Below, one piece after another: positions 1 to 64,000 of a stretch of 64,000 nucleotides of DNA. The notes beneath the pieces are model-generated. The model did not search any database. It had not been told where the DNA came from and saw nothing but the letters and a program-made list of their open reading frames with translations. Source of the stretch: Bradyrhizobium betae (lineage in GTDB: Bacteria; Pseudomonadota; Alphaproteobacteria; Rhizobiales; Xanthobacteraceae); contig NZ_CP044543.1 in assembly GCF_008932115.1 (NCBI RefSeq), forward strand, positions 310,001 to 374,000, read 5' to 3'. Positions within the stretch are counted from its first letter, which is position 1. Every line of letters begins with the position of its first letter. Position numbers and translations under genes: made by a program.

Positions 1-385
1 CATTGATCATATTCAGGAAGCGAATCATAATCTGATCGACGTTTTCGATGAAAAGTTCATCGAGATACGCCGCAGGAAATAATCCGCGATGTTGTTCAAT
101 GAAGCTCAAGAACTGCAGCCCGTATTCTCGAACTGACTGAAAAGACTTAGACGCAAGCTCCGACCTGAACGTCTTGACAATGATCTCCCAGGGAATCCTC
201 TGAAGATCAGCAGAGTCGTAGATCATAATCCCGACTGGTTCGGAATTAGACAGTTGGAAGATCTTGTTCGACCCCTTGAAGTATCGCTCTTCTTTCTTTC
301 CATTCTCCCAGCGCGAAACTGTTGCCGCACTGTCAGCGGCCAAGACCAGCGAGTGCCGGTTCATCACACAAATTTCCGAGGTCAA
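1..385 (-). CDS. Proteasome-like (Ntn-hydrolase-type) protein, 5' part only
   Basis: The gene is cut by the window start, so only its first 128 residues are visible. It reads TSEICVMNRHSLVLAADSA followed by VSRWENGKK and EPVGIMIYDSADLQRIPWE. I remember this pattern from a family of uncharacterised bacterial proteins resembling proteasome beta subunits, in which the first strands carry an LAADSA-type motif. I chose the TTG at 385-383 because GGAGG lies six bases upstream and family members start two residues before SEI/CEI. An in-frame ATG at 364 would lose the first conserved strand. Function is unknown; the family assignment is from memory and moderate. Confidence 0.6.
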   Translation of the reverse strand, partial: MTSEICVMNRHSLVLAADSAATVSRWENGKKEERYFKGSNKIFQLSNSEPVGIMIYDSADLQRIPWEIIVKTFRSELASKSFQSVREYGLQFLSFIEQHRGLFPAAYLDELFIENVDQIMIRFLNMIN

Positions 386-498
386 CTTCAGCCTCCGAGG
401 ACAGTCGGCAATCTAAGCTCATCAAATAAGAGCAGAGCCAACCTCTCTCGTCTAGGTTGAATAAACACATCGGTATTCGACGTTAGGAGAGTGGCTCC

Positions 499-2096
499 CT
501 ACTCCCACTCAATCGTCCCAGGCGGCTTGCTCGTCACGTCGTACACCACCCGGTTCACGCCCTTCACCTCGTTGATGATGCGCGTCGCGGTCTCGCCCAG
601 GAACTTCATGTCGAACTGGTAGAAGTCCGCGGTCATGCCGTCGGTGGAGGTAACTGCACGGAGGCCCACGACGAAGTCGTAGGTGCGGCCGTCGCCCATG
701 ACGCCGACCGTCTTCACCGGGAGCAGCACGGCGAAGGCTTGCCAGATGTCGTCGTAGAGGCCGTGCTTGCGGATCTGGTCGATGTAGACGGCGTCGGCCT
801 TGCGCAGGATGTCGAGCTTGTCGCGGGTGATGTCGCCGGGGCAGCGGATGGCGAGGCCGGGGCCCGGGAACGGGTGGCGGCCGACGAAGATTTCGGGGAG
901 GCCCAGCTCGCGGCCGAGCTTGCGGACTTCGTCCTTGAACAGCTCGCGCAGGGGTTCGACTAGCTTCATGTTCATGCGCTCGGGCAGACCGCCGACATTG
1001 TGGTGCGACTTGATCGTCACCGAGGGGCCGCCGGTGAAGGAGACGCTCTCGATCACGTCGGGATAGAGCGTGCCTTGCGCGAGGAAGTCGGCGCCGCCGA
1101 TCTTCTTGGCCTCGGCCTCGAACACCTCGATGAAGAGGCGGCCGATGGTCTTGCGCTTAACTTCCGGATCGGTGACGCCTTCGAGCTCGCCGAGGAACTG
1201 CTTGGAGGCATCCACGTGCACGAGCGGGATGTTGTAGTGGTGGCGGAACAGGTCCACCACCGTCTTGGCTTCATCAAGACGCAGCATGCCGTGATCGACG
1301 AACACGCAGGTGAGCTGGTCGCCGATGGCTTCGTGGATCAGCACGGCAGCGACCGCGGAATCGACGCCGCCGGAGAGGCCGCAGAGCACTTTGCCCTTGC
1401 CGACCTGGGCTCTAATTTTGGCGATCTCCTCCTCGCGGAAGGCGCGCATGGTCCAGTCGCCGGAGAGGCCGGCGATCTTGCGGACGAAATTGCGGATCAG
1501 CTTGGCGCCGTCGGGCGTGTGCACCACTTCGGGGTGGAACATCAGGCCGTAATACTTGCGCGCCTCGTCCTGGATGATCGCGAACGGCGCGTTCGGCGAG
1601 GTGCCGGCCACCGAGAAGCCCGGCGGCATCTTGGTGATGCGGTCGCCATGGCTCATCCAGACCTGGTTCTTGCCACCGGGCGACCAGACGTCCTCGAACA
1701 GCTTGCTCGGCGCCTTGACCTCGACATCGGCGCGGCCGAATTCGCGGTGATGGCCGCCCTCGACGGTGCCGCCGAGCTGCTCCGCCATGGTCATCTGGCC
1801 GTAGCAGATGCCGAGCACCGGCACGCCGGAGGCGAAGATCAGCTGCGGCGCGCGGGGGAGCCCGCCTCATGCACCGACTCCGGCCCGCCGGAGAGGATCA
1901 CCGCTTTCGGCTTCATCTCCTTGAAGGCCTCTTCGGCCTTGTTGAACGGGACGATCTCGCAATAGACGCCGTCCTCGCGCACGCGACGCGCGATCAGCTG
2001 CGTCACCTGGCTGCCGAAGTCGACGATGAGAATCTTGTCATGCGCCGAGGCCACGGAGGGCGTCGACGCGGAGCGGTCGTGCTGTGCTGCTGTCAT
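499..2096 (-). pseudogene. guaA: GMP synthase (glutamine-hydrolysing), one-base frameshift
   Basis: GuaA converts XMP, glutamine and ATP to GMP in purine synthesis. The N-terminal class I glutamine amidotransferase starts at 2096 ([19 protein letters not shown]). The second piece, from about 1850 to 499, has the nucleophile motif GICYGQ, the HPEVVHT motif, the PP-loop GLSGGVDS and the C-terminal dimerisation end KPPGTIEWE. The two pieces are in different frames. Adding one C to the five-C run (five G on the plus strand, 1854-1858) restores the expected [19 protein letters not shown]. Total length would then be about 532 residues, normal for GuaA. Since guaA is needed for growth without guanine, a sequencing error in the homopolymer is as likely as a real mutation. 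Confidence 0.9.
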
Positions 2097-2181
2097 GGCA
2101 AGCAGATACGCGACGTGCGAGCGGCCCGCAACCGCGCGGACCGCGCGCCCACATTCTTCTTTGGGCATGGACAAATGAAAA

Positions 2182-2202
2182 TAGGTCAGTATTATTGACC
2201 TA
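2182..2202. promoter_or_regulatory. Inverted repeat TAGGTCA-N7-TGACCTA, probable operator
   Basis: A perfect 7-bp dyad with a 7-bp spacer lies in the divergent region between guaA and the SnoaL-like gene, 44 bp before the start of the latter. The shape and spacing resemble sites of dimeric TetR or MarR type repressors. A TATGCT hexamer follows at 2204-2209 and could be a -10 element. The regulator is not identified here. Confidence 0.45.
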
Positions 2203-2245
2203 ATATGCTCCGTATCACACAGGAGCCCAATCAGGGAGAACGTTC

Positions 2246-2617
2246 ATGTCACAACACCATCAGCCATCAACGCTGGCCGCGCTCGGCCGGACCTGGGTCG
2301 AGGCCTGGAATGCGCGCGATCTCGAACGCGTGCTCACGCTCTATGACGAGGACGCCGTGATGACGTCCGACCGCATCCCGGTCATGGGTTTCGATCCGAG
2401 CGGCACCGTGCACGGCAAGGATGCCTTGCGGGCCTATTGGGGCAAGGCGCTCGGGCTGATCCCGAACCTGCATTTCACATTGATCGATCTGTTCGTCAGC
2501 CCGGACAGCGTGGTGGTGTTCTACGAGAACGAGCGCGGCAAGCGGATCTGCGAATATCTGCGGGTGAACGAGGCCGGGCTGATCGTGCAGGGCTCGGCGA
2601 ACCATCTGCCGCATTGA
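2246..2617 (+). CDS. SnoaL-like / NTF2-fold protein
   Basis: A 123-residue protein of the NTF2-like fold, small alpha+beta barrels that bind or isomerise small molecules. Seen: the opening helix LGRTWVEAWNARDLERVLTLY, split by the usual DEDAVM strand, then the GKDALRAYW turn and the strands FTLIDLFV and VVVFYENERG. Length is typical. The start is ATG with GGGAGAA seven bases upstream. It stands alone, downstream of the TAGGTCA dyad and upstream of a paired-hairpin repeat. The substrate cannot be told from sequence. Confidence 0.75.
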   Translation: MSQHHQPSTLAALGRTWVEAWNARDLERVLTLYDEDAVMTSDRIPVMGFDPSGTVHGKDALRAYWGKALGLIPNLHFTLIDLFVSPDSVVVFYENERGKRICEYLRVNEAGLIVQGSANHLPH

Positions 2618-2640
2618 ACGGTGCAGCCTCGCCCACCACA

Positions 2641-2741
2641 GTCATTCCCCGCGAAAGCGGGGAATCCAGTACGCCGCAGCTTCTCGATCAATTGCGGACG
2701 CCTCGGAGTACTGGATCGCCCGATCAAGGTCGGGCGATGAC
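2641..2741. repeat. REP/BIME-like paired hairpin element
   Basis: Two hairpins, CCCCGC-GAAA-GCGGGG near 2650 and TCGCCCGATCAAGGTCGGGCGA near the right end, are flanked by GTCAT and ATGAC and bridged by the complementary pair CCAGTAC / GTACTGG. The whole can fold as a branched cruciform. A close relative lies at 8844-8946. Elements of this architecture are frequent between genes in Bradyrhizobiaceae. It fills most of the gap between the SnoaL-like and cupin genes. Confidence 0.7.
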
Positions 2742-2855
2742 ACCGAGAGTGAGGCGCGCGTGTGCCTCCAACTCGCGCTTGCACAGCAACGCCGCAGACG
2801 GCGGCGACCGCATGCGCTAACACTCCGTTGCCGGCTCTGAGACAGGATCCTCCCC

Positions 2856-3188
2856 ATGAAACTCCCCACCTCCCCCTTTACCGTCACCGACTGGAGCAAG
2901 GTTGCGCCGACCACGCATGCCGGCGAGAGCGGCCAGGCCTTGTGGCGCACGCTCGACATCGGCGATCTCCGGGTGCGGATGGTGGAGTATTCGCCGGGCT
3001 ATCTCGCCGACCATTGGTGCGACCGCGGCCACGTGATCTTCGTCGTGAAGGGCGAGCTCGACAGCGAGCTGCGCGACGGGCGCAAGTTCAAGCTGACGGC
3101 GGGGATGAGCTACGAGGTCTCGGATTTCGGCGATGCCGCGCACCGGTCCTCGACGGCCACCGGTGCCACACTTTTCATCGTGGATTGA
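2856..3188 (+). CDS. DHCW-motif cupin-fold protein
   Basis: A 110-residue single-domain cupin. The metal-site region is GYLADHWCDRGHVIFVVKGE, the signature of the group named DHCW-motif cupins. A second motif follows as LTAGMSYEVSDFGDAAHRS. Its length and single-domain layout match the group. No biochemical role is established for the family as far as I know. The start is ATG; GGATCC upstream gives only a weak ribosome site. It is monocistronic between a hairpin repeat and the cold-shock gene. Confidence 0.8.
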   Translation: MKLPTSPFTVTDWSKVAPTTHAGESGQALWRTLDIGDLRVRMVEYSPGYLADHWCDRGHVIFVVKGELDSELRDGRKFKLTAGMSYEVSDFGDAAHRSSTATGATLFIVD

Positions 3189-3261
3189 GATGCGCCGGAC
3201 AGATTTCATTTGCACCGCAAAATAGCAAAGTTGCGCGACATGCCGGGACACGGGTGGTGCC

Positions 3262-3289
3262 TTGAAGTAGCCCAAAATCTCGCTATAAT
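3262..3289 (+). promoter_or_regulatory. Promoter of the cold-shock gene
   Basis: TTGAAG at 3262-3267 and a consensus TATAAT at 3284-3289 are separated by 16 bp. Transcription from about 3296 would give a leader of roughly 150 bases before the cold-shock start codon. A long leader is typical of cspA-type genes, where RNA structure controls translation with temperature. Confidence 0.65.
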
Positions 3290-3449
3290 GTGATCATCGA
3301 TACTTGGCCGAACGACTGGGCCGCTTCGCTTCGTTGCAGACGGGCGCGCACGCTTCAGATGACTTCTCCAAACATCGACTGAACAGGATCATGGGCGCAG
3401 TGACGCGTTCCGGTCCGCGTGCGTACCATCTCTAACAAAGGAAATTCCC

Positions 3450-3659
3450 ATGGCTATGGGCACCGTGAAGTGGTTCAACACCCAAAAGGGTTATGGTTTC
3501 ATCCAGCCGGACGACGGCCAGAAGGACGTGTTCGTCCACATCAGCGCTGTCGAGCGCGCCGGCCTCTCGACCCTCAACGAGGGCCAGAAGGTTTCGTTCG
3601 ACATCGTCGCCGACCGCCGCAGCGGCAAGTCGTCGGCTGACAATCTCCGCGTCGGCTAA
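3450..3659 (+). CDS. Cold-shock protein, CspA family
   Basis: A 69-residue single cold-shock domain, an OB-fold that binds single-stranded RNA and DNA. Both RNA-binding motifs are visible: RNP1 as KGYGFIQ and RNP2 as DVFVHIS. The opening GTVKWFNTQ and the VSFDIV strand also fit. Length is standard. The start ATG has AAGGAAA seven bases upstream. It has its own promoter, a long leader and a strong terminator, so it is a free-standing unit. Several paralogs are usual in rhizobia, so I give no letter. Confidence 0.95.
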
Positions 3660-3710
3660 CGCCCGCGCACCGTTCTGACCACGGACGTACCGGCAGAACG
3701 CAAGTGTTGG

Positions 3711-3750
3711 AAAGCCCCGTGACCGGGATCCGGTCCGCGGGGCTTTTGTT
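3711..3750 (+). terminator. Rho-independent terminator of the cold-shock gene
   Basis: AAAGCCCCG at 3711-3719 pairs with CGGGGCTTT at 3738-3746, closing a GC-rich loop, and is followed by TTTTGTTTT. The A-rich left side lets it also work weakly on the minus strand, towards which rsmB is transcribed. Confidence 0.9.
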
Positions 3751-3761
3751 TTGGCCCTGTG

Positions 3762-3856
3762 ATTCCGGGGCTCGCGAAGCGAGAGCCCGGAATCCATCAG
3801 GCCGCAGGGACTGCCGAGCGATGGATTCCGGGCTCGCCCTGCGGGCGCCCCGGAAT
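3762..3856. repeat. REP/BIME-like paired hairpin element
   Basis: Two hairpins each bounded by ATTCCGG and CCGGAAT, with stems around CTCGC-GAA-GCGAG and GCTCGCCCTGCGGGCGC, joined by CCATC...GATGG. Same architecture as the element at 10713-10818. It lies between the cold-shock terminator and the 3' end of rsmB, two convergent genes. Confidence 0.7.
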
Positions 3857-3871
3857 GGCCAGAGCGCGAGA

Positions 3872-5173
3872 TCAAACCGTCTTCTTCAGCACCGACACGA
3901 AAAACCCGTCCGTCCCGGTCCGCCGCGGCGTCATCAGCCAGCCTTCCGGCGACTGCAGCGCGGCGTCCGCGAATGCTTCCGCCTTGTCCCAGAGCACGCT
4001 CGCGGTCTGCTCGGGCGGGACCGCCGCAAAGCCAGGATGCCGCGCGACGAACGCCCTCACCTGCTCGCCGTTCTCCTCCGGCAGCACCGAACAGGTGATG
4101 TAGGCGATGCGGCCACCGGCCTTGACCAGCGGCACGGCGCGATCCAGCACCGCGGCCTGGTCGCGCAGGCGGATCTCCAGCGCGCCCGGCCGCATGCGCC
4201 ATTTGGCGTCGGGGTTGCGGCGCCAGGTTCCGGTTCCCGTGCAGGGCGCGTCGATGACGACGAGGTCGGCGGTGCCACTGATGTCGGCCAGTGGATCGGC
4301 CTCGCCCTTGGGCGTGCGGATATCGGCGTTGTGGACACCGGCGCGCGACAGGCGCTCGTGGATCGGCGCAAGCTGGCGCTTGTCGCTGTCGGTCGCGATC
4401 AAGCGGCCCTTGCCCTGCATCATCGCGGCCAGCGCCAGCGTCTTGCCGCCGGCTCCCGCACACAGATCGATCACCTGCTCGCCGGGCTTGGCCGCGGTGA
4501 GCTGGGCCGCAAGCTGCGATCCTTCGTCCTGCACCTCAACGGCGCCCTTGATGAAATCCTCTTCCGACTGGATGCCGGGGTTGCGCGCATCGGCGGAAAG
4601 CTCGATACGCAGACCGTTTGCCGACCAGGGCGTCGGTTTCGCATGAAGATGAGCAAGCCCGCGCAGCACCTTGTCGCGATTGGACTTTAGCGTGTTGACG
4701 CGCAGGTCGAGCGGCGCCCGGCTCGCCATCGCGACGGCCTCGGCGACGCGGTCCTCGCCGAACGCTTTTGCCAGATGGGAATCGAGCCATTCGGGATAGT
4801 CGCCGGCGATCGCGGCCGGGGCATCCTTCAGGGACCGCGAGGCCAGTGCGGCCTGCTCGGCGTCGGTCAACGGCGCGGGCGCGAACCGGCTGCCGTCGAA
4901 CAAGACGGCCATGGTGGCCGCATCCATGTTGCGCTCGAGACGGAGCATGCCGATCAGCCGGGCCCGCGCGGTCTCGGCATCCATCAGCCAGGCGCTCGAG
5001 GCATAGCGGCGCAGCACGTCCCAGACGAGGCCGGCGATCGCGGCGCGGTCGCCCGAGCCGGCGAAGCGGTGTGCGGTACCCCACTCCTTCAGCGCCTTGG
5101 CCGCGGGCACACGGTCTTTCTCGATGGTGTCGATCAGTTCGATGGCTGCGGACAGCCGGGCAGCGGGAGTCAT
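3872..5173 (-). CDS. rsmB: RsmB-like 16S rRNA (cytosine-C5) methyltransferase
   Basis: A SAM-dependent RNA m5C methyltransferase of the RsmB/NOP2/SUN group, 433 residues. The N-terminal half is a NusB-like helical region with RRYASSAWLM. The C-terminal half has the SAM loop IDLCAGAGGKTLALA, motif IV DAPCTGTGTWRRNPDAKW and motif VI TCSVLPEEN. The two cysteines of the catalytic mechanism are in DAPC and TCS. RsmB in E. coli makes m5C967; the exact target is inferred, and alphaproteobacteria can hold several paralogs. The start is ATG at 5173. The next gene upstream is 36 bp away on the same strand. Confidence 0.88.
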   Translation of the reverse strand: MTPAARLSAAIELIDTIEKDRVPAAKALKEWGTAHRFAGSGDRAAIAGLVWDVLRRYASSAWLMDAETARARLIGMLRLERNMDAATMAVLFDGSRFAPAPLTDAEQAALASRSLKDAPAAIAGDYPEWLDSHLAKAFGEDRVAEAVAMASRAPLDLRVNTLKSNRDKVLRGLAHLHAKPTPWSANGLRIELSADARNPGIQSEEDFIKGAVEVQDEGSQLAAQLTAAKPGEQVIDLCAGAGGKTLALAAMMQGKGRLIATDSDKRQLAPIHERLSRAGVHNADIRTPKGEADPLADISGTADLVVIDAPCTGTGTWRRNPDAKWRMRPGALEIRLRDQAAVLDRAVPLVKAGGRIAYITCSVLPEENGEQVRAFVARHPGFAAVPPEQTASVLWDKAEAFADAALQSPEGWLMTPRRTGTDGFFVSVLKKTV

Positions 5174-5208
5174 TTGAATCTTTCAGATTGGATCCGGCGC
5201 CCAAGCGC

Positions 5209-5580
5209 CTAGACCAGCAACAGCATTTTCAGCGCGAAGTAGATCCACATCGCCAGCAGCACGAGCACGCTGGCGAGCCAGACCGTCGAACGCGGACCGG
5301 GCTTGTTCGAGGAGGCGAAGATGCCGGCATGGGCAAAGCGCGTCACCACGAACACCCAGGACATCAGCACGATGAAGAGATCGGCATGGCGAAGCGGCAG
5401 CGCCAGCGCGATCAGGGCGTAGAACAGCACCGGCAGCTCGAACTCGCCAAGCGCAATGTCGGGGCTCCTGGCATCGCCCGAGACCAATGCCTTGCGGCGC
5501 CCCAGCACCATGCCGATCAGCAGCGCGAAGGTGAGACCCACCTGCACGAACACAGGCAGCAGAACCATTTGAATGGACAT
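5209..5580 (-). CDS. MAPEG-family membrane protein
   Basis: A 123-residue protein with four hydrophobic helices. The family signature is visible as ALGEFELPVLFYALIALAL and the later FVVTRFAHAGIF, equivalent to the E-x-F-x-N-x-P and R-x-x-H-x-x-x motifs of MAPEG (membrane-associated eicosanoid and glutathione metabolism) proteins. I start at MSIQMV (5580), where GGGAAAG lies six bases upstream; the open frame extends further but without family sequence. Bacterial members often have no proven activity. It lies just upstream of rsmB and divergent from the next gene. Confidence 0.85.
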   Translation of the reverse strand: MSIQMVLLPVFVQVGLTFALLIGMVLGRRKALVSGDARSPDIALGEFELPVLFYALIALALPLRHADLFIVLMSWVFVVTRFAHAGIFASSNKPGPRSTVWLASVLVLLAMWIYFALKMLLLV

Positions 5581-5748
5581 CGGAACTTTCCCGTAAGGCG
5601 GCACGCCGCGGACCGTCATTAGCCGCGACTTCTGGCGCTGACAATCGGCGAGTTGAACCGGCGTTCCCGATCCCGCGACCAAATGGCGATAGTTAAAGCG
5701 ATTTTGGCCCCATGAGGCCGCCGGGCGAGCCAGCGCCAAGAGACTGAC

Positions 5749-6363
5749 ATGAACACCCTCTCCAGCCTTTTGACCGAATCCGCCGACGGCCGGCTCGGCA
5801 TCCTGATGTCGGCGCTGTCAGGCATCGCGGCAGCGCTTGCCGTGGCGCTGGCGATGACGGTGTATGTCCGCCTGAGCTACCGGACCTGGCGCGACGTCGT
5901 CAGGCCCGGCCTCGCCGTGCTCGCCGCGATGGTCCTGTTCGCCTTTGCCGCCTACGACATGCGCCATGCCGCGCTGGCCTATCTCGGCCTCAACCCGTCC
6001 AGGCCCGCCGTCGAGTTCGAAATCCGCATGCCCAGGGAGACGCTGACGGCGGTGTCCGATGCCCAGATCGAGCTGCACACCGACCGCAACCAGACACTGG
6101 CGCTGGTCGACGGCGTGCGCGAGCTCGGCGACGGCCGCGCGCTGCTGCGTGGCGCGGTGGCGCTCAACCATCGCACCGCGGACCGCGTGCTGGCCGTCAA
6201 CCTGCCCGGCAAGGGCACTTTCGAATTCCGCCTCCGCCTGCCCGCCGAGCCGCACCGTTCGGAGGACTTCAGCCCGTGGCATCTCGCCGACCGCGTCGCC
6301 TCACCGGTGTCGGGCGCCGTTGCTCCGCAGGACGCCTACGCGATCCGCTACCGCGTGTTTTAA
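5749..6363 (+). CDS. Uncharacterised membrane protein
   Basis: A 204-residue protein. Two hydrophobic segments are visible near residues 18-38 (ALSGIAAALAVALAMTVYV) and 52-70 (GLAVLAAMVLFAFAAYDM). The C-terminal 130 residues are polar with beta-type alternation and should lie in the periplasm or cytoplasm depending on topology. I recognise no domain. The start is ATG. It is followed 69 bp later by a metallophosphoesterase on the same strand, but nothing shows that they act together. Confidence 0.7.
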   Translation: MNTLSSLLTESADGRLGILMSALSGIAAALAVALAMTVYVRLSYRTWRDVVRPGLAVLAAMVLFAFAAYDMRHAALAYLGLNPSRPAVEFEIRMPRETLTAVSDAQIELHTDRNQTLALVDGVRELGDGRALLRGAVALNHRTADRVLAVNLPGKGTFEFRLRLPAEPHRSEDFSPWHLADRVASPVSGAVAPQDAYAIRYRVF

Positions 6364-6432
6364 ACTTTGTTCATTGCGCTGCATGCCCGCGCCGTCATCG
6401 TTTCGACGCGCGACGCCGGGTAAGCTGACCGC

Positions 6433-7275
6433 ATGTCCGAATTTCGCCTGACGCAGATTTCCGACACGCATCTCGGTCGGCGCTTCCCCGGCCTGATCGC
6501 CAACTTCCACCGTGTCAGTGAGCACATCGATAGGGATCGGCCCGATCTCGTCGTCAACACCGGCGACGTTTCGTTCGACGGGCCGACCAGCCGCGACGAC
6601 GTCGCATTCGCCAAGGGCCTGCACGACGCCCTCCCCGTCGCCTGCCGCTACATTCCCGGTAATCACGACATCGGCGACAATCCGACCGCGATCGGGCCGG
6701 CTCCCAAGCCGCCGGTTACCGAAGCGCACCGCCAGCAGTTTCGCGAGATCATCGGCGAAGACCATTGGTCGTTCGAGGCCGCGGGCTGGTGCTTCATCGG
6801 CCTCAACACGCTGGTGATGAATGCGGGGCTCGCGTTCGAGGCCGAGCAGTTCGACTGGCTGTCCCGGGAGATCGCGCGGACGAGCGGAAAGCCGGTCGCG
6901 CTGTTCCTGCACAAGCCGCTGTTCCTCAATTTTCCCGACGATCCTGAAGCACCGGAGACCTCGATCCGCTACGTTCCGCAGCCGGCACGCGCGCGGCTGG
7001 TCGAGATGTTCGCAGATGTCGATTTGCGCCTGATCGCCAGCGGCCACGTGCACCAGCGGCGCGACTTCACTTTCCGCCATACGCGCCACGTCTGGGCGCC
7101 GTCGGCCGGCTTCAGGATCAACGATGCGCGCCAGGACCGCATCGCGATCAAGGAAGTCGGCCTGGTCGAATACCGCTTCAAGCCTGACAGCTTCGAGGTC
7201 CGCCATGTCCGCGCCACCGGACAGGTCGATGTCGATATCGAGGAATTGTTCGCCCAGATGGGCGGGGAGCACTAA
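6433..7275 (+). CDS. Calcineurin-like metallophosphoesterase
   Basis: A 280-residue phosphoesterase of the CpdA/Icc-like branch, which uses two metal ions. All motifs are visible in order: ISDTHLG near residue 9, NTGDVSF near 43, PGNHDIGD near 77, HKPLF near 158, and SGHVHQRRDF near 204. Relatives hydrolyse cyclic nucleotides or phosphodiesters; which substrate applies here cannot be told. The C-terminal half gives a complete fold with no signal peptide, so the enzyme should be cytoplasmic. The start ATG follows a weak ribosome site. Confidence 0.85.
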   Translation: MSEFRLTQISDTHLGRRFPGLIANFHRVSEHIDRDRPDLVVNTGDVSFDGPTSRDDVAFAKGLHDALPVACRYIPGNHDIGDNPTAIGPAPKPPVTEAHRQQFREIIGEDHWSFEAAGWCFIGLNTLVMNAGLAFEAEQFDWLSREIARTSGKPVALFLHKPLFLNFPDDPEAPETSIRYVPQPARARLVEMFADVDLRLIASGHVHQRRDFTFRHTRHVWAPSAGFRINDARQDRIAIKEVGLVEYRFKPDSFEVRHVRATGQVDVDIEELFAQMGGEH

Positions 7276-7284
7276 CCGCGCTCG

Positions 7285-7572
7285 TCAGGCGACGCTCTTG
7301 AGATCCTGCTGGATCGCGGCAAGCAAAGATTGCAGCGCGTCGCTGCTCACCTCGGCCTTCACGGACTGACCCTGCGCTGGCACGGCGGCCTTGACCGTAC
7401 GCTTCGGGAATGGCGGCGGAGGCACCGGCATCGCGGGCTGCGTGAGCGCGCTCTCGTCGTCGGCGTGCACGAACTTGCCATGAATGACGTCGTCACGACG
7501 GCCCATGACATACATCGCCGTCCAATAGCCGGCGGCCAGCAGAATGATGCAGAAAATACCGATCTCTAACAT
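7285..7572 (-). CDS. Small membrane-anchored protein
   Basis: A 95-residue protein with one N-terminal membrane helix (residues 3-20, EIGIFCIILLAAGYWTAMYV), then a Pro-rich linker (MPVPPPPFPKR) and a helical tail ending DALQSLLAAIQQDLKSVA. I recognise no named family. Codon use matches its neighbours. It is convergent with the metallophosphoesterase gene, 9 bp away. Confidence 0.65.
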   Translation of the reverse strand: MLEIGIFCIILLAAGYWTAMYVMGRRDDVIHGKFVHADDESALTQPAMPVPPPPFPKRTVKAAVPAQGQSVKAEVSSDALQSLLAAIQQDLKSVA

Positions 7573-7732
7573 CGCAACACCTGAAATATGCGCGATGATT
7601 CAATGCCTTCGCTTCGAGGTCAATGAACGACCGGTCACACCTGCGGTTTTTGCGGGCAGGTGTGGCCGATCGGTGACTCTTTGTTAACCACCCCCGCCCG
7701 GGGAGTGGCCGATCTGCAACCAGGCCTTTTGA

Positions 7733-8755
7733 CTAAGCCTTGTCCGGCCCGACCCGCACCAGCTGCTTGCCGAAATTCGCGCCCTTCAGGAGCCCGATGA
7801 AGGCGCCGGGCGCACTGTCCAGGCCCTCGGTAACGAACTCCTTGTACTTGACCTTGCCGTCGCGGACCCAGCCCGACATGTCGCGCAGGAAGTCGCCATG
7901 GCGCGAGGCGAAATCGGAGACGATGAAGCCGCGGAAGTTCAGCCGCTTGGTCAGGATCGTACGCATCATCGCGCCGGCCCATTTCGGCGGCTTGGACTCG
8001 GTGTCGTTGTAATGGGCGATCAGGCCGCAGACCGGAATGCGCGCAAACGGATTGAGCAGCGGGAACACCGCCTCGAACACGGCACCGCCGACATTCTCGA
8101 AATAGACGTCGATGCCTTTCGGGCAGGCGTCCTTCAGCTTCGCGGCGAGATCGGGATCGCGATGGTCGAGGCAAGCGTCGAAGCCGAGCTCCTTGACCAC
8201 GTAGTCGCACTTGTCCTTGCCGCCGGCGATGCCGACCGCGCGTGCGCCCTTGATCTTCGCGATCTGGCCGACGGCCGAGCCGACCGCACCGGAGGCGCCG
8301 GCAACGACGACGGTCTCGCCTTCCTGCGGCTTGCCGATGTCGAGCAGGCCTGTGTACGCCGTCATGCCGGGCATGCCGAGCACGCCGATGGCGGTCGAGA
8401 TCGGCGCGAGTTTCGGATCGACCTTGGCGAGCCCCTTGCCGTCCGAGATCGCATGGGTCTGCCAGCCCGCGCGCGAGAGCACGATGTCGCCCTTGGCGAA
8501 GTTCGGATTGTTGGACGCAGCGACTTCGCAGACCGTACCGGCTTCCATCACACCGCCGACCGGCACCGGCGTCGCGTAGGACGGACCGTCGCTCATGCGC
8601 CCGCGCATGTACGGATCCAGCGACAGCCAGATCGTGCGCAGCAGGACTTCGCCCTGCCCCGGCGTCGGAACAGCGAATTCCTCAGTGCGGAAATCGGACG
8701 GTTTTGGTTCGCCGACGGGACGCGCGGCGAGAACGATACGTTTTGCCTGGGACAT
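7733..8755 (-). CDS. NADP-dependent medium-chain oxidoreductase (CurA/PTGR type)
   Basis: A 340-residue medium-chain reductase without structural zinc, of the prostaglandin/leukotriene reductase and CurA type that reduces alkenal or enone double bonds with NADPH. The N-terminal GroES-like part contains LSLDPYMRGRM. The Rossmann loop is GASGAVGSAVGQIAKIKGARAVGIAGG, split here as VVVAGASGAVGS then VGQIAKIKG. The later YFENVGG and CGLIAHYND are family hallmarks. I start at MSQAKRIVLAARP (8755), with GGAGG eight bases upstream, not at the longer frame start. It is monocistronic. Confidence 0.88.
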   Translation of the reverse strand: MSQAKRIVLAARPVGEPKPSDFRTEEFAVPTPGQGEVLLRTIWLSLDPYMRGRMSDGPSYATPVPVGGVMEAGTVCEVAASNNPNFAKGDIVLSRAGWQTHAISDGKGLAKVDPKLAPISTAIGVLGMPGMTAYTGLLDIGKPQEGETVVVAGASGAVGSAVGQIAKIKGARAVGIAGGKDKCDYVVKELGFDACLDHRDPDLAAKLKDACPKGIDVYFENVGGAVFEAVFPLLNPFARIPVCGLIAHYNDTESKPPKWAGAMMRTILTKRLNFRGFIVSDFASRHGDFLRDMSGWVRDGKVKYKEFVTEGLDSAPGAFIGLLKGANFGKQLVRVGPDKA

Positions 8756-8843
8756 GGGGGCTTCCTCCGGATTGCTTTCGCCGCGAACGGAAGCGGAGGG
8801 AGACAGCTGCGTCAATACAAAAGCGAGGAGCCACACACTCGCT

Positions 8844-8946
8844 GTCATCGCCCGACTTGATCGGGCGATCCAGTATTCCAGAGACAGCCGTGATTGAGCC
8901 GAGAAGCTGCAGCGTACTGGATGCCCCGGTCAAGACGGGGTACGAC
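8844..8946. repeat. REP/BIME-like paired hairpin element
   Basis: GTCATCGCCCGACTTGATCG begins the element, whose first hairpin is TCGCCCGACTTGATCGGGCGA; the second is GCCCCGGTCAAGACGGGGTA. CCAGTA and TACTGG bridge them. It is a close relative, in opposite order, of the element at 2641-2741, and sits between the oxidoreductase and guaB. Confidence 0.7.
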
Positions 8947-9007
8947 ACCGTCGTTGAGGCAAGCGCATCGAAACCGATGTGCTCGCGCGCAGCTGAGAGC
9001 GGAGTAA

Positions 9008-10633
<1,626 letters not shown>

Positions 10634-10712
10634 TCAAAGCAAATCGGACCGCTGGCCAGCCATGCACAGGCTTTTTAAGTAAATTCAGCGTGGATAGCCC
10701 CATACCCCCGCC

Positions 10713-10818
10713 GTCATTCCGGGGCGCGCCACTTGGCGCGAGCCCGGAATCCATCTCACGGCGGTCCCTGCGGCCCGATGGATTTCGGGCTCGCGACTTC
10801 GTCGCGCCCCGGAATGAC
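10713..10818. repeat. REP/BIME-like paired hairpin element
   Basis: GTCATTCCGG and CCGGAATGAC bound two hairpins, the first with the stem-loop GCGCGCCACTTGGCGCG and the second TCGCGACTTCGTCGCG. It lies in the 448-bp gap between guaB and the divergent MFS gene (10499-10946). The rest of the gap holds the guaB ribosome site next to its start and no other feature that I can support. The architecture matches 3762-3856. Confidence 0.7.
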
Positions 10819-10946
10819 GAGAGTGGGTCACACCGTTGTTACGCGGGATTTAGGTGCTATGCATTGATCCGCAATGATCCGGGCCGACTCGTGGTGGTAA
10901 GCCGCAACTCCACCCCCCTCCTTCCGATTTTCATTACCAATCCGTC

Positions 10947-12437
10947 ATGGTCGACAAGCAACGCGTCATTCCGCTGATCGTGGCCACTGCTCTCTTCATG
11001 GAGAACATGGATTCGACGGTGATCGCCACCTCGCTGCCGGCGATCGCCGCCGACATCGGCACCAGCCCGCTGACCCTGAAGCTCGCGATCACCTCCTACC
11101 TGCTGTCGCTGGCGGTGTTCATTCCGGCGAGCGGCTGGACCGCCGACCGGTTCGGCGCGCGGATGGTGTTCGCGATCGCGGTCGGCGTGTTCATGGTCGG
11201 CTCGGTCGGCTGTGCGCTCTCGACCTCGGTCACCGATTTCGTATTCGCGCGCATCCTGCAGGGCATGGGCGGGGCGATGATGACGCCGGTCGGACGCCTC
11301 GTGCTGCTGCGCTCGGTCGACAAGAGCGCGCTGGTCAATGCCATGGCCTGGGTGACGGTCCCCGCCCTGATCGGTCCGGTGATCGGCCCGCCGCTCGGCG
11401 GCTTCATCACCACCTACGCGTCGTGGCACTGGATCTTCCTGATCAACATCCCGATCGGGCTGCTCGGCATCTTCATGGCGCTGAAGTTCATCGATCCGAT
11501 CAAGAGCGAGGAACGCGAGCCGTTCGATCTCTACGGCATGGTGCTCGCCGGGCTCGGTCTTGCCGGCATCGCATTCGGCCTGTCGGTGGCCGGCCTCAAC
11601 CTGCTCCCCTGGAGCACGGTCGCAGCGCTGGTCATCGGCGGCTCGATCTCGATGACGCTCTACGTCATTCATGCCCGGCGGACCGGATCGCCGGTGCTGG
11701 ATTTTTCGCTGCTGAACCTGCCGACGCTGCGCGCGGCCGTGCTCGGAGGCTTCCTGTTCCGCCTCGGCATCGGCGCGCTGCCGTTCCTGCTGCCACTGCT
11801 GATGCAGATCGGCTTCGGGCTGTCGCCGTTCAAGTCGGGCCTCGTCACGTTTGGCTCCTCGCTCGGCGCCATGGGCATGAAGGCGCTGGCGGCACGCATC
11901 ATCCGCACCTTCGGCTTCCGCAATCTGATGACGGTGAATGCGATCGTCAGCGCCGTCTTCCTCGGCGTCTGCGCACTGTTCACCGTGACGACGCCGCTGC
12001 TCATCATCATGGTGATCCTTGTGGTCGGCGGCTTCTTCCGCTCGCTGGAGTTCACCGCGATCAACACGGTGGCCTATGCCGAGGTCGAGACCGCGCAGAT
12101 GAGCCGCGCCACCACGCTGGTCAGCGTCAACCAGCAACTCGCGGTTTCCGCCGGCGTCGCCGTCGGCGCGGCCTCGGTCGAGACGACGATGTGGCTCAGC
12201 CATGTCAGCGAGCTCAACGCCAATGTGTTCGCGCCCGCCTTCGTCGTGGTGGCGCTGACCTCGGCGGCATCGAGCTGGTTCTTCTGGCAGATGCCCGCGG
12301 ACGCCGGCCACGAGATCTCCGGCCGCAAGGTGGGAGATATTTCCAGCCGCAAGGGCGCCGCCAAGAGCGCGGCGAATGCCGCCGTCAAGACCGCGACGGA
12401 GGACACCCAGGACGTGCGGGATCAGCGGTTGGGCTAG
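10947..12437 (+). CDS. MFS transporter, DHA2 (14-TM drug exporter) family
   Basis: A 496-residue inner-membrane proton antiporter. The first helix motif LFMENMDSTVIATSLPAI is the motif D1 type of DHA2 exporters. Motif A follows as GWTADRFGARMVF, and the helix-5 motif C region as PALIGPVIGPPLGGFI. Hydrophobic helices continue to about residue 440, enough for 14 segments. The last 50 residues are hydrophilic and Ala/Lys-rich, probably a cytoplasmic tail. Relatives export drugs, dyes or metabolites; the substrate is unknown. The start ATG has no clear Shine-Dalgarno. Its 3' end overlaps the convergent neighbour by 4 bp. Confidence 0.9.
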   Translation: MVDKQRVIPLIVATALFMENMDSTVIATSLPAIAADIGTSPLTLKLAITSYLLSLAVFIPASGWTADRFGARMVFAIAVGVFMVGSVGCALSTSVTDFVFARILQGMGGAMMTPVGRLVLLRSVDKSALVNAMAWVTVPALIGPVIGPPLGGFITTYASWHWIFLINIPIGLLGIFMALKFIDPIKSEEREPFDLYGMVLAGLGLAGIAFGLSVAGLNLLPWSTVAALVIGGSISMTLYVIHARRTGSPVLDFSLLNLPTLRAAVLGGFLFRLGIGALPFLLPLLMQIGFGLSPFKSGLVTFGSSLGAMGMKALAARIIRTFGFRNLMTVNAIVSAVFLGVCALFTVTTPLLIIMVILVVGGFFRSLEFTAINTVAYAEVETAQMSRATTLVSVNQQLAVSAGVAVGAASVETTMWLSHVSELNANVFAPAFVVVALTSAASSWFFWQMPADAGHEISGRKVGDISSRKGAAKSAANAAVKTATEDTQDVRDQRLG

Positions 12438-14305
12438 GGACCGACCGTCGGCGGCAACACGCGGTAGAGCGCAACGCCGAGCTTGAGGGTGTCAGGCAAG
12501 GTGAGCTTTCCGCCGGTCACCGCGCCTACCAAAGTCGTTCGCTGAAGATGCGGATCCGGACAGATCGCGCCGTTCAGGAAGCCGGCCAGATTGCTGGTCT
12601 GGTTGTCGATCAGATAGCGCTCGATCGTGACCGGGCCGTCCGCGAACGGCAGATTGTCGACCTCGAGCGAAAATCCTTGTCCCGAATCGGTCGAATTGTT
12701 CGTCCCGAAGACGCGCGACGGATCGTAATTGTGCACCATGATGTTGGCGATCGTCGCGGCCGGATCCCAGGTGGCGAATGCACCAAGGACAGAGGCGGCT
12801 CCGCCCGGAGATAGCGCGGCCAGCACACGCCTGCCCGACATCTTATTGTACATCATGAAGAGGTTGGCGACGGGCTTGGGATAGTAGATCGGGTCGTTGT
12901 TGCCGTTCATCTGCTTGTAGAGCAGGCTCGCCTGCGCTCGGTAGGATGGCACGCTTGTGTCGCCCTGGCCGTCGCTGATCAAGAGGTAGGATCCGAGCGA
13001 GACCTGCTGAGCGACCGCTTCCGGCAGGAAGGCCGCCGCCCAGGCCGCGCCCTTGTGAGAATAGTTGATGTCGATGGTCTCGTCCGCGGCCGCCGGGCCC
13101 CATTCAGACAGAAACAGCTTGACGTCGGGCATGTCGGCATTGTGCTGCTTCAGCCATGTCAGCTTGTTCCTGATCGTGGTCATCTGCTGTCTGAAGTTCG
13201 CAAAGCGCGTCGTGCCGTCGTCCGAGCCGTAGAAGTGGAACGAAAAGCGATAACGATCAAGTGCCGTGTAGTTTGCGTAGAATTTGCCGGCATAGGGACT
13301 GGCGAGCGGATTGAAGGTCTGATTGAGGAATTCTTCCTCCAGCGTCGGGTTCGGCGGAACGTCGAACGGATAGTATTTGGAGCTCAGTCCGGTGAAGGCC
13401 GGGCCGGCGATCTCTATGGTCTTGCCGTTGTAGGCGGCGTTGCCGGCGATTTCGGCCTTGATGGTCCCGACCGCATCGGAGAAGACCTTCTGGACCGGCA
13501 ATAGCCCCCGGCTCAGACGGCGCGCATCGAGGTTGTAGGGATATGACAGCGACCGGTTCTCGGCATTGCTCAACGTGTGCGTCTGGAGTGGTGTCCATTG
13601 GTGCAGAACGTAATTCTGCGGATCCATCCACCACAACCAGCGGCCCCACGCCCCCAACGGCTTGAGCGTGTAGATGGAGGGATCGGTGTCGTTCCAGTGT
13701 TCCGGTGTTGAATCGGCGATGTCGAGTTCGTTGCCGATCTCGAATATGACCGATGGGACGCCGGCATCGAAGGATTTGGTCACGATGTAGCGCACCAGCG
13801 CTTCGGCGTATGCCTTGTACCGGTTTTGCTCGGCACGCCCCCAGCTCTCTCCGGCGATTCCCGTCGCGGCCAGGCTTGGCGGCATGAAGGACGCAACAGC
13901 GACGTGCGGCAACAGCCTGCGATCCAGCGCCCATTTCAGATGCCAGGCCAGCGGATAGCAATCGCCTGCGTGAAACACGCCGTCCTGCGTGTAGCCGAAG
14001 ACGGTTCCGGTCGGATCGAGATCGCAATAGATGTCGCTCAGCAGCAGACGCGTCTGCTTTAGTCCGGTGTCGGCGATGATCTGGTCGAACTGGTTGTAGA
14101 CCGGCTCGGACGGCATGTTCGCGGCCTGGTAGATCCGCTTGAGGTCGCCGAGGTCATCGTTACCGCTGATGCCGGTGTTGAAACGCGACTGCGTGTCGAC
14201 CACGATCGAAGTATCCGCGCGCGACATCATCGACGAGCCGAGGCTCAGCAAGCCGGCCAGCAGCAGTGAGACCTGGAAACGCCGACGACCCGGAAAGCGC
14301 TGCAT
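12434..14305 (-). CDS. Secreted glycoside-hydrolase-like protein (GH39-like TIM barrel)
   Basis: About 623 residues with an N-terminal signal peptide (RFPGRRRFQVSLLLAGLLSL, then an SRA-type cleavage region). The mature part looks like a clan-A beta/alpha barrel. FEIGNELDIADS fits the acid/base Asn-Glu motif and LFLSEWGPAA the nucleophile Glu strand, with aromatic-rich loops between. A beta-sandwich tail follows from about residue 480. The pattern resembles GH39-type enzymes, which cut xylosides or uronides, but I cannot fix the family. I start at MQRFPG (14305), with GGAG five bases upstream. It is convergent with the MFS gene. Confidence 0.65.
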   Translation of the reverse strand: MQRFPGRRRFQVSLLLAGLLSLGSSMMSRADTSIVVDTQSRFNTGISGNDDLGDLKRIYQAANMPSEPVYNQFDQIIADTGLKQTRLLLSDIYCDLDPTGTVFGYTQDGVFHAGDCYPLAWHLKWALDRRLLPHVAVASFMPPSLAATGIAGESWGRAEQNRYKAYAEALVRYIVTKSFDAGVPSVIFEIGNELDIADSTPEHWNDTDPSIYTLKPLGAWGRWLWWMDPQNYVLHQWTPLQTHTLSNAENRSLSYPYNLDARRLSRGLLPVQKVFSDAVGTIKAEIAGNAAYNGKTIEIAGPAFTGLSSKYYPFDVPPNPTLEEEFLNQTFNPLASPYAGKFYANYTALDRYRFSFHFYGSDDGTTRFANFRQQMTTIRNKLTWLKQHNADMPDVKLFLSEWGPAAADETIDINYSHKGAAWAAAFLPEAVAQQVSLGSYLLISDGQGDTSVPSYRAQASLLYKQMNGNNDPIYYPKPVANLFMMYNKMSGRRVLAALSPGGAASVLGAFATWDPAATIANIMVHNYDPSRVFGTNNSTDSGQGFSLEVDNLPFADGPVTIERYLIDNQTSNLAGFLNGAICPDPHLQRTTLVGAVTGGKLTLPDTLKLGVALYRVLPPTVGP

Positions 14306-14423
14306 CTCGACTCCATCCGCTAAAATTGCAGATGCAGCAATTAACATCCCGAGGCATTAGCAATGTGAACGTTGTGTTATAGTGGCGTGAAGCGGATCGT
14401 GCCGGCGAAGCGGCGGAGGCGGA

Positions 14424-15101
14424 TCATCGCCCGCGAAATCCCGTCGCGAGCACATAGCGCTCCGACGAATCCGCCCGGCTCGCGGCGGGCTTGACGTGGC
14501 GCACGACCGCGAAATCGCGCTTGAGCTGGGCGAGCAGCTCGGCATCGGCGCCGCTCTGGAACGCCTTGGCCAGGAACGTCCCGCCGGGCTTGAGCACGTC
14601 GCAGGCAAACGCCGCGGCGGTCTCGATCAGGCCGACGATGCGGAGCTGGTCGGTCTTGCGGTGGCCGGTGGTGTTGGCGGCCATGTCGGACATCACGATG
14701 TCGGCGCCGCCGTCGAGCATGGCCTTGAGCTTGTCCGGCGCGTCATTGTCCATGAAATCGAGCTGTGCGAACTCGACGCCGGCAATCTCGGGGATTTCCA
14801 ACAGATCGATGGCGACGACCTTGCCCTTGCCGTCGACCGAGCCGACGCGCTTGGCCGCAATCTGGCTCCAGCCGCCTGGCGCCGCGCCGAGGTCGACCAC
14901 CGCCATGCCGGGCTTGAGCAGGCGATATTTGTCGTCGATCTCGAGCAGCTTGAACGCCGCGCGCGAACGGTAACCCATCGCCTTCGCCTTGACGACATAG
15001 GGATCGTTGAGCTGCCGCTCCAGCCACAGCTTCGACGACAATTTGCGCTTGCCGCCGGTCTTGACCTGAACGTGCAAGCGGCCGGTGGTGTCCTTGGCCA
15101 T
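14424..15101 (-). CDS. rlmE: 23S rRNA (uridine-2'-O-) methyltransferase
   Basis: RlmE (FtsJ/RrmJ) methylates U2552 of 23S rRNA late in 50S assembly. The 225-residue protein shows the SAM loop VVDLGAAPGGWSQIA and the K-D-K-E tetrad in context: RSRAAFKLLEI, MSDMAANTTGHRKTD, FLAKAFQ and SSERYVLA. Length matches the family, with a short basic N-terminal extension usual in alphaproteobacteria. Its start lies one base after the stop of the ppx-type gene, so the two are translated as an operon. Confidence 0.96.
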   Translation of the reverse strand: MAKDTTGRLHVQVKTGGKRKLSSKLWLERQLNDPYVVKAKAMGYRSRAAFKLLEIDDKYRLLKPGMAVVDLGAAPGGWSQIAAKRVGSVDGKGKVVAIDLLEIPEIAGVEFAQLDFMDNDAPDKLKAMLDGGADIVMSDMAANTTGHRKTDQLRIVGLIETAAAFACDVLKPGGTFLAKAFQSGADAELLAQLKRDFAVVRHVKPAASRADSSERYVLATGFRGR

Positions 15102-15102
15102 C

Positions 15103-16176
15103 TCACCAGCTCCTGAGCGCGCCGTCCTCGCGCATCATCTCGACCAGCATGCCCTCGCGCAGGCCCCGGTCGGCGACGCGCAGGCGCGGCAGCGGGAAGG
15201 CGCGACGGATCGCGTCGAGGATGGCGCAGCCGGCGAGCACGAGATCGGCGCGCTCGACGCTGATGCAGCTGTTGCCGGCGCGCTCATCGTAGCTCATGCC
15301 GAGCAGCTTGCTGATGGTCGCCGTGATGTCGGTATCGCTCATCCACACGCTGTCGATGCGGCGGCGATCATAGCGCACGAGATTGAGATGGATGCCGGCG
15401 AGCGTCGTCACGGTGCCGGAGGTGCCGAGCAGGTGCATGTCGGCGAGATCGCCGCCGTGCTGTTCGGCAAACGGCGCGACGTGGCTCGCGACCTCCTGCT
15501 CCATCGCGGCATAGATCTCGGGTGTCACGTCGCGGCCGCCGAACTGCTCGGCGAGCGTGACCACGCCGAGCGGAATCGACATCCACGCCTTGATGCGCGG
15601 CTCCGGATTCTCCGGATCACGCTCGATCCGCACGAGCTCGGTCGAGCCGCCGCCGATGTCGAACAGGATCGCGCCTCTGCCCCTGGGATCGATCAGCGGC
15701 GAGCAACCGAGCACGGCGAGCGCCGCCTCGGTCTCGCGGTCGATCACCTCGAGCTCGATGCCGGTCTCGGCCGCGACGCGGCTGCGGAAACCTTCCGCGT
15801 TCGAGGCCGCGCGGCAGGCTTCGGTCGCGATCAGCCGCAGCCGCCGCGCTTTCCGTAGGTTGATCTTGTCGCGGCAGATGCTGAGCGCGGAAATGGCGCG
15901 CTCGATCGCGGCCTCGCTGATGCACCCGGTTGCCGAGACGCCCTCGCCGAGCCGGATGATGCGCGAGAAGGAATCGACCACGCGAAAGCCGTCGCTGGTC
16001 GGAGAGGCGATCAGGAGCCTGCAATTGTTGGTGCCGAGGTCCAGCGCCGCGTAGACGCCGGTTCCCGGCGCTTGCGCGGCGACAGCCGGTTCGGGGGCCA
16101 ACGCCACCGCCGCCATCGACCCCTCGAGCTCACCGTGCGGCGCATGGCCGTCGCGGAGCCGCGTGTGGTCATTCAT
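15103..16176 (-). CDS. ppx: Ppx/GppA phosphatase family protein
   Basis: Exopolyphosphatase/guanosine pentaphosphate phosphatase of the actin-like ATPase fold, 357 residues. It has YAALDLGTNNCRLLI (phosphate 1), ILFDIGGGSTELV (phosphate 2), and LGTSGTVTTLAGI (adenosine-type loop). It degrades polyphosphate or pppGpp; which one cannot be decided from sequence. This is the short form without an HD domain. It is the first gene of a two-gene unit with rlmE, an arrangement I know from other alphaproteobacteria. Confidence 0.88.
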   Translation of the reverse strand: MNDHTRLRDGHAPHGELEGSMAAVALAPEPAVAAQAPGTGVYAALDLGTNNCRLLIASPTSDGFRVVDSFSRIIRLGEGVSATGCISEAAIERAISALSICRDKINLRKARRLRLIATEACRAASNAEGFRSRVAAETGIELEVIDRETEAALAVLGCSPLIDPRGRGAILFDIGGGSTELVRIERDPENPEPRIKAWMSIPLGVVTLAEQFGGRDVTPEIYAAMEQEVASHVAPFAEQHGGDLADMHLLGTSGTVTTLAGIHLNLVRYDRRRIDSVWMSDTDITATISKLLGMSYDERAGNSCISVERADLVLAGCAILDAIRRAFPLPRLRVADRGLREGMLVEMMREDGALRSW

Positions 16177-16581
16177 ATAAACTGTCTTTCCGCGGCCGGT
16201 TCGGGCCGATCTGGAATTGCTTTTTCGCCTGAAACATTAGCAGCGCGTCAGTCCTGCGCAACAACGCATCACATGGGACCATGCCCATTCGTGCGTTGTC
16301 GTGAACGAGGTGGTGGGTTATTTGAAGGGACCCGGTCCCCCCAAGCGCCCACAAAACGCGCAATTGCCGGCTTTTCAGGTCATTTCCATGCAAGAACCTT
16401 CGGCGGCGCAGCACTGAGCCGCTGAAACCGTAGAAAATCCCTATGTTTCAAGCACCTTTGCTGGCAATTATTCGCGCATCTCGTGACGCGCCGACACGGA
16501 ACGGGATAGCAACACGACGCGCCGAGACGGGGAAAAGCCGGGGAAATTGTTCTCCCTGCGTTCACATGTCATAACGCCAGC
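16177..16581. other. Gene-free region holding the left prophage boundary
   Basis: This 405-bp gap lies between the last host gene (ppx) and the first prophage-type gene. I see no complete or partial tRNA, no direct repeat that can be matched inside the window, and no integrase. The only structure is a small palindrome GGGACCCGGTCCC at 16327-16339. The left attachment site is probably here or just beside it, but it cannot be placed without the right end of the element. Confidence 0.4.
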
Positions 16582-16908
16582 ATGCCCGACGACCTCACCC
16601 TGCGCCGCACCGTCATCGGCGGCGAGACCGCCCCCGGCGACTATATCGTAATCTGGGATCGGCTTCCGATCGGCCGGATCTTCAAGTCCGTCGGCGTCGG
16701 CGGCAGCGACGCATGGTCGTGGAGCTGTGGCCTGCCGAACGTACCCCAGCGGAGTTCGCACCGCGGGCGAGGCGCAAGCCTCGATGCCGCCAAGGCGCAG
16801 TTCCGGATCGCATGGGCCGACCTGCAATCGCAGATCAGCTACGATCAGATCCGCGAAGCGCGCGCGATCGACGCCGATAGGTCCCGGCCGTGGCATAAGC
16901 GCGGATGA
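16582..16908 (+). CDS. Hypothetical protein, prophage left edge
   Basis: A 108-residue protein that opens LTLRRTVIGGETAPGDYIV and contains a WDRLPIGRIFKS strand-turn, then a helix LDAAKAQFRIAWADLQSQI. I believe similar small proteins are common in Bradyrhizobium accessory regions, but I know no function. No clear ribosome site precedes the ATG. It overlaps the next gene by 4 bp (ATGA), which supports translation of both. Confidence 0.55.
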   Translation: MPDDLTLRRTVIGGETAPGDYIVIWDRLPIGRIFKSVGVGGSDAWSWSCGLPNVPQRSSHRGRGASLDAAKAQFRIAWADLQSQISYDQIREARAIDADRSRPWHKRG

Positions 16909-17183
16909 CCTGGTCGCGCGGTTTCGACGAACCAATCGCCCTGACCGACGGCCGCGAGCTGGTGACCTTGCGCGACGCCGGCGACTATATCTCAGCCCTG
17001 CCGGCACCGACCCAGAAGCGCCCGGAATGGCAGGCGGCGACGGAGACCCTGCTGCTGGTCGCCGAGCACGGCGGCGATCCCATGCTGGCCCGGATAGGAA
17101 TGATGCGGGCGCTCAATGCGGGGAAGCCGGCACCGGTCGTGGAGCGGACAAAGACGGCCCGGACATACCGGCTGATCCGCTGA
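16905..17183 (+). CDS. Hypothetical protein, prophage left edge
   Basis: A 92-residue protein with the motif LVTLRDAGDYISALPAPTQ, followed by EWQAATETLLLVAEHGGDPM and a basic C-terminus. I remember this type as a frequent small Bradyrhizobium protein of unknown function. The start overlaps the stop of the upstream gene by 4 bp, so the pair is translationally coupled. It is convergent with the end of the phage late operon, with a terminator between. Confidence 0.6.
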   Translation: MTWSRGFDEPIALTDGRELVTLRDAGDYISALPAPTQKRPEWQAATETLLLVAEHGGDPMLARIGMMRALNAGKPAPVVERTKTARTYRLIR

Positions 17184-17187
17184 GACG

Positions 17188-17222
17188 AAAAAGCCCGGCG
17201 TAAGGGGCACCCCGCACCGGGC
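17188..17222 (-). terminator. Terminator at the end of the phage late operon
   Basis: On the minus strand GCCCGG (17222-17217) pairs with CCGGGC (17198-17193), with an inner GGGG/CCCC pair, followed by TTTTT (17192-17188). It sits 70 bp after the HNH gene, the last gene of the roughly 28-kb minus-strand late operon. Confidence 0.85.
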
Positions 17223-17293
17223 CAGTCTTGGAGGTTCTCGCAAACCGTAAGCGAGAGGACGTCGAGGTCCCCTCACCCTTCTTTGCGGGCGCG

Positions 17294-17737
17294 CTAGAAC
17301 GGGATGTCCGACAACGGCGAGAACGCCGGCTTGATGACCGGCCGGCAGATGTGACCAACCCGCTTCGCCATATTTTCCTTCGCAGTCAGCCAGGCGAGTT
17401 GAGCTCGACTGCGATCATTGATGCGCCGGTTGTCGAGACTATCGCCGTTGTCGTGATCGACGAAGTGCTTCAGGCTTGGCCGCTCCTCGCCCATCCGCTC
17501 CGTGATGATGACCCGATGCATCAGGATCGTGACGTTCTCATCCCCGCTCCGGATCGATCGGCGCGCGTAGACCAGGCCGCCGCCCTGGTGGCTGACGGCA
17601 TAGGTCCACTTCCACTGCATCAGGAAGTCGTAATCCTCAGGTGAGACCTTGACGACATACTGCGTCCGGGCGCCGACCGTGATGGTGCGGTAAGGAGCAA
17701 AATGGCGCTGCCCCGACTTCAGGGCGCATAGGCGCAA
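17294..17737 (-). CDS. HNH endonuclease-like protein
   Basis: About 147 residues. The N-terminal half VSPEDYDFLMQWKWTYAVS and the core TILMHRVIITERMGEE, KHFVDHDNGDSLDNRRINDR and AQLAWLTAKENMAKRVG match HNH (HNH_3-type) phage endonucleases: HR, VDHxNGDxLDNRRxN, then N in the AKEN helix. Such enzymes nick DNA and are often homing or packaging-linked. The start is uncertain: TTG at 17737 overlaps the previous gene by 19 bp and has no good ribosome site; CTG at 17722 is possible. Last gene of the late operon. Confidence 0.75.
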   Translation of the reverse strand: MRLCALKSGQRHFAPYRTITVGARTQYVVKVSPEDYDFLMQWKWTYAVSHQGGGLVYARRSIRSGDENVTILMHRVIITERMGEERPSLKHFVDHDNGDSLDNRRINDRSRAQLAWLTAKENMAKRVGHICRPVIKPAFSPLSDIPF

Positions 17738-17829
17738 TAGAGGTCGAGGAAGGCCTTGCCTGCGACCACCAGGAACGAGATGCCAACGCCAAGGAATACG
17801 GCCAGCGCGATGATGCAAAGCGTTCTCAC
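17719..17829 (-). CDS. 36-residue membrane peptide
   Basis: A small gene with one membrane helix, RTLCIIALAVFLGVGISFLV, then AGKAFLDLYCAYAP. The start GTG overlaps the stop of the upstream exported protein by 4 bp (GTGA), which points to translational coupling. It lies at the distal end of the lysis region, so a role as a small lysis or spanin-like partner is possible, but nothing in the sequence proves it. Confidence 0.5.
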   Translation of the reverse strand: MRTLCIIALAVFLGVGISFLVVAGKAFLDLYCAYAP

Positions 17830-18341
17830 GTCATGCTCCCCGGCATGAAGCAGCGGATGCCTGGTCCCTGATATCCCCAGATCGGCCACACCATCGTCTT
17901 TCCCGCGCGGTTCGGCTCGGTGATCACGGCATCGTCGGGCACATCGACCCATGTCATGACAGCCTTGTCGGCCGGATCGTTGGAGACCGGGATCCTGACC
18001 CGGTAGTGTCCGCCGCTGGATTCCCAGTCGACGTCGCTGAGCGCATAGCCGTCGGCGTCGGAGCAGCACGGGCCCTTGCCGCTGCGCAAGCTGTCGAACC
18101 AGGGCTTGAGCGCGGAATTGGCGTAGCGGCCGTCGTCGCGGGCCTGCGACGGAAGCGGCCAAAGCAAGAGCGCAAGGACAATCACGACCGGCAACACCAG
18201 CCACGACCATGCGGCGACCGCGGTCGAGGGCCGCTCGTCCACGCAAGGCCAGTCGACCTTGCCGGCGCAGATATCGAGCCAGGCGGCGAGCGCCGTCACG
18301 ACAGCAGGCAAAGCCACAATCGCGCCAAACAGTAAAGTCAT
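17826..18341 (-). CDS. Phage exported or membrane-anchored protein
   Basis: A 171-residue protein with hydrophobic stretches at residues 1-22 and about 43-65, followed by a signal-like LPSQARDDGRYANS and a globular part containing GPCCSDADGYALSDVDWES, HYRVRIPV and PIWGYQGPGIRCFMPG. Rhizobial genomes and phages carry many relatives with the ARDDGRYA...CCSDADG pattern, all of unknown role. Paired cysteines and the leader suggest that the C-terminal domain sits in the periplasm. It is in the lysis end of the late operon. Confidence 0.7.
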   Translation of the reverse strand: MTLLFGAIVALPAVVTALAAWLDICAGKVDWPCVDERPSTAVAAWSWLVLPVVIVLALLLWPLPSQARDDGRYANSALKPWFDSLRSGKGPCCSDADGYALSDVDWESSGGHYRVRIPVSNDPADKAVMTWVDVPDDAVITEPNRAGKTMVWPIWGYQGPGIRCFMPGSMT

Positions 18342-18395
18342 GTCGATCTCCTTTAAATCCAGACGCTCGCGTCGGTGCCGGTAGGCGAGATCGCC

Positions 18396-18713
18396 TCAGC
18401 CGCCGCCCTTGATGGTCACGACGGTCTTGAAGCCGAGCCAGATCGCGCCGATCATCCCCGTGACGATGCATGTGACGATCGCCTTGAACGTGATCGTCTG
18501 CGCCTGATCGACGCTGAGGCGCCAGTTCCGCAGATGCTGGAGGTCCTTCTTGAACTCCTTGCGATCGTCCTCTTCGATGCCGAACGATGTCAGGATGGCC
18601 GAGACTGTCTTGAGCATCACGTCGTCGGCAGCCTCGTTGTGGATACGCCGCTCCTCCGCCAGCGTTTCGCGCACGATCGCCCGAATGTCGTCAGCATCCA
18701 TCATCGTCCGCAT
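18396..18713 (-). CDS. Small phage protein with C-terminal membrane helix
   Basis: A 105-residue protein with a charged helical N-terminal region (DDIRAIVRETLAEERRIH, DDRKEFKKDLQHLRNWRLSV) and one C-terminal hydrophobic helix (AIVTCIVTGMIGAIWLGF) ending VVTIKGGG. The layout resembles antiholin or holin-accessory proteins, but I recognise no named family. Start could be ATG 18713, 18704 or 18701. It follows the three-helix holin-like gene by 7 bp. Confidence 0.6.
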   Translation of the reverse strand: MRTMMDADDIRAIVRETLAEERRIHNEAADDVMLKTVSAILTSFGIEEDDRKEFKKDLQHLRNWRLSVDQAQTITFKAIVTCIVTGMIGAIWLGFKTVVTIKGGG

Positions 18714-18720
18714 CTTCCTC

Positions 18721-19185
18721 TTATTTTTTCTTGATGATTGCCGAGACGATGCCGCCGCCGATGGTCTGGACGGTCAGAACGCCAACGACGGTCGCAATGA
18801 TCGAAAGCTCCTGCCCTTCGTAGACGCCAGGCGCGCGTGCCACGCCCCAGCTTCCAACGTCGTGCCACCAGAACGGACAGCTATCGAGATAGACCATGCC
18901 GGAATGAATCACGGGCGGCAGCGCGGCAGCCAGCATCAGCCAGCGCGTGCCCCACCATCCCCATCGCAAGGTCGCGAGCGCGGCCTGCTCATGCATGGTC
19001 GCAAGGTTGGCGTTAATCTGGGCAAGGTCGACGTCCCGGCCGGCGCCGACGTCGGCCTGATTGATCGCGACCGCGCTGTCGCTGCGCTTGTTGAGGACGG
19101 AGACGACGCCATTGGCGAGGCCGAGAAAGGCCTGCGACGAGAAGAAAGCGACCACCTTCGCGAAGAAGCCCATGAAGATGCCCAT
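18721..19185 (-). CDS. Holin-like membrane protein
   Basis: A 154-residue protein with about three hydrophobic helices: residues 3-28, about 75-97 (GTRWLMLAAALPPVIHSGMV) and 125-150 (LSIIATVVGVLTVQTIGGGI). The segment IHSGMVYLDSCPFW with a basic C-terminal KKK fits the three-TM holin group of alphaproteobacterial phages. Holins permeabilise the inner membrane and time lysis. It lies in the cluster endolysin, desaturase-like enzyme, membrane protein, holin. Confidence 0.65.
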   Translation of the reverse strand: MGIFMGFFAKVVAFFSSQAFLGLANGVVSVLNKRSDSAVAINQADVGAGRDVDLAQINANLATMHEQAALATLRWGWWGTRWLMLAAALPPVIHSGMVYLDSCPFWWHDVGSWGVARAPGVYEGQELSIIATVVGVLTVQTIGGGIVSAIIKKK

Positions 19186-19189
19186 GGCG

Positions 19190-19540
19190 CTACTTCGTGA
19201 TGTTGTTGGTGGCCTTCAGATTGAGCACGCGAAGCACGATCAGGATCAGGCCAATGACCTGGTTGATCACCTTCGTCGTCTCGGTCGGGATCAGCGCCGA
19301 CATGTCGGCGCCCGAAAGCTGCTGCAGGATGTCCGGCAGTTGCGGCCAGATCATCAGGACGGCCGCCACGATGCCGTCCCACTGCACCCGCACCCAGACG
19401 AGCATGCGCTGCCACAGGCCGTCGGCCTGGTCGTACATCTCCCTGATGTGCGGCAGGTTGCGGATCTTCGGCCTGATCCAGACCGCATAGACCGCGATGG
19501 CCGCGCCGATCAGCGAGGCGTGCAGAGCGAATTTGAGCAT
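19190..19540 (-). CDS. Phage membrane protein, lysis cluster
   Basis: A 116-residue protein with an N-terminal hydrophobic helix (HASLIGAAIAVYAVWI), a middle hydrophobic segment (WDGIVAAVLMIWPQL) and a C-terminal one (VIGLILIVLRVLNL). I cannot name the family. Its position between the fatty-acid-hydroxylase-like gene and the holin-like gene suggests a holin or holin partner. It stops 4 bp before the next start. Confidence 0.55.
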   Translation of the reverse strand: MLKFALHASLIGAAIAVYAVWIRPKIRNLPHIREMYDQADGLWQRMLVWVRVQWDGIVAAVLMIWPQLPDILQQLSGADMSALIPTETTKVINQVIGLILIVLRVLNLKATNNITK

Positions 19541-19555
19541 GGAAGTCTCCGTTTG

Positions 19556-20107
19556 TTAAACGCGCCGATAAGTGCCGAACACGAAGTCCCAGACCGGAAC
19601 TGTGATTCCGAAATTGCAGGTCTCGTCGTGGTGATGGGCGAGGTGCCAGACCGCGTAGGCGCGCACGAAGGCCGGCACCCTGTTGAGATCAACGTGGTGG
19701 AGCAGGTGGTGCCAGACCAGGAACCAGAGATAGCCGAGCGTGAAGCCGACAAAGACGGCATGCGGTAGCGCCAGATAGGCAGCCGCAAAGATCGCCGGGC
19801 TGTAATAGATCGGGAACACGACGTATTCCCGGGGATGGGTGTGATGGCGTTCGTGCCGGTCGTGATAGAGCCATGCGTGCAGCGGCAGGCGATGCACCCA
19901 GTATTCGGTGAAGGTGAACAGCACGAAGCCGAGCAGCGCGAGTGCAACCCATCCCGCATCGATCGCCGAGCCCCGCCAGTCGACGGCCGCAACCATCGCA
20001 GCCGCCAGCGGGTAGACCGTGAAGTCGAGCCAGAACAGCCAGTTCGACCGGGTGAACGCGCCGCCGTGAAGCGCAAGCGCGAGCGCGCTGCGAAGTGCAG
20101 GGATCAT
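19556..20107 (-). CDS. Sterol desaturase / fatty acid hydroxylase superfamily protein
   Basis: A 183-residue membrane di-iron enzyme. The histidine boxes are all present: YWVHRLPLH (about residue 69), HDRHERHHTHP (about 82), WHHLLHH (about 132) and HLAHHHDETCNFG (about 155), set between four hydrophobic segments. Family members hydroxylate or desaturate lipids, carotenoids or sterols using O2. It sits inside the lysis cluster, between endolysin and holin-like genes, as a cargo gene. The start ATG has GGGAAAG upstream, and a copy of the GCGCCAATTGGCGC palindrome lies 22 bp before it. Confidence 0.9.
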   Translation of the reverse strand: MIPALRSALALALHGGAFTRSNWLFWLDFTVYPLAAAMVAAVDWRGSAIDAGWVALALLGFVLFTFTEYWVHRLPLHAWLYHDRHERHHTHPREYVVFPIYYSPAIFAAAYLALPHAVFVGFTLGYLWFLVWHHLLHHVDLNRVPAFVRAYAVWHLAHHHDETCNFGITVPVWDFVFGTYRRV

Positions 20108-20129
20108 GATGTGATGCTTTCCCGAGGAT

Positions 20130-20143
20130 GCGCCAATTGGCGC
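20130..20143. repeat. Dispersed palindrome GCGCCAATTGGCGC, copy 1
   Basis: A perfect 14-bp palindrome just after the endolysin stop codon and 22 bp before the hydroxylase start. It is the only one of the five copies that is not inside a coding region. Confidence 0.8.
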
Positions 20144-20146
20144 GGG

Positions 20147-21028
20147 CTACCAGATCGCTTCGACCGCTGCCTTGCGCCGCGCAACCGTGATAGTCGCAGC
20201 GATCATCACCGCGACCGCAACGCCGATCACGCTATAGGCCGCCAGGGACGGCAGCAGCGTCGCCGGGCTCGGCACAACCGTTCCCGTCGTCGTCTTGGCA
20301 CCCTCATTGGCAGCGCCCGCGATGCCGCCCGCGCCCGCCGCCGTGCGCACGTTCCGTGCGGCTTTGGTGGCTTCATCGACGATGTCTTTTGGCGGAGCGG
20401 CGGACGGTCGCGCATCAACATTGTCGTTCGAGAACACGACCGATGCATCGAACTTTTGCATGCCGAGCAGCAGCGCGGCGATCCCGACCTGCGCAGAGAC
20501 CGCTTGCGGATCGAACACGCTGTCGCGGACATATTTGCCGCTGCTGTAGGCTGTCGTTCCCGAGAACAGGTAGGGGTTGGGGACACCTTTGGTGAAGTAA
20601 CCGAGGCCGTTGTACTTCATCGAGATCGTGAGCGCCCCGCCCATCGTCCAGTTCTTCCACAGCGCCATGTAGGGGGCGCACTTGATCAGCGCATCGTCGG
20701 CGGCCTCGTGCCAGTCATCGAACGGCCCCCTGCCCTTCGGCACGTTGACAGAGATGCGGTCCCAGCGGTCGCCCTGTGCGATCGAGCGCAGGAATTGCGG
20801 ATCTGGTCCCGCTTCCATCTCCTTGGTGACCGCGATCATGAACCATGGCACATCATAGCCCTTGCGCTTGAGCCGCGCGGACTCCTCCGTGAACCATGCT
20901 TTCGTCTTGGGCTCGCACAGCCGCCGTGCGGCGACATCGATCCGGCCCTGCCATTCGGGACGGATTTGCGCCTTGGCAAACACGGCTTCGTTCGCCGCGA
21001 TCATCGCGGCGTTGGTTGCTTTTGGCAT
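20147..21028 (-). CDS. Phage endolysin with C-terminal membrane helix
   Basis: A 293-residue protein. The first 190 residues look like a lysozyme-type peptidoglycan hydrolase: EESARLKRKGYDVPWFMIAV with a likely catalytic Glu in AVTKEMEAG, QFLRSIAQGDRWDRIS, GPFDDWHEAADDAL, and the substrate-groove pattern SMKYNGLGYFTKGVPNPYLF. I recall this pattern in rhizobial phage lysozymes. After an Ala/Gly/Thr linker there is a C-terminal helix (YSVIGVAVAVMIAATITVA), so the enzyme is probably tail-anchored in the membrane. It is the first gene of the lysis cluster. Confidence 0.75.
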   Translation of the reverse strand: MPKATNAAMIAANEAVFAKAQIRPEWQGRIDVAARRLCEPKTKAWFTEESARLKRKGYDVPWFMIAVTKEMEAGPDPQFLRSIAQGDRWDRISVNVPKGRGPFDDWHEAADDALIKCAPYMALWKNWTMGGALTISMKYNGLGYFTKGVPNPYLFSGTTAYSSGKYVRDSVFDPQAVSAQVGIAALLLGMQKFDASVVFSNDNVDARPSAAPPKDIVDEATKAARNVRTAAGAGGIAGAANEGAKTTTGTVVPSPATLLPSLAAYSVIGVAVAVMIAATITVARRKAAVEAIW

Positions 21029-21084
21029 GTTGTCTGACCCTAAGAGGTTGTCGTTAGGCGAGACTTTGGTCGAAGGGAGTTGCT

Positions 21085-22641
21085 TCAGTTTGCGGACATG
21101 ACGACCCAGTTGGTGCCATCAGACTGAAGGACGGCCCATTTCCCTGCGGTGTTGGTCAGCAAGGCCGTGGCGGCGGCCCCGCCAGCCAATGGCACCACGT
21201 TTGACGACGCGCTGTTGACCGTCTGAGCCGCGATGTTCTTGACGTACAGGACGCGGCCGGGGTTTGCGCTCGCGGTGGGAAGCGTCGCCGTGAACGTTCC
21301 GCTCGCGTTGAAGATCACGGAGCCGTTCTGCCCGACCGAGCCTGACGTGCCGGTCAGCGTCGTTGGGGCCTTCCACGCGATATTGCCCCCAAGAACGCTC
21401 GAATTGTCTCCAGCCGAGTAGAACGCCCAGTTGGTTCCGGCCCTGCTGAGCTGGGCTACGTAGTAGCCGTATTGCGTCGTGACCGTGCCGGAGCCGCCCA
21501 CCTCGAGAGTGGAGTGGTGATACAGATTGGTGACAGTGCTGCCGGTGTTGACGCTCGGCGTGGAGACCATGCTCCACACGTTGTCGATGGTCCCTGTGTT
21601 CGAAAACGTTTGCCGCGCCTGAAACCCGGCATAATGGTTGAAGTTGACGGCTCCGGTATAGGTCGGCGTCGCGTCAAAGCTGTTGTATCCGATCGGCCCA
21701 CCGGTAGAGCGTGAGACAGTCGAAACGTCGGCGAAACCATGCCCGTTGCCGGAGCCGGTGTTATCGACGACGCGAGAGATCTCGATCGCGGGATCGCTGT
21801 CGGTTGCCGCAGGTGAACCGACAGTGATCGGGAACGCCGTGAACTTGTGAAGCCCGGTCCATGTCGGCGCGATCGCCTGCGAGAGCGCGGGCGCACCGTC
21901 AGAGCGAATGGCAGAACCCGCGGAACCGTTCACCGCAGTAAGACCGATCACCGCGGTAGGATTGCCCAGCGTTGCCGCCGCGGCCCATGTCATATCGCCA
22001 CGCAAGAACGTCGACGATGACGCGCCGGTGCCGCTGTTGAGGTTATTGACTGATAGATTCCCGGTCACGCCGGTTGAGAGCGGCAAGCCCGTGGCATTCG
22101 TCAATGTGCCACTTGACGGCGTGCCAAGCGCACCGCCGTTGACGACGGGCGCTCCAGCGGAGCCTATATTGACGCCAAGCGCCGTTGCAATGCCCGTTCC
22201 GAGGCCGGTGATGTCGGACGCGATGCGAACGGTACAGGTGTTGCTCGCACAGTTGAACGTCTTGTTGGTCAGCGTGTCGGCCGTCGCCCTAGCCACCAGC
22301 GTGTCGGTTGCCGCCGGAAGCGTCAGGACACCGGAGGCGGCTGCACTTGCCTTGAGGGTCGTGGTGCCCGAGCTCGAGCCGGCCAGGAGCAGCGTCGCAT
22401 CAGTGAACGTCTTGGCTGCCGTAAAGGTCTGGATGGCGTTGAGCAGGTCGACCGTGCCGGAGGCGTTCGGGAGCGTGAACGTCTTGAGCGAGGTCGCAGG
22501 CCCCGAGAACTGCATGAAGGCATTGTTGGTGCCGCCTTTGGCGCCGGTCAGCGGCGTGGTACCGGGGTTGACCTGCGCCAGCGCCGGGGATGTCGACCAC
22601 GCGAGCGCGAGCGCGCCCGCAATCAGGCTGCGGAGCTTCAT
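21085..22641 (-). CDS. Tail-fibre-like protein with signal peptide
   Basis: A 518-residue fibre. The low-complexity shaft carries the module [20 protein letters not shown], then [17 protein letters not shown], which is widespread in alphaproteobacterial phage fibres. The C-terminal part is beta-rich with a knob-like end [19 protein letters not shown]. Unusually, residues 1-22 form a Sec signal peptide, [16 protein letters not shown] then an ALAQ cleavage site. Phage fibres normally assemble in the cytoplasm without a signal, so this is odd. The role in receptor binding is inferred. Confidence 0.75.
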
Positions 22642-22666
22642 CGAAATATCTCTCTGATCTGGAAGG

Positions 22667-23197
22667 TTAGTACGCGCCGGTTCCGTCCGGCAGCGGCGTC
22701 AGCGTGATCGATCCGCCGGCGCCATCGATCGTGTAGACGTAGTTCACCGTCGCCATCTGCGTCTGGCCCGCGCCAGGCGTGATGGTGATGTTGTTGACGT
22801 TGGCATCGCCCTTGCCATCGACGATGGTGAGAGGCTTTGTCCGCACCGACCAGTCGACGGTGATGTTGAAGGGAGCACCTGCGAGCTGCTTGACGATCAG
22901 CACGTCGTCACCCGGTTGCGCGGCGTAAGGCCCGGCCGCCGCCAGCACCCTCACCACCTTGTTGCCGGCCACCTGCGCAAGTTGCACCAGATAGAATGCG
23001 TCCGCCACGGAATCCCACGCCAGCACGTAGGTCGTCGCCGGACTGGGCACGAACTGGACCGCCGGCAGCAGTGCGGCGAAATTCAGCGAGACGGTCCAGA
23101 CCCCGTTTGCCTTCGCGATCGCGACGGCACCCCGTCCCTTGACCTGCGAGGGAAATGGAACGGATGTCGCAACGCGGATGTTGGCGGGCAACGTCAT
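22667..23197 (-). CDS. Phage structural protein, unknown role
   Basis: A 176-residue beta-rich protein. It opens [19 protein letters not shown] and has [20 protein letters not shown] in the middle; the C-terminal [16 protein letters not shown] is typical of small tail-associated proteins. I recognise the type from rhizobial prophages but no function. Its start overlaps the stop of the upstream gene by 4 bp (ATGA), so the two are coupled. Confidence 0.6.
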
Positions 23198-23913
23198 GGC
23201 AGACCGTAGGGGTTGGAGGGATTGGGGGTCTGCAAGGGCATCAGCCGCGTACCGCCGCCGAACACCGGAAGCTTTCCGATGAACAGCTGCCGGCTGTCGT
23301 AGCCGTCATAGGCCGCCATCGCGATGTCGTAGGTGCGATGGCGGAGCTTGGCCATGGTGGCCGCCGGAATCCGGATTTCGATCCGGCCAAGATCGATCAG
23401 GATCAGCCCGCTGCCGAGCTGCGCGGAGATCAGCGGCGCCTCGCACGCATCGGTCCCGATGCCGGAGGATGGCCCGTAGCCGCCGCCATAGCCTTCATGA
23501 TGGTGCCGCCCCCTGATCTCGAATTCGAACGCGCTCCCGACCTGCGTCACCATGGCGCCGGTTGCGGGCGCGTAGGATGTGACGTACCCGGTCATGGTGT
23601 TCTTGCCGGTCGCAGCATCGGCGATCGTCACGGGCGCGCCAGCCGCGATGGCAAGGCCGATGCCGACCGTACAGGCGACCGCCTGCATCTCGGCCCCGAT
23701 CGGATAATCCTTGATCGTGAGCTGCGTGGCGGAGGCCGTGACGATCGCCCCCGACGTCACCACCCAGGCCGCCGCCGTGAAATCGCCCGGCGCGGCCAGT
23801 ACCCGCCCCGAGACGTCGATCGCCTCGCCCGTGTCGTCATCGAACAGGCAGATCGTGCGCAGCAGATCCTCGCGGTTGGTCTGCTGAGGCAATAGGACGG
23901 GATTGAGATACAT
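23194..23913 (-). CDS. Phage tail-region protein, unknown role
   Basis: A 239-residue protein. The first 90 residues read NREDLLRTICLFDDDTGEAI and then alternate as beta strands. The middle has a glycine/histidine-rich loop HHHEGYGGGYGPSSG, and the C-terminal part contains LGRIEIRIPAATMAKLRHRT and YDIAMAAYDGYDSRQLF. No named domain is visible. It lies between the collar-like protein and a small structural protein in the fibre section of the late operon. Confidence 0.6.
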   Translation of the reverse strand: MYLNPVLLPQQTNREDLLRTICLFDDDTGEAIDVSGRVLAAPGDFTAAAWVVTSGAIVTASATQLTIKDYPIGAEMQAVACTVGIGLAIAAGAPVTIADAATGKNTMTGYVTSYAPATGAMVTQVGSAFEFEIRGRHHHEGYGGGYGPSSGIGTDACEAPLISAQLGSGLILIDLGRIEIRIPAATMAKLRHRTYDIAMAAYDGYDSRQLFIGKLPVFGGGTRLMPLQTPNPSNPYGLP

Positions 23914-23924
23914 CGCCCGCGCCT

Positions 23925-24965
23925 TCAGAGCTTCATGTAGATGGTTGTCAGCATCGTGGGCTGAACGACAGAAAATGGCGCGCTGGCGCCACCTTGTGGC
24001 GCGAACGTGTAGGCGATCGAGTTTGATACGATCCAGGCGCTGCCCGCGCCGACTGACGTGCCGGCCGTGTTGCCAATAGCGAGGAAATTGCCCTGATCGG
24101 TACCGGCCGAGTTTTGTGTCTTCAGATTTGCAGTTAACGTCAGAACAGGCGGCGAACTGAAGGACGGCGTGTACGGCGGCAGGTTCGTCGTCGCCAACGT
24201 ATTGCGTGCGGCACCAAGCACGCTGCCGAGCGTCGTCGAATTACCAGACGTAAACGTGACGCCGGAGAAGAGCGCGCGATCACTATTGCCCATGTCGCCA
24301 AGGCCGGCGATGAGCGTATTGCGTCCATCAGGCAGTGTCAGCGTCTTGCTGGCATTGTAGTCGTTGAGGCAATTGCCGCTCCGCCCGCCCGAGATCGGAA
24401 GATTGAGATCGGCGCCGCAGAGATAAACGAACAGCGCCTGTGTGTCGGAATTGGCGCGCTCGGTCGCGCCGCTCGACACATTCCCGATCGAAAGCCCGTT
24501 GAGGCGCACAAAGCCGGAGAGCGGCCCGGTGCCCCAGCGCATCTTCATGTCGCCGGTCGCATAAAGCGCGGTCGGGTCGACCGTGCCCCCGCCCCCGCCC
24601 CCGCCCGAGGACGGCCCGAGCACCTGCATGGTGGTGTCCACGATCGGATTGCCTGCGGCGTTCGTCAGGCGGACGTGGATCAAACCATCGGCGATCCAGA
24701 ACAGCGGCAGCCGGCCGGACTGATCGCAGGACAGCGGGTTGGACATCGCCTGCGTCAGCGAGAAATCCGAATAGACGTTCTGCTTGGTCGCGACCGTGCC
24801 GGCCCGGTAGAACGTCGCCTGGCAGTTCGATGCCACGCTGCCGTCGGTATCGAGCTGGATTGCGAGCGCCAGCGGAATCGTGCCGGCGGCATGGGCGGAC
24901 GGCACTGATAGGGTGATTCCCAGAAGTGCCAAAATCGATATATTCTTGAGGTATTTCAAAAACAT
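23925..24965 (-). CDS. Tail-collar-like fibre protein with signal peptide
   Basis: A 346-residue protein. The start at 24965 gives a Sec signal peptide, MFLKYLKNISILALLGITLS then SAHA cleavage. The middle, after a seven-glycine linker near residue 125, matches the phage tail-collar pattern: GFVRLNGLSIGN, then TLTLPDGRNTLIAGLGDMGN. Collar domains form the tip or base of fibres in many phages. The leader is unusual for a virion part. A small hairpin GCGCCAC-CTT-GTGGCGC lies in its 3' end (23986-24002). Confidence 0.75.
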   Translation of the reverse strand: MFLKYLKNISILALLGITLSVPSAHAAGTIPLALAIQLDTDGSVASNCQATFYRAGTVATKQNVYSDFSLTQAMSNPLSCDQSGRLPLFWIADGLIHVRLTNAAGNPIVDTTMQVLGPSSGGGGGGGTVDPTALYATGDMKMRWGTGPLSGFVRLNGLSIGNVSSGATERANSDTQALFVYLCGADLNLPISGGRSGNCLNDYNASKTLTLPDGRNTLIAGLGDMGNSDRALFSGVTFTSGNSTTLGSVLGAARNTLATTNLPPYTPSFSSPPVLTLTANLKTQNSAGTDQGNFLAIGNTAGTSVGAGSAWIVSNSIAYTFAPQGGASAPFSVVQPTMLTTIYMKL

Positions 24966-25025
24966 GGGTTGATGCTCTCCACACGTGCGGTTGCCGGATT
25001 GCGGCGACGCAGATAGGTTTTGGCC

Positions 25026-25451
25026 ATGACACAATTCCGAAAGCAGCTTGAGATCGAGGCGGCATGGGACGTTCGGGTCGCCGCGATCGGCCTTGTCGTG
25101 TTCTTCACCTGCATGGCCTTGCTGCCGAAGAGCTGGTTCTGGTTCTACTTCGTGCCGCTCGCCGCGCTCTGGTTTCGCTACCTGTGGGTCCGCAACAGAC
25201 GCGATGAAGCGCTACTCGCCGCCGACGCGGTCAGCGACCCCGGGCTCGGCACCCCGCGCTGCTATCGCAGCGATCTTGGCATCTGCATTACGGATGGACG
25301 CGAGCATATTCTTGTTGCCCGCAATCAGCCTGATGCCCTTCTGAAGCTTGGTGACGTCGGAGGACGCAAGAAGCTTGGCAACCTCCTTGGCGACACGCTC
25401 GTCGATCACCCGATGCCCCCGCGCCGCGCCGTAGACAAGCGCCGCCTTTAG
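25026..25451 (+). CDS. Plus-strand membrane protein in the minus-strand late operon
   Basis: A 141-residue protein with two hydrophobic helices near residues 17-33 (DVRVAAIGLVVFFTCMALL) and 38-56 (WFWFYFVPLAALWFRYLWV). The first 75 codons have high G/C at third positions, as real genes here do. The last 80 codons overlap the 3' end of the ejection-protein gene in antisense and look less protein-like, so the true product may be shorter. It lies opposite to all neighbours. I know no homolog. Confidence 0.5.
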   Translation: MTQFRKQLEIEAAWDVRVAAIGLVVFFTCMALLPKSWFWFYFVPLAALWFRYLWVRNRRDEALLAADAVSDPGLGTPRCYRSDLGICITDGREHILVARNQPDALLKLGDVGGRKKLGNLLGDTLVDHPMPPRRAVDKRRL

Positions 25452-27200
25452 CATCGCCTGAGGATCTCCCTCGTAGCTCTGATATCCGCCGACGCCGCCA
25501 GCGAGGCCGAGCTCGACCAGTTGGCGCGCTGTGGTCGAATTGCCCTGAATCGCAGGGCGCGCCAGATCCATGATGCCTTCCACACGAAGCCGCGCCTCGA
25601 CCTCCTTAGCGCGCTGCGGGCCGAGCGCAACATACATCTCTTCGCGCGCGGCACCCGAGTTCATGATCTTGTTGAGCACTGTGCGGCGATCGCCGGTCTT
25701 CTCGATGGTCTGCACGAGGCGCGAGACGTAGCCGTCCTGAAACAGTTGGCGCTCATCGGCCGACATTTTCGCAAGCGCCTTTCGTGCTTCCGGCAGGCCG
25801 AAGCGATCGCTGGCGCCGACGAAGTTCTGCCCAGCCTCGATGGCGTCGCCGGCGCCGAAGAATTTTGCAGCTCCCGCGCGCGCCGTGGCGTAGCTCGGCA
25901 CCACGTCGTCGAGATGCTCTCGCAGGATCCTCGCCCAGTCGCGCGCTTCGGGCGTACCCGTTTTGTCGAGGTTCCGCTTGACGATGTCCCAGAACTGGAG
26001 GTTCGGCTCTATTTTCGAGCCGTCCGGATTGGCCTTGAGCTTGAGCCGTCCGGTCTCATCGAACTGGAACGGGTTCTTTGGCGGCGTGAAGCCGAGCTTG
26101 GCCGCATCGTTCTTCGCCGACACCATCGCCTTGCGGATCGCATCCTGCACCACGGGCGCCTGGCTGACCTGCTCCAGCGTCTCGGTAAAGCGCATGTTCG
26201 CGCCTTCCGAATAGGCCTTGGCGTAGTTCGGCCGATTGACGGTGCGCGCGATCTTGTCGAGTGCATCCTGCTGCGCATCCGCATTTGGAAAATGGAACGT
26301 GTTGCGCAGCCAGTCCGCGAGCCGCGGCGATTGCGTCTCAAAGCGATCGTCGATCGTGCGATTGAGCGTCGCACGCGCCTCAGGCGAGGTGTTGGCCGCG
26401 CTACGCGCCAATGCTCGCGTCGTCTCTCCGCCCGCGTCGATCAAGGCCGCCGGCTGGCCGGACGCAGAGGCGTCCGTCATCTCTTGAAGCGTCAGGCCGC
26501 GGTCCTGATTGCGAATGTCGCGGTCGATCGCGGTTGCAACGCGGCGCTCGGCTTCTTCGCCGGGTTTCGTAAAGCCGCGCACCAAATTGCGCACGGGCTC
26601 CACGACCTTGGCGTTGACGACGCGGCCGACACCAGGCGCGAGGCCTCCGATCGCGCCGCCGATCCCACCCGCCGTCAACGGGTTCTCGTCGCGCACGGCC
26701 GCATCGGCGCCGCTGACCACGGCATTGCTGGCCGCACCCCGCGCCATCAGCTGCGGCATCGTCCGCCCGGTCAGTCCCAACAGCCGTGCGCCCGTTGCGG
26801 TCCCCGCCGCAACGCCCGTTGCGGCAACACCCCCTGCAATTTCCGCAGCGGTATCCGCAACCGGATGCTCCTGCGCAAAGCCCTTGTCCTTGCCCTCCTG
26901 GATATCGAGCGCATGCTGATAGCGATCACCGAAACTCTTTTCCGGCAGCTTCTCGAAGCTGTCCGGGAGCAGCGGATCGACCACGGGCGCAAGCGCCGCG
27001 TTGGTTGCGGCGTTGAGCTTGTTGAGCGCGCCGCCGACGATCGGAATGCCGCGCGCTGCCGCGCGCGTCAGACCCTCAACCATGCCGGGCGCGGGTTTGC
27101 TCGTCTCCATATGCGCCTTCAGCGCCTCGGTCGCATCCGCCATGCTGCCGGCCTGCACCTTGAACTTGCGCCCGTCCTGCTCAATCTGGAAGGTCGGCAT
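25212..27200 (-). CDS. Phage ejection / internal virion protein
   Basis: A 662-residue mostly helical protein. It opens with a small beta module FQIEQDGRKFKVQAGSMADA. Gly/Ala-rich amphipathic stretches at about residues 120-210 could insert into membranes. Long helices follow. This order and size fit internal virion proteins of podoviruses that leave the head with DNA and form a channel through the cell wall. The gene is next to two other putative ejection proteins, like P22 gp7-gp20-gp16. The function is inferred from position and composition. Confidence 0.65.
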   Translation of the reverse strand: MPTFQIEQDGRKFKVQAGSMADATEALKAHMETSKPAPGMVEGLTRAAARGIPIVGGALNKLNAATNAALAPVVDPLLPDSFEKLPEKSFGDRYQHALDIQEGKDKGFAQEHPVADTAAEIAGGVAATGVAAGTATGARLLGLTGRTMPQLMARGAASNAVVSGADAAVRDENPLTAGGIGGAIGGLAPGVGRVVNAKVVEPVRNLVRGFTKPGEEAERRVATAIDRDIRNQDRGLTLQEMTDASASGQPAALIDAGGETTRALARSAANTSPEARATLNRTIDDRFETQSPRLADWLRNTFHFPNADAQQDALDKIARTVNRPNYAKAYSEGANMRFTETLEQVSQAPVVQDAIRKAMVSAKNDAAKLGFTPPKNPFQFDETGRLKLKANPDGSKIEPNLQFWDIVKRNLDKTGTPEARDWARILREHLDDVVPSYATARAGAAKFFGAGDAIEAGQNFVGASDRFGLPEARKALAKMSADERQLFQDGYVSRLVQTIEKTGDRRTVLNKIMNSGAAREEMYVALGPQRAKEVEARLRVEGIMDLARPAIQGNSTTARQLVELGLAGGVGGYQSYEGDPQAMLKAALVYGAARGHRVIDERVAKEVAKLLASSDVTKLQKGIRLIAGNKNMLASIRNADAKIAAIAARGAEPGVADRVGGE

Positions 27201-27203
27201 GCC

Positions 27204-29108
27204 CTACTCCGTAATTTCCTGAATCCGGGCCTTCTTGCCGTTCGGCGCCGTGACGACGGTCCAGCCGTCCTTGCTGACCGTTGGTGCTGGCTTCTCGCCT
27301 TCCGCCCCACCCCCGCCCAGGGCCTTGAGCGTCCCGGGCAGCAGCATGGAGCCGAAGTTCTTCAGGCCCGTCGAAGTCTCATACTGCTTCTGCAAGCCGT
27401 GCAGCTGGCCCAGCGCGAGCTTCTTGTACTTCTCGACGAGCTCGGCAAGCTGCGCCGGGCTGGAGGCACGGTCGAGGTCCTTCTTGACCTCCTCGCGATC
27501 TGCGAGCGCGCCGGCCGAGCCGACCACGGCTTTCACGATTTCGTCGCCGACCAGCGCCTTGACGCCGTCGAAATTGGTCGGCGCCGTGCTGCCCGTGTTC
27601 GCAGCCCAATTCTGCTTGAAGCGGTTGAGCATGCGGTTGTCGCCGTTCTTCAGCGCAGCCGCAGCGTCGGTCAGCGTATCGAGATGGTCGACCAGCACGT
27701 TGAAGGAGCGAATGGTGTTGCCCTGCGGACCCGAGGTGAAGCGCTGGATGGCGACCTGCTGGGCCTTGAACTGCTGCCACTTCTGCGGCAGCGATCCCAT
27801 ATCGATCCCGCGCTGATTGGCGATCTCGGCTGCATGGTTTTGAATGGCGCTCATGGTGGCCGCACCTTGGACACCACGGCCCATGTTCGGCGGCAACTGC
27901 CCCGATTCAAGATAGCGCTCCGCCGCCGCGTTGATCGCGTCTGGAGACAGCGTCGGTTGGTTGCCTTGATAAATCGGCTGCGCGGTACGCGGATCAAGCA
28001 ACGTCTCTCCGGGCCGCATGGGGACCGGCTGAATCGATTTCTCAATCCGGCTCGCCCAATCACTGAGGGCCTCAGCATCCGCCTTTGCGCCCGGGCCAGG
28101 CTGACGCGAAACCCGCGCGGCCTCCTGCTTCAGCGCCAGGATGGCCGCCTGCGGATCCGTAAAGCCCTTGGGCAACGGCACTTGCGGCACGATCGGCTGG
28201 CCTTGCGGCTGGGGCGGAGCTTGCGGCATAGGCTGCGCGACGGGCCCCTGCGGCTGCGCGGTCACGGGTGCAGCCGGTTGCGCGGAGGGTGCGCCATTTG
28301 GCGCACCCTGCGGCTTCTGCTGCGGCGCCGGCTGTGCCGCAGGCGTGCCGGCATTGGCCGACGGCGGCAGCGCACCGAATGCGCCGGCAACACGCTGGGA
28401 CGGCGTTGCATCTGCGTCCTGCCCTGCCTCAGCCAGCGACGGTCGCGACAGAGGCGCCGCCGAAGCGGCGCCGCCCCCGGTCGGCGCGATGTTGTTGCGC
28501 TTTAGGTACGCTGCGAGCCTGTCCCTGACCTGCGCCGCCTGCCCAGGCGTCAACGCGCCGTTAGCGTCTGCGCCAACGGAGCTTGCGATATTACCTGCAA
28601 CGACGCCGATCTTTGGATTGCCATCACCGAGCGCATCGGTCACCTGCGAAATGACCGAGCCTGCGGCATCGCCACCCCTTGCGCTAGGTGCGGCAACAGA
28701 TGCTTGCGAGGACACGGCAGGAGCCTGCTGCGGGCCGCCCGTCAGCATTGGCGACTGAGGCGCGTTCATCGCCTGCTTTTGAAGCACCTGAGGCTGCAAC
28801 TGCGTCATGCCGTCAAGCACGCCGAACCGGGCAAAGAGCGCCTGCGCCTTTACGGGATCATAGTTGCCCTTGGAATCCAGAGCGCCACCCGACTGGAATG
28901 CTTCCGCGAGTTGCTGCTGCCGCTGACCAGCTGCAATCCGCTGCTGGTTGAGCTGCAACTGCTGATCATTCGTGTCCCGCTTCTGGCGATTGAACTGACC
29001 CTCATAGTAGGCGTTCGGCAGGCCCGCCACCTGCGCGAAGATGTCCGGCGTCGGCGCGCCGTAATCGCGCGTGCTCGGAACGGCGACGGTCTGTTCGAAC
29101 ATTGCCAT
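27204..29108 (-). CDS. Phage ejection / internal virion protein, Pro/Gln-rich
   Basis: A 634-residue protein. N-terminal part: YGAPTPDIFAQVAGLPNAYYEGQ and a Gln-rich coiled helix. From about residue 215 to 300 there is a Pro/Ala/Gln linker, which includes APNGAP encoded by copy 2 of the palindrome. The C-terminal part is helical (LNRFKQNWAANTG, GDEIVKAVVGSAGALADREE). This arrangement resembles the lysozyme-less internal proteins of P22-like podoviruses. It ends 3 bp before the next gene. Confidence 0.6.
   Translation of the reverse strand: MAMFEQTVAVPSTRDYGAPTPDIFAQVAGLPNAYYEGQFNRQKRDTNDQQLQLNQQRIAAGQRQQQLAEAFQSGGALDSKGNYDPVKAQALFARFGVLDGMTQLQPQVLQKQAMNAPQSPMLTGGPQQAPAVSSQASVAAPSARGGDAAGSVISQVTDALGDGNPKIGVVAGNIASSVGADANGALTPGQAAQVRDRLAAYLKRNNIAPTGGGAASAAPLSRPSLAEAGQDADATPSQRVAGAFGALPPSANAGTPAAQPAPQQKPQGAPNGAPSAQPAAPVTAQPQGPVAQPMPQAPPQPQGQPIVPQVPLPKGFTDPQAAILALKQEAARVSRQPGPGAKADAEALSDWASRIEKSIQPVPMRPGETLLDPRTAQPIYQGNQPTLSPDAINAAAERYLESGQLPPNMGRGVQGAATMSAIQNHAAEIANQRGIDMGSLPQKWQQFKAQQVAIQRFTSGPQGNTIRSFNVLVDHLDTLTDAAAALKNGDNRMLNRFKQNWAANTGSTAPTNFDGVKALVGDEIVKAVVGSAGALADREEVKKDLDRASSPAQLAELVEKYKKLALGQLHGLQKQYETSTGLKNFGSMLLPGTLKALGGGGAEGEKPAPTVSKDGWTVVTAPNGKKARIQEITE
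28287..28308. repeat. Dispersed palindrome, copy 2 (variant)
   Basis: GGGTGCGCCA-TT-TGGCGCACCC, 10-bp arms around a 2-base centre. The core GCGCCATTTGGCGC differs from the other copies by one base in the centre. It encodes A-P-N-G-A in the linker of an ejection protein, in the same phase as copies 3 to 5. Confidence 0.75.
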
Positions 29109-29111
29109 GGA

Positions 29112-29993
29112 TCAGGCCGCCTCGAGGAAGCGCGCGAGCGAAGCTGCACGCTCGGTCGCCTTGTCGTAGCGCACGGCCTTGAAGCCTCCGATGTCGATCA
29201 CGGCATCCGGATTCACCTTCTCGACCTCCTGTGCCATGACGCCGATGCGCGGCACCGGATCGCCCTTGTAGTTGTAGCGGTAGACGTTGGTGCCGTCGTA
29301 GAGCTCGCCGACCGGCTCGATGAACTCCTTCAGGCGCTCGTCCGAGAAGATCGACAGAGCGGCCGTACCAAGGCCCGACAGCGCGTTCCACTGGTTCTGG
29401 TTGGCCTGGTTCTGCGCCAGCGTCGCATTGGCGTTGGCATTGCCGATGCCGGTCGCGGCCGTGTAGTCGAGATTGGCGAGCGAGTTGTACTGGCTCGCGG
29501 TCGCGTTGCCCAAACCAGTGTTGACGCCCGCGATGCCGGTAGCGGCCGAGTTCGATGCACCAAGGAACGGCTGAAGGTTGTTGACGGCGTTCTGATAGGT
29601 CGTGCTCGCCAAACCCTGATTGTAGTTGGAGAGGTCGATCAGCTGCTTGCCGGAGGCCAGCGTGCCGTTGGCTGCTGCCGCAGCATTGATCGAATTGTTG
29701 CCCTGCTGGAGCTGGAACTGGTAGCCGGGCGTCGCCTCGAGCGACTTCATCGCCGCATCGTTGCCCTGCTGGCCGTTGATGCCGAGCAGGTTCTTCAACT
29801 GGTCGACGCCCGCGCCCGCGGTTGAATAGTTGGTCAGATACGGCTGCAGCGCCTTGGTGTAATTCGTGTTGAGCGCCGAGATGCCCTGATTGATGTCGCC
29901 GGTCGCAGCGGTCTTGCCGGCATTGATGCCGCCGATCTGCTGGTTGGCCGCGTCTTCCGCGACGTTGTTCGTAAAGATATCGAAGATGGACAT
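29112..29993 (-). CDS. Ejection-type virion protein with S74 chaperone-like C-terminus
   Basis: A 293-residue protein. The first 220 residues are Ala/Asn/Gln-rich helices (ISALNTNYTKALQPYLTNYS, ATPGYQFQLQQGNNSINAAA) as in P22-type DNA-transfer proteins. The C-terminal part SDERLKEFIEPVGELYDG, VYRYNYKGDPVPRIGVMAQE matches the start of the peptidase S74 intramolecular chaperone domain. S74 domains normally trimerise fibres and cut themselves off; on an ejection-type protein this suggests chaperoned assembly. The catalytic Ser is the S of SDERLK. Confidence 0.75.
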   Translation of the reverse strand: MSIFDIFTNNVAEDAANQQIGGINAGKTAATGDINQGISALNTNYTKALQPYLTNYSTAGAGVDQLKNLLGINGQQGNDAAMKSLEATPGYQFQLQQGNNSINAAAAANGTLASGKQLIDLSNYNQGLASTTYQNAVNNLQPFLGASNSAATGIAGVNTGLGNATASQYNSLANLDYTAATGIGNANANATLAQNQANQNQWNALSGLGTAALSIFSDERLKEFIEPVGELYDGTNVYRYNYKGDPVPRIGVMAQEVEKVNPDAVIDIGGFKAVRYDKATERAASLARFLEAA

Positions 29994-30238
29994 CAGACGA
30001 CCCTCACCTGAATCAGGGATCCATTGCGGTAGAGATTTCCAACAGGAACGCCGGCAGCGGCGGCAGCAGCATCGTTTGCCGCATTGACGAGATTGCTCGG
30101 CGCGTTGCCTGCCACCATCAGCGTCACCAGGCGATCGAGCAGCACCAGATAATCCCGGAATAGTGCGGTCGGCCGTCCGTCCTTGTCGGCAATCGGAAAG
30201 CCCGGATCGAACCTCTTGTCCTTGGCGGGCAGCGTCAT
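29993..30238 (-). CDS. Small phage structural protein
   Basis: An 81-residue protein with KRFDPGFPIADKDGRPTALF, then a helix RDYLVLLDRLVTLMV and an Asn/Ala-rich segment. I have seen such proteins between gp10-like and ejection genes in rhizobial podovirus-like prophages, with no known role. It overlaps both neighbours: ATGA with the gp10-like gene upstream and TGATG with the next start. Confidence 0.6.
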   Translation of the reverse strand: MTLPAKDKRFDPGFPIADKDGRPTALFRDYLVLLDRLVTLMVAGNAPSNLVNAANDAAAAAAGVPVGNLYRNGSLIQVRVV

Positions 30239-31944
30239 GGCCCGACCACCTGCGGATTGTCGCTCATGATGCCGCCCTTCAGACCGCGGTACACGGGATC
30301 AGTGATATCGAGCCGCCAGCGCACGCCATGCGGCCCCGCAAAGCCGCGGTTCTTGACACTGGCGCGCGCAAGCTCGCCGCGGGCCTGCGGCGCAAGCGAC
30401 CGCAGCGATGGATTGTCGAAAGAAATTCCGCCGTCCTTGGAGCACGAAATGGCGCATTGCGGATCGATCGCCTCAGGCGGCGACGAGATGTCGGTTGCCG
30501 TGCCGCCGGAGACATAGGCGTTCTGGAACAGCACGTCAGTCAGCTCGATGTGGTTGGCATCAACCACCAAAATCGGGTGCGGCCCATTGGCTTCCGTCGT
30601 ACCCGTCACGCCCGCGACGTTGACCTGATCGCCGGTATCGGCCTTCGAGGTCTGATCGACAGTCAGCCGCACCACGCCGCCCGCTCCTGACGCGGCTCCG
30701 AGCACGGTCATCACGTAGTTTCCGACCTCCTGGCCGACACCCGTCACGAAGTCGAAGTCGGCGCGTGCGATGCGCGTTGCGTTCGGAAACTCCCGCACCG
30801 GGCCTGATTCAATGCGGAACAGGAACGGATCGCCATTCTCGGTATAGCTGTCATTGTCGGGGTAGAGAAGATTGCCCGACTGCACGTCGCCGACGATCCA
30901 TTTGCTGAAGGCTGGATGGCCGGCAACCATGCGCGAGCGGCCATAGACCCCGCCGTTGAGAGACCATCGCTCATGCCAGCGCTTGGTGGACAGGTTGAGT
31001 TCCCAGGTCCAGTCGGGCGACGAAATGCGCCAGAACTTCTTGCCGCCCGCAATCGTGCACCCGGCCTCGAGGATCTGCCCGGCGCGTACCGCTCTTTCGA
31101 TCAGCCGATTGAGATCAGGCGGAGAGACGTCGTTGGGCGCGAGCGAGCCCGGCGACATCCATTGCACATGATAGTCCTGGCTGACCCACAGAAGCTCGGC
31201 AAAACCGACTTCGAAGCCGGCGATGGCGGACGGCTGCACAAGTCCGACATCGACGATGGTCAACCTTCCGTAGGGGAACGCGGGCGCGGCAATGGCCTGA
31301 TCCTGCCAAGCCTCAAACGAGCCCGTGGTGAACAGCAGCAGCATGTTGGAAAACGGAATGCCGCGCAGAAGCTGCACGTCCGCCCGGCCCTGGACCGTGA
31401 TGAAGGTCAGAGCATTCTGCGTCAGCGCATTGAGCGCGGAGGCAAAACACCGGCTATCGCCGATCGTGAAGAAGAAATAGCCGTCCTGGAAGCAAACCGA
31501 ATTTGGCTGCGGCAAGCTGCCTGCGCCATTGTAGGACGTCGGCGCGCCGCCGGTCGAAAGCTTGTAGGCGCCGTTGTCGATGTCGACGGCGACGACGTCG
31601 GGATTGGCCGCAAGATTGCGCGCGATCGAGACTTGCTGGGAGCCCGGAAATGCACCGAGCACGTTGACGACACCCGCAGCATCGACCGTCGCCGCAGTAT
31701 CCTTGAACACCTCGTAAGACAGGTTCTTGACCAGCAGCCCGCCCCGGTAGCCCGCCTGCGCCGTGATCGCGTGCTGCGACAGCCCGGGGCAGCCGCGCCA
31801 GATCTGCATCGACGGGCCGGTCGGACGCTGCGGCTCGCCCAAGGGCTCTGCGTAGCAATTGACGAGCCGGCCCGAACTTTCCTGCGGATTGAGGCCCGGG
31901 AAGCTCGATAGCGGGAACGGGATTTGAGCAGGCTTATTCGGCAT
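30235..31944 (-). CDS. P22 gp10-like packaged-DNA stabilisation protein
   Basis: A 569-residue beta-propeller-like protein. The opening FPGLNPQESSGRLVNCYAE and the middle YGRLTIVDVGLVQPSAIAG, FAELLWVSQDYHVQW are the pattern of P22 gene 10, the tail hub that plugs the portal after packaging. Length is longer than P22 gp10 (472). An inserted beta module near residues 430-490 contains VNVAGVTGTTEANGPHP. It is preceded by a gp4-like gene as in P22. Confidence 0.8.
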   Translation of the reverse strand: MPNKPAQIPFPLSSFPGLNPQESSGRLVNCYAEPLGEPQRPTGPSMQIWRGCPGLSQHAITAQAGYRGGLLVKNLSYEVFKDTAATVDAAGVVNVLGAFPGSQQVSIARNLAANPDVVAVDIDNGAYKLSTGGAPTSYNGAGSLPQPNSVCFQDGYFFFTIGDSRCFASALNALTQNALTFITVQGRADVQLLRGIPFSNMLLLFTTGSFEAWQDQAIAAPAFPYGRLTIVDVGLVQPSAIAGFEVGFAELLWVSQDYHVQWMSPGSLAPNDVSPPDLNRLIERAVRAGQILEAGCTIAGGKKFWRISSPDWTWELNLSTKRWHERWSLNGGVYGRSRMVAGHPAFSKWIVGDVQSGNLLYPDNDSYTENGDPFLFRIESGPVREFPNATRIARADFDFVTGVGQEVGNYVMTVLGAASGAGGVVRLTVDQTSKADTGDQVNVAGVTGTTEANGPHPILVVDANHIELTDVLFQNAYVSGGTATDISSPPEAIDPQCAISCSKDGGISFDNPSLRSLAPQARGELARASVKNRGFAGPHGVRWRLDITDPVYRGLKGGIMSDNPQVVGP

Positions 31945-32345
31945 CAGAAGGTCTGCATCCGATAGATTTCGTAGGTCGGCTTGCCGCGCGTGATGATCTT
32001 GAGCGACTTGGCGGCTGCCCCTCCACCGATCTCAGTCTGCGGCGGGCCGCCAAGACCCCTGTTGACAAGATCGACCAGATCCTGCCCGGAGACGCCAAGG
32101 TCCGAGCCGCACTCGCCGGCGAAGATGTCGACGAGGTCGGAGAACCAGCCGGCCGGGATGTTGTCGCGATCCCCGACATAGACGATCTCGAGCCCCGCAA
32201 GCTTGCGGAAGATCGAATCCAGATTGTCGTTCACGAGCGCGTAGTCTTCAGGATCAACGGCTTGGCCGACGGCCAGCACGTTGGTCCTCTTGAGGACCGC
32301 GAGCACGAGCTCGCTGGACGATCGATATGGAGAGGTCGCGGCCAT
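31944..32345 (-). CDS. Tail accessory / head-completion protein (gp4-like position)
   Basis: A 133-residue helical protein: SSSELVLAVLKRTNVLAVGQ, then DPEDYALVNDNLDSIFRKLA, and FSDLVDIFAGECGSDLGVSG. Helical head-tail connector proteins such as P22 gp4 have this shape and lie directly before the gp10 gene, as here. No peptidoglycan-hydrolase motif of gp4 is visible, so the assignment rests on size, helicity and order. Confidence 0.55.
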   Translation of the reverse strand: MAATSPYRSSSELVLAVLKRTNVLAVGQAVDPEDYALVNDNLDSIFRKLAGLEIVYVGDRDNIPAGWFSDLVDIFAGECGSDLGVSGQDLVDLVNRGLGGPPQTEIGGGAAAKSLKIITRGKPTYEIYRMQTF

Positions 32346-32348
32346 CGC

Positions 32349-32840
32349 TTACCAGGGCAGCTGGTTGTAGCCGTGATTGACCCACACGGCCGCGATCTGT
32401 GCTTCGGCCAAGTCGCAGGCCTTGGCGAGCTCGTGCAGACGAGGATCGAACAGCTCGCCGATCTGCGCGAAGTCGTCCGGGCCGACGTCGCACTTGGCCT
32501 GAAGCTCGCGGTCGCGCGCAAAGCGGCCAATCAGATCCTCCGGCGTCTCGAAGGTCTCTTCCTTGAGCCAGTTCACGAAGTAGGCGCGGTAGCCCTTGGC
32601 GTCCTTGGGCATCTTGTCGCGCGAGGCGCGGGTTGCCTTGGCGCCCTCGCCGACGACGAAATGCGGATTGTTGCGCGCGCTCTCGATCAGTTGCGCGTTG
32701 AGCTTCTCGGAGCTTGTGCCGTCTGGATCGCCCTTGATCTCCTTGGCCACGTTCGCCTGGAACGTATGACCGCACCATTTCACGTGCGACGGGTCATGCT
32801 GACCGGGGACATAGGTGATAATTTCCGCAAGCTTTGCCAT
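32349..32840 (-). CDS. Phage head-region protein, unknown role
   Basis: A 163-residue protein with a conserved-looking N-terminal strand LAEIITYVPGQHDPSHVKWC, GHTFQANVAKEIKGD, then NPHFVVGEGAKA and a helical tail FDPRLHELAKACDLAEAQIA. I do not recognise it. It lies between a putative decoration protein and the gp4-like gene, so head completion or connection is a fair guess. The ATG has AGGAG upstream. Confidence 0.55.
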   Translation of the reverse strand: MAKLAEIITYVPGQHDPSHVKWCGHTFQANVAKEIKGDPDGTSSEKLNAQLIESARNNPHFVVGEGAKATRASRDKMPKDAKGYRAYFVNWLKEETFETPEDLIGRFARDRELQAKCDVGPDDFAQIGELFDPRLHELAKACDLAEAQIAAVWVNHGYNQLPW

Positions 32841-32898
32841 TTAGGACTCCTCGAAGGAAGCAGCGCGGCGCCCGGCTCATCCGGGCGCCGCCAGCCGG

Positions 32899-33447
32899 TT
32901 ACATGTCGTTGTTCGCGACGAACGCGATCACGATGACGATCTGCCCCGTGGTCGCGGCCGTGCCGGTTTGCGCATATTTGACGAAGAGCGGGATCGGGCT
33001 GGCGACGTTCGTCACGGCCATACCGAGGCCCGCGGCCGAGGTCAGGTGAAGCACCCCGGTTGCGAGCGGATTGCCGCTGATGCCGGAGGCCACGATCTCG
33101 TTCGCGCTGGCCTTGGTGGTGCCGACCGTGACGACGTTGGTGGTTGCCGCGTTGAATGCGGTCGTCACATAAGCGTCGATCGCGTAGATGTAGGCGCCCG
33201 CCGGCAATGCGCCGAACTGCTGGCCGGCGCTGATGCCCTGGTCGTTGAAGTTGACCGTGATGCGGTAGTAGCTCATCTGCTGGTCGGGCGTCTGCCGGGC
33301 CGGGAAGTTGCGGGTCTGATCGACCTGAAGCGCAGCTACTGGACTGATCGTGACGGCGGCAACACCAAGAGCTGCGATCGCCGCGATGGCAGCGACCCGG
33401 GACAGAAAGGCGAGCGCGCGAAGCTTCGCCAGGATGGTCTGGTACAT
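32899..33447 (-). CDS. Head-cassette protein with signal-like N-terminus
   Basis: A 182-residue protein. I start at MYQTILAKL (33447), with GGAGG six bases upstream. Residues 1-36 have a basic then hydrophobic run (SRVAAIAAIAALGVAAVTIS) ending PVAALQ, like a Sec signal peptide or membrane anchor. The rest is beta-rich (QMSYYRITVNFNDQGISAGQ, GAYIYAIDAYVTTAFNAAT), similar to small capsid decoration proteins. It lies directly after the major capsid gene, where decoration proteins are usual. The leader is odd for such a protein. Confidence 0.6.
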   Translation of the reverse strand: MYQTILAKLRALAFLSRVAAIAAIAALGVAAVTISPVAALQVDQTRNFPARQTPDQQMSYYRITVNFNDQGISAGQQFGALPAGAYIYAIDAYVTTAFNAATTNVVTVGTTKASANEIVASGISGNPLATGVLHLTSAAGLGMAVTNVASPIPLFVKYAQTGTAATTGQIVIVIAFVANNDM

Positions 33448-33537
33448 GGTTGGCCTCCTTCGGCCGATGATGTGAGGTTGATCGAGGTCGAAACGGCGCG
33501 GGCGTAGCCGCGCCGTTTCTTTCATTCAGCCGAAGGT

Positions 33538-34701
33538 CTAGTTGTCGCCGACCGCGGCAAGGAAGGCGGTATAGACACCCCACTCCTTGAAGTTGCCCGC
33601 CGCATTGAGCTTGGCGATCTTGCCGACGCCGTAGGCCATCTTGATGCCCGCGCCGCGGAGGAACTGATAGTCGTCCTCCTTAAGGAAGGTCGGCGTCGGC
33701 ATCTTGCCCCAGCACCAGGCCATCGCACCCTGCCCGCACAGGAACGCCGGCGCGATCTGAATGCCGCCGGAACCTGCCGTCGCGTAGAAGACCGGCAGGC
33801 GCAGCGACAGCTCCGGGATCTCGCGGATGATGACGCCGTTGTAGAGCAGGTCACCATCGACGAAGATCGGGTTCTTCAAATAGCCCTGGTTCTCGCGCGC
33901 GCGCGAGTTCTGGTTGGCACCCTTGATGTCGGCGTCGTTCTGGGCATCGCGGAACTGCTCCTGTCCGACGAACAGCACGAACCACTCCGTCCCGTTTTCC
34001 TTCAGTTTGAAGGGACGGATGCGCGGATTGGCCTTTTTCGCCGACCGCTTCATGCGGTTGACGAGCGCGCCCGACACAATCATCGCGCCGGTCACGTTCG
34101 CCATCGAGGCGGCGAAGTTGCCGGCAACGAGATTGGCCGTGTTGCCGTTGCCGACCAGGATGCGGTCGGCATTGTCCGTGATCCAGGTGTTGCGCTGGGC
34201 CGCGGTTGCAGCATCGAACAGGATGCCATTGACGCGCTGGCCGTTCGCAGAGCCGAGGCCCGCGGGCGGGTTCTGCGACGGCAGCGCGTAGAAGCCATCG
34301 ACGATCTCGTCGCGCTGCTTCTCCTGACCCCAATCAGTCAGCGCCGGCTTGATCTCGGCGTAGAGGTCGATCGAGGACTTCTGCTCTTCGGCGTTGGTGA
34401 TCGTGACCGCGTGCCGCGACCAGTCGATCCACATGCGGGTGCCCTGGTTGTCCAGACCCTCTTCGTTGCCGCGCAGTGCGCCCGAGCCGACGCCAGCGCC
34501 ATTGAGGCGGGCGCGGAGCGGGATGTTGATTTGCTCGCCGCCGTTCTTGCCGCCCTTGTCCAGGTCCGTGATGACGCGAATGATCGCGTTCATCGACGGT
34601 CCCATATAGGGCGAGAACAGGTTCTCGCGAACATATTCCCGGTAGATTTCCTTTCGGAAGTAGATGAGCTTGTTGTTTGCAGCAGTGGTCGTAAGCGCCA
34701 T
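33538..34701 (-). CDS. Major capsid protein, N4-gp56 / DUF4043 type
   Basis: A 387-residue HK97-fold capsid subunit of the N4-gp56-like family. Seen: NNKLIYFRKEIYREYVRENL, then INIPLRARLNGAGVGSGALR, and later FVLFVGQEQFRDAQND and YGVGKIAKLNAAGNFKEWGV. This family is typical for podoviruses with P22-like tails in rhizobia. It sits after the acidic scaffold gene. The ATG has a usable ribosome site. No protease gene is seen, so a processed N-terminus is not expected. Confidence 0.85.
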   Translation of the reverse strand: MALTTTAANNKLIYFRKEIYREYVRENLFSPYMGPSMNAIIRVITDLDKGGKNGGEQINIPLRARLNGAGVGSGALRGNEEGLDNQGTRMWIDWSRHAVTITNAEEQKSSIDLYAEIKPALTDWGQEKQRDEIVDGFYALPSQNPPAGLGSANGQRVNGILFDAATAAQRNTWITDNADRILVGNGNTANLVAGNFAASMANVTGAMIVSGALVNRMKRSAKKANPRIRPFKLKENGTEWFVLFVGQEQFRDAQNDADIKGANQNSRARENQGYLKNPIFVDGDLLYNGVIIREIPELSLRLPVFYATAGSGGIQIAPAFLCGQGAMAWCWGKMPTPTFLKEDDYQFLRGAGIKMAYGVGKIAKLNAAGNFKEWGVYTAFLAAVGDN

Positions 34702-34818
34702 GGCGCGATGTCCTTTTGCAAGGCCCGCGCGCTGGTCTCGTTTGTTTGCAAACCGGCCTTACTGCGCATCGCCAGTTAAGCGAGGCGCGCAGGCATCGTC
34801 ATTTTGGAAAGAACGCTC

Positions 34819-35913
34819 TCAGCGCCAGGCAGCGTCAGCGACCGACTGATCCGAATTGTCATTGACGACGTGATCGCCGCGTTCGACTCCAAGATTGGAG
34901 CCGCCGGCGCGTGCCAACGATTGCGGCAGTCGGGTGGTGGTACGCGCGGGGCCATTCTCTCCGGCCGCAGCTTCGCCACGCAGATCGGCGATCAACTGCT
35001 TCCGGAACTCAGGGTCTTTCAGGAGGGCTTGCCGGGTATCCTCGCGGATCCGGGCCTCGGCTGCATCGGGATCCTCCCCGAAGCGCGCGAGCGCCTGACT
35101 CCGCTTGTGCCATCGCACCAATTCCTCGCCCGGATTGGCCGAGTTATAAATGCGTTGCACGGTTGCCCGGTCGTCGGGGTTTTGCGGATTGAGGCCGTTG
35201 ATGGCCTCAAACGCCTTGCCGAACGTGTCCTTGTGCGTGGCATGGGCGAGCGCGAAGCTCGTCTCGACGGCGTTCTTGCGAACGTCCTGCCGGACAGGCG
35301 CGACCGCTTGCTGCACGGCACCAAGGATGTGCTCGACGAACCCCTTGGGGTTTTCGAAGATGTCGGGGACTTCGGGCTCAGCCTTCGGCTCTTCCTTCAC
35401 GGCTTGCGGCGACTGCCGCTGACCGTTGAGAATGCTCGTCAGCTGCTGGAGCTGAGCTTCGAGCGCGGCGATCTTCGGGTTGTCACCCGTTGTGCCTGCA
35501 AGCTTGGCTTCGAGCTCGGTTACACGAGCCTCTGCCAGCCGTCGCTTCTCAGCCTCCTCGCGGAGCTTACCCGAAGGCACACGGCCCGCCGGCGGCTCCT
35601 GCTCGCGCTGTTGCTGTGCGGTCTTGCCGTCACCGGCAGTCTCCGTTCCAGCCTCATCGCCCTCTTCCCCGTCCTCGCCCTCTTCGGCTTCCTCGGTCTC
35701 TTCGGAGTCGCCGTCTTCCTGCTCCTCGGAGCTGGCGTCGCCATCTTCGACTTCGTGCTGGCCTTCGAGGCCTTGGCCCATGCTTTCCAGCGCACGGCCC
35801 CCGGTCTCGTCGAGCGCGGACGTCTCTTCGTTACCCCACGCTTCTCCTGCGATCTCTTTCTCCGTTTCCATGATCGCATCGGAGATGGCGTCGACTTCCC
35901 TTAACTGACCCAT
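34819..35913 (-). CDS. Acidic scaffold-like head assembly protein
   Basis: A 364-residue protein. Residues 20-95 are extremely acidic (SSEEQEDGDSEETEEAEEGE), followed by a coiled-coil helix (KLREEAEKRRLAEARVTELE) and a helical C-terminal half (FVEHILGAVQQAVAPVRQDV). Between portal and capsid genes, an acidic coiled-coil protein is almost always the scaffold that directs procapsid assembly. No catalytic motif is visible. The 213 bp upstream (35914-36126) show nothing I can support. Confidence 0.75.
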   Translation of the reverse strand: MGQLREVDAISDAIMETEKEIAGEAWGNEETSALDETGGRALESMGQGLEGQHEVEDGDASSEEQEDGDSEETEEAEEGEDGEEGDEAGTETAGDGKTAQQQREQEPPAGRVPSGKLREEAEKRRLAEARVTELEAKLAGTTGDNPKIAALEAQLQQLTSILNGQRQSPQAVKEEPKAEPEVPDIFENPKGFVEHILGAVQQAVAPVRQDVRKNAVETSFALAHATHKDTFGKAFEAINGLNPQNPDDRATVQRIYNSANPGEELVRWHKRSQALARFGEDPDAAEARIREDTRQALLKDPEFRKQLIADLRGEAAAGENGPARTTTRLPQSLARAGGSNLGVERGDHVVNDNSDQSVADAAWR

Positions 35914-36126
35914 TTGAATGGCTACCTTTTCACTTGCCAGCGTCTGGTGCTGGACGGACCGCAGCGCCGTTCGCGAGCGTGGCGGGAATTGCCCACCTCG
36001 CCCGGCACGCCGGCACTGATGAATTGCGTTGCGCCGCTATGGAGGACGCCTGCCGCAGGGTTTGAAGATCGGCACTCTGGAAGCCGCACGCCGTCTGGTG
36101 GCGCTGACCGAAAGTCTGTTGTTGCC

Positions 36127-36462
36127 TTACGTGGCCTTGTCGGCCGGCGCGGCTTTGGCGACCTCGGCGGCCTGAGCCGCGAGCGAGGACGCCTGGTTCT
36201 TGTTCATCTCGATCGCCTTCTGCAGGCTGTCGATCAGGGCGAGCGCCGCATGCGGCGAACAGCGCAGATGCGAAACGCAGACGGCCTCGCGCGCGATCGT
36301 GCCGTCCGCCTTCGGAACGATGGTGGCCGCGGTCAGCTCGACCTCGATGCCAAGACCGACGATGCCGTAGAGCGGCGCGTTGTCGAAATAGACGAAGGGT
36401 GCGGCGGAGGCGTTCTTCAGCAGCGGTGGGGCGGAGGTGACGGGCTTGCCTTTGATGGACAT
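36127..36462 (-). CDS. Small phage head-region protein
   Basis: A 111-residue protein. I start at MSIKGKPVTSAPPLL (36462), with GGGAG eleven bases upstream. The middle APFVYFDNAPLYGIVGLGIE then VELTAATIVPKADGT is beta-rich, and SHLRCSPHAALALIDSLQKA leads to an Ala-rich tail. I believe the VYFDN..P.YG pattern recurs in rhizobial phage genomes without function. It lies between the SGNH hydrolase and the scaffold. Confidence 0.6.
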   Translation of the reverse strand: MSIKGKPVTSAPPLLKNASAAPFVYFDNAPLYGIVGLGIEVELTAATIVPKADGTIAREAVCVSHLRCSPHAALALIDSLQKAIEMNKNQASSLAAQAAEVAKAAPADKAT

Positions 36463-36476
36463 GATCGCTGGTCTCC

Positions 36477-38243
36477 CTAGCCGGCTTTCAGAAGCCAAGC
36501 GGGTGCATTGTCGTTGGATGCCGGATCGAGATCGCGCATGAGCAGCCAGCCGGAGAACGTTCCTGTGGCCGGGTTGTAGTTGAACACCCGGTTCATGAAA
36601 GCGCGGCTCACCGTGATGGTGCAGCTGCCTGCCGCCGTGAAATTCGCCAGCACGCGCATCGTGACCGCAGTTTTGCTCGTCGAGGCCGCCAATGGCTTGG
36701 TGGGATAGCCCTTCAGATCGAACGTGTAGGCCGTCGTTGGGCCGTTGTTTGTGCCACCTCCCGTGGCGGCCGCGGCGCCATAGAGCATCAGGGAATCCCG
36801 CGTGCCCGCATCGGTCTGCATCGCCAAGTCGCCATAGACTGAGCAGTTGCTTGAGCCGTTCGCCACCGACACCTTGGCGCCGCCCTGCCAGAAATAGCTC
36901 AAATCCCAGTTCTGCGCGCTCGGTGCGGTGCTCTGGATCCGCCACGTGTCCGCACCGGTCGTGGTGATGGCGAACGTGATGTCGTTGCCGCAATTGCCAG
37001 CCGAGTTACACCATGTCGAAGCAGCATTGGTGATGGTAACGCTGACGCCTGCCGTGCCGCAGACCTGCGTCCAGGTCGAGGGCACCGTACCGCTCGAAAG
37101 TGTGCAGGTGGTATTGGTGCCGCCGCTCGTGGCCGTGAAAAGCGGGTTCGTGATGTAGGAATATTCGTTCGTCGGATAGAGGCTGTTGATCGCGGCCAGC
37201 TCGAAATCAACCGGAGCGAAGAAGTTCTGGAACGCGCTATTGAAGCGCGCGGCCGCAAGCGAGGCGCCGAAATTGTTGAAGTGCGTGACGTTGTCGAGCA
37301 GCACGTTGTCGACGAACGAGACCGCCGTGGCTGAGCCAGCAGCCTTCCACAGCGACGGGTTTGCCGACCAGAGGAACACGCGACCAGGATAGGCGGCGGC
37401 GATCGCGCGTTGGTACGAGATCAGTTCATATAGTGCGCTCAGCGGGCTATAGGTCGTCGTCATCGACTCCGCGGAAACAACGGCGTTCGAGGTGATCGAA
37501 TAGGTGCCGACACCGCCCACCGCTCCCGTCAGCTGCGCCACGATCTGGGTGCTGGAAGTCACGCCCGCGCCGACCAGTATCTGGCGCGGCCGAATCGTTC
37601 CGCTCACTACCGAGTTGACCGTCAGCACGTTGCCGGTTGTCTGCCCATTGAAGGATGCAATCGTGGCGCCGGTATTGTTGATGAGCGTATTGCCCGGCTC
37701 CTCGGTGAGGATGACGTTTTTACCGGCCGCAAGAAACGCATTGATCGCAGTTTGAAGATTGCCCGCAGCGACCGAGGCGACGTTGGATTGATCGACCACC
37801 ACCCCGTTGGCATTGGTGAACGGGAAAGCGCCTCCGCTTGGAGAGATGGTGCAACTCCCGCCGGCGGCATTGAGATCGTTGACGGCGGGATAGCCGATGA
37901 TCACCCACTGGTTCTTGCTGGCGACGATCTGTGCGATGTTGGAAGGCTGCAAATACTGATCGGTACGACACCCCGACAGCGCCGCCATGACGCCGACCTG
38001 GTAGCGATTGGAGGCAAGAGCGCTCGCCTGAGCAAACCAGTTGACGCCGCTCGTCCCACAATAGCTGGCAGCCTCGCTGTTGCACGTGCCACTGGCCCAG
38101 ATGTCCGCCATCCGACTGTCGCCGATGACGTCCATCGTGATCGCCGACTGTCCGGTCCAGACTGGCGGATTCTGGATGCCATCGGCCTGCGCACAACAGA
38201 GGCCGAGCAGCAGTGCAAGGAAGACGAGGAACTGTCGCTTCAT
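36477..38243 (-). CDS. Exported SGNH/GDSL hydrolase in the head cassette
   Basis: A 588-residue protein with a Sec signal peptide (KRQFLVFLALLLGLCCAQA). The SGNH blocks are present in order: the nucleophile in VIGDSRMADIW, a Gly block in ALSGCRTDQYL, the Asn block in GYPAVNDLNAA and the Asp/His block in LLDNVTHFNNFG. SGNH enzymes remove acetyl or acyl groups from sugars. The C-terminal 230 residues are beta-rich with a carbohydrate-module look. I chose ATG 38243, with GGAG eight bases upstream. Two roles fit: a virion-borne polysaccharide deacetylase, or a lysogen-expressed enzyme that alters the surface. Confidence 0.75.
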   Translation of the reverse strand: MKRQFLVFLALLLGLCCAQADGIQNPPVWTGQSAITMDVIGDSRMADIWASGTCNSEAASYCGTSGVNWFAQASALASNRYQVGVMAALSGCRTDQYLQPSNIAQIVASKNQWVIIGYPAVNDLNAAGGSCTISPSGGAFPFTNANGVVVDQSNVASVAAGNLQTAINAFLAAGKNVILTEEPGNTLINNTGATIASFNGQTTGNVLTVNSVVSGTIRPRQILVGAGVTSSTQIVAQLTGAVGGVGTYSITSNAVVSAESMTTTYSPLSALYELISYQRAIAAAYPGRVFLWSANPSLWKAAGSATAVSFVDNVLLDNVTHFNNFGASLAAARFNSAFQNFFAPVDFELAAINSLYPTNEYSYITNPLFTATSGGTNTTCTLSSGTVPSTWTQVCGTAGVSVTITNAASTWCNSAGNCGNDITFAITTTGADTWRIQSTAPSAQNWDLSYFWQGGAKVSVANGSSNCSVYGDLAMQTDAGTRDSLMLYGAAAATGGGTNNGPTTAYTFDLKGYPTKPLAASTSKTAVTMRVLANFTAAGSCTITVSRAFMNRVFNYNPATGTFSGWLLMRDLDPASNDNAPAWLLKAG

Positions 38244-38258
38244 CACAGGCGGCTCCCG

Positions 38259-38690
38259 CTACTGGACCGCGACGTAAAGACTGTCGCCGCTGGACGCGCA
38301 CGTCCCGACGATCGGCCCGCCGTCCGTGTAGGGATAGTATCGAGTGTAGGAACCGCCCGGCGCCAGTAGCAGCGAGGCCTTCGCCGCGGTCATAGTCTGC
38401 TTGCTTCCGGACGTCGTGACGCTGGTCGAGGTCGTGTTTCCGGCCACGACCGAACCATCGACATTCACCCAGCAATTGTCCGACACATTGTTGTTTTGGA
38501 TCGTGAGCGCACGCCGCGAATTGTCGGCGGCCTGGATGGTCTGATACGTGTTCCCGGTCGTGATTGACACGGACCAGTTGGCCGATGGAATCGCGCCTTG
38601 CGCGAGGACCGCGCCGGCATTCACAAGCAGCGCAACCGCAACTGCCATCATCCTCAGCAATGCCAGCATCGAATTCTCCACTTTGATCAT
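38259..38690 (-). CDS. Small signal-peptide protein next to portal
   Basis: A 143-residue protein with a Sec signal peptide (LLRMMAVAVALLVNAGAVLA, cleaved after AQG). The mature part is a small beta sandwich: RRALTIQNNNVSDNCWVNVD, LLLAPGGSYTRYYPYTDGG and a cysteine pair. I recall this ALTIQNNN...LAPGGSYTRY pattern from rhizobial phages, unnamed. Its start overlaps the portal stop (TGATG), so it is translated with portal. Possible roles are head decoration or a surface protein. Confidence 0.65.
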   Translation of the reverse strand: MIKVENSMLALLRMMAVAVALLVNAGAVLAQGAIPSANWSVSITTGNTYQTIQAADNSRRALTIQNNNVSDNCWVNVDGSVVAGNTTSTSVTTSGSKQTMTAAKASLLLAPGGSYTRYYPYTDGGPIVGTCASSGDSLYVAVQ

Positions 38691-40720
38691 CAGCGCATGC
38701 CTGCGCCAATTGGCGCAGGCTGCCGGGGTGGCGGTTGCATGCCGGCCTGCCCCTGCTGCGGCGAAAGGAACGGCGCCATCACCTCGTGCGCTTTGAACAG
38801 CGAATCCCGCACGAACTCCGCGGCATCGAGATCGGAGGCGCGCGCGAGATGTCCGGCGCGCGCGGCCTCCGTCGTGACGGCCGCCTTCTTCTGCTCGGCA
38901 GACGCAAGCGACAATTGCGCGCCGGCCAATGCCTTCTGCGTGTCTGCCGCCTGTTTGGCGTTCTTGCCGGCGGCATGCTCCAGCTCGAGCTTGGTCTTGG
39001 CTTGCTGAATCTGCAGCTGCTCCGGCTTCGGCTTCATCATCTCCGCGACGCGGTCCTTTTCGTCGCGCGGAATAGCCGGATCGAGCTCGATCAGGACCTG
39101 CGGCGGGATGGTGCCTGGCGGGTACTTGGAGAGCTTGTCCGCAAGCTCCTGCATGGCGGAGATCACGTCCGGTCCTTCATCAAGCACGATGTTAACGTCA
39201 AGCGCGCCCACCGCATTGACGATGACAGGCCGGCCCCATTGGTCCAGATCGACGCCGTTGAGCTGGATGAACTCGGCCAGCTTCTGGTTATTGTTGACGC
39301 GGATCCAGCGCTCCGCCTTCCAGTGTCGCTGCGCCGCGTTCCAGATCTTGCGGTAGAGGTTGAGCTTCCACATCCGATGGCCGAGCACGAACGGACCAAG
39401 TTCGGCCATGCCGGGCTGGCGCAGCAGCTCGATCGCCTTGCCCGAGAGACTGTTGAGGCCCGCGCCGCTTGCGGCTGCAAGGTTGGCATTGGCAAAACCA
39501 TCCAGCTCGTCCTTGGCGTCCTGCGTGAACGAGGTGAAGGTCGCGACCTCAGGCGTGGTGTCGTCGACCTTGAGGTCGAACCCCTTGTTTTTCTCGACCA
39601 CACCGTCATGACGGGCAACCTCGCGGCGCGTGATCTCGACGTCATCGACCGCGCCCTTGTCCATCACGACACGGCGCGAATTGGCCAGCGCCATCGTCTT
39701 GGACTTGCCCTGGTTAAGCGCATCCTGCGGCCCCTTGAAGGTGCGCACGAACGAGTAGCGATCGCCGTCCTGGTCGATGAACGGGCCCCACATCTCGAAA
39801 GACGAGGTCGAGTTGCCACGCTCGTCGAAGAACGGCGAGATGCCCTGGTCGAGCAGGACGTTCGCGACATAGAACGCCCAGCACCACTTGCCCTTGTGCT
39901 TGTACCAATGCTCGACCATGCGCACGCGGCGGGTCGACGTGATCAGCCACTTGATCTCGCGATCGGGGTTGGTGGTGAGGTCGCTGTCGCCCTGGAAGAG
40001 GCCCTGAAGCAGCTCTTCCTTGTCCGGGAACATCTCGACCGCGGCCTCGACGTCCATCCATTTGGCGACGCCCTCGTAGCGGACATCCTTGAAGTCGACC
40101 CGGTAGGACCTGGCATCGTAGAAATACTCGTCGCCGATAACCCATTCGATTCCGATGTCGGGATCGCCCTTGTCGCCCTTCTGAAGCACCAGCTGCACAC
40201 CGCCGATGCCGTCGATGCCGGTCTGTAGCAGCGACCAGTAGTTAAGCGAGTTCTTGAACTGGTTGGCATCCAGCACGTAGCGCACCGACTGCGTCGCGAC
40301 CGCCGCGCCCACCTCGCTCTTGGGGTCGCGCCCCTCGGCCTTCGGATCGCCGCGCATACGCTCGACCAGGCCGACGATGCCGTTGATCTTGCGCCCGACC
40401 CGATTCCAGATCTGTACCGGCTGATGACGGGCCTTGAGCACGCGCAACTGTTCAGCCGTGAGCTGGGCGCCGTGATAGTAGCGCCGTGAGTCCTTGGCTT
40501 CCTCGACCTCCTCGACCTTGGAATCCATGTAGTCGAGAAACTGCCGGCGCAGCTCGCCGACGGAGAGGAACTGATCCGGGTTGAACGCGGCGCCGCCGGC
40601 GGCTTCATGCCGTGAAAAATCGTCCGACGTCTCCGGCTCCGGCTGCTGCACGAGCGGCGCCAGCCGTGCCGCATCGGCGCGGTCCATCTCGTCCAGAGGC
40701 GAGTACTCGACGACGGGCAT
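38690..40720 (-). CDS. P22-like portal protein
   Basis: A 676-residue portal that forms the dodecameric ring at the packaging vertex. Seen: ELRRQFLDYMDSKVEEVEEA, then RRYYHGAQLTAEQLRVLKAR, QIWNRVGRKINGIVGLVERM and the wing/stem part YSFVRTFKGPQDALNQGKSK. These match P22-like portals. The C-terminal coiled region (EHAAGKNAKQAADTQKALAG) is the barrel-like extension. The last residues, PAPIGAGMR, are encoded by copy 3 of the palindrome. Confidence 0.88.
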   Translation of the reverse strand: MPVVEYSPLDEMDRADAARLAPLVQQPEPETSDDFSRHEAAGGAAFNPDQFLSVGELRRQFLDYMDSKVEEVEEAKDSRRYYHGAQLTAEQLRVLKARHQPVQIWNRVGRKINGIVGLVERMRGDPKAEGRDPKSEVGAAVATQSVRYVLDANQFKNSLNYWSLLQTGIDGIGGVQLVLQKGDKGDPDIGIEWVIGDEYFYDARSYRVDFKDVRYEGVAKWMDVEAAVEMFPDKEELLQGLFQGDSDLTTNPDREIKWLITSTRRVRMVEHWYKHKGKWCWAFYVANVLLDQGISPFFDERGNSTSSFEMWGPFIDQDGDRYSFVRTFKGPQDALNQGKSKTMALANSRRVVMDKGAVDDVEITRREVARHDGVVEKNKGFDLKVDDTTPEVATFTSFTQDAKDELDGFANANLAAASGAGLNSLSGKAIELLRQPGMAELGPFVLGHRMWKLNLYRKIWNAAQRHWKAERWIRVNNNQKLAEFIQLNGVDLDQWGRPVIVNAVGALDVNIVLDEGPDVISAMQELADKLSKYPPGTIPPQVLIELDPAIPRDEKDRVAEMMKPKPEQLQIQQAKTKLELEHAAGKNAKQAADTQKALAGAQLSLASAEQKKAAVTTEAARAGHLARASDLDAAEFVRDSLFKAHEVMAPFLSPQQGQAGMQPPPRQPAPIGAGMR
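38699..38720. repeat. Dispersed palindrome, copy 3
   Basis: GCCTGCGCCAATTGGCGCAG plus GC, a perfect 22-bp palindrome, the longest of the set. It forms the last codons of the portal gene (A-P-I-G-A). Confidence 0.8.
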
Positions 40721-40723
40721 CGG

Positions 40724-41056
40724 CTACTTGGTCGCGATGCCGCGCGAGGTCTGGGATGCGCCCGTATCGCCTTCCTTGCCGGACGCGATCGGCTTTTCCT
40801 TCTTCAGCTTGGCCAGCTGCTTGTCGGAGATGTGGCCGGAGCGGGCGAGGCGTTCCGCCTTGCGCGAGACTTCGGCCATCTTGGCGGATTCCGCCGCCGC
40901 TTCCTTGCGCACCATGGCCATGAGCTTCTTGTCCCCCTGGATTTCTTCGGCCCGCATCAAGGTCCGCATAGCTTCGCGGACTTCCCATTCGTCGTACTTG
41001 CGCGAGGCCTCCGCTGTTGCGGGCCCGGGCACTGCCTTCAACGCAGACTTCGCCAT
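40724..41056 (-). CDS. Small phage protein with SHOCT-like end, before portal
   Basis: A 110-residue helical protein. I start at MAKSALKAVPGPATAEA (41056), with GGAGA eight bases upstream. It has YDEWEVREAMRTLMRAEEIQ, a coiled helix with LMAMVRKEAAAESAKMAEVS, and the segment RLARSGHISDKQLAKLKKEK that resembles the SHOCT oligomerisation motif. Its start overlaps the upstream gene by 19 bp and its stop is 3 bp before portal. Role unknown. Confidence 0.6.
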   Translation of the reverse strand: MAKSALKAVPGPATAEASRKYDEWEVREAMRTLMRAEEIQGDKKLMAMVRKEAAAESAKMAEVSRKAERLARSGHISDKQLAKLKKEKPIASGKEGDTGASQTSRGIATK

Positions 41057-41352
41057 GAGATACTCTCCTGTCGGCCGTTCTGGCGTTGCGTCGCGAGCAT
41101 TCGCGCGGCTGTTTTCGGTTGGCATCCGTCGCCCATCAGACTGATGACGCGGGAGAATCCGTATTCGTTGATGAGGTCACGCCAGGCGCGATCGAGCCCG
41201 TCGATCTTCATCATCATGCCAAGGCGATCGTACTGCTCTGGATTGTCATCATCGAGGTCAACGTCCGGCTCTTCCGGAATGTCCTGCCAGCGCGGCCGAT
41301 CGTCACGCGCGAACCGATCGCGGCGACGGCGCGTTGAAGACCTCGCGAGCAC
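41038..41352 (-). CDS. Small phage protein
   Basis: A 104-residue protein starting with GTG at 41352, four bases after the ATP-grasp stop, with GGTGAGG upstream. It has a basic N-terminus (STRRRRDRFARDDRPRW), an acidic middle (DVDLDDDNPEQYDRLGMMMK) and a helix LDRAWRDLINEYGFSRVISL. I recognise no family. It sits between the ATP-grasp and pre-portal genes and overlaps the latter. Confidence 0.55.
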   Translation of the reverse strand: MLARSSTRRRRDRFARDDRPRWQDIPEEPDVDLDDDNPEQYDRLGMMMKIDGLDRAWRDLINEYGFSRVISLMGDGCQPKTAARMLATQRQNGRQESISWRSLR

Positions 41353-41355
41353 GCC

Positions 41356-42693
41356 TCACCCCTTCGCCATCATCTTGTCGAGCTGCTTGTCCGAGATCGC
41401 GCCCCTGGCGTAGAGCGCCTCGGCCTGGCGCTGCTGCTTCGACTTCGGCTTGTCCTTGCCGAGCACGTGCTCGAGCTGCTCGCGCGCCACGTCGAGCGCG
41501 TCGATGGGCTTGTCGAGCAGATGCCCCTCGACCTGCTCGGCGACCGCCTTGCAGTTGGCGATCGCTTCATCGGGCGTATCGCCGAATGCGACCACGGCGC
41601 CGATCTCGGCGCATCCCGTCCACTGCGGGATGACGTAATACTCGCCCTCGATGCGGCAGAAATTTCGCAGCTTGACGAACTCGCGGACCTTGTCCGGGAT
41701 CGTCACGTGCATCCAGTTCTGATCGGCCCATTCGGAGATGAGCAGGACCTCGGCGCCCCACCTCGCCTTGAAGTCCGGCTCGATGACGATGCCTTCGGCG
41801 GCGAACCAGATCACCTCGGCGAGGTTGCTCATCAGGACCTGATAGAGCTCGTTGGGAGGCGAGCCTGCCCGGCAGCAGGGATCGATCAGATAGGCCTTGC
41901 CGTCCTTGGTGCAGCGAACCTCGGTCGAGAGGAAGCCGCGATAGCCGTAACGCTTGAGCGCGGGCGCGAGCTTCTCGTTGACGGAGCGCACCTGTTCGGG
42001 CAGCTCGGCCCAGCGCACCGTCTTCATCAGGTACGCTTCGTCCTTGACCTCGACGCCGGTCATCGCGCTCTTGGCGAACTTGCCGTCCACGCAGATGCCG
42101 TCATAGCCGGTCTCGACCGCATCATTGATGCCGGCCTCGACCGTGAACTCCATGACCTTGGTGTAAGCCCCGAGCTTGTGCTCCAGCTCGTTGAGCCGCA
42201 CCTCGACCTTGGCGTAGTCCTTGGCGCCAAAGGTCTCCATATCGCCGCGCGTGCCCGAGATCTTCACCCACTGATCGTCATGGGCTTTGAGATGCTTGCG
42301 CAGGGCATCGAGGCCCTTGATCACCTTGTAGGGCCCGATGTCGATGCCGAGCTTCCTGCTCTTCTCCTTCGAGGCCGGCCGGTCGATCTCCAGCTCAGCG
42401 CCGCCGCGGCAGCCGAACACGCGCTTGCCTTGCGCGGCGAGCCATTTCTGCATGCCGGCCTCATAGACATCGGGGAAGATCCAGATGTCGACCTCGTCGA
42501 AGCAATCGAACGGGTTCTCGACCCGCTCGACCCCGGGCAGGCCTTCCCCGATCAGAAGCGCATTGGACTTCGGCATGCCGCTCGTCCAGGGCACGTAATA
42601 CAGCACGCGGCCGAACGACTTGGCAAGCGTGACCGCAAGCTCGGTGAAAACGCCGTTGTCGTAGATCAGCGCCGTCTTGCTCTTGAGGTTCAC
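41356..42693 (-). CDS. ATP-grasp enzyme in the packaging module
   Basis: A 445-residue protein of ATP-grasp fold, the ligases that join a carboxylate to an amine through an acyl phosphate. N-terminal Rossmann-like part: TALIYDNGVFTELAVTLAKS, VDIWIFPDVYEAGM. ATP-binding part: PYKVIKGLDALRKHLKAH, QWVKISGTRGDMETFG. Metal-binding end: GYRGFLSTEVRCTKDGKAYL then DPCCRAGSPPNELY, with the Glu and the Asp/Arg of the active site. The last 20 residues, ALYARGAISDKQLDKMMAKG, are SHOCT-like. The neighbour upstream is AdoMetDC-like. Substrates are unknown. Confidence 0.75.
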   Translation of the reverse strand: MNLKSKTALIYDNGVFTELAVTLAKSFGRVLYYVPWTSGMPKSNALLIGEGLPGVERVENPFDCFDEVDIWIFPDVYEAGMQKWLAAQGKRVFGCRGGAELEIDRPASKEKSRKLGIDIGPYKVIKGLDALRKHLKAHDDQWVKISGTRGDMETFGAKDYAKVEVRLNELEHKLGAYTKVMEFTVEAGINDAVETGYDGICVDGKFAKSAMTGVEVKDEAYLMKTVRWAELPEQVRSVNEKLAPALKRYGYRGFLSTEVRCTKDGKAYLIDPCCRAGSPPNELYQVLMSNLAEVIWFAAEGIVIEPDFKARWGAEVLLISEWADQNWMHVTIPDKVREFVKLRNFCRIEGEYYVIPQWTGCAEIGAVVAFGDTPDEAIANCKAVAEQVEGHLLDKPIDALDVAREQLEHVLGKDKPKSKQQRQAEALYARGAISDKQLDKMMAKG

Positions 42694-42700
42694 GCCTGCC

Positions 42701-43069
42701 TCACTTCAACCGCAGTTGATGGAAGAACGCGCCGTCTTCCGCCGCCGACGGCTTGAGGCCGAAGCTCTCCGCAGAATCGAACACGACGCCTATTGCAAAT
42801 TCCCGGCAGGAGCAGACGAACAGGTAGGCGCCGTCGTGGTCCGACCATGTATCGACGACCAGGAAGGATTCCGTGATCGGCAACATCAAGGTTTGCCCGA
42901 TCCCACCCTTGCCTTCGAGCGGATAGGTCCAGACCGCGGGCTCGCCGACCGGGTACATGCCGATCGCATCGCACACCGCGACCAGGAATTCCTTCCACTG
43001 CTTTTCGGTCAGCTGGCCGTGGAGAACCAGGCCGAACGAGCGCATCCGTGCCCCCAGCGCCTCCACCAT
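42701..43069 (-). CDS. S-adenosylmethionine decarboxylase-like protein
   Basis: A 122-residue protein. It opens with a strand-helix pattern FGLVLHGQLTEKQWKEFLVA and carries ITESFLVVDTWSDHDGAYLF then VCSCREF. This resembles the AdoMetDC (SpeD/SpeH) core ESHLxIHTWPE...YAxVDxFxCG. The Glu-Ser pair at which the proenzyme cleaves itself is kept, but the two His of ESHLxIH are Phe and Asp. So either it has lost activity, or it has another decarboxylase substrate, as described for some AdoMetDC homologs. It ends 7 bp before the ATP-grasp gene. Confidence 0.5.
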   Translation of the reverse strand: MVEALGARMRSFGLVLHGQLTEKQWKEFLVAVCDAIGMYPVGEPAVWTYPLEGKGGIGQTLMLPITESFLVVDTWSDHDGAYLFVCSCREFAIGVVFDSAESFGLKPSAAEDGAFFHQLRLK

Positions 43070-43233
43070 CAGACGCTGTCCAGATGGCGCTTGGCGGCCT
43101 TTTCGGAGATCAGCCCGCGATTGATCGCGCCCTTGGCGGCCTTGCGGGTGACCGCCTTGCTCTTTCGGCTGTGCGCGGGCTTGCCCTGGTAGGCGATCGC
43201 CTTGTTGGCGGGGGCGGCGGTCGTCTCAGCCAT
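43069..43233 (-). CDS. 54-residue basic phage protein
   Basis: I start at MAETTAAPANKAIAYQG (43233), with GGAG ten bases upstream. The protein is Lys/Arg-rich (HSRKSKAVTRKAAKG) and ends AINRGLISEKAAKRHLDSV, a SHOCT-like tail similar to two neighbours. Its stop overlaps the AdoMetDC-like start (TGATG), and its start overlaps an acidic microprotein gene by 8 bp. Role unknown. Confidence 0.55.
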   Translation of the reverse strand: MAETTAAPANKAIAYQGKPAHSRKSKAVTRKAAKGAINRGLISEKAAKRHLDSV

Positions 43234-43339
43234 CCAATTCGTCTCCGTCAGGCTCTTCGCTGTAGTCGCGCCACGCATCCGGATCATCCGGCTCGACCTC
43301 GGCAGCATCGAGGTCGTCGTCATCGTCCGGGTCGATCAC
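43226..43339 (-). CDS. 37-residue acidic microprotein
   Basis: A GTG-started frame, translated as IDPDDDDDLDAAEVEPDDPD, then AWRDYSEEPDGDELDG. About half of the residues are Asp or Glu. The GTG overlaps the stop of the upstream gene (GTGA), with GGGGAG of that gene close by, and the stop overlaps the next start by 8 bp. This tight coupling on both sides supports translation. A DNA-mimic or charge-balancing role beside the basic neighbour is only a guess. Confidence 0.5.
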   Translation of the reverse strand: MIDPDDDDDLDAAEVEPDDPDAWRDYSEEPDGDELDG

Positions 43340-43551
43340 TCCCCGGAGACGCCCAGCAGGGCCTTCAGCTCGCGCAGCTGCTCATTGGAGACCGGCGCAT
43401 TGTGCTTCATCGAGTGCTCGAGGCTCGAAACCAGCTCGCGCGCCCGCTCCGACAGCGAGGTCCCAGGCACATTCGGATCGCCGGGCTCTTGCCCCATCTG
43501 GGCACCGGACACGCTGGCGGCGATACCTTCGCCCTGCTCTTGGTCGGTCAT
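43336..43551 (-). CDS. Small phage protein between terminase and AdoMetDC-like gene
   Basis: A 71-residue protein. It has a Gly/Gln-rich start (DQEQGEGIAASVSGAQMGQE), a helix SERARELVSSLEHSMKHN and the end APVSNEQLRELKALLGVSGE, which also resembles a SHOCT helix pair. GGGAG lies seven bases before the ATG. It follows terminase by 12 bp. Role unknown. Confidence 0.55.
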   Translation of the reverse strand: MTDQEQGEGIAASVSGAQMGQEPGDPNVPGTSLSERARELVSSLEHSMKHNAPVSNEQLRELKALLGVSGE

Positions 43552-43563
43552 GCTCGTTCTCCC

Positions 43564-45150
43564 TCACAGTGTTGCAGTGTCTTCCGAGTAGCGCTCGTCG
43601 CGGTTCTCGCTGTAGGCATCGCGTGCTTCCTTGGCGGCGGGCGTCAGCGACTTGACCCAAGGGCGCGAGGTCGAGGCGTACCGGCCATCGTCGGCAGCGT
43701 GATCCTCGCCCGTGGTATCGAGATCCTCAGGCCGCGCCTGATCGTGCTGCAGCACGGGGACCGTGCGGATGAAATCCGTACACGTCGCGAACACGTACAT
43801 CATCGGCCGGCCCGTCGACCAATCGACCGAACCGTCCTCGCTGCGCTTGGCCGTACCGATCAGGCGCGCGCGGAACAGATCCCAGCCCGACATCGGGCCG
43901 CCGCGATCCCGGCTCTCCGAGCGAGACACGCGCGTGTTGTCGGCTTCGCGGAACGGGACCAGCTTCTCCTTGATCAGGACCTGGTTGATGCGCTCTGCGA
44001 TCGACGGGCCGCCATCTTCCTTGAAGGTCGAAGGATCGAGCACGCCGTAGGAGAGTTTCGGATCGTCCTTTTCGAGCCGGGCGATGCGAGCGCCGACCTG
44101 TTCGGCCGTCAGCTTGCCGCCTTTTGCACCATAGTCCTCGCGGTAGCGGATGATGGCGCCGCGAGGCAGCAGCGTTGACCGGTATTGCGAGCCGTCATAA
44201 GCGTCAGGCTTTAAGCCGTCGAGCCCGCGGGCTTCGCGCCCGCCTATCCTGTGGTCGTCGCCGACGACAGCCCACCAGCCGATGCTGAACGGGCTGTAAG
44301 AGCCCCAGTCACCAGAGCGAAACCGCAGCCAATGCCGCGGAAGAGTGAACGGCGCGAGAACATGCTGCGGATTGCTCCACTCGTCGAAGAAGGCGCCTTC
44401 CACCACATCCCAGTCGCCATCGCGCATCGCCTTGACGAGCGAGGCCGAACCGAGGCCGTAAAGCTTGGCCTCGTAGTCCGGGTCATCCTTCATCATCGAA
44501 GGATTGTCTTCGAGCCGCGCCGGGATGAACTGGCGCAGCATGCCGCCTTCAGCCTTCGGCATCCGGCGGACGGCGAGCGGCATCGTGCCGGTGATGAAGG
44601 TGGTCTTGACCCACAGATGCCCGGTATTGCCGGGGTTGGAGCCGCACAGGATCCGCGGAAACTTGCCGACATACTCCGGCGGAAGCGTGATGCCGACCAT
44701 GCGCACGCGCCCCCGCAGGAAGCGGTACATGAATTCGGAGAAGTGCGTCAGCTCATCGATCAGTAGGACGTGGATTTCCGCGCCCTGGTACTTGTAGACG
44801 TCGCTCTCGGCCTTGCAGTGGCAGAGATAGATGCGGCTGCCGTTCCAGAAGCGGACTTCATCGCCGATGATGCGGCACCAGCCACCCAACACCAGCGGCG
44901 CCAGCATCGCGCGGAAGCCCTTGGGGCCTTCCAGATGGTTCTTGTAGAGATCCTCGCGGACGCGGCGGAACAGATAGACCTGAAGGCCCGCGATCGAGCA
45001 GCACCACACGATCGCGGCGACCCGCATCAGATGAGACTTGCCCGGACCGGCCGCGCCGCCGAACAGAACCTCCGTCGCCTCGGTTAGGAACGCGACCCAC
45101 TGCTTGGGCCAGAGGTGAACGCGGAGCGCGTCGGGCCGCTCGTCATGCAC
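43564..45150 (-). CDS. Terminase large subunit
   Basis: A 528-residue packaging motor. Walker A is LFGGAAGPGKSHLM, Walker B LLIDELTHF, and the coupling motif CGSNPGNTGHLWVK. The nuclease half starts near WGSYSPFSIGWWAVVGDD and includes GVLDPSTFKED and later YVFATCTDFIRTVP. I start with the GTG at 45150, which overlaps the upstream small gene by 8 bp; the longer frame has no family sequence. Its position before portal is standard. Confidence 0.9.
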   Translation of the reverse strand: MHDERPDALRVHLWPKQWVAFLTEATEVLFGGAAGPGKSHLMRVAAIVWCCSIAGLQVYLFRRVREDLYKNHLEGPKGFRAMLAPLVLGGWCRIIGDEVRFWNGSRIYLCHCKAESDVYKYQGAEIHVLLIDELTHFSEFMYRFLRGRVRMVGITLPPEYVGKFPRILCGSNPGNTGHLWVKTTFITGTMPLAVRRMPKAEGGMLRQFIPARLEDNPSMMKDDPDYEAKLYGLGSASLVKAMRDGDWDVVEGAFFDEWSNPQHVLAPFTLPRHWLRFRSGDWGSYSPFSIGWWAVVGDDHRIGGREARGLDGLKPDAYDGSQYRSTLLPRGAIIRYREDYGAKGGKLTAEQVGARIARLEKDDPKLSYGVLDPSTFKEDGGPSIAERINQVLIKEKLVPFREADNTRVSRSESRDRGGPMSGWDLFRARLIGTAKRSEDGSVDWSTGRPMMYVFATCTDFIRTVPVLQHDQARPEDLDTTGEDHAADDGRYASTSRPWVKSLTPAAKEARDAYSENRDERYSEDTATL

Positions 45151-45322
45151 AGAGGTACCGCAGGAGTACGCTCGATTGCCGATACGCCTCGATCGCCTGC
45201 TCAGTGAGCGACGTACTGTTCTGCTTGGTGAAATCAAACCACATCGCGTCCCACTGCTCTTTCGTGGGGTTGCGATGCGCGATCAGCTCGCCAGCCTCAT
45301 TGCGGTAGCAGATGATGCTCAT
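45143..45322 (-). CDS. Small protein between terminase subunits
   Basis: A 59-residue protein: SIICYRNEAGELIAHRNPTK, then QWDAMWFDFTKQNSTSLTEQ and AIEAYRQSSVLLRYLCA. It overlaps the small-terminase stop (ATGA) and the large-terminase start by 8 bp, so it is in a coupled chain. I recognise no family; one antiparallel sheet plus helix seems likely. Confidence 0.55.
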   Translation of the reverse strand: MSIICYRNEAGELIAHRNPTKEQWDAMWFDFTKQNSTSLTEQAIEAYRQSSVLLRYLCA

Positions 45323-45801
45323 GCACCCGGATTTCCCGTCATGATGATCGTCGGCCCGGCGACGCTGACTGCCGCGCCCGCCAGCGGCACGCCGTCCTTG
45401 CCGGTCGCCTCGACCTTGTCGCGCCAGACGCCGGCAAGCTTCGCCTTGGTCTGGATGCACTGATTGGCCGCGCTCGGCTCTTTCAGCTTCATGGCCAGAT
45501 CGCGTGCCTCTTCCGCCTCGACCAGCAGCGAGGCAACCGACGTCGAGGCCAGCATCGCGCCCTGGTACTGGATGCCGGCGACGCGCTCGCGGATCACCTT
45601 GCGCTGGCAGAACTTTCGCGCGTTCGCGCGGAACGACGAGGCGCCGGTATCTAAACCGCCAAGCGAGGCCGCCTCCTCCTGCAGGCTCGCCGTCATCGGC
45701 AGGCCGCGCTTGGCGCGCTCCTCAGGTGTCAGCGCAAAGCCCGCAGCCAAATGCTGCGCGGCGCGCTCTTCCTGGGGGTTACGCAAGGCCACGGAGTGCA
45801 T
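45319..45801 (-). CDS. Terminase small subunit-like protein
   Basis: A 160-residue protein directly before the large subunit. It has a helix-rich core (EERAAQHLAAGFALTPEERA, ARKFCQRKVIRERVAGIQYQ) and a long helix VASLLVEAEEARDLAMKLKE followed by AANQCIQTKAKLAGVWRDKV, as in terminase_2-type small subunits. These bind the packaging start site and feed DNA to the motor. The N-terminal helix-turn-helix is less clear. ATG is at 45801, with CAGGTGG eleven bases upstream. Confidence 0.65.
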   Translation of the reverse strand: MHSVALRNPQEERAAQHLAAGFALTPEERAKRGLPMTASLQEEAASLGGLDTGASSFRANARKFCQRKVIRERVAGIQYQGAMLASTSVASLLVEAEEARDLAMKLKEPSAANQCIQTKAKLAGVWRDKVEATGKDGVPLAGAAVSVAGPTIIMTGNPGA

Positions 45802-45850
45802 CGATCTGATTCCACCTGAGTCCGTCCTGACTCATTCCCGCCGCAAAGAG

Positions 45851-45892
45851 AAAAAGCCGCCCGCGACAGGGGCGAACCTTTCGCGAGCGGCT
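45851..45892 (-). terminator. Terminator T1 before the late operon
   Basis: On the minus strand AGCCGCTCGCGA (45892-45881) pairs with TCGCGGGCGGCT (45866-45855) with one mismatch, followed by TTTTT (45855-45851). It lies only 50 bp before the small-terminase start on the same strand. The 348-bp gap 45802-46149 has no gene; it holds T1 to T3, another hairpin and four direct repeats. Confidence 0.8.
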
Positions 45893-45960
45893 AAGTCTAG
45901 GGAGGAAACGCCCAAGGAGGGCAGCGGCAACGATCCGCGCTACCGCACAACCTATGTCTA

Positions 45961-46000
45961 AAAACAAAAACGCCGCCCGTGTTTCATGCACGGACGGCGT
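45961..46000 (-). terminator. Terminator T2 before the late operon
   Basis: Minus-strand ACGCCGTCCGTG (46000-45989) pairs with CACGGGCGGCGT (45981-45970), then TTTTTGTTTT. The one imperfect pair is a U-G wobble in minus-strand RNA but a C-A mismatch in plus-strand RNA, so it is built for the minus direction. Confidence 0.85.
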
Positions 46001-46029
46001 TCGCCGGGTCTTCCCACTTCCCACAGAGG

Positions 46030-46047
46030 AGGAGGTTTTGGCCTCCT
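46030..46047. other. Small hairpin AGGAGG-N6-CCTCCT
   Basis: A perfect 6-bp stem between T2 and T3. Each arm can act as, or hide, a Shine-Dalgarno sequence, but no start codon follows at a suitable distance. Confidence 0.4.
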
Positions 46048-46054
46048 ATAAACG

Positions 46055-46087
46055 ACAAAGCCCCGCACGATGGCGGGGCTTTGTTTT
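46055..46087. terminator. Terminator T3, bidirectional
   Basis: ACAAAGCCCCGC (46055-46066) and GCGGGGCTTTGT (46073-46084) form a perfect 12-bp stem with a 6-base loop. TTTT follows on the plus strand; on the minus strand the end is CTTTGTCGTTT. It is the first terminator met after the NusG-like gene. Confidence 0.85.
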
Positions 46088-46106
46088 ATCGCAGGCTCCG
46101 CACAAC

Positions 46107-46146
46107 GCGTGACTTGCGCGTGACGTTGCCGTGATTTGTGCGTGAC
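46107..46146. repeat. Four 11-bp direct repeats (GCGTGAC + 4)
   Basis: GCGTGAC occurs at 46107, 46118 and 46140, and as CCGTGAT at 46129, with exactly 11-bp spacing. On the minus strand the unit is GTCACGC plus four bases. The array starts right after the stop codon of the NusG-like gene and ends 20 bp before T3. It may be an antitermination recognition site, an iteron set for replication, or an operator. Confidence 0.7.
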
Positions 46147-46149
46147 GCT

Positions 46150-46857
46150 CTACTTCAGGCTTTCGAGGGAGGAGAGCGGAGCCTTTGCCAGCGTCACCCT
46201 TCCGAATATTTCAATAGCTATGGTCGCGCACATTGATTCGTCAAGTTCCTCAAGCTTCCCGTCCCTGAGTTGCTGCTGCAGTTTGTGTGGCAGCTGCTCG
46301 ATGACAGCTGTGAACCCACGGAGCGGCCCGAAGTCTTGAATTCGAACGTGATCTCCAACAGCAAAGAGATCGGCTAGCGCCGTCGATCCGGGGATCATGC
46401 CGGTATCGCTGTCTTCAAAACTTTTGAGGTGGTTGACATAGACGTCGTCGACGATGACCGGCCGGTCTCCAGCGCAGTGCAGACCGTACACACCCGCAAA
46501 GCTAAACAACTGATGGCAGCGCTCATCGGTGAGATCGAATTGGATGTAGGGATAACCCGGAAAGACCGGGATGATGTGTGGTCGACTGACGGCAGCACCC
46601 GCCTTGCGCTGCGACGGCGTCATCTGACGCAGCGGCACGCGCTTCAGGATCATGGTCTTAGGGTAATAGACCTCGTAGCCGAACGGCTTGAGGAACTCGG
46701 CGATCTTCACCTCCGCGCCGCTCTTGACCTGCAACAGATACCAACCCTTCCCGTCGCGCTTACCGATGCGCGGGCCGCGCGGCCACGGACATGCCGCACC
46801 CTCGATGCCGGTCGTGCCATCCGCGTTCTGGAACCCCATCTTGTTCACTGCCAACAT
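46150..46857 (-). CDS. NusG/RfaH-like transcription antiterminator
   Basis: A 235-residue NusG paralog. NGN domain at about residues 38-140: GWYLLQVKSGAEVKIAEFLK, then FGYEVYYPKTMILKRVP and IPVFPGYPYIQFDLTD. KOW domain at about 163-192: FAVGDHVRIQDFGPLRGFTA. NGN binds the RNA polymerase clamp and blocks pausing or termination; specialised paralogs such as RfaH act only on marked operons. I start at MLAVNKMGF (46857), with GAGGGCAGG upstream. It is the last early gene and is followed by repeats and stacked terminators, then the late operon. Confidence 0.85.
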   Translation of the reverse strand: MLAVNKMGFQNADGTTGIEGAACPWPRGPRIGKRDGKGWYLLQVKSGAEVKIAEFLKPFGYEVYYPKTMILKRVPLRQMTPSQRKAGAAVSRPHIIPVFPGYPYIQFDLTDERCHQLFSFAGVYGLHCAGDRPVIVDDVYVNHLKSFEDSDTGMIPGSTALADLFAVGDHVRIQDFGPLRGFTAVIEQLPHKLQQQLRDGKLEELDESMCATIAIEIFGRVTLAKAPLSSLESLK

Positions 46858-46877
46858 CCTGCCCTCACCTTGGTCGT

Positions 46878-48056
46878 TCACGATTTGAAGTCCTGGTAGT
46901 CTTGGTCGCTCATCAGTTGGTCTGGCGGCGATGCCGTCGAAAGCGAACCGTCCTTGCGCGGCGGCCACAGCCACGGCGCACTCGATCCTTCCTGCAAGCG
47001 AGGATGGTTGGCCGTGACGTGCTCCGAGACGAAACTTTCCCAAGCCGCTGCCTGCTGCCGGCCCAGTGTGACCCACTGATCGCGCGGCGGGATCGGCGCT
47101 CCGGGCGCGCCGGCAAGAGCCAGAAGCCGCGGCGTGATGGGCCGGTAGTAGTACAGCACCCCGCCCCGCAGCATGGTGAGGCGCGCATGATCGCGCACGC
47201 CAGCAATCTCATGGGCAGTCAAGACCGCGCGAGCCTCAGCGCTGTCGCGCGCATAGCCGGACGATGACGCCTTTGGTTGTTCCTCCAGCAAGGTCCACCG
47301 CTTCTGCTCCAGATAGGTGAAGCCTGCCGGCGGAAACTTGCGCCCGAGCTTCTTGCGATGCTCCAGAAACGGAGTGATCCCGGCAAGTGCGGCCTCGCCT
47401 TCGCCGGCGTCCATCGCAAACCAGGCACGATCGACGCGGGTCTGATCGTCATCGGCATTGGTCGGCCATCGTCGCTTGAACTCGGCCAGATTGAGGGCGT
47501 GCTTCTCACGCGTGCGCTCGCGCTCTCTCTCAAGTTTTTGGGTAGATTCCGTCCTTGGTAAATCATTGGTTTGTATATCTTTATAGGCCACCTGCGGGTC
47601 AGCCGGAGGTGGGTCAGCCAGCGACGGGTAACCCGTAGGTGGATGTTGGGGCGGAAGCTGCCCTTCCGGAGCGCCCTCGGACCGCAAAACATCCTCCGAT
47701 GCATCGGGCGCGGCTTCGCTGGACACCAGCGACAAAGCCCGCCTGACCTCTTCGTCAGACAGTTCCGGTCCGGGCTGATCCCGGATTTCATAAATGAAAA
47801 AGTAGGTGCCGTTGGGTAGGCGCGTCTTCTCCGGGCGGCACCACCCGAAGCGCACGAGATTTGTGATGACGCGCTTGATCGCATCGCGCCCCATGCTCCA
47901 ACGGCGCATCAGCGCGGGCCGGCGCACCTCCCAGTCGTGCGGGCGCGACAGCAGGTAGGCAAGAATGCCAACTTCATCGGCGGCGAGCCGTTCGTCTTCG
48001 AACAGCACATTACCGATCGTCGTGTAGTTGGCCGTGTGACGGCGCCGGATGATCAA
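46878..48056 (-). CDS. Replication-type protein with N-terminal winged helix
   Basis: A 392-residue protein. I start with TTG at 48056, with AGGAG nine bases upstream. Residues 1-85 form a winged-helix module: NYTTIGNVLFEDERLAADEV, then ALMRRWSMGRDAIKRVITNL, typical of phage replication (O-like, DnaD-like) proteins. A low-complexity Pro-rich segment follows, then FKRRWPTNADDDQTRVDRAW and an AWxxF-type C-terminal domain. It should bind the phage origin and load helicase. The next gene downstream is the NusG-like gene, 20 bp away. Confidence 0.65.
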   Translation of the reverse strand: MIIRRRHTANYTTIGNVLFEDERLAADEVGILAYLLSRPHDWEVRRPALMRRWSMGRDAIKRVITNLVRFGWCRPEKTRLPNGTYFFIYEIRDQPGPELSDEEVRRALSLVSSEAAPDASEDVLRSEGAPEGQLPPQHPPTGYPSLADPPPADPQVAYKDIQTNDLPRTESTQKLERERERTREKHALNLAEFKRRWPTNADDDQTRVDRAWFAMDAGEGEAALAGITPFLEHRKKLGRKFPPAGFTYLEQKRWTLLEEQPKASSSGYARDSAEARAVLTAHEIAGVRDHARLTMLRGGVLYYYRPITPRLLALAGAPGAPIPPRDQWVTLGRQQAAAWESFVSEHVTANHPRLQEGSSAPWLWPPRKDGSLSTASPPDQLMSDQDYQDFKS

Positions 48057-48091
48057 GAAATCTGCTCCTGTGGAAAAGTCGAACAGCGGGC

Positions 48092-48114
48092 ATGCCCGGG
48101 AATAACCCGGGCAT
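48092..48114. promoter_or_regulatory. Perfect 9-bp hairpin upstream of the replication gene
   Basis: ATGCCCGGG-AATAA-CCCGGGCAT lies in the 115-bp space between the Cys-motif gene and the TTG start of the replication-type gene. It has no U-tract, so it is more likely an RNA processing, attenuation or protein-binding site than a terminator. Confidence 0.4.
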
Positions 48115-48171
48115 AAGCGCGCGACGCCATCGGCCGCGCGTGAGACGATGCGATGGTGGAAGGACTGACGC

Positions 48172-48441
48172 TCACGGCTTGACCCCGATCTGAGGGACGC
48201 ACGCGAGGTCATCGCACGCGATCTGTGCGCTCGATGCCGACCGCCGCCACTCGCGCCAGGCGCGGCCGTCGGGCGCGTGCACGGTCACCTTGACGGTGCC
48301 GCAGACCGAACAGGTGCGCTCGGTCTGCTGGTGTCGTTCCAGCTCGAGCGAGGGCGGTACGCTGACCGGCGCGCCGAAGACGTGGTGCGGGCCCGGCTGG
48401 GGCGAGGCACCCGCAAAGTGCCCATCGACCACTTCGCTCAT
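48172..48441 (-). CDS. Small Cys-motif (zinc-knuckle-like) phage protein
   Basis: An 89-residue protein with TERTCSVCGTVKVTVHAPDG, RAWREWRR and a second cysteine pair in ACDDLACVPQ. Four Cys could hold one zinc. The motif closely matches TERQCERCGIVKVSRSEH in the gene at 50919-51131, so the two are paralogs. Its start overlaps the previous stop by 4 bp. Role unknown; nucleic-acid or protein binding is likely for such fingers. Confidence 0.6.
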   Translation of the reverse strand: MSEVVDGHFAGASPQPGPHHVFGAPVSVPPSLELERHQQTERTCSVCGTVKVTVHAPDGRAWREWRRSASSAQIACDDLACVPQIGVKP

Positions 48442-48806
48442 GGCCGCACTCCCGCGCGGCGCTTGTCGAGCGCGGAGTAGCCCGGCGGAGGATCGCCGAA
48501 CACGCGTGCAGTCAGGTCCTGCCGGTCACGGGCGGCGCTGCGCCGTTCGAAATCGGCTTGGGCCTGCTCGGTTGGCCCGCCGCCACGCGGGCCCGCGGAA
48601 AACGATGCGCCGAACCGCAGAAAGCGCGCGGCGACGCCGTCAACGGTTTTACCGATCGCATGCGCGATCGTGGCGAATACCTCGCCCTGCGCACCCCAGG
48701 GCCCGTCGCTCTCGCCATGATGATCGGCGAAGTCGCGCTGCCAGATCATGGCGGCGCGGCGGATGTCGATCGGCGTCCAGGGATGAAATCTCGATTGTTC
48801 CGTCAT
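48438..48806 (-). CDS. Small SANT/HTH-like phage protein
   Basis: A 122-residue protein. The first 70 residues read FHPWTPIDIRRAAMIWQRDF, then GEVFATIAHAIGKTVDGVAA, RFLRFGASF. The Trp spacing and the repeated helix pattern with VAARF look like a Myb/SANT-like DNA-binding unit such as in GcrA-type or transposon-derived regulators. The rest is Gly/Arg-rich. It overlaps both neighbours by 4 bp. The role as regulator is inferred. Confidence 0.55.
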   Translation of the reverse strand: MTEQSRFHPWTPIDIRRAAMIWQRDFADHHGESDGPWGAQGEVFATIAHAIGKTVDGVAARFLRFGASFSAGPRGGGPTEQAQADFERRSAARDRQDLTARVFGDPPPGYSALDKRRAGVRP

Positions 48807-50530
48807 TTCCCCTTCTCCAGGTACATTTTGGCGAGCGCCTTGATGCGGGATTCATCGGTGTGAACCTGCTCAAGGCCTGCCGCCTTCGGATCGATGATGC
48901 CGCGCGCTTGGCTCGCCTTCAGGCCCTGCACAGAGGCGATGACAGGGTCGGACCCGCCGTCGGCGACGATGAAGATTTCCGTGATCGGGTCGGTCCGCGC
49001 GTGCGGGCGCAGGCGGCCGGCGAGTTGCTTGTGGACCTCGCGCGACCAGTCGAGCTCGCCATGCACCACGGTCGCGCAGCGATGCTGCAGCCCGTCGAGG
49101 CCGGCGCCCGATCGCAACGACATGATGATGCAGTCGGTCTCGCCTTGCATGAAGGCGCGCTTGGCGGCCGACTTCTGAAGCGCTGTCTCCGAGCCCGTGT
49201 AGAGCATCGGGTTGTAGTCCGCGAGTTCCTTCAGCCAGATGTCGTAGACGTCGCGGTGCCAGCCGCCCAGGATGATCGGCGTCTTGGCATCGAGCAGGAT
49301 CTTGACATAGGCCGCGACGTGGCGGGCCTTGGCAACGCCGGTCGTATGGCGCGCCATCATGTCGAGCTCGCGTGCCGCCTGTCCGCGCTCGGTGAAGCTG
49401 CCCGACATCACCTTCAACGCCAGCGTGCGGGCGAGTTGCTCGTCGGCCGCCGCGGCCTCGTCGTCATAGGGCACGTCGACCACGATGCGGTTGGGCGGCG
49501 GACCGCCTCCGACCTCGCGGACCATGATGTTGAGGTCGCGAAGATGCGCGCCCAGGGCTTGCGGATTTTCGATGATCAGCTTCTTGTCGTCGGCATATTT
49601 GCACCATTCGCGGATAAACTCGTCGCGGGCGCCCAAAATGCCGGGATCGATGATGTCGAGGATGTTGAAGATCTCGCCGCCATAGCCATAGACCGGCGTC
49701 GCCGACAGGCCGATGCGCATGGCCGCATGATTGGCGAAGACGGAGGCGGCTTCGCCCTTCTGGGTGCCGCGGCCGTGACGCAAATTCTGCACCTCGTCGA
49801 AAATCGCAGTCTTGAACATGCCGGTTGCGGCGATGTCGACCCAGCCCCACTGATTGGAGTAGCGGAAGACGTAACAGTCGACGCTCGGCAGCGGATACGG
49901 CTTGGTCGACTGGATCACGTGGCTCGATAGCGTCGTGAATTCGCCGATGAATTCCTTCTGCCACTGCTCGGCCACGTGCGCCTCGCAGCAGATCGCCATC
50001 GGCAGGAAGCGCTCGTCCATCGCAGCGGCAATTGCGGCGAGCGTCTTGCCCATGCCGACGTCGTCAGCGATCAGCAGCCGTCCCGTGCGGCGGGCGACCT
50101 CGACGGCGCGCGCCTGGTTCGGCCGCAGGGCCTTGTTAGGCCGCAGCATCGCCGGCCGGCCAGAGGGCTGCCAGCCGGTCGTCAGCACGCGGTCGATCTC
50201 GGACCTGATCTGCTCGAAGCGGATGCGCCCTTCGGCGAGCAGGGCGCGATCGGCGGGCGTCACGACCAGCGGATAGCGCTCGATGAACCATTCGAGCTCG
50301 GAGCGCGTTTCGTCGCCGTCGACGAAGGTGTAGGAGCCGACCTGCGTTGCCGAAATGCGCGGGAAGATGCGCTTGGCCCGGATCGCGACCTGCGGCTCCA
50401 GATCCGTGATCACCCAGCGGCAAGCCTCCGCCACGTGCGCAAGCTTGCCGTAGGTGCGCAGGCCTGCGGCCTCATCGCGCCAGGCGAGCGCTGCGGCAGC
50501 TGCCAGAAGATCATCGGCGGCGTGGTGCAT
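48803..50530 (-). CDS. SNF2/DEAD-type helicase
   Basis: A 575-residue superfamily 2 ATPase. I start at MHHAADDLLAAAAALAW (50530), coupled to the upstream stop. Motifs: Q/I region LRPNQARAVEVARRTGRLLI, Walker A ADDVGMGKTLAA (about residue 155), Walker B FDEVQNLRHGRG (245), motif III IGLSATPVYGYG (278) and motif VI QLAGRLRPHART near 525. Before the ATPase lies a 130-residue N-terminal region. It follows a PD-(D/E)XK nuclease gene, a common phage pair for recombination or replication-fork work. Confidence 0.85.
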   Translation of the reverse strand: MHHAADDLLAAAAALAWRDEAAGLRTYGKLAHVAEACRWVITDLEPQVAIRAKRIFPRISATQVGSYTFVDGDETRSELEWFIERYPLVVTPADRALLAEGRIRFEQIRSEIDRVLTTGWQPSGRPAMLRPNKALRPNQARAVEVARRTGRLLIADDVGMGKTLAAIAAAMDERFLPMAICCEAHVAEQWQKEFIGEFTTLSSHVIQSTKPYPLPSVDCYVFRYSNQWGWVDIAATGMFKTAIFDEVQNLRHGRGTQKGEAASVFANHAAMRIGLSATPVYGYGGEIFNILDIIDPGILGARDEFIREWCKYADDKKLIIENPQALGAHLRDLNIMVREVGGGPPPNRIVVDVPYDDEAAAADEQLARTLALKVMSGSFTERGQAARELDMMARHTTGVAKARHVAAYVKILLDAKTPIILGGWHRDVYDIWLKELADYNPMLYTGSETALQKSAAKRAFMQGETDCIIMSLRSGAGLDGLQHRCATVVHGELDWSREVHKQLAGRLRPHARTDPITEIFIVADGGSDPVIASVQGLKASQARGIIDPKAAGLEQVHTDESRIKALAKMYLEKGK

Positions 50531-50532
50531 GG

Positions 50533-50922
50533 TCACAGCCAGCTCCGGCCCAGATGCGCGATTGCCGTCGGCGTGCCCTTGACTTCGAAGGGCAGGTTCA
50601 TCGGCACGTTGGTGGCGAGCACGATCTCGGCCACCTGCGGATGTTCGCAGTAGCGCTCGATCTGGCGGAAAATCGCCCGGCGCGAGCCGCCGATCTTGAC
50701 CTCGATGGCGCATGCGGCCTCTAGCGGCTGCAGCAGCGCACCTTCCCCGACCATGAAGTCGACGATGTCCTTTCCCTCCCCGTCGAGGCGGACCTCGCGA
50801 ACGAACGGGACCTTCTCCAGCGCCAGCATTTCGGCGATCTTGGCTTGCAGGTCTTTTTCGTCCGACAGCGGCAGGCGGTAGCGGCCGAAGATATCGACGA
50901 TCATTCCGCGGACGGAGGTCAT
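50533..50922 (-). CDS. PD-(D/E)XK nuclease-like protein
   Basis: A 129-residue protein. I start at MTSVRGMIVDIFGRYRL (50922), overlapping the upstream stop by 4 bp. The core is VREVRLDGEGKDIVDFMVGE, then CAIEVKIGGSRRAIFRQIER: Asp in DIVDF, then E-V-K, the D...ExK metal site of the restriction-endonuclease fold. Phages use such nucleases with helicases in recombination. The next gene is the SNF2 helicase. The family level (VRR-NUC or other) is open. Confidence 0.65.
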   Translation of the reverse strand: MTSVRGMIVDIFGRYRLPLSDEKDLQAKIAEMLALEKVPFVREVRLDGEGKDIVDFMVGEGALLQPLEAACAIEVKIGGSRRAIFRQIERYCEHPQVAEIVLATNVPMNLPFEVKGTPTAIAHLGRSWL

Positions 50923-51131
50923 GCGGCGTGCGCCTCCACGGGCTCGCACGCGGGCGTCGCCTCGCCCTCGATCCGATCGAAACCGCCGGCGGCGTAGAAC
51001 TCCGTCCAGTAGCGATCGTGCCCGCCCTCATGCTCGGACCGCGACACCTTGACGATGCCGCAGCGCTCGCACTGGCGCTCGGTCTTGTGCTCGAAGACGG
51101 TCTTGGGACTCCAACGATGCCTTGGCATCAC
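50919..51131 (-). CDS. Small Cys-motif phage protein, paralog
   Basis: A 70-residue protein with TERQCERCGIVKVSRSEHEG and HDRYWTEFYAAGGFDRIEGE. It is a paralog of the 48172-48441 product (TERTCSVCGTVKV...WREW). It has two Cys and several His/Cys that may bind zinc. It overlaps both neighbours with ATGA. Its place beside the nuclease and GapR genes suggests a DNA-related role, not proved. Confidence 0.6.
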   Translation of the reverse strand: MMPRHRWSPKTVFEHKTERQCERCGIVKVSRSEHEGGHDRYWTEFYAAGGFDRIEGEATPACEPVEAHAA

Positions 51132-51397
51132 AGCATCCCCAGCGACTGCATATAGGTCTCCAGGATCGTCTCGACCTCGTCGTTGGCGGCCTTCTGCGAG
51201 GCATCCATCCGCCGCAGCCGAACCACGCGGCGCAGCGCCTTGACCTCGTAGCCGTTGCCCTTCGCCTCCGCGTAGACGTCGCGGATGTCGTCGGAGGTCG
51301 CCTTCTTCTCCCCCTCCAGCCGCTCGATCCGCTCGACGATCGCCTTCAGCTGTTCCTTGGCATTGTGGCCGGGTGAGTCCGACCGTTGCGCGTCCAT
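51128..51397 (-). CDS. gapR: GapR family DNA-binding protein (DUF2312)
   Basis: An 89-residue protein with EQLKAIVERIERLEGEKKAT, DDIRDVYAEAKGNGYEVKAL, RRVVRLRRMDAS and ETILETYMQSLGML, the full GapR pattern. In Caulobacter, GapR is a tetrameric clamp that binds overtwisted DNA ahead of polymerases and helps topoisomerases. The host surely has its own copy; this is a phage copy in the replication region. Length is full. The ATG lies after a gap of about 60 bp. Confidence 0.9.
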   Translation of the reverse strand: MDAQRSDSPGHNAKEQLKAIVERIERLEGEKKATSDDIRDVYAEAKGNGYEVKALRRVVRLRRMDASQKAANDEVETILETYMQSLGML

Positions 51398-51454
51398 GGC
51401 GCTTCTCCGGTTGTTACAATGTGAGGGGACGCAAACGACGCTACGAAACGAAAC

Positions 51455-51670
51455 TTACTCGGCAGGCACGATGCGGTAACCCGCCTCCTTCAGCGCGATC
51501 AGCACGGCGCGGACCGGCAAGGATTCCTCGCTCAGGAGCCTGCCCGACCAGCGATAGGGCACGGTCGACAGCGCAACCGCGATCACGAACTCTGGATCGA
51601 GGCGGCGGCCCTGGTCGGGCGCGGGCCGTTCCTGCGGCATCAGGTCGATGATGGTGGGGAGCGGGGTCAC
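51455..51670 (-). CDS. Hypothetical phage protein
   Basis: A 71-residue protein: TPLPTIIDLMPQERPAPDQG, then FVIAVALSTVPYRWSGRLLS and AVLIALKEAGYRIVPAE. The end looks like a small helix-strand unit. I recognise no family. It lies 3 bp from the MazG-like gene, on the same strand. Confidence 0.5.
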   Translation of the reverse strand: MTPLPTIIDLMPQERPAPDQGRRLDPEFVIAVALSTVPYRWSGRLLSEESLPVRAVLIALKEAGYRIVPAE

Positions 51671-51673
51671 GCT

Positions 51674-52024
51674 TCAGATCACCTTCGGATAGCCGATCTC
51701 GCCGGACTTGCTATTGAAGACCTCGCGCATCGCTTCCTCCAGCGTGCATCCGCAACGTTGGAGCATCAGGTCGAGATAAACGCCGACGTCGCCGAGCTCT
51801 CGGCGCAGCTTCACGTGCAGCTCGTCATAGGTCTCCTTGTTGCCGACGACGCCATCGCGATAGCGGTTGAGCTTCTTGACGACATTGGCAGCCTCGCCCA
51901 CCTCGCCGGCCAAGGCGGTCATCCAGTCCGAGTATGACCATCCATCGAGAGGGTGGTTGAAGCCTTGCGGATCTTCGCAGCGAGCTCGGTTCGCCTTGGC
52001 AAATTCATCGAACGTCAACGACAT
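51674..52024 (-). CDS. MazG-like nucleotide pyrophosphohydrolase
   Basis: A 116-residue all-alpha NTP pyrophosphatase. The metal-binding pattern is ALAGEVGEAANVVKKLNRYR and later LRRELGDVGVYLDLMLQRCG, equal to ExxE...ExxD. Single-domain MazG proteins remove abnormal or excess nucleotides; phage copies are thought to adjust nucleotide or alarmone pools. It follows the giant helicase-methyltransferase gene by 12 bp. Confidence 0.82.
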   Translation of the reverse strand: MSLTFDEFAKANRARCEDPQGFNHPLDGWSYSDWMTALAGEVGEAANVVKKLNRYRDGVVGNKETYDELHVKLRRELGDVGVYLDLMLQRCGCTLEEAMREVFNSKSGEIGYPKVI

Positions 52025-52036
52025 TATCAGCCTCCG

Positions 52037-55000
52037 TCACTTGCGCATCGCTGGGGGGGGGTTGGCAGCGTCAACCGCCGCCAGATCGAACAACGCCGGC
52101 ACGGCCATCTTTTCTTCGGCCTGCCGCAGGTACTTGACGCCATCGGCGAAGTAGACCGTCGACAGCTCGGTCGCGGCGCCCTTGCGTCCCTTCAGCAGCG
52201 CCCGAAAAGGGACCGTCATCAATCCGCCGAAGGGATCGAACACCAGCTCGCCTTCGTTGGAGTAGCGTTCGATCAGGCGGTCGACGATGTCGAATTGCAG
52301 CGGGCACAGGTGCATCTCCGCGCCCTTCCTCTGCTGCATCATGTTGAGCGTGCGCATCCGGTTGATGTCACTCCAGACCTCTGGATCGTGCGAGCCGGGC
52401 GCGATCGCCATGAACGTCGCCGGCAGCGCGCCTTGGGCCTCAAGCCGCTCCCCGATGGCGACATGCGCCTCATAGTCGTAGATCCGTTCCGCGCTCAGCT
52501 TCGAGAAGTGCTTAGCGTGATCGGCGGCATCCATCGCGGCAAATTCATCGGCCGTCAGCAGCCGGTCGCCGGAGGAGCGCCAGAAGCCGTGCGCGTCGAT
52601 CTGCCAGCGCGCGCGGGTGTAGTCGTCCTTGCTCTTTTCGACCGGCACGTCGGCATAGGAGCGCGTGCGATCGGTCTGGGGTTTGCGGAACAGAAGCACG
52701 TATTCCGGCGAGCCGACGCCCATTTTGCTGGAGTCCTTGGCGTTTTCGCTCCAGCCCAGCCGATAGGTCTGATTGTTCTCCCGCACCACGTCGGTCACGA
52801 CCGTGATCATGCCCAGGTACTGGAATTTGTGGCCGCGATAGTGCGAGATCGCCTCGGCATGAAACGGAGAGATCGTGGGTACACCCTCGCCCGTGACGCT
52901 GCCGAACAGCACCCGGTCCTTGACGTGGATGCAGGCAAGGCGCCCGGGCTGCAGCATCCGCATCAGCTCGCAGCTGAGAAAATCCATCTGCGCCCAGAAA
53001 TGCCCATTGTCGTCGGTATGGCCGAAGTCGCGGTAGGAGGCCGAATATTCATAGTGGTTGGAGAACGGGATCGAGGTCACGATCAGATCGACGGAGGCCT
53101 CCGGCCAGGCGCGGCACTCAAGCACAGCGTCATTGTTGATCGCCGTGAAGTTCTCGCCCTTCTCCTCGATGCGCTTGATCGTCATGGTGCGCAGCAGCTT
53201 GTCCCGCAGAGGCAGGGTGTTGAGGCCGTGAGCGGCGATGATCTCGCTCATGCGGGCGCGCATCGCGGTATCGAGCGCCCACTTCTCCTCCAGCGCGGCC
53301 CGGCCGGCGCGCATGTCTTCGGAGTAGATAATATCGATCTCGACGGGGTGTTTCTGGCCGAAGCGCTGCAGCCGGTAGACCGACTGAATCCAGTCGTTGA
53401 ACTTGTAGCCGTCGCCGGGCAAGCCGACATAGATCGCCTTGTGGCAGTGATACTGGAAGTTCGAGCCTGAGCCGGAGAGGATGGGCTTGGTCGCAAAGTA
53501 TTTGGTCCGACCCTCCTCGAAGTCGTGCAGGTGCTTTTCCCGCTCGTCGATGTCCATCCCGCTGCCGGTGATCGCGACCACACCAGGAACGGCCGCCTCG
53601 ATCGCCTCGCGCTCCGCCTCGAGGTCATGCCAGAGGATGCGATGGCTGTCCGGATCCTGCGCAAGCAGATCCTGCATCTTGGCGATGCGCGAGGGCAGAC
53701 TATCGCGGCGCGCACGCGCGGCATCCTGCAGCGAGGACGCGCCCTTGCGAAACAACACGGACTGCCCGTCGCGCTCAGGCTCGGCCTTGCTGTGATCGGC
53801 CGGGACCTCGTGCCAGCGCAGCGTGAGCGGCGGCAGCTCGTAGCCTTCGTCGCTGTAGCCGAGCTCGGACGGCTTTTGCAGAAAGGCCGCCCAGGAGTGC
53901 ACCCACATCCAGAATTCTTCTTCCTTGTGCGGGTAGAGCGTGAGATCGCCGGCCTTTTCCGAGTTGCGCTGGAAGAAGCGCGTCAGCGCCAGGCCGGTAT
54001 CCATGACGCCGAGGAAGCCGGAATAATGGATCAGCTCCTTGTAGCGGTTCGGCGACGGCGTTGCGGTCGCGACCAGCTTGAAGGCGACCTTGCCGAACAG
54101 CGGCAGGAACTCCTGGAAGGTCTTGCTGCCGTAGCTGCGCAGCACGCTGGCTTCATCGAGCGAGCAGGCCGTGAACAGGTTCGGGTCGAGCTTGCCGTCG
54201 CGGATACTCTCGTAATTGGTGAGGAAGTGCACCACGCCCTCAGCGCGGCCGAGGTGGTATTCCTCATTGGTGCGGATGAAGCGCACGGCCATGTCGAGGC
54301 TCACGGCTTCCTTGACGAAGCCGTGGCGCACGCCGAGCGGCAGCACGCTCAGCGTGGCCCCGCCGTTGCGGCGCTGCAGCTGCCGGCACCATTCCAGTTG
54401 CATCGCCGTCTTGTGCAGGCCGAAGGATGCGAAGATCGCAGCGCAGCCGAGCCGCAAGGCCCAGACCACGAGGTCCTTGCAATGCGGCCGGAGATAATCG
54501 TGCAAGGCCTCGAGAGGGACCTCGATGCCGCGCATCGGGGCCGTCACTACCTTGTCGTGGAGAAACTGATCATAGGAATGCAGCACGGGCAGCGCCGCCT
54601 CGTCATCCCACGCGAGCCCGGCCGCCGCGGTCAGCAGATCGGACCATCCATCGGCGATTACGTCGTTGCGCCGCGCGATGACGTTTCCGCCTGCGCCAAT
54701 TGGCGCAGCCTCGGCAAGGGTCGAGCCCGCGTCCTGACTTGGGGGCAGGGACGCGGGCTCTGATCGCAAGACCGGAGTTGGAATGGGGGCGCGGTCTGCG
54801 ATGTTCACATTGGCTTCTGACGGGCTGGGCCGCTCGCTTCCCATCCCGGCTTGGTCGGCCCCGCCGTGGTTCGAATGCAACCGCGCATCAAGCGTGGCCG
54901 CTCCCACAACAGGGTCAGCCTCACGGGCCATAGCCTCGTCCGCCCGCCCGTCAGAACTCTTTTTGCGCCTCTTCGGCTTACTGCCCGCGATCCGCGAGGC

Positions 55001-55840
55001 ATCGCCAGGCACGATCGGATCGCCGCGGCCGTCGACCGTCGGCCCTTCCGGAAAGCGCCGCCAGTGAGCCTCGGTCGCCGCGTTCATGCGGACATAGTCG
55101 TTCGATCCGAACTTGATGACGTGGCCGCATTTGCAGGTGGCGACCGAGACGACACGTCCGTCGGCAACCTCCGTCGTCATCGAGAATGTGTGGTGCGCCG
55201 GGAACTGTTTGCGCTTCTCGAAGGCCTCGATGAGGTCGCGCACGATCGGATCGGAGATCGTCTCGCCGGCGTCGATCGCGGCATAGGTTTGCTGGTCGAG
55301 ATTCTGGACCATTTCGACGGGCGCCACAGGTGAGGACGCCGCCGATGGGATGTCGCCACTCCCATCCAACCCGGCGCTGCCGGGAAGCTCGTCTGCAGCG
55401 AGCTCGCCTGTGGCGCTATTGATTTGCTGATCAAGATTAGCCGATACATCGCGAGTTTCAGGCACTTGCACAGGCTTTAGCGACAGCGCCCATTCGATCA
55501 CGCGGGCCGCGAAGCCTTCCGTCCAGTGGGTGCCCTCGCCGTCCTTGGCGCGCATGTATTTCCGCGCGCGGCGGATCATGGCGGCGATTGCAGCCCGCAG
55601 CGCTGCCTCGCGAGAGGCATACTGCCGGCCGTCGACACGGAAGCCCGGCGGATGGGCAAGCCACCCCCCGCCTTGCAGCGCGAGCGCGCCGATCCTGGTC
55701 GACGGCGAGCGATATCGCGGATTGTCGTGTTCCAGCCATTCGCCCTGGTCGTCGCGGAACGCCAGCCCGCCGATGCCGAGCGGCGGCTCACCTTCGAGGG
55801 TGCGCAGAACGCGCGTGGGTTTGATCAGCGGCGTGTTCAT
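52037..55840 (-). CDS. Helicase-DNA methyltransferase fusion with N-terminal modules
   Basis: A 1,267-residue protein. I start at MNTPLIKPTR (55840): GGAGGGACG is just upstream. Residues 1-130 and 180-270 are small modules (CKCGHVIKF near 236 looks like a metal site). A linker with A-P-I-G-A (379-383) is encoded by palindrome copy 4. SF2 helicase: FASFGLHKT (about 471-478, third P-loop Gly replaced by His), SLDEAS (560), TATPSPN (592), QSVYRLQRFGQ (819). N6/N4 methyltransferase: VTSIPFSNHYEYS (921) and VFDPFGGLMT. SIPF replaces DPPY, as I recall for this phage family. Confidence 0.8.
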   Translation of the reverse strand: MNTPLIKPTRVLRTLEGEPPLGIGGLAFRDDQGEWLEHDNPRYRSPSTRIGALALQGGGWLAHPPGFRVDGRQYASREAALRAAIAAMIRRARKYMRAKDGEGTHWTEGFAARVIEWALSLKPVQVPETRDVSANLDQQINSATGELAADELPGSAGLDGSGDIPSAASSPVAPVEMVQNLDQQTYAAIDAGETISDPIVRDLIEAFEKRKQFPAHHTFSMTTEVADGRVVSVATCKCGHVIKFGSNDYVRMNAATEAHWRRFPEGPTVDGRGDPIVPGDASRIAGSKPKRRKKSSDGRADEAMAREADPVVGAATLDARLHSNHGGADQAGMGSERPSPSEANVNIADRAPIPTPVLRSEPASLPPSQDAGSTLAEAAPIGAGGNVIARRNDVIADGWSDLLTAAAGLAWDDEAALPVLHSYDQFLHDKVVTAPMRGIEVPLEALHDYLRPHCKDLVVWALRLGCAAIFASFGLHKTAMQLEWCRQLQRRNGGATLSVLPLGVRHGFVKEAVSLDMAVRFIRTNEEYHLGRAEGVVHFLTNYESIRDGKLDPNLFTACSLDEASVLRSYGSKTFQEFLPLFGKVAFKLVATATPSPNRYKELIHYSGFLGVMDTGLALTRFFQRNSEKAGDLTLYPHKEEEFWMWVHSWAAFLQKPSELGYSDEGYELPPLTLRWHEVPADHSKAEPERDGQSVLFRKGASSLQDAARARRDSLPSRIAKMQDLLAQDPDSHRILWHDLEAEREAIEAAVPGVVAITGSGMDIDEREKHLHDFEEGRTKYFATKPILSGSGSNFQYHCHKAIYVGLPGDGYKFNDWIQSVYRLQRFGQKHPVEIDIIYSEDMRAGRAALEEKWALDTAMRARMSEIIAAHGLNTLPLRDKLLRTMTIKRIEEKGENFTAINNDAVLECRAWPEASVDLIVTSIPFSNHYEYSASYRDFGHTDDNGHFWAQMDFLSCELMRMLQPGRLACIHVKDRVLFGSVTGEGVPTISPFHAEAISHYRGHKFQYLGMITVVTDVVRENNQTYRLGWSENAKDSSKMGVGSPEYVLLFRKPQTDRTRSYADVPVEKSKDDYTRARWQIDAHGFWRSSGDRLLTADEFAAMDAADHAKHFSKLSAERIYDYEAHVAIGERLEAQGALPATFMAIAPGSHDPEVWSDINRMRTLNMMQQRKGAEMHLCPLQFDIVDRLIERYSNEGELVFDPFGGLMTVPFRALLKGRKGAATELSTVYFADGVKYLRQAEEKMAVPALFDLAAVDAANPPPAMRK
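54691..54708. repeat. Dispersed palindrome, copy 4
   Basis: CTGCGCCAATTGGCGCAG, perfect over 18 bp, in the linker between the N-terminal modules and the helicase of the giant protein. Confidence 0.8.
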
Positions 55841-55975
55841 CGTCCCTCCGGAAATTCGTACCGGTCGCAGACTTGGACTTCCTGCGGGATGAACGCGAGC
55901 GCGCGGAGCGCAGGTTCGGGGCTGCCGGCGAAGGCGAGGTATGGATATTGCGTCTCGTGATGAGACGCGAGACAT

Positions 55976-56485
55976 GATCGTCGGCGCGCCATAGTCGCAG
56001 GCGCGAAGCTCGCGCCATTCGACGACATAGCCGAGGCGCTCCAGCTCGGCGACCCAGCGCTTGAAGGTGACGCCTTTCTGCAGCGGACACGGACGGCCGT
56101 CGGTACCGAGCGGACCCCATGTCGCAAACTCCTCGACGTTCTCCAGAATGATGACGCGCGGGGCGACCGTATTGGCCCAGTGCACCACGATCCAGGCGAG
56201 CGACCTGATGCTCTTTTCCACGGGCTTGCCGCCCTTGGCCTTGGAGAAGTGCTTGCAGTCGGGCGAGGCCCACAACAGTCCTACGGGCCGGCCGGCGCAC
56301 GCCGCGCGCGGATCGACCGACCAGATGTCCTCGGTCAGATGCACGGTCGAGGGATGATTGACCTCGTGCATGGCAAGCGCGATCGCGTCGTGATTGATCG
56401 CGATGTCGGGCGAGCGGCCCAAGGCCATCTCGATCCCGGTCGAGGCCCCGCCGCCACCCGCAAAGCTGTCGACGATGATTTCCAT
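55976..56485 (-). pseudogene. Truncated DNA cytosine-C5 methyltransferase
   Basis: The first 170 residues of a Dcm-type enzyme: motif I VDSFAGGGGASTGIEMALG, motif IV WASPDCKHFSKAKGG with the catalytic Cys, motif VI ILENVEEF, and VIII-like RELRACDYGAPTI. After DYGAPTI the expected RKR..L..R continuation, target-recognition region and motifs IX-X are missing. No stop follows in frame; the frame runs into the next gene. The other frame in 55837-55975 ends QVCDRYEFPEGR with ATGA overlap to the next start, so it is probably the tail of a lost gene. A 7-bp hairpin GCGTCTC-N5-GAGACGC (55950-55968) lies at the junction. Confidence 0.7.
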
Positions 56486-56838
56486 CACTGTTGCGGCTTG
56501 CGCAGGTTGACGCCTACCGTCTTGAGAACCTCGCTGACCGCCTCCATAAATGCACTTGCTGCGATGTCCGGGGAGAAGCTAGGATCGCGGATCACGGAAC
56601 CGTCGGCGCGCCACTCAAAGAGGGCGCTACCGTTGCGCTCGATCTTCAGGATGGAGTCCCAGGTCGCCCGCTCGAAGCAATCCTGCTGCTTGGATATCGA
56701 GCAATCCTCGGATGTCCCGTTGAGGATGTTCACGGTCACCTCTTCGGCGCGCTTTCCATCAGCGCATTCGCCCTTGGACGCAAGCTGTCCGTTCACGCAC
56801 ATCAGGATGGTTGCCGAAATCGCAATCATGTTGCTCAT
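56485..56838 (-). CDS. Hypothetical phage protein with hydrophobic N-terminus
   Basis: A 117-residue protein. The N-terminus SNMIAISATILMCVNGQLAS is hydrophobic and could be a leader or anchor. Then ECADGKRAEEVTVNILNGTS, WDSILKIERNGSALFEWRAD and a helix AFMEAVSEVLKTVGVNL. Cys spacing suggests disulfides. I recognise no family. Its stop overlaps the methyltransferase start (TGATG). Confidence 0.5.
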   Translation of the reverse strand: MSNMIAISATILMCVNGQLASKGECADGKRAEEVTVNILNGTSEDCSISKQQDCFERATWDSILKIERNGSALFEWRADGSVIRDPSFSPDIAASAFMEAVSEVLKTVGVNLRKPQQ

Positions 56839-56841
56839 TAC

Positions 56842-57525
56842 CTATGCCGCCTCTGTGCTGACTGGATCGATCTTGACTTCCGCCACATGCCATTCGACCG
56901 GATAGGCGCAGCTCGGCATCGCTTCCGGACGCTCGCACCTCGCATAGACATGCAACTCGCCGCCTCCGATCGTGACGTAGAACGACCCGCGATCGAGGCC
57001 TGCCTTCCACAGCTCGGCACACAGCAGCATCGAGGCGGCTTCCAGCCGCTCCCGCGCGCTTCTCGCATCGCGCTGGTGCTTGGCCTGTCCGTTCGTCGCC
57101 TGGAGCGCGCCGAAGAAGGTCAGCCAGTAGAATCCGTCATCGCAGGGCCCGACGATGCCCGATCCGTCGATCGAGGGGTCGCAGACGATGTCGCCGTTGC
57201 ACCCAACTACCACATGGGCGCAGCTGTTTCGGCTCGTGCCGGTCAGCAGGAAGGCCGGCATCTGGCGCAGGTTCGTACCCGCGATTGAATCCAGTACGGC
57301 TTGAAGAGGCCGCGCGCCGTCGACGACGATATTGATCGCGGTCATGCCGTGCGCGTTGAGGAAGGCTTCGGCTGCAGCCGCGCCGTCATCGCCGCTCACG
57401 CCGCCGTCCATGAAATGCGGCACGTCGGCTGCATCCATGTCCAGCACGATCGCGATCGCCGTGCGGAAGCAGTCGCCGTAGGAGGCGGGCGGGTTGTGGC
57501 GCAGCAGTTGCTTTTGCGGCTTCAT
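56842..57525 (-). CDS. C39-like cysteine peptidase-fold phage protein
   Basis: A 227-residue protein of papain-like fold. The Cys block is ASYGDCFRTAIAIVLDM then DVPHFMDGG, and the His/Asp block is NSCAHVVVGCNGDIVCDPS, as in C39-like proteins. Many phages carry this GDCFRT...VPHF...HVVV type without known substrate. The C-terminal 80 residues form a separate region (GSFYVTIGGGELHVYARCER). It overlaps the upstream stop by 4 bp. Confidence 0.65.
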   Translation of the reverse strand: MKPQKQLLRHNPPASYGDCFRTAIAIVLDMDAADVPHFMDGGVSGDDGAAAAEAFLNAHGMTAINIVVDGARPLQAVLDSIAGTNLRQMPAFLLTGTSRNSCAHVVVGCNGDIVCDPSIDGSGIVGPCDDGFYWLTFFGALQATNGQAKHQRDARSARERLEAASMLLCAELWKAGLDRGSFYVTIGGGELHVYARCERPEAMPSCAYPVEWHVAEVKIDPVSTEAA

Positions 57526-58088
57526 GCGTTCCCGCTCCGCTTGGTCTCACGTCGTGAGTTGCGAGCGCGGTCGAATTTCTCGCCTTCCGCGACGATCAGA
57601 GCCGCGGCTCGCACCTGGTTGCGCCGAAACTCCTTGGGCTTCCACCAGTCGACAGCCCAAGGCCAGATCATCTGACCATTGATGCGAACGCAGTTGCCCC
57701 GGATGTCGTCGCCGTTGTCGCAAAATACGGTCTCATTCCCGAGCGCGTAAGCCGCGCCGGCTTGAGCCATCTCGCCTTGCCGGTGAGCGTCGTCGTGAGT
57801 TGCGTCCCAGCCCTCCTGCTCGATCTGGCGGAAGCGCTCGGCAATTACAGCTTGCATGAATGGCGACAATGGCCGGCGGATATGCAGCCGCTCGAACAGG
57901 CGACGCATCACGAATTGGCGAACGATCGAGACAACCGTGAAGATCGCCGTGATCATCAGGTTCTCGTGCAGCGCGGGACGAAAGCCGAACAGCGGGAAGA
58001 CGAAGATCTGCGCCAGTAGAGCGACGGCAAAGCCGATCGCGGTCGACATGATCGTCTCCAAAAGAGACATCAGCTTGGATTGCTTCAT
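57522..58088 (-). CDS. DUF7220-like membrane protein with phage RQIEqEGWd domain
   Basis: A 188-residue protein. I start at MKQSKLMSLLETIMST (58088), overlapping the previous stop. N-terminal part: two hydrophobic helices with ETIMSTAIGFAVALLAQIFV, FPLFGF, FTVVSIVRQFVMRRLFERL, the DUF7220 pattern. C-terminal part: IAERFRQIEQEGWDATHDDA, then MAQAGAAYALG and WPWAVDWWKPK, a frequent phage domain of unknown role. The two parts are usually separate genes, so this is a fusion. Confidence 0.65.
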   Translation of the reverse strand: MKQSKLMSLLETIMSTAIGFAVALLAQIFVFPLFGFRPALHENLMITAIFTVVSIVRQFVMRRLFERLHIRRPLSPFMQAVIAERFRQIEQEGWDATHDDAHRQGEMAQAGAAYALGNETVFCDNGDDIRGNCVRINGQMIWPWAVDWWKPKEFRRNQVRAAALIVAEGEKFDRARNSRRETKRSGNA

Positions 58089-58306
58089 CGCACCATCTCG
58101 CCTTCGAGAATCGGACAGACGCTGCCGCCAGCTCCGTATGAATTGCAGGTCTTCACCCCGACGAGCTTGACGCACTTGCCGTCGACGCCAGGCAAGGCCT
58201 GCTGCAGCGCTACACATTGATCCTTTGTCAGGGGACCAAGGCGCGAGGCCTCAAACGGCATCGCTTGAAGGCTGAGGATGAAGAACCATAGGGCGGCACC
58301 GTTCAT
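58085..58306 (-). CDS. Small secreted-type phage protein
   Basis: A 73-residue protein. I start at MNGAALWFFILSLQAMP (58306), overlapping the previous stop by 4 bp. The hydrophobic start can be a signal peptide. The mature part has cysteines in KDQCVALQQALPGVDGKCVK and TCNSYGAGGSVCPI, so two disulfides are possible. I recognise no family. Confidence 0.5.
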   Translation of the reverse strand: MNGAALWFFILSLQAMPFEASRLGPLTKDQCVALQQALPGVDGKCVKLVGVKTCNSYGAGGSVCPILEGEMVR

Positions 58307-58623
58307 CGCACAGGCCTTTCCGGCACAGGTGAGATCTCGCGCGCGTAGCCATAGGACTGCGCACGGGTCCAGTTCGGCGAGCGGTTGAGCTCGACAGCGG
58401 GAGACCATCCCTCCTTGACGTCCTCGCCGATGCGATACATCGCCTTCTTCTTGGCTTTGGCCTCGTTGCGACGCTGGGCCCGATAGGTGACGGCAGGCCG
58501 CGCGGCTTTGGGCTTTTGCTCGCCGCGCTTGGAGAGCGTCCTCTTCATCGTCGACTTGATGGCCTCATAGCGGGCTGCATCATCCGACACGACGAAGCCG
58601 GGAGCTTGATCCTGTTCGTTCAC
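58303..58623 (-). CDS. Hypothetical basic phage protein
   Basis: A 106-residue, Lys/Arg-rich protein (TMKRTLSKRGEQKPKAARPA, YRAQRRNEAKAKKKAMYRIG) with FVVSDDAARYEAIKS at the start and ELNRSPNWTRAQSYGYAREI near the end. The charge fits a nucleic-acid-binding or disordered protein. I recognise no family. It is coupled by ATGA on both sides. Confidence 0.5.
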   Translation of the reverse strand: MNEQDQAPGFVVSDDAARYEAIKSTMKRTLSKRGEQKPKAARPAVTYRAQRRNEAKAKKKAMYRIGEDVKEGWSPAVELNRSPNWTRAQSYGYAREISPVPERPVR

Positions 58624-59108
58624 TCGCCCCTCCCCTTGTTGAGCATGGCCGCAAGATCGAACGTCTCCACGGCGATGGAGCCGTCGTCGCTGCGCTGGAA
58701 CGGAATGTTGAAATCGAGGAGGCCATGCTCCATGTGCACCAGCTGCTGGAAGAACAGCTGCGCCACCTTCTTGATGAAGGCCTGCCCGGAGACGGTCGGG
58801 CTTACCGGGCGCCCCCCCGTGGTCGGGCGCGCCGTCGCGGCCATGTGCGCGCCGACCTGGGCGAGTGCAACCGCGTAGATGTCGACGATGGGATCGTCGA
58901 TCACAAAGCCGGACGTGAAGCTTTTATAGCGCTCCGCGCAGTGGGCAACGCACAAGGCCTGCATGTGCGTGCCGAGCTTGTGCCCCTCCAGGATGGCTGG
59001 ACTGACCGGCACGCCGTCAGCCTTCGTGTCGGCCTCGAAGCAGCGCATGATCTCGGCGAGAGCCGCATCACGGACGGGCTTTGCGATATCGTAGAGATCG
59101 CGCGTCAT
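58620..59108 (-). CDS. Hypothetical phage protein
   Basis: A 162-residue helical protein: YDIAKPVRDAALAEIMRCFE, AILEGHKLGTHMQALCVAHC, DDPIVDIYAVALAQVGAHMA, and a second part FIKKVAQLFFQQLVHMEHGL. I recognise no motif. It overlaps the ParB-MT-A70 stop and the next start by 4 bp each. Confidence 0.5.
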   Translation of the reverse strand: MTRDLYDIAKPVRDAALAEIMRCFEADTKADGVPVSPAILEGHKLGTHMQALCVAHCAERYKSFTSGFVIDDPIVDIYAVALAQVGAHMAATARPTTGGRPVSPTVSGQAFIKKVAQLFFQQLVHMEHGLLDFNIPFQRSDDGSIAVETFDLAAMLNKGRGE

Positions 59109-60409
59109 GCCATCTGTTCCTCGTCCTCGATGCCGAGCGATTGCTGCGGCGGCACGTTTGCCTCATTGCCCCAGCCGAACCACCCGTTTGGAAGCGATCC
59201 GTTGACCCGAGGGAACAGTTCGACTTTCGGCCAGTCCTTCCATTCGGGGACGCCGTCGATCATCGAACGGAAATATTCGGGCTTCGCAGAGTGACGGCCG
59301 CGTTTCTCGCGATACAGCGAGGGGCCCAGGATCGAGCCGTTTTCGGGGGTCACAGGATCGCCGCGCGACGCCGAGATCAGGATCTCATGCTGGTTCTGCC
59401 ACCAATAGCCGAGCCCGATGTCGACCTTGTCCCAGACCGCGCAAGACTTGTATTCGAAGCCCCACCCCTTGATGAGCCGCAGCGTCTTTTCCAGCCAGGG
59501 AACGGTAGTCCAGATTAGCATCACGCATTTGTCGAGCGCGAGATCGGCGATCGGCAAGGCCGAGATCTCCTCCTCCGTCATCGTCGGATAGTGGTTCTCA
59601 GTCGAACGATCGGAATCGCCAGCCGCAAATTTCGTCGGCGGGTCGAGATAGATTAGCGGAAATTTTCGGCCCGTCGGCAGCGAGGTTGAGGCCTCCGCCT
59701 TCTTGCGGATGTCATCGGCCCGATCGGCGCGCCGCTTGTCGTTCTGCTCTTTCCGGATGATCTTGGCTCGATCGAGGATTTCCTTTTCAGACAGCTCGGC
59801 GACCGCCTTCTGCTGTTCCGGCGGCAGCGCTTCCGCGATCTCGGCTGCAGTCGAGATCGAAACCTTGCCCTGCTCATAGGCGGCCTTGAGTTCGTCCGAG
59901 GCTTTTTCCTCGAATACGACCGCGCGCTGCACGCTGCGACGCCCGACGTTCATGATCTCTGCGGCCTCTGACTGCGAGATCATCGGAAGCGAAGTTGCGG
60001 CAGGCTTGCCTGCGGCTTCTTCGACGAGATCGAGAAGGGGTGCGCCAATTGGCGCAGCCTGGGTGTGCTGGTTGGACCCAAGCTTCAGTGTGGTGATGCG
60101 TGCCGCGATGCGCGCGCGGTCACCTTCTTTCAGATGACGTCGCCACAGGTTCTTGGATGCCACGAAGCGAAGAGCCTGATGATCGTCGCCTTCGAAAATC
60201 CCGCAACGAACGGGCAGCCCCCTCCGCGTTGCCGCCGTGTAGCGGTTACGGCCGTCCAGGATCATGTCCCGATGCAGGATTACATCCTCGAGCTGACCGT
60301 TGAGGCGGATATCCTCGCCGAGGTCCTCCAGCTCCTGGTCCGACAGCATCGGAAACAGGTTGGCCAGAGGGTGGAATTTGATCGGGTCGTGGCCGGGCTC
60401 GAGGATCAC
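59105..60409 (-). CDS. ParB-domain / MT-A70 adenine methyltransferase fusion
   Basis: A 434-residue protein. ParB/Srx-like domain at residues 8-100: FHPLANLFPMLSDQELEDLG, IRLNGQLEDVILHRDMILDG, RNRYTAA. A linker holds A-P-I-G-A (about 119-123), encoded by palindrome copy 5. HTH at about 143-165: SQSEAAEIMNVGRRSVQRAV. MT-A70 domain at about 245-420: LIYLDPPTKFAAGDSDRSTE (DPPT where DPPW is usual), then GWGFEYKSCAVWDKVDIGLG and ILISASRGDP. It should methylate adenine N6 at a sequence selected partly by the ParB/HTH region. Coupled to both neighbours. Confidence 0.85.
   Translation of the reverse strand: MILEPGHDPIKFHPLANLFPMLSDQELEDLGEDIRLNGQLEDVILHRDMILDGRNRYTAATRRGLPVRCGIFEGDDHQALRFVASKNLWRRHLKEGDRARIAARITTLKLGSNQHTQAAPIGAPLLDLVEEAAGKPAATSLPMISQSEAAEIMNVGRRSVQRAVVFEEKASDELKAAYEQGKVSISTAAEIAEALPPEQQKAVAELSEKEILDRAKIIRKEQNDKRRADRADDIRKKAEASTSLPTGRKFPLIYLDPPTKFAAGDSDRSTENHYPTMTEEEISALPIADLALDKCVMLIWTTVPWLEKTLRLIKGWGFEYKSCAVWDKVDIGLGYWWQNQHEILISASRGDPVTPENGSILGPSLYREKRGRHSAKPEYFRSMIDGVPEWKDWPKVELFPRVNGSLPNGWFGWGNEANVPPQQSLGIEDEEQMA
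60041..60056. repeat. Dispersed palindrome, copy 5
   Basis: TGCGCCAATTGGCGCA, perfect over 16 bp, in the linker between the ParB domain and HTH of the ParB-MT-A70 gene. Confidence 0.8.
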
Positions 60410-60630
60410 GACCGGGCCCTCCCGCGCGCGCCGTTGATGTATCCCGCCACGAAGACCAGGACGATAACGGGCCAGCCGGCGATCGCTCCAATGGAGACGA
60501 TCGCCCGGCTGCTACGGGAGGCTTTGCCAAGAGCCTCTTCGATAAGGCCGCCCGCATACATCAGCGCCCACATCACGGCGCCAATCAGAACGTAGGCAAA
60601 GCCCCAGTTGACGAGATCGGCTGCGCTCAT
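60406..60630 (-). CDS. Small two-helix membrane protein
   Basis: A 74-residue protein starting MSAADLVNWGFAYVLIGAVM. The two hydrophobic helices are about residues 8-28 and 46-65 (IVSIGAIAGWPVIVLVFVAG), and the C-terminus GYINGARGRARS is basic. The start at 60630 overlaps the upstream stop, and its stop overlaps the ParB-MT-A70 start. Role unknown. Confidence 0.55.
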   Translation of the reverse strand: MSAADLVNWGFAYVLIGAVMWALMYAGGLIEEALGKASRSSRAIVSIGAIAGWPVIVLVFVAGYINGARGRARS

Positions 60631-60899
60631 GCGGCTTGCCTTTCCTGATCGCGTCGCTCGCCGCCGGCATAGATCGACCGGATCAGCGCCCAGCCCATGT
60701 CGGTCGGCTTGAAGAAAGGCCCGCGAGAGCGTTCGCCCGGCATCTGCCGGGTCCAGATCTCGATCAGGTTGCGGCGCCAAAGCGGCACCATGGCCTCACG
60801 CTGCTTGCGCGTGAGGGTGGACATGCCGCCATTGGCGCAGGTGATCGCGAGCTGCTTGAGCGTTACGATCTGGATCTCGGTCAACCGTGGATTGGCCAT
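60627..60899 (-). CDS. Small HTH-like phage protein
   Basis: A 90-residue protein: LTEIQIVTLKQLAITCANGG, then STLTRKQREAMVPLWRRNLI, IEIWTRQMPGE and FKPTDMGWALIRSIY. The order helix, helix, WRRNLIEIW, then a wing-like strand is that of a small winged helix. I recognise no named family; a regulator is possible. It is 6 bp after the DUF6745-like stop. Confidence 0.55.
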   Translation of the reverse strand: MANPRLTEIQIVTLKQLAITCANGGMSTLTRKQREAMVPLWRRNLIEIWTRQMPGERSRGPFFKPTDMGWALIRSIYAGGERRDQERQAA

Positions 60900-60905
60900 G
60901 GTCGC

Positions 60906-62165
60906 CTAGCTCCGAACCGCTTCGCGGTAGTGCTTGGGCGCGATGCCGTAGCTGGCGGCGATCACATCGGCGGGCGTATCGCCGGCCATGGCGCCCAGGT
61001 GGAATTTGCGGCGCGTGCCGTCAGGCTCGAGCGAGCCGTTGATCACCTCAACGACACGGATCCTCTCGCCCCTCACATTCACCTCGAGGAGCCTGCGCGG
61101 GAAACCGTGGCTGATGTCTTCGCTGATGACTTTCGCAGCGCGTTGTTCGGCGTAGAGCTCAAAGCCGCTCCGGCCGCCATATTCACGCTCCAGCAGGACG
61201 CGGCGAAACTCGGCGTTGGCTTCACCCTCGACGGCGTCGGCCGAGAACTCGGCCGCTTCGATCAGACGTGCCGGAACCCGGAGGCCATGCCAGGCGTGAA
61301 GGCCCCAGCCGTCGCGAAAGCGGACCGCCATTCCGTTTGCCGAGTGCAGGCGCTGCTGCGCATCAAAGTGAATCTCCGCCGGCCGATCGCTGACGAACGC
61401 GATCGATTTGTACGGGTAGAGCCAACCCGCCGAGAGCGCGTAAGCGCGGTAGGCGTCAAAAAGGAGTTTGGTGCGCGCTTCGTAGCGCGCGCCAATCCGT
61501 TCTCCGTATTCATAGAAGGCCAGCCAATAGGCATCGAGGCCGCCGATGAAGTACGAAGATTGGTAGAGCTGGTCCCTGAGCTGGTCCCAGAGCTGGTCCC
61601 TGAGCTGGTCCCTGAGCTGGTCCCAGAGCTGGTCCCTGAGCTGGCCCCAGAGCTGGTCCCTGAGCTGGCCCCTGAGCTGGCCCCCGAGCTGGTCCCTGAG
61701 CTGGCCCCAGAGCTGGTCCCTGAGCTGGCCCCAGAGCTGGTCCCAGAGCTGGCCCCCGAGCTGGCCCCCGAGCTGGCCCCCGAGCTGGTCCCTGAGCTGG
61801 CCCCCGAGCTGGCCCCCGAGCTGGCCCCTGAGCTGGCCCCCGAGCTGGTCCCTGAGCTGGCCCCAGAGCTGGTCCCAGAGCTGGTCCCTGAGCTTTCTCT
61901 CCAACACCAGCCGCTGATTGTCGCTGAGATTTTCCTTCAGCAATTTTTCGCAAATGGCGCGTGCGATCAGGCACGCCATCGGCGAGGCGAGTGTGATGAC
62001 CGCAAGCGGCTCGGCCTGGTCGCCCGCTTTGTAAAGAGCGCGGACTGCGCTTCGCGCAGCCTCTTCGTGGATTGGTGCGGTCGACAAGCCGACCGCACGC
62101 CACTGCTCGCGGAATGCAGGCAACGCGGCTTGCTGCTCATCCGTCATCTTCTGGATCTTCGCCAT
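60906..62165 (-). CDS. DUF6745-like protein with 27 tetrapeptide repeats
   Basis: A 419-residue protein. I start at MAKIQKMTDEQQAALPA (62165), with GGAGGAGA upstream. Residues 1-90 are helical (REQWRAVGLSTAPIHEEAAR, ITLASPMACLIARAICEKLL). Residues about 93-200 are 27 tandem [RWG][DG]QL repeats, for example RDQLWGQLRDQLGGQLRGQL. The C-terminal part has KSIAFVSDRPAEIHFDAQQR, HSANGMAVRFRDGWGLHAWH and GLRVPARLIE, the DUF6745 pattern. The repeat may form a solenoid-like rod. Its upstream partner is the His-rich gene at 62210. Function is unknown. Confidence 0.75.
   Translation of the reverse strand: MAKIQKMTDEQQAALPAFREQWRAVGLSTAPIHEEAARSAVRALYKAGDQAEPLAVITLASPMACLIARAICEKLLKENLSDNQRLVLERKLRDQLWDQLWGQLRDQLGGQLRGQLGGQLGGQLRDQLGGQLGGQLGGQLWDQLWGQLRDQLWGQLRDQLGGQLRGQLRDQLWGQLRDQLWDQLRDQLRDQLWDQLRDQLYQSSYFIGGLDAYWLAFYEYGERIGARYEARTKLLFDAYRAYALSAGWLYPYKSIAFVSDRPAEIHFDAQQRLHSANGMAVRFRDGWGLHAWHGLRVPARLIEAAEFSADAVEGEANAEFRRVLLEREYGGRSGFELYAEQRAAKVISEDISHGFPRRLLEVNVRGERIRVVEVINGSLEPDGTRRKFHLGAMAGDTPADVIAASYGIAPKHYREAVRS
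61566..61889. repeat. Twenty-seven 12-bp coding repeats
   Basis: Twenty-seven units of 12 bp (324 bp), plus-strand form GAGCTGG(T/C)C CC(T/C/A), in the DUF6745-like gene. Units differ only at the codons for R/W/G and D/G. Such arrays change length easily by slippage without breaking the frame. Confidence 0.95.
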
Positions 62166-62209
62166 GGCCCTTGTCTCCTCCGATTGCTGTGGGACGATGG
62201 TGCGCGAGG

Positions 62210-62713
62210 CTAGTCGCGCACCACGCGCTCTTCGGCGCCTGCGCTCTCGACCTGACGGCCGATCAGGTAGCGGCCGGCCGGAAGGCGGATGCCGTCGTGC
62301 TCTTCGTGGGTGACCGACATCGGTGCGCCTTCGATCACCAGGCACGCAATGGCAAGGTCAGTTCGCGTCAGCAGGCCGCGGCGGAGCATCTCGGCTGCAA
62401 CGCCGGCATCGCGGTACATCCGTGCCGCGCCGACGGCTTGCTTGGCCATGCCGCCGAGCGCCTTTTTCAGCTTCGGATCGCGTGTCGCCATCAGCGGATC
62501 ACCAACCTCGCGCGGCTGCGCCTGGAAGCTCCGCTGGCGCAGATCGACGGCATGGTGATGACCAGAGACCTCGCCCTCCTGGAGGATCAGGCGGCCTTCG
62601 ACTGGCGCGATCTCCTCGATCGTTGCGATCGGGATATCGGCCGGGATCGGAATGATCGCGACGTCACCCTGAAAGGCCTGCCCCATCGCGGGGTCGTAAT
62701 CTCGGATGTTCAT
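62210..62713 (-). CDS. His-rich cupin-like partner of the repeat protein
   Basis: A 167-residue protein. Strand-rich parts are AFQGDVAIIPIPADIPI, LILQEGEVSGHHHAVDL and the C-terminal SVTHEEHDGIRLPAGRYLIG RQVE (shown in two pieces). HHH and HEEH could bind a metal in a cupin or jelly-roll fold. In the middle lies a helical insert KKALGGMAKQAVGAARMYRD. I recall proteins with GDV...GHHH...HEEH...LPAG.Y...Q.E next to DUF6745 genes in other bacteria. It is the first gene of the early operon and ends 44 bp before the repeat-protein start. Confidence 0.6.
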   Translation of the reverse strand: MNIRDYDPAMGQAFQGDVAIIPIPADIPIATIEEIAPVEGRLILQEGEVSGHHHAVDLRQRSFQAQPREVGDPLMATRDPKLKKALGGMAKQAVGAARMYRDAGVAAEMLRRGLLTRTDLAIACLVIEGAPMSVTHEEHDGIRLPAGRYLIGRQVESAGAEERVVRD

Positions 62714-62886
62714 TTCCTTCCTCCTGCCGCTGAGGATCGCCGCGGCGCGCGAGCTAAGGTCGTTTCGAGACAGCCGCTATCACTCGCCGCAAAGACTGCG
62801 GACGACTGCAGCGACTCAAACTGTGGGGATACGCAACTACAGACGCGGGAACGCGGATGACGAGGCGGCCTTGCGCCTCGCGAAGT

Positions 62887-63108
62887 TCACTCGATGATCT
62901 CGGCGTAGACGGCGAGCGCCGCGCGGGCGTTCGGCTTGCGCTTGCCGTCGATGAGGTATTGCGCACCTCGCTCCGTGAGGCCCGCACGCTGCGCCAGGTT
63001 GAGCGCCGGCTTGGTCGGCCATAGCGCCCGAACAACTGTTCCAAACTTGCACGTTTGTTCTTCGGAAGCGCTTGCGCGCGCCTCTGATCGCCGGCTTGAT
63101 TCGCCCAT
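62887..63108 (-). CDS. Small Cro-like HTH protein
   Basis: A 73-residue protein. I start at MGESSRRSEARASASEE (63108). The core FGTVVRALWPTKPALNLAQR, AGLTERGAQYLIDGKRKPNA matches a Cro/CI-type HTH: helix 2 ALNLAQRAG, turn, helix 3 ERGAQYLIDG. It lies at the divergence point between the long minus-strand early operon and plus-strand genes, the usual place for a phage switch. A short hairpin GAGGCG-N6-CGCCTC follows the stop (62862-62879). Confidence 0.65.
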   Translation of the reverse strand: MGESSRRSEARASASEEQTCKFGTVVRALWPTKPALNLAQRAGLTERGAQYLIDGKRKPNARAALAVYAEIIE

Positions 63109-63152
63109 GACGCAGACACTCCACGCAACGCAACACGAACTGGAAACTGGAC

Positions 63153-63317
63153 ATGACGGACGCCGAAATCGAGGCTCAGGCGATCTACACGGACGGCGCC
63201 ATCGACGAGGTCTACACGATGGCGGATCGCGCCATGACGACGGGCCGCATCGCACTCGGACTTGCGTTCGCGGCCATGGTGCTGGCCGTTACCGCAATCG
63301 CGCTGGCGCTGCACTGA
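63153..63317 (+). CDS. 54-residue single-helix membrane protein
   Basis: The frame starts TDAEIEAQAIYTDGAIDEVY and ends with the membrane helix ALGLAFAAMVLAVTAIALAL. Third codon positions are G/C-rich. It diverges from the HTH gene with only 44 bp between the start codons. Role unknown. It ends 8 bp before the stop of the convergent gene. Confidence 0.55.
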   Translation: MTDAEIEAQAIYTDGAIDEVYTMADRAMTTGRIALGLAFAAMVLAVTAIALALH

Positions 63318-63325
63318 TGCCGGCG

Positions 63326-63598
63326 TCATGCGAACACCCTGCGGCGTTCCTGGTCGGCGCGATGATTGGCAAGATGACGCGCATCCGACGTGTGGAGCAC
63401 GACCTGCGTCCGGGTCCAGCCGAGCAGCTCGAGGTCGTCCTGGTTCACCGAGCCGGCGGAGGCCGCGAACATCAGGAAGTCGTTGGCCATCTGCTCGATC
63501 GCCTCCTTGCCGCGCAGCTTGGCGCGGTCGAGATAGGGCGAATAGGTCATCTTCAGCGCGTAGCGCTTCTGCGGGGCAACAACGGAACGGAAACTCAT
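63326..63598 (-). CDS. Hypothetical phage protein
   Basis: A 90-residue protein: SFRSVVAPQKRYALKMTYSP, YLDRAKLRGKEAIEQMANDF, LMFAASAGSVNQDDLELLGW then TRTQVVLHTSDARHLANHRA. It has an alternating strand-helix look and good codon use. I recognise no family. It is between two plus-strand genes in the control region. Confidence 0.5.
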   Translation of the reverse strand: MSFRSVVAPQKRYALKMTYSPYLDRAKLRGKEAIEQMANDFLMFAASAGSVNQDDLELLGWTRTQVVLHTSDARHLANHRADQERRRVFA

Positions 63599-63642
63599 GA
63601 TATATCAGGCCCTGACTGGAAATTGAGGAAGGTGCACGCCCG

Positions 63643-63885
63643 ATGAGCCAGGATGACGATCGTCACTTTTACGTTGAGACGGCGCACGCCGATCAGCGAA
63701 GGACGCCGCAAGGTCGTCCATTCGTCGTCCTTCAGCTTCGGTGTGCGCCCGCCGGACCGGATAGTCTCCGAACCGCCCAGAACATGATCCATGTCTCCAT
63801 GGATCCGGCGGTGGCGGAACAACTACTGGCTCAACTGACAGATGCCCTGAAACCTCCGCCCGCGCCTTCGCGTGGGCTGAACTAG
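63643..63885 (+). CDS. Hypothetical phage protein
   Basis: An 80-residue protein: SQDDDRHFYVETAHADQRRT, RPFVVLQLRCAPAGPDSLRT, MIHVSMDPAVAEQLLAQLTD, a strand-strand-helix pattern that looks like a small stand-alone domain. I recognise no family. It ends one base before the next gene. Confidence 0.55.
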   Translation: MSQDDDRHFYVETAHADQRRTPQGRPFVVLQLRCAPAGPDSLRTAQNMIHVSMDPAVAEQLLAQLTDALKPPPAPSRGLN

Positions 63886-63886
63886 C

Positions 63887-64000
63887 ATGGGCGAGCGCTT
63901 CATGAAGTTCACGCTCACGGCGGGCGCGGTCCATCGCGCAGTAAATACGAATGACGAATTCTTCGTGCGGGTCGCGGAATCCCGTCGGACCCTCGTGCTC
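63887..64000 (+). CDS. Hypothetical protein, 5' part only
   Basis: The frame is open to the window end: GERFMKFTLTAGAVHRAVNT, then NDEFFVRVAESRRTLVL. The ATG at 63887 follows the previous stop by one base; an inner ATG at 63902 is also possible. Only 38 residues are visible, so no family can be named. Confidence 0.45.
   Translation, partial: MGERFMKFTLTAGAVHRAVNTNDEFFVRVAESRRTLVL

Follow-up and report, generated by a model that had tools for sequence, protein, structure and literature searches.

In the temperate phage described here, the change from early to late transcription is probably controlled by the phage's own NusG paralog, a NusG-SP of the RfaH/LoaP type. This reading draws on a stretch of 64,000 nucleotides of Bradyrhizobium betae DNA, hereafter the window, and on comparison of its prophage with related loci. 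At the early/late junction of the prophage, where all features lie on the minus strand, the NusG-family gene is followed by a repeat array that runs into an ops-like candidate recruitment site, by hairpins T3 and T2, by an RNA of the αr8 family that ends at hairpin T1, and by the terminase genes.

According to the model that we favor, polymerase coming from an early promoter would normally stop at T3/T2 (or T1). Once accumulated, the NusG paralog would load on polymerase at a site just downstream of its own gene, displace host NusG and stay on the polymerase, which would then read through T3, T2 and T1 and go on to transcribe the late genes. The late transcript would have the αr8-type RNA as its 5' leader, and RNA ended at T1 would be released as a small RNA with an anti-Shine-Dalgarno core that may act in trans. 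Judged from the sequence, read-through of this kind appears to be the most economical model, and the candidate loading site precedes the first terminator, as the model requires. The initial annotation had proposed that the phage NusG paralog opens late expression via the repeats; the comparison supports the layout on which that proposal was built, but T1 belongs to an αr8 small RNA and the recruitment site is revised below.

Architecture of the early/late junction

The junction and the late genes comprise the following features.

46878..48212, minus strand: replication-initiation-like gene, directly upstream of the NusG-family gene (PHROG search)
46150..46857, minus strand: NusG-family antiterminator paralog, the last early gene (Pfam, PHROGs, NCBIfam, 18-row alignment, AlphaFold model, Foldseek)
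46104..46147, minus strand: four 11-bp units, CGTCACGCACA/AATCACGGCAA/CGTCACGCGCA/AGTCACGCGTT (sequence, self-similarity)
46091..46112, minus strand: candidate ops-like site for recruitment, TCACGCGTTGTGCGGAGCCTGC, which overlaps the last repeat (position and family consensus; weak in the window alone)
46055..46084, minus strand: hairpin T3, 12 bp, perfect (folding; U-tail weak on the minus strand, opposite strand T-rich)
45968..46002, minus strand: intrinsic terminator T2 (terminator scan and folding)
45951..45956, minus strand: CATAGG box just 3' of the T2 T-tract (sequence and junction comparison)
45840..45929, minus strand: αr8/MmgR-family small RNA (Rfam RF00519), whose 5' hairpin reaches to about 45946
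45899..45908, minus strand: 10-nt αr8 core, UUUCCUCCCU, of anti-Shine-Dalgarno type (sequence; core as given in a passage of PMC12559287)
45855..45892, minus strand: T1, the intrinsic terminator of the αr8 RNA (terminator scan, folding, Rfam)
45806..45834, minus strand: conserved block TGAGTCA..GACTCA..GGAATCAG before TerS, tied to this terminase family
45319..45801, minus strand: small terminase (TerS) candidate, the first late gene, named by position and conservation
43564..45237, minus strand: large terminase (TerL; phrog_979, 4.7e-28)
40720-38690, minus strand: portal, annotated late gene
34701-33538, minus strand: major head, annotated late gene
31944-30235, minus strand: head closure, annotated late gene

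The order given in the initial annotation, a NusG-like gene, four repeats, three hairpins and then terminase, was confirmed. Its placement of terminase shortly after T1 also held, with T1 ending about 54 bp before the start of the TerS candidate (45801), as did that of the late genes on one strand, since TerL, portal, major head and head closure are all on the minus strand. It had seen no clear promoter before terminase, and at our scan settings no sigma-70-like site was found in 44500-48500 (0 found, 0.7 expected).

The last early gene encodes a NusG paralog

The NusG-family protein of the window has 235 aa and matches Pfam NusG (E 1.2e-11, 45.4 bits, cut-off 22.2) and PHROG 6386, 'transcription antiterminator' (2.3e-15). 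We aligned 36 NusG-like proteins, comprising 32 upstream ORFs of αr8 loci and the proteins of the window, L063, L066 and L068. The NGN domain (PF02357) is present in the window protein, and 34 of the 36 match it at E 0.01. A KOW domain had been assigned as well; the NGN half of that claim stands, but Pfam returned no KOW match in the window protein, and a KOW match was found in 6/36 of the aligned relatives.

The RfaH, NusG and LoaP profiles align to the window protein as far as residues 187-191. It reaches 45.2 of the 144.5 bits set for the RfaH equivalog TIGR01955 and 35.6 of the 125 bits set for LoaP NF033641. It falls below the curated cut-offs of all of the RfaH, NusG, LoaP and UpxY models, and we therefore class it as a NusG paralog that lies outside these named types, and not as RfaH, LoaP or Q.

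An AlphaFold model built on an 18-row alignment has a mean pLDDT of 73, with a good NGN domain. The modeled C-terminal domain is uncertain, with mixed strand and helix (helices at 191-199 and 209-219), partly below pLDDT 50. Among the best Foldseek matches are 8f5g (a NusG-RNA complex), 5ond (RfaH with ops DNA) and 2oug (RfaH), and the RfaH matches include autoinhibited forms. In sequence, the C-terminal domain has diverged and carries an insertion, LPxKLQQQL..ELDES, at residues about 186-208. Those close relatives that have the 11-bp array share this insertion.

The host genome contains one other NusG match, which is stronger and of housekeeping type. Among 50,697 named phage records searched by tblastn, only one matches the window NusG, at 24% identity.

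The repeat array ends in an ops-like candidate site

The four 11-bp units that had been noted after the NusG gene are present at 46147-46104, and among lags 5-19 self-similarity there is highest at lag 11 (0.46; p 0.03 across these lags). The same peak occurs in 4/4 close relatives, L063-L066 (p 0.012, 0.024, 0.13 and 0.002). Periodicity of 11 or 12 nt at p <=0.05 was found in the window, L063, L064, L066, L277, L279, L281 and L286; only 4/10 of the loci near A7, a group of relatives described below, reached p 0.05. Six tested loci of other NusG clades had no periodic array, and further ones inspected by eye were likewise without repeats.

A second element was defined outside the phages, at 43 chromosomal NusG paralog loci (L007-L059) of the same bacterial family, many of them near-identical relatives. 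Within 200 bp after the stop codon, TGCGGTAGC occurs in 36/43 of these (0.05 in shuffles) and, within one mismatch, in 41/43 (1.4 in shuffles). By hand count, TCACCCSGANTGCGGTAGC and the letters that follow it agree with RfaH ops12, printed as GGCGGTAGCGTG in a passage of PMC5995543, at 8-11 of 12 positions, mostly 10. In its own right, TCACCCSGANTGCGGTAGC is a strongly conserved element resembling RfaH ops that follows the chromosomal NusG paralogs of this family.

Taking the 5' half of the ops-like site as the chromosomal loci define it, we looked for it within 120 bp downstream of the NusG gene in 23 phage loci of the wider clade to which the window's NusG belongs; in some of these the likeness had been noticed before counting. 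L039 was omitted because of a doubtful ORF, L051 as a member of another NusG clade, and the distant A7 matches were also omitted. The half-site was found in 12/23 within one mismatch (0.04 expected) and in 17/23 within two (0.78 expected). The window itself has three mismatches, a match that is not significant alone (p 0.175); L063 has four, L065 two (p 0.01) and L066 one. Where the array exists, the half-site is its last unit, and in array-bearing loci of the window's NusG clade this last unit runs into sequence resembling the ops type. Other NusG clades often carry GTGCGRAGC, a motif chosen after viewing those loci, which is exact in 6/18 (0.07 expected) and within one mismatch in 12/18 (1.1 expected).

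The repeats had been taken as the recruitment signal, and they are plausible as part of it. The ops-like sequence that ends the array is the better candidate: because the NusG-bearing phages of other clades that were compared are without such repeats, recruitment more likely occurs at this sequence than at the repeats alone.

Terminators and the αr8/MmgR RNA

Compared with shuffled sequences, T3, T2 and T1 fold stably, with z-scores of -5.4, -3.2 and -4.4. A simple terminator scan of 44500-48500 returned three sites, namely T2 and two registers of T1, and missed T3; shuffles gave 3.0 +/- 1.7, so the number of sites does not by itself exceed chance. It is the folding z-scores that support the hairpins. 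The three terminator-like hairpins described earlier are in this sense upheld as stable folds, but the scan count is at chance level and the U-tail of T3 is weak. Between T3 and T2, a small GGAGG/CCTCC hairpin at 46046-46031 is not above shuffles (z -0.4); it is retained with altered letters in L068.

T1 had been read as a terminator before terminase. It is a terminator, but that reading missed that it is the end of an αr8/MmgR small RNA. The covariance model RF00519 (suhB/mmgR, αr8) matches 45929-45840 with 63 bits (cut-off 41, E 3.3e-12), and on this sequence evidence the RNA before terminase is assigned to the αr8/MmgR family. The window copy folds with the core unpaired and with the T1 hairpin. 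When 26 junction RNAs were folded singly, the 5' hairpin formed in 25 and the T1 hairpin in 25, while the core was unpaired in only 17. RNAalifold on 24 junction RNAs gave 14 pairs, 3 of them changed on both sides, with a covariation term of only -0.53; the T1 stem was not recovered because stem lengths differ. The T-tracts of T1 are poor in L063, L065 and L005.

The family is widespread in the hosts. The host genome has four RF00519 matches, three above the cut-off, and in a sample of 98 genomes from the genus every one (98/98) has a match, which exceeds the cut-off in 97. By eye, the host-type αr8 genes of the genus (30 loci) have a promoter-like TTGCNN-N17-CATATT upstream. The phage copies beside NusG show no such host-type promoter-like sequence by eye; a terminator and CATAGG stand there instead.

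The αr8 RNA could instead be an independent, trans-acting small RNA gene, with the late promoter in the 54 bp after T1 and with NusG only speeding elongation or blocking Rho in long phage operons. Parts of PMC12559287 and PMC7143759 describe αr8 RNAs as Hfq-associated trans small RNAs in Caulobacter and Sinorhizobium, and the interval from T1 to TerS contains a conserved block of 29 bp; both points favor this explanation. Against it, no sigma-70-like promoter was found after T1, no conserved promoter is visible for the αr8 copies beside NusG, and the block goes with this terminase, being absent from L064 and L066, so that a packaging role fits it better. We consider an independent small RNA gene of this kind quite unlikely, and continue to favor its role as the leader of a read-through transcript.

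We also considered GCGGTAGCG, in the 5' stem of the αr8 RNA, as a second ops site, and dropped it as specific evidence. Within one mismatch it occurs in 17/32 αr8-core viral loci with NusG (NusG+), in 10/62 without (NusG-; at least 1200 bp upstream) and in 4/22 on shortened contigs; NusG+ loci such as L157, L160, L169 and L176 are without the stem. Among 34 further RF00519 loci, 30 are host-type copies with the GCGGTAGCG stem (28 exact, 2 with one change), and the remaining four are the window's own copy, which has the stem, one without it and two in which no core was found.

The CATAGG box and a possible late promoter

In the NusG-side αr8 copies, an intrinsic terminator and its T-tract are followed by CATAGG[GT]. 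ATAGG lies within 80 bp upstream of the core in 23/32 NusG+ loci vs 1/62 NusG- loci (Fisher p 1e-13) and in 5/22 on shortened contigs, with 4/120 loci left uncounted because under 80 bp remained upstream. YATAGG was found within 28 nt of 20 of 33 NusG-αr8 junction terminators, drawn from 26 of the 32 NusG+ loci; among control terminators it followed 0/57 in chromosomal loci and 1/169 in NusG- viral loci. Across 37 aligned junctions there is no -35-like conservation upstream of CATAGG, and in three further junctions (L208, L006, L005) the pattern found no box. An ordinary sigma-70 promoter at CATAGG was rejected, as there is no conserved -35.

A late promoter of unusual type at this box is the chief rival to read-through. 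As in lambda Q control, an always-on promoter with TAGGKT as its -10 would give a short RNA ending at T1, and NusG would only lift T1. TAnnnT is a minimal -10, the box lies close before the αr8 5' hairpin and is tightly linked to NusG, and an αr8 RNA that stops at T1 would occupy a position like that of lambda 6S RNA. This explanation has to accommodate the missing -35 and a box that also precedes late sequence without αr8 (L285, L039) and follows the first terminators in L135 and L159. The chromosomal αr8 promoter-like sequence is, by eye, absent from the NusG-side phage copies, and the NusG gene and its candidate loading site lie upstream of the box. We regard a promoter at CATAGG as unlikely, and read-through from upstream as the better account. 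Separately, in several phages the UAGG of the box is complementary to the CCUA with which the αr8 core ends; by eye, their pairing closes a three-way junction in about ten of 26 predicted folds.

Conservation of the layout in other phages and prophages

The order Rep-NusG-TerS-TerL is kept in L063, L065 and L005, with NusG identities of 62, 61 and 33%. L068 keeps Rep, TerS (96%) and TerL (88%), but the position of NusG is taken by a highly divergent NusG-like ORF (L068:3446-4195). L064 and L066 have NusG (61 and 51%), array, hairpins and αr8, but neither this TerS nor this TerL finds a match there. Whether the gene, repeats and terminators stay together in relatives had been put forward as a check: NusG, candidate site and terminators do recur, but the repeats are absent in other clades.

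A search of viral contigs for the exact αr8 core gave at least 120 loci. Among the 120 listed, 32 have a NusG-like ORF 85-759 bp upstream on the same strand, as do 28 of the 90 listed with at least 1200 bp upstream. A six-frame profile scan of the 120 listed loci found 33 ORFs in the upstream zone vs 3 elsewhere (1.08 Mb), a ratio in which the zone is favored because the profile was trained on upstream-zone ORFs. Phage loci share ancestry and some contigs are near-identical, so these association counts are not independent.

As the 120 loci had been chosen for the core, the association was also counted in reverse, from NusG. Of 27 viral loci retrieved with NusG, queries and self removed, 20 have the core at a distance of no more than 900 bp, and in 14 of the 20 it is exact. 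The 20/27 are made up of 4/4 for L063-L066 (self L062 removed), 9/13 for A6, 5/5 for A8 and 2/5 near A7; L263-L265 are close relatives of each other. Before query removal, the raw counts were 13/17 for A6, 7/10 near A7 (37% or more, L277-L286) and 8/8 for A8. The distant A7 viral matches (31% identity or less), which stand outside the 20/27, have the core in 0/68; of 144 A7 viral relatives 80 were kept, and 78 were usable. L280, L285 and L286 are NusG junctions without αr8.

In whole genomes, αr8 is present at 5/10 prophage-type loci found by the window NusG (L005, L006, L034, L035, L051), with L005 counted by exact core only, as it misses the Rfam cut-off. A genome-contig scan with query A6 gave 9 loci, 5/9 with αr8, one of them apparently a query's own strain; the scan with query A1 found no relative.

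Downstream, we scanned 58 of 82 picked ORFs, leaving out 24 that were mainly ORFs against the expected direction. Their PHROG matches were most often to HNH endonucleases, to large and small terminase, and to neck and tail proteins. The first ORF chosen downstream of αr8 by a crude picker is on the same strand in 23/31 NusG+ loci and on the other strand in 8/31.

The recurrence might be inherited baggage, with NusG, αr8 and late genes co-inherited in a small number of phage lineages but not functionally linked. In its favor, the loci are related and the counts are not independent, and the L262 and L268 junctions are without most of the layout. Yet the layout is kept where NusG is only 15-23% identical to that of the window (L120, L124, L133, L113), the core is exact in the 14 of 20 noted above, the genes downstream differ between loci, and beside NusG other sequence stands where αr8 otherwise has its promoter-like part. 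We judge mere co-inheritance very improbable, and a working link between NusG and late expression remains our preferred reading.

A wider interpretation is possible, and we offer it tentatively. A class of alphaproteobacterial phages may use its own NusG paralog as late switch, with a composite signal made of the 11-12-bp array and ops-like site and of the terminator and CATAGG, and with αr8 as late leader; the chromosomal αr8/MmgR family and the phage leaders would then share descent, one made from the other.

The terminase side of the junction

The TerS candidate has no Pfam, PHROG or NCBIfam match. It is 75-96% identical beside TerL in L063, L065, L068 and L005, and the 29-bp block at 45834-45806 is present in L063, L065, L068, L005 and L119. 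L064 and L066, whose junctions are otherwise alike, have neither the block nor a TerS/TerL match. As the block accompanies this terminase, a packaging role fits it better, and it may be a packaging site. The small hairpin described within it (45834-45816) does not exceed shuffles in stability (z +1.1), yet its letters are retained together with this terminase family. A cos/pac packaging reading of the αr8 core was rejected because L064 and L066 keep the core without this terminase and Rfam names the RNA.

Relation to known antitermination systems

The proposed switch would be a known kind of control, that of RfaH and LoaP, in an arrangement that itself appears to be new. Like RfaH/ops, it involves a NusG paralog, here with Foldseek matches to RfaH, and the TGCGGTAGC context of the chromosomal relatives resembles ops12 as given in part of PMC5995543. 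It differs in that the protein is below the equivalog cut-off, the operon is a phage late operon and intrinsic terminators are the apparent barrier; the site has diverged and, in part of the clade, is preceded by an 11-12-bp array. A passage of PMC7819879 describes RfaH as rather inefficient at intrinsic terminators, unlike LoaP, which counts against RfaH-like read-through. A section of PMC12691694 reports that LoaP, a NusG paralog of Bacillus, has been proven to pass intrinsic terminators in the dfn leader, ahead of a long operon. The prophage likewise has a NusG paralog gene with predicted intrinsic terminators ahead of a long operon; the window protein is below the LoaP cut-off.

In lambda, the antiterminator Q is made late in early expression, and a short leader RNA from pR', the 6S RNA, ends at the terminator tR' before the late genes. 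The prophage resembles this in that a phage antiterminator gene ends the early region and a short RNA runs to a terminator before the late genes; it differs in that the protein is of NusG type, no late promoter was found and the leader RNA is of the αr8 family. With αr8/MmgR/SisA-D (RF00519) the RNA shares the core UUUCCUCCCU, a weak hairpin before it and a terminator after it. It differs in lying between a prophage NusG gene and terminase, with no host-type promoter and with a terminator and CATAGG upstream.

Known or proposed targets of NusG paralogs, in the parts of PMC7593976 and PMC7819879 that treat them, are capsule, conjugation, toxin and antibiotic operons, and a passage of PMC7593976 mentions rfaH-like genes on prophages. 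No description of a NusG paralog as a phage late switch was found among the literature matches listed, and a narrow literature search for αr8/suhB RNA with phage or prophage found nothing. If the model is true, this would be a third type of phage switch beside lambda N and Q, would offer many natural variants for comparing protein and signal, and would tie a conserved alphaproteobacterial small RNA family to phage late transcription.

Two other genes of the window were also noted: a GapR-like DNA-binding protein is encoded at 51397-51128 in the early region (Pfam 2.4e-28), and a 1483-residue ORF at 56488-52037 has DNA methyltransferase and helicase matches.
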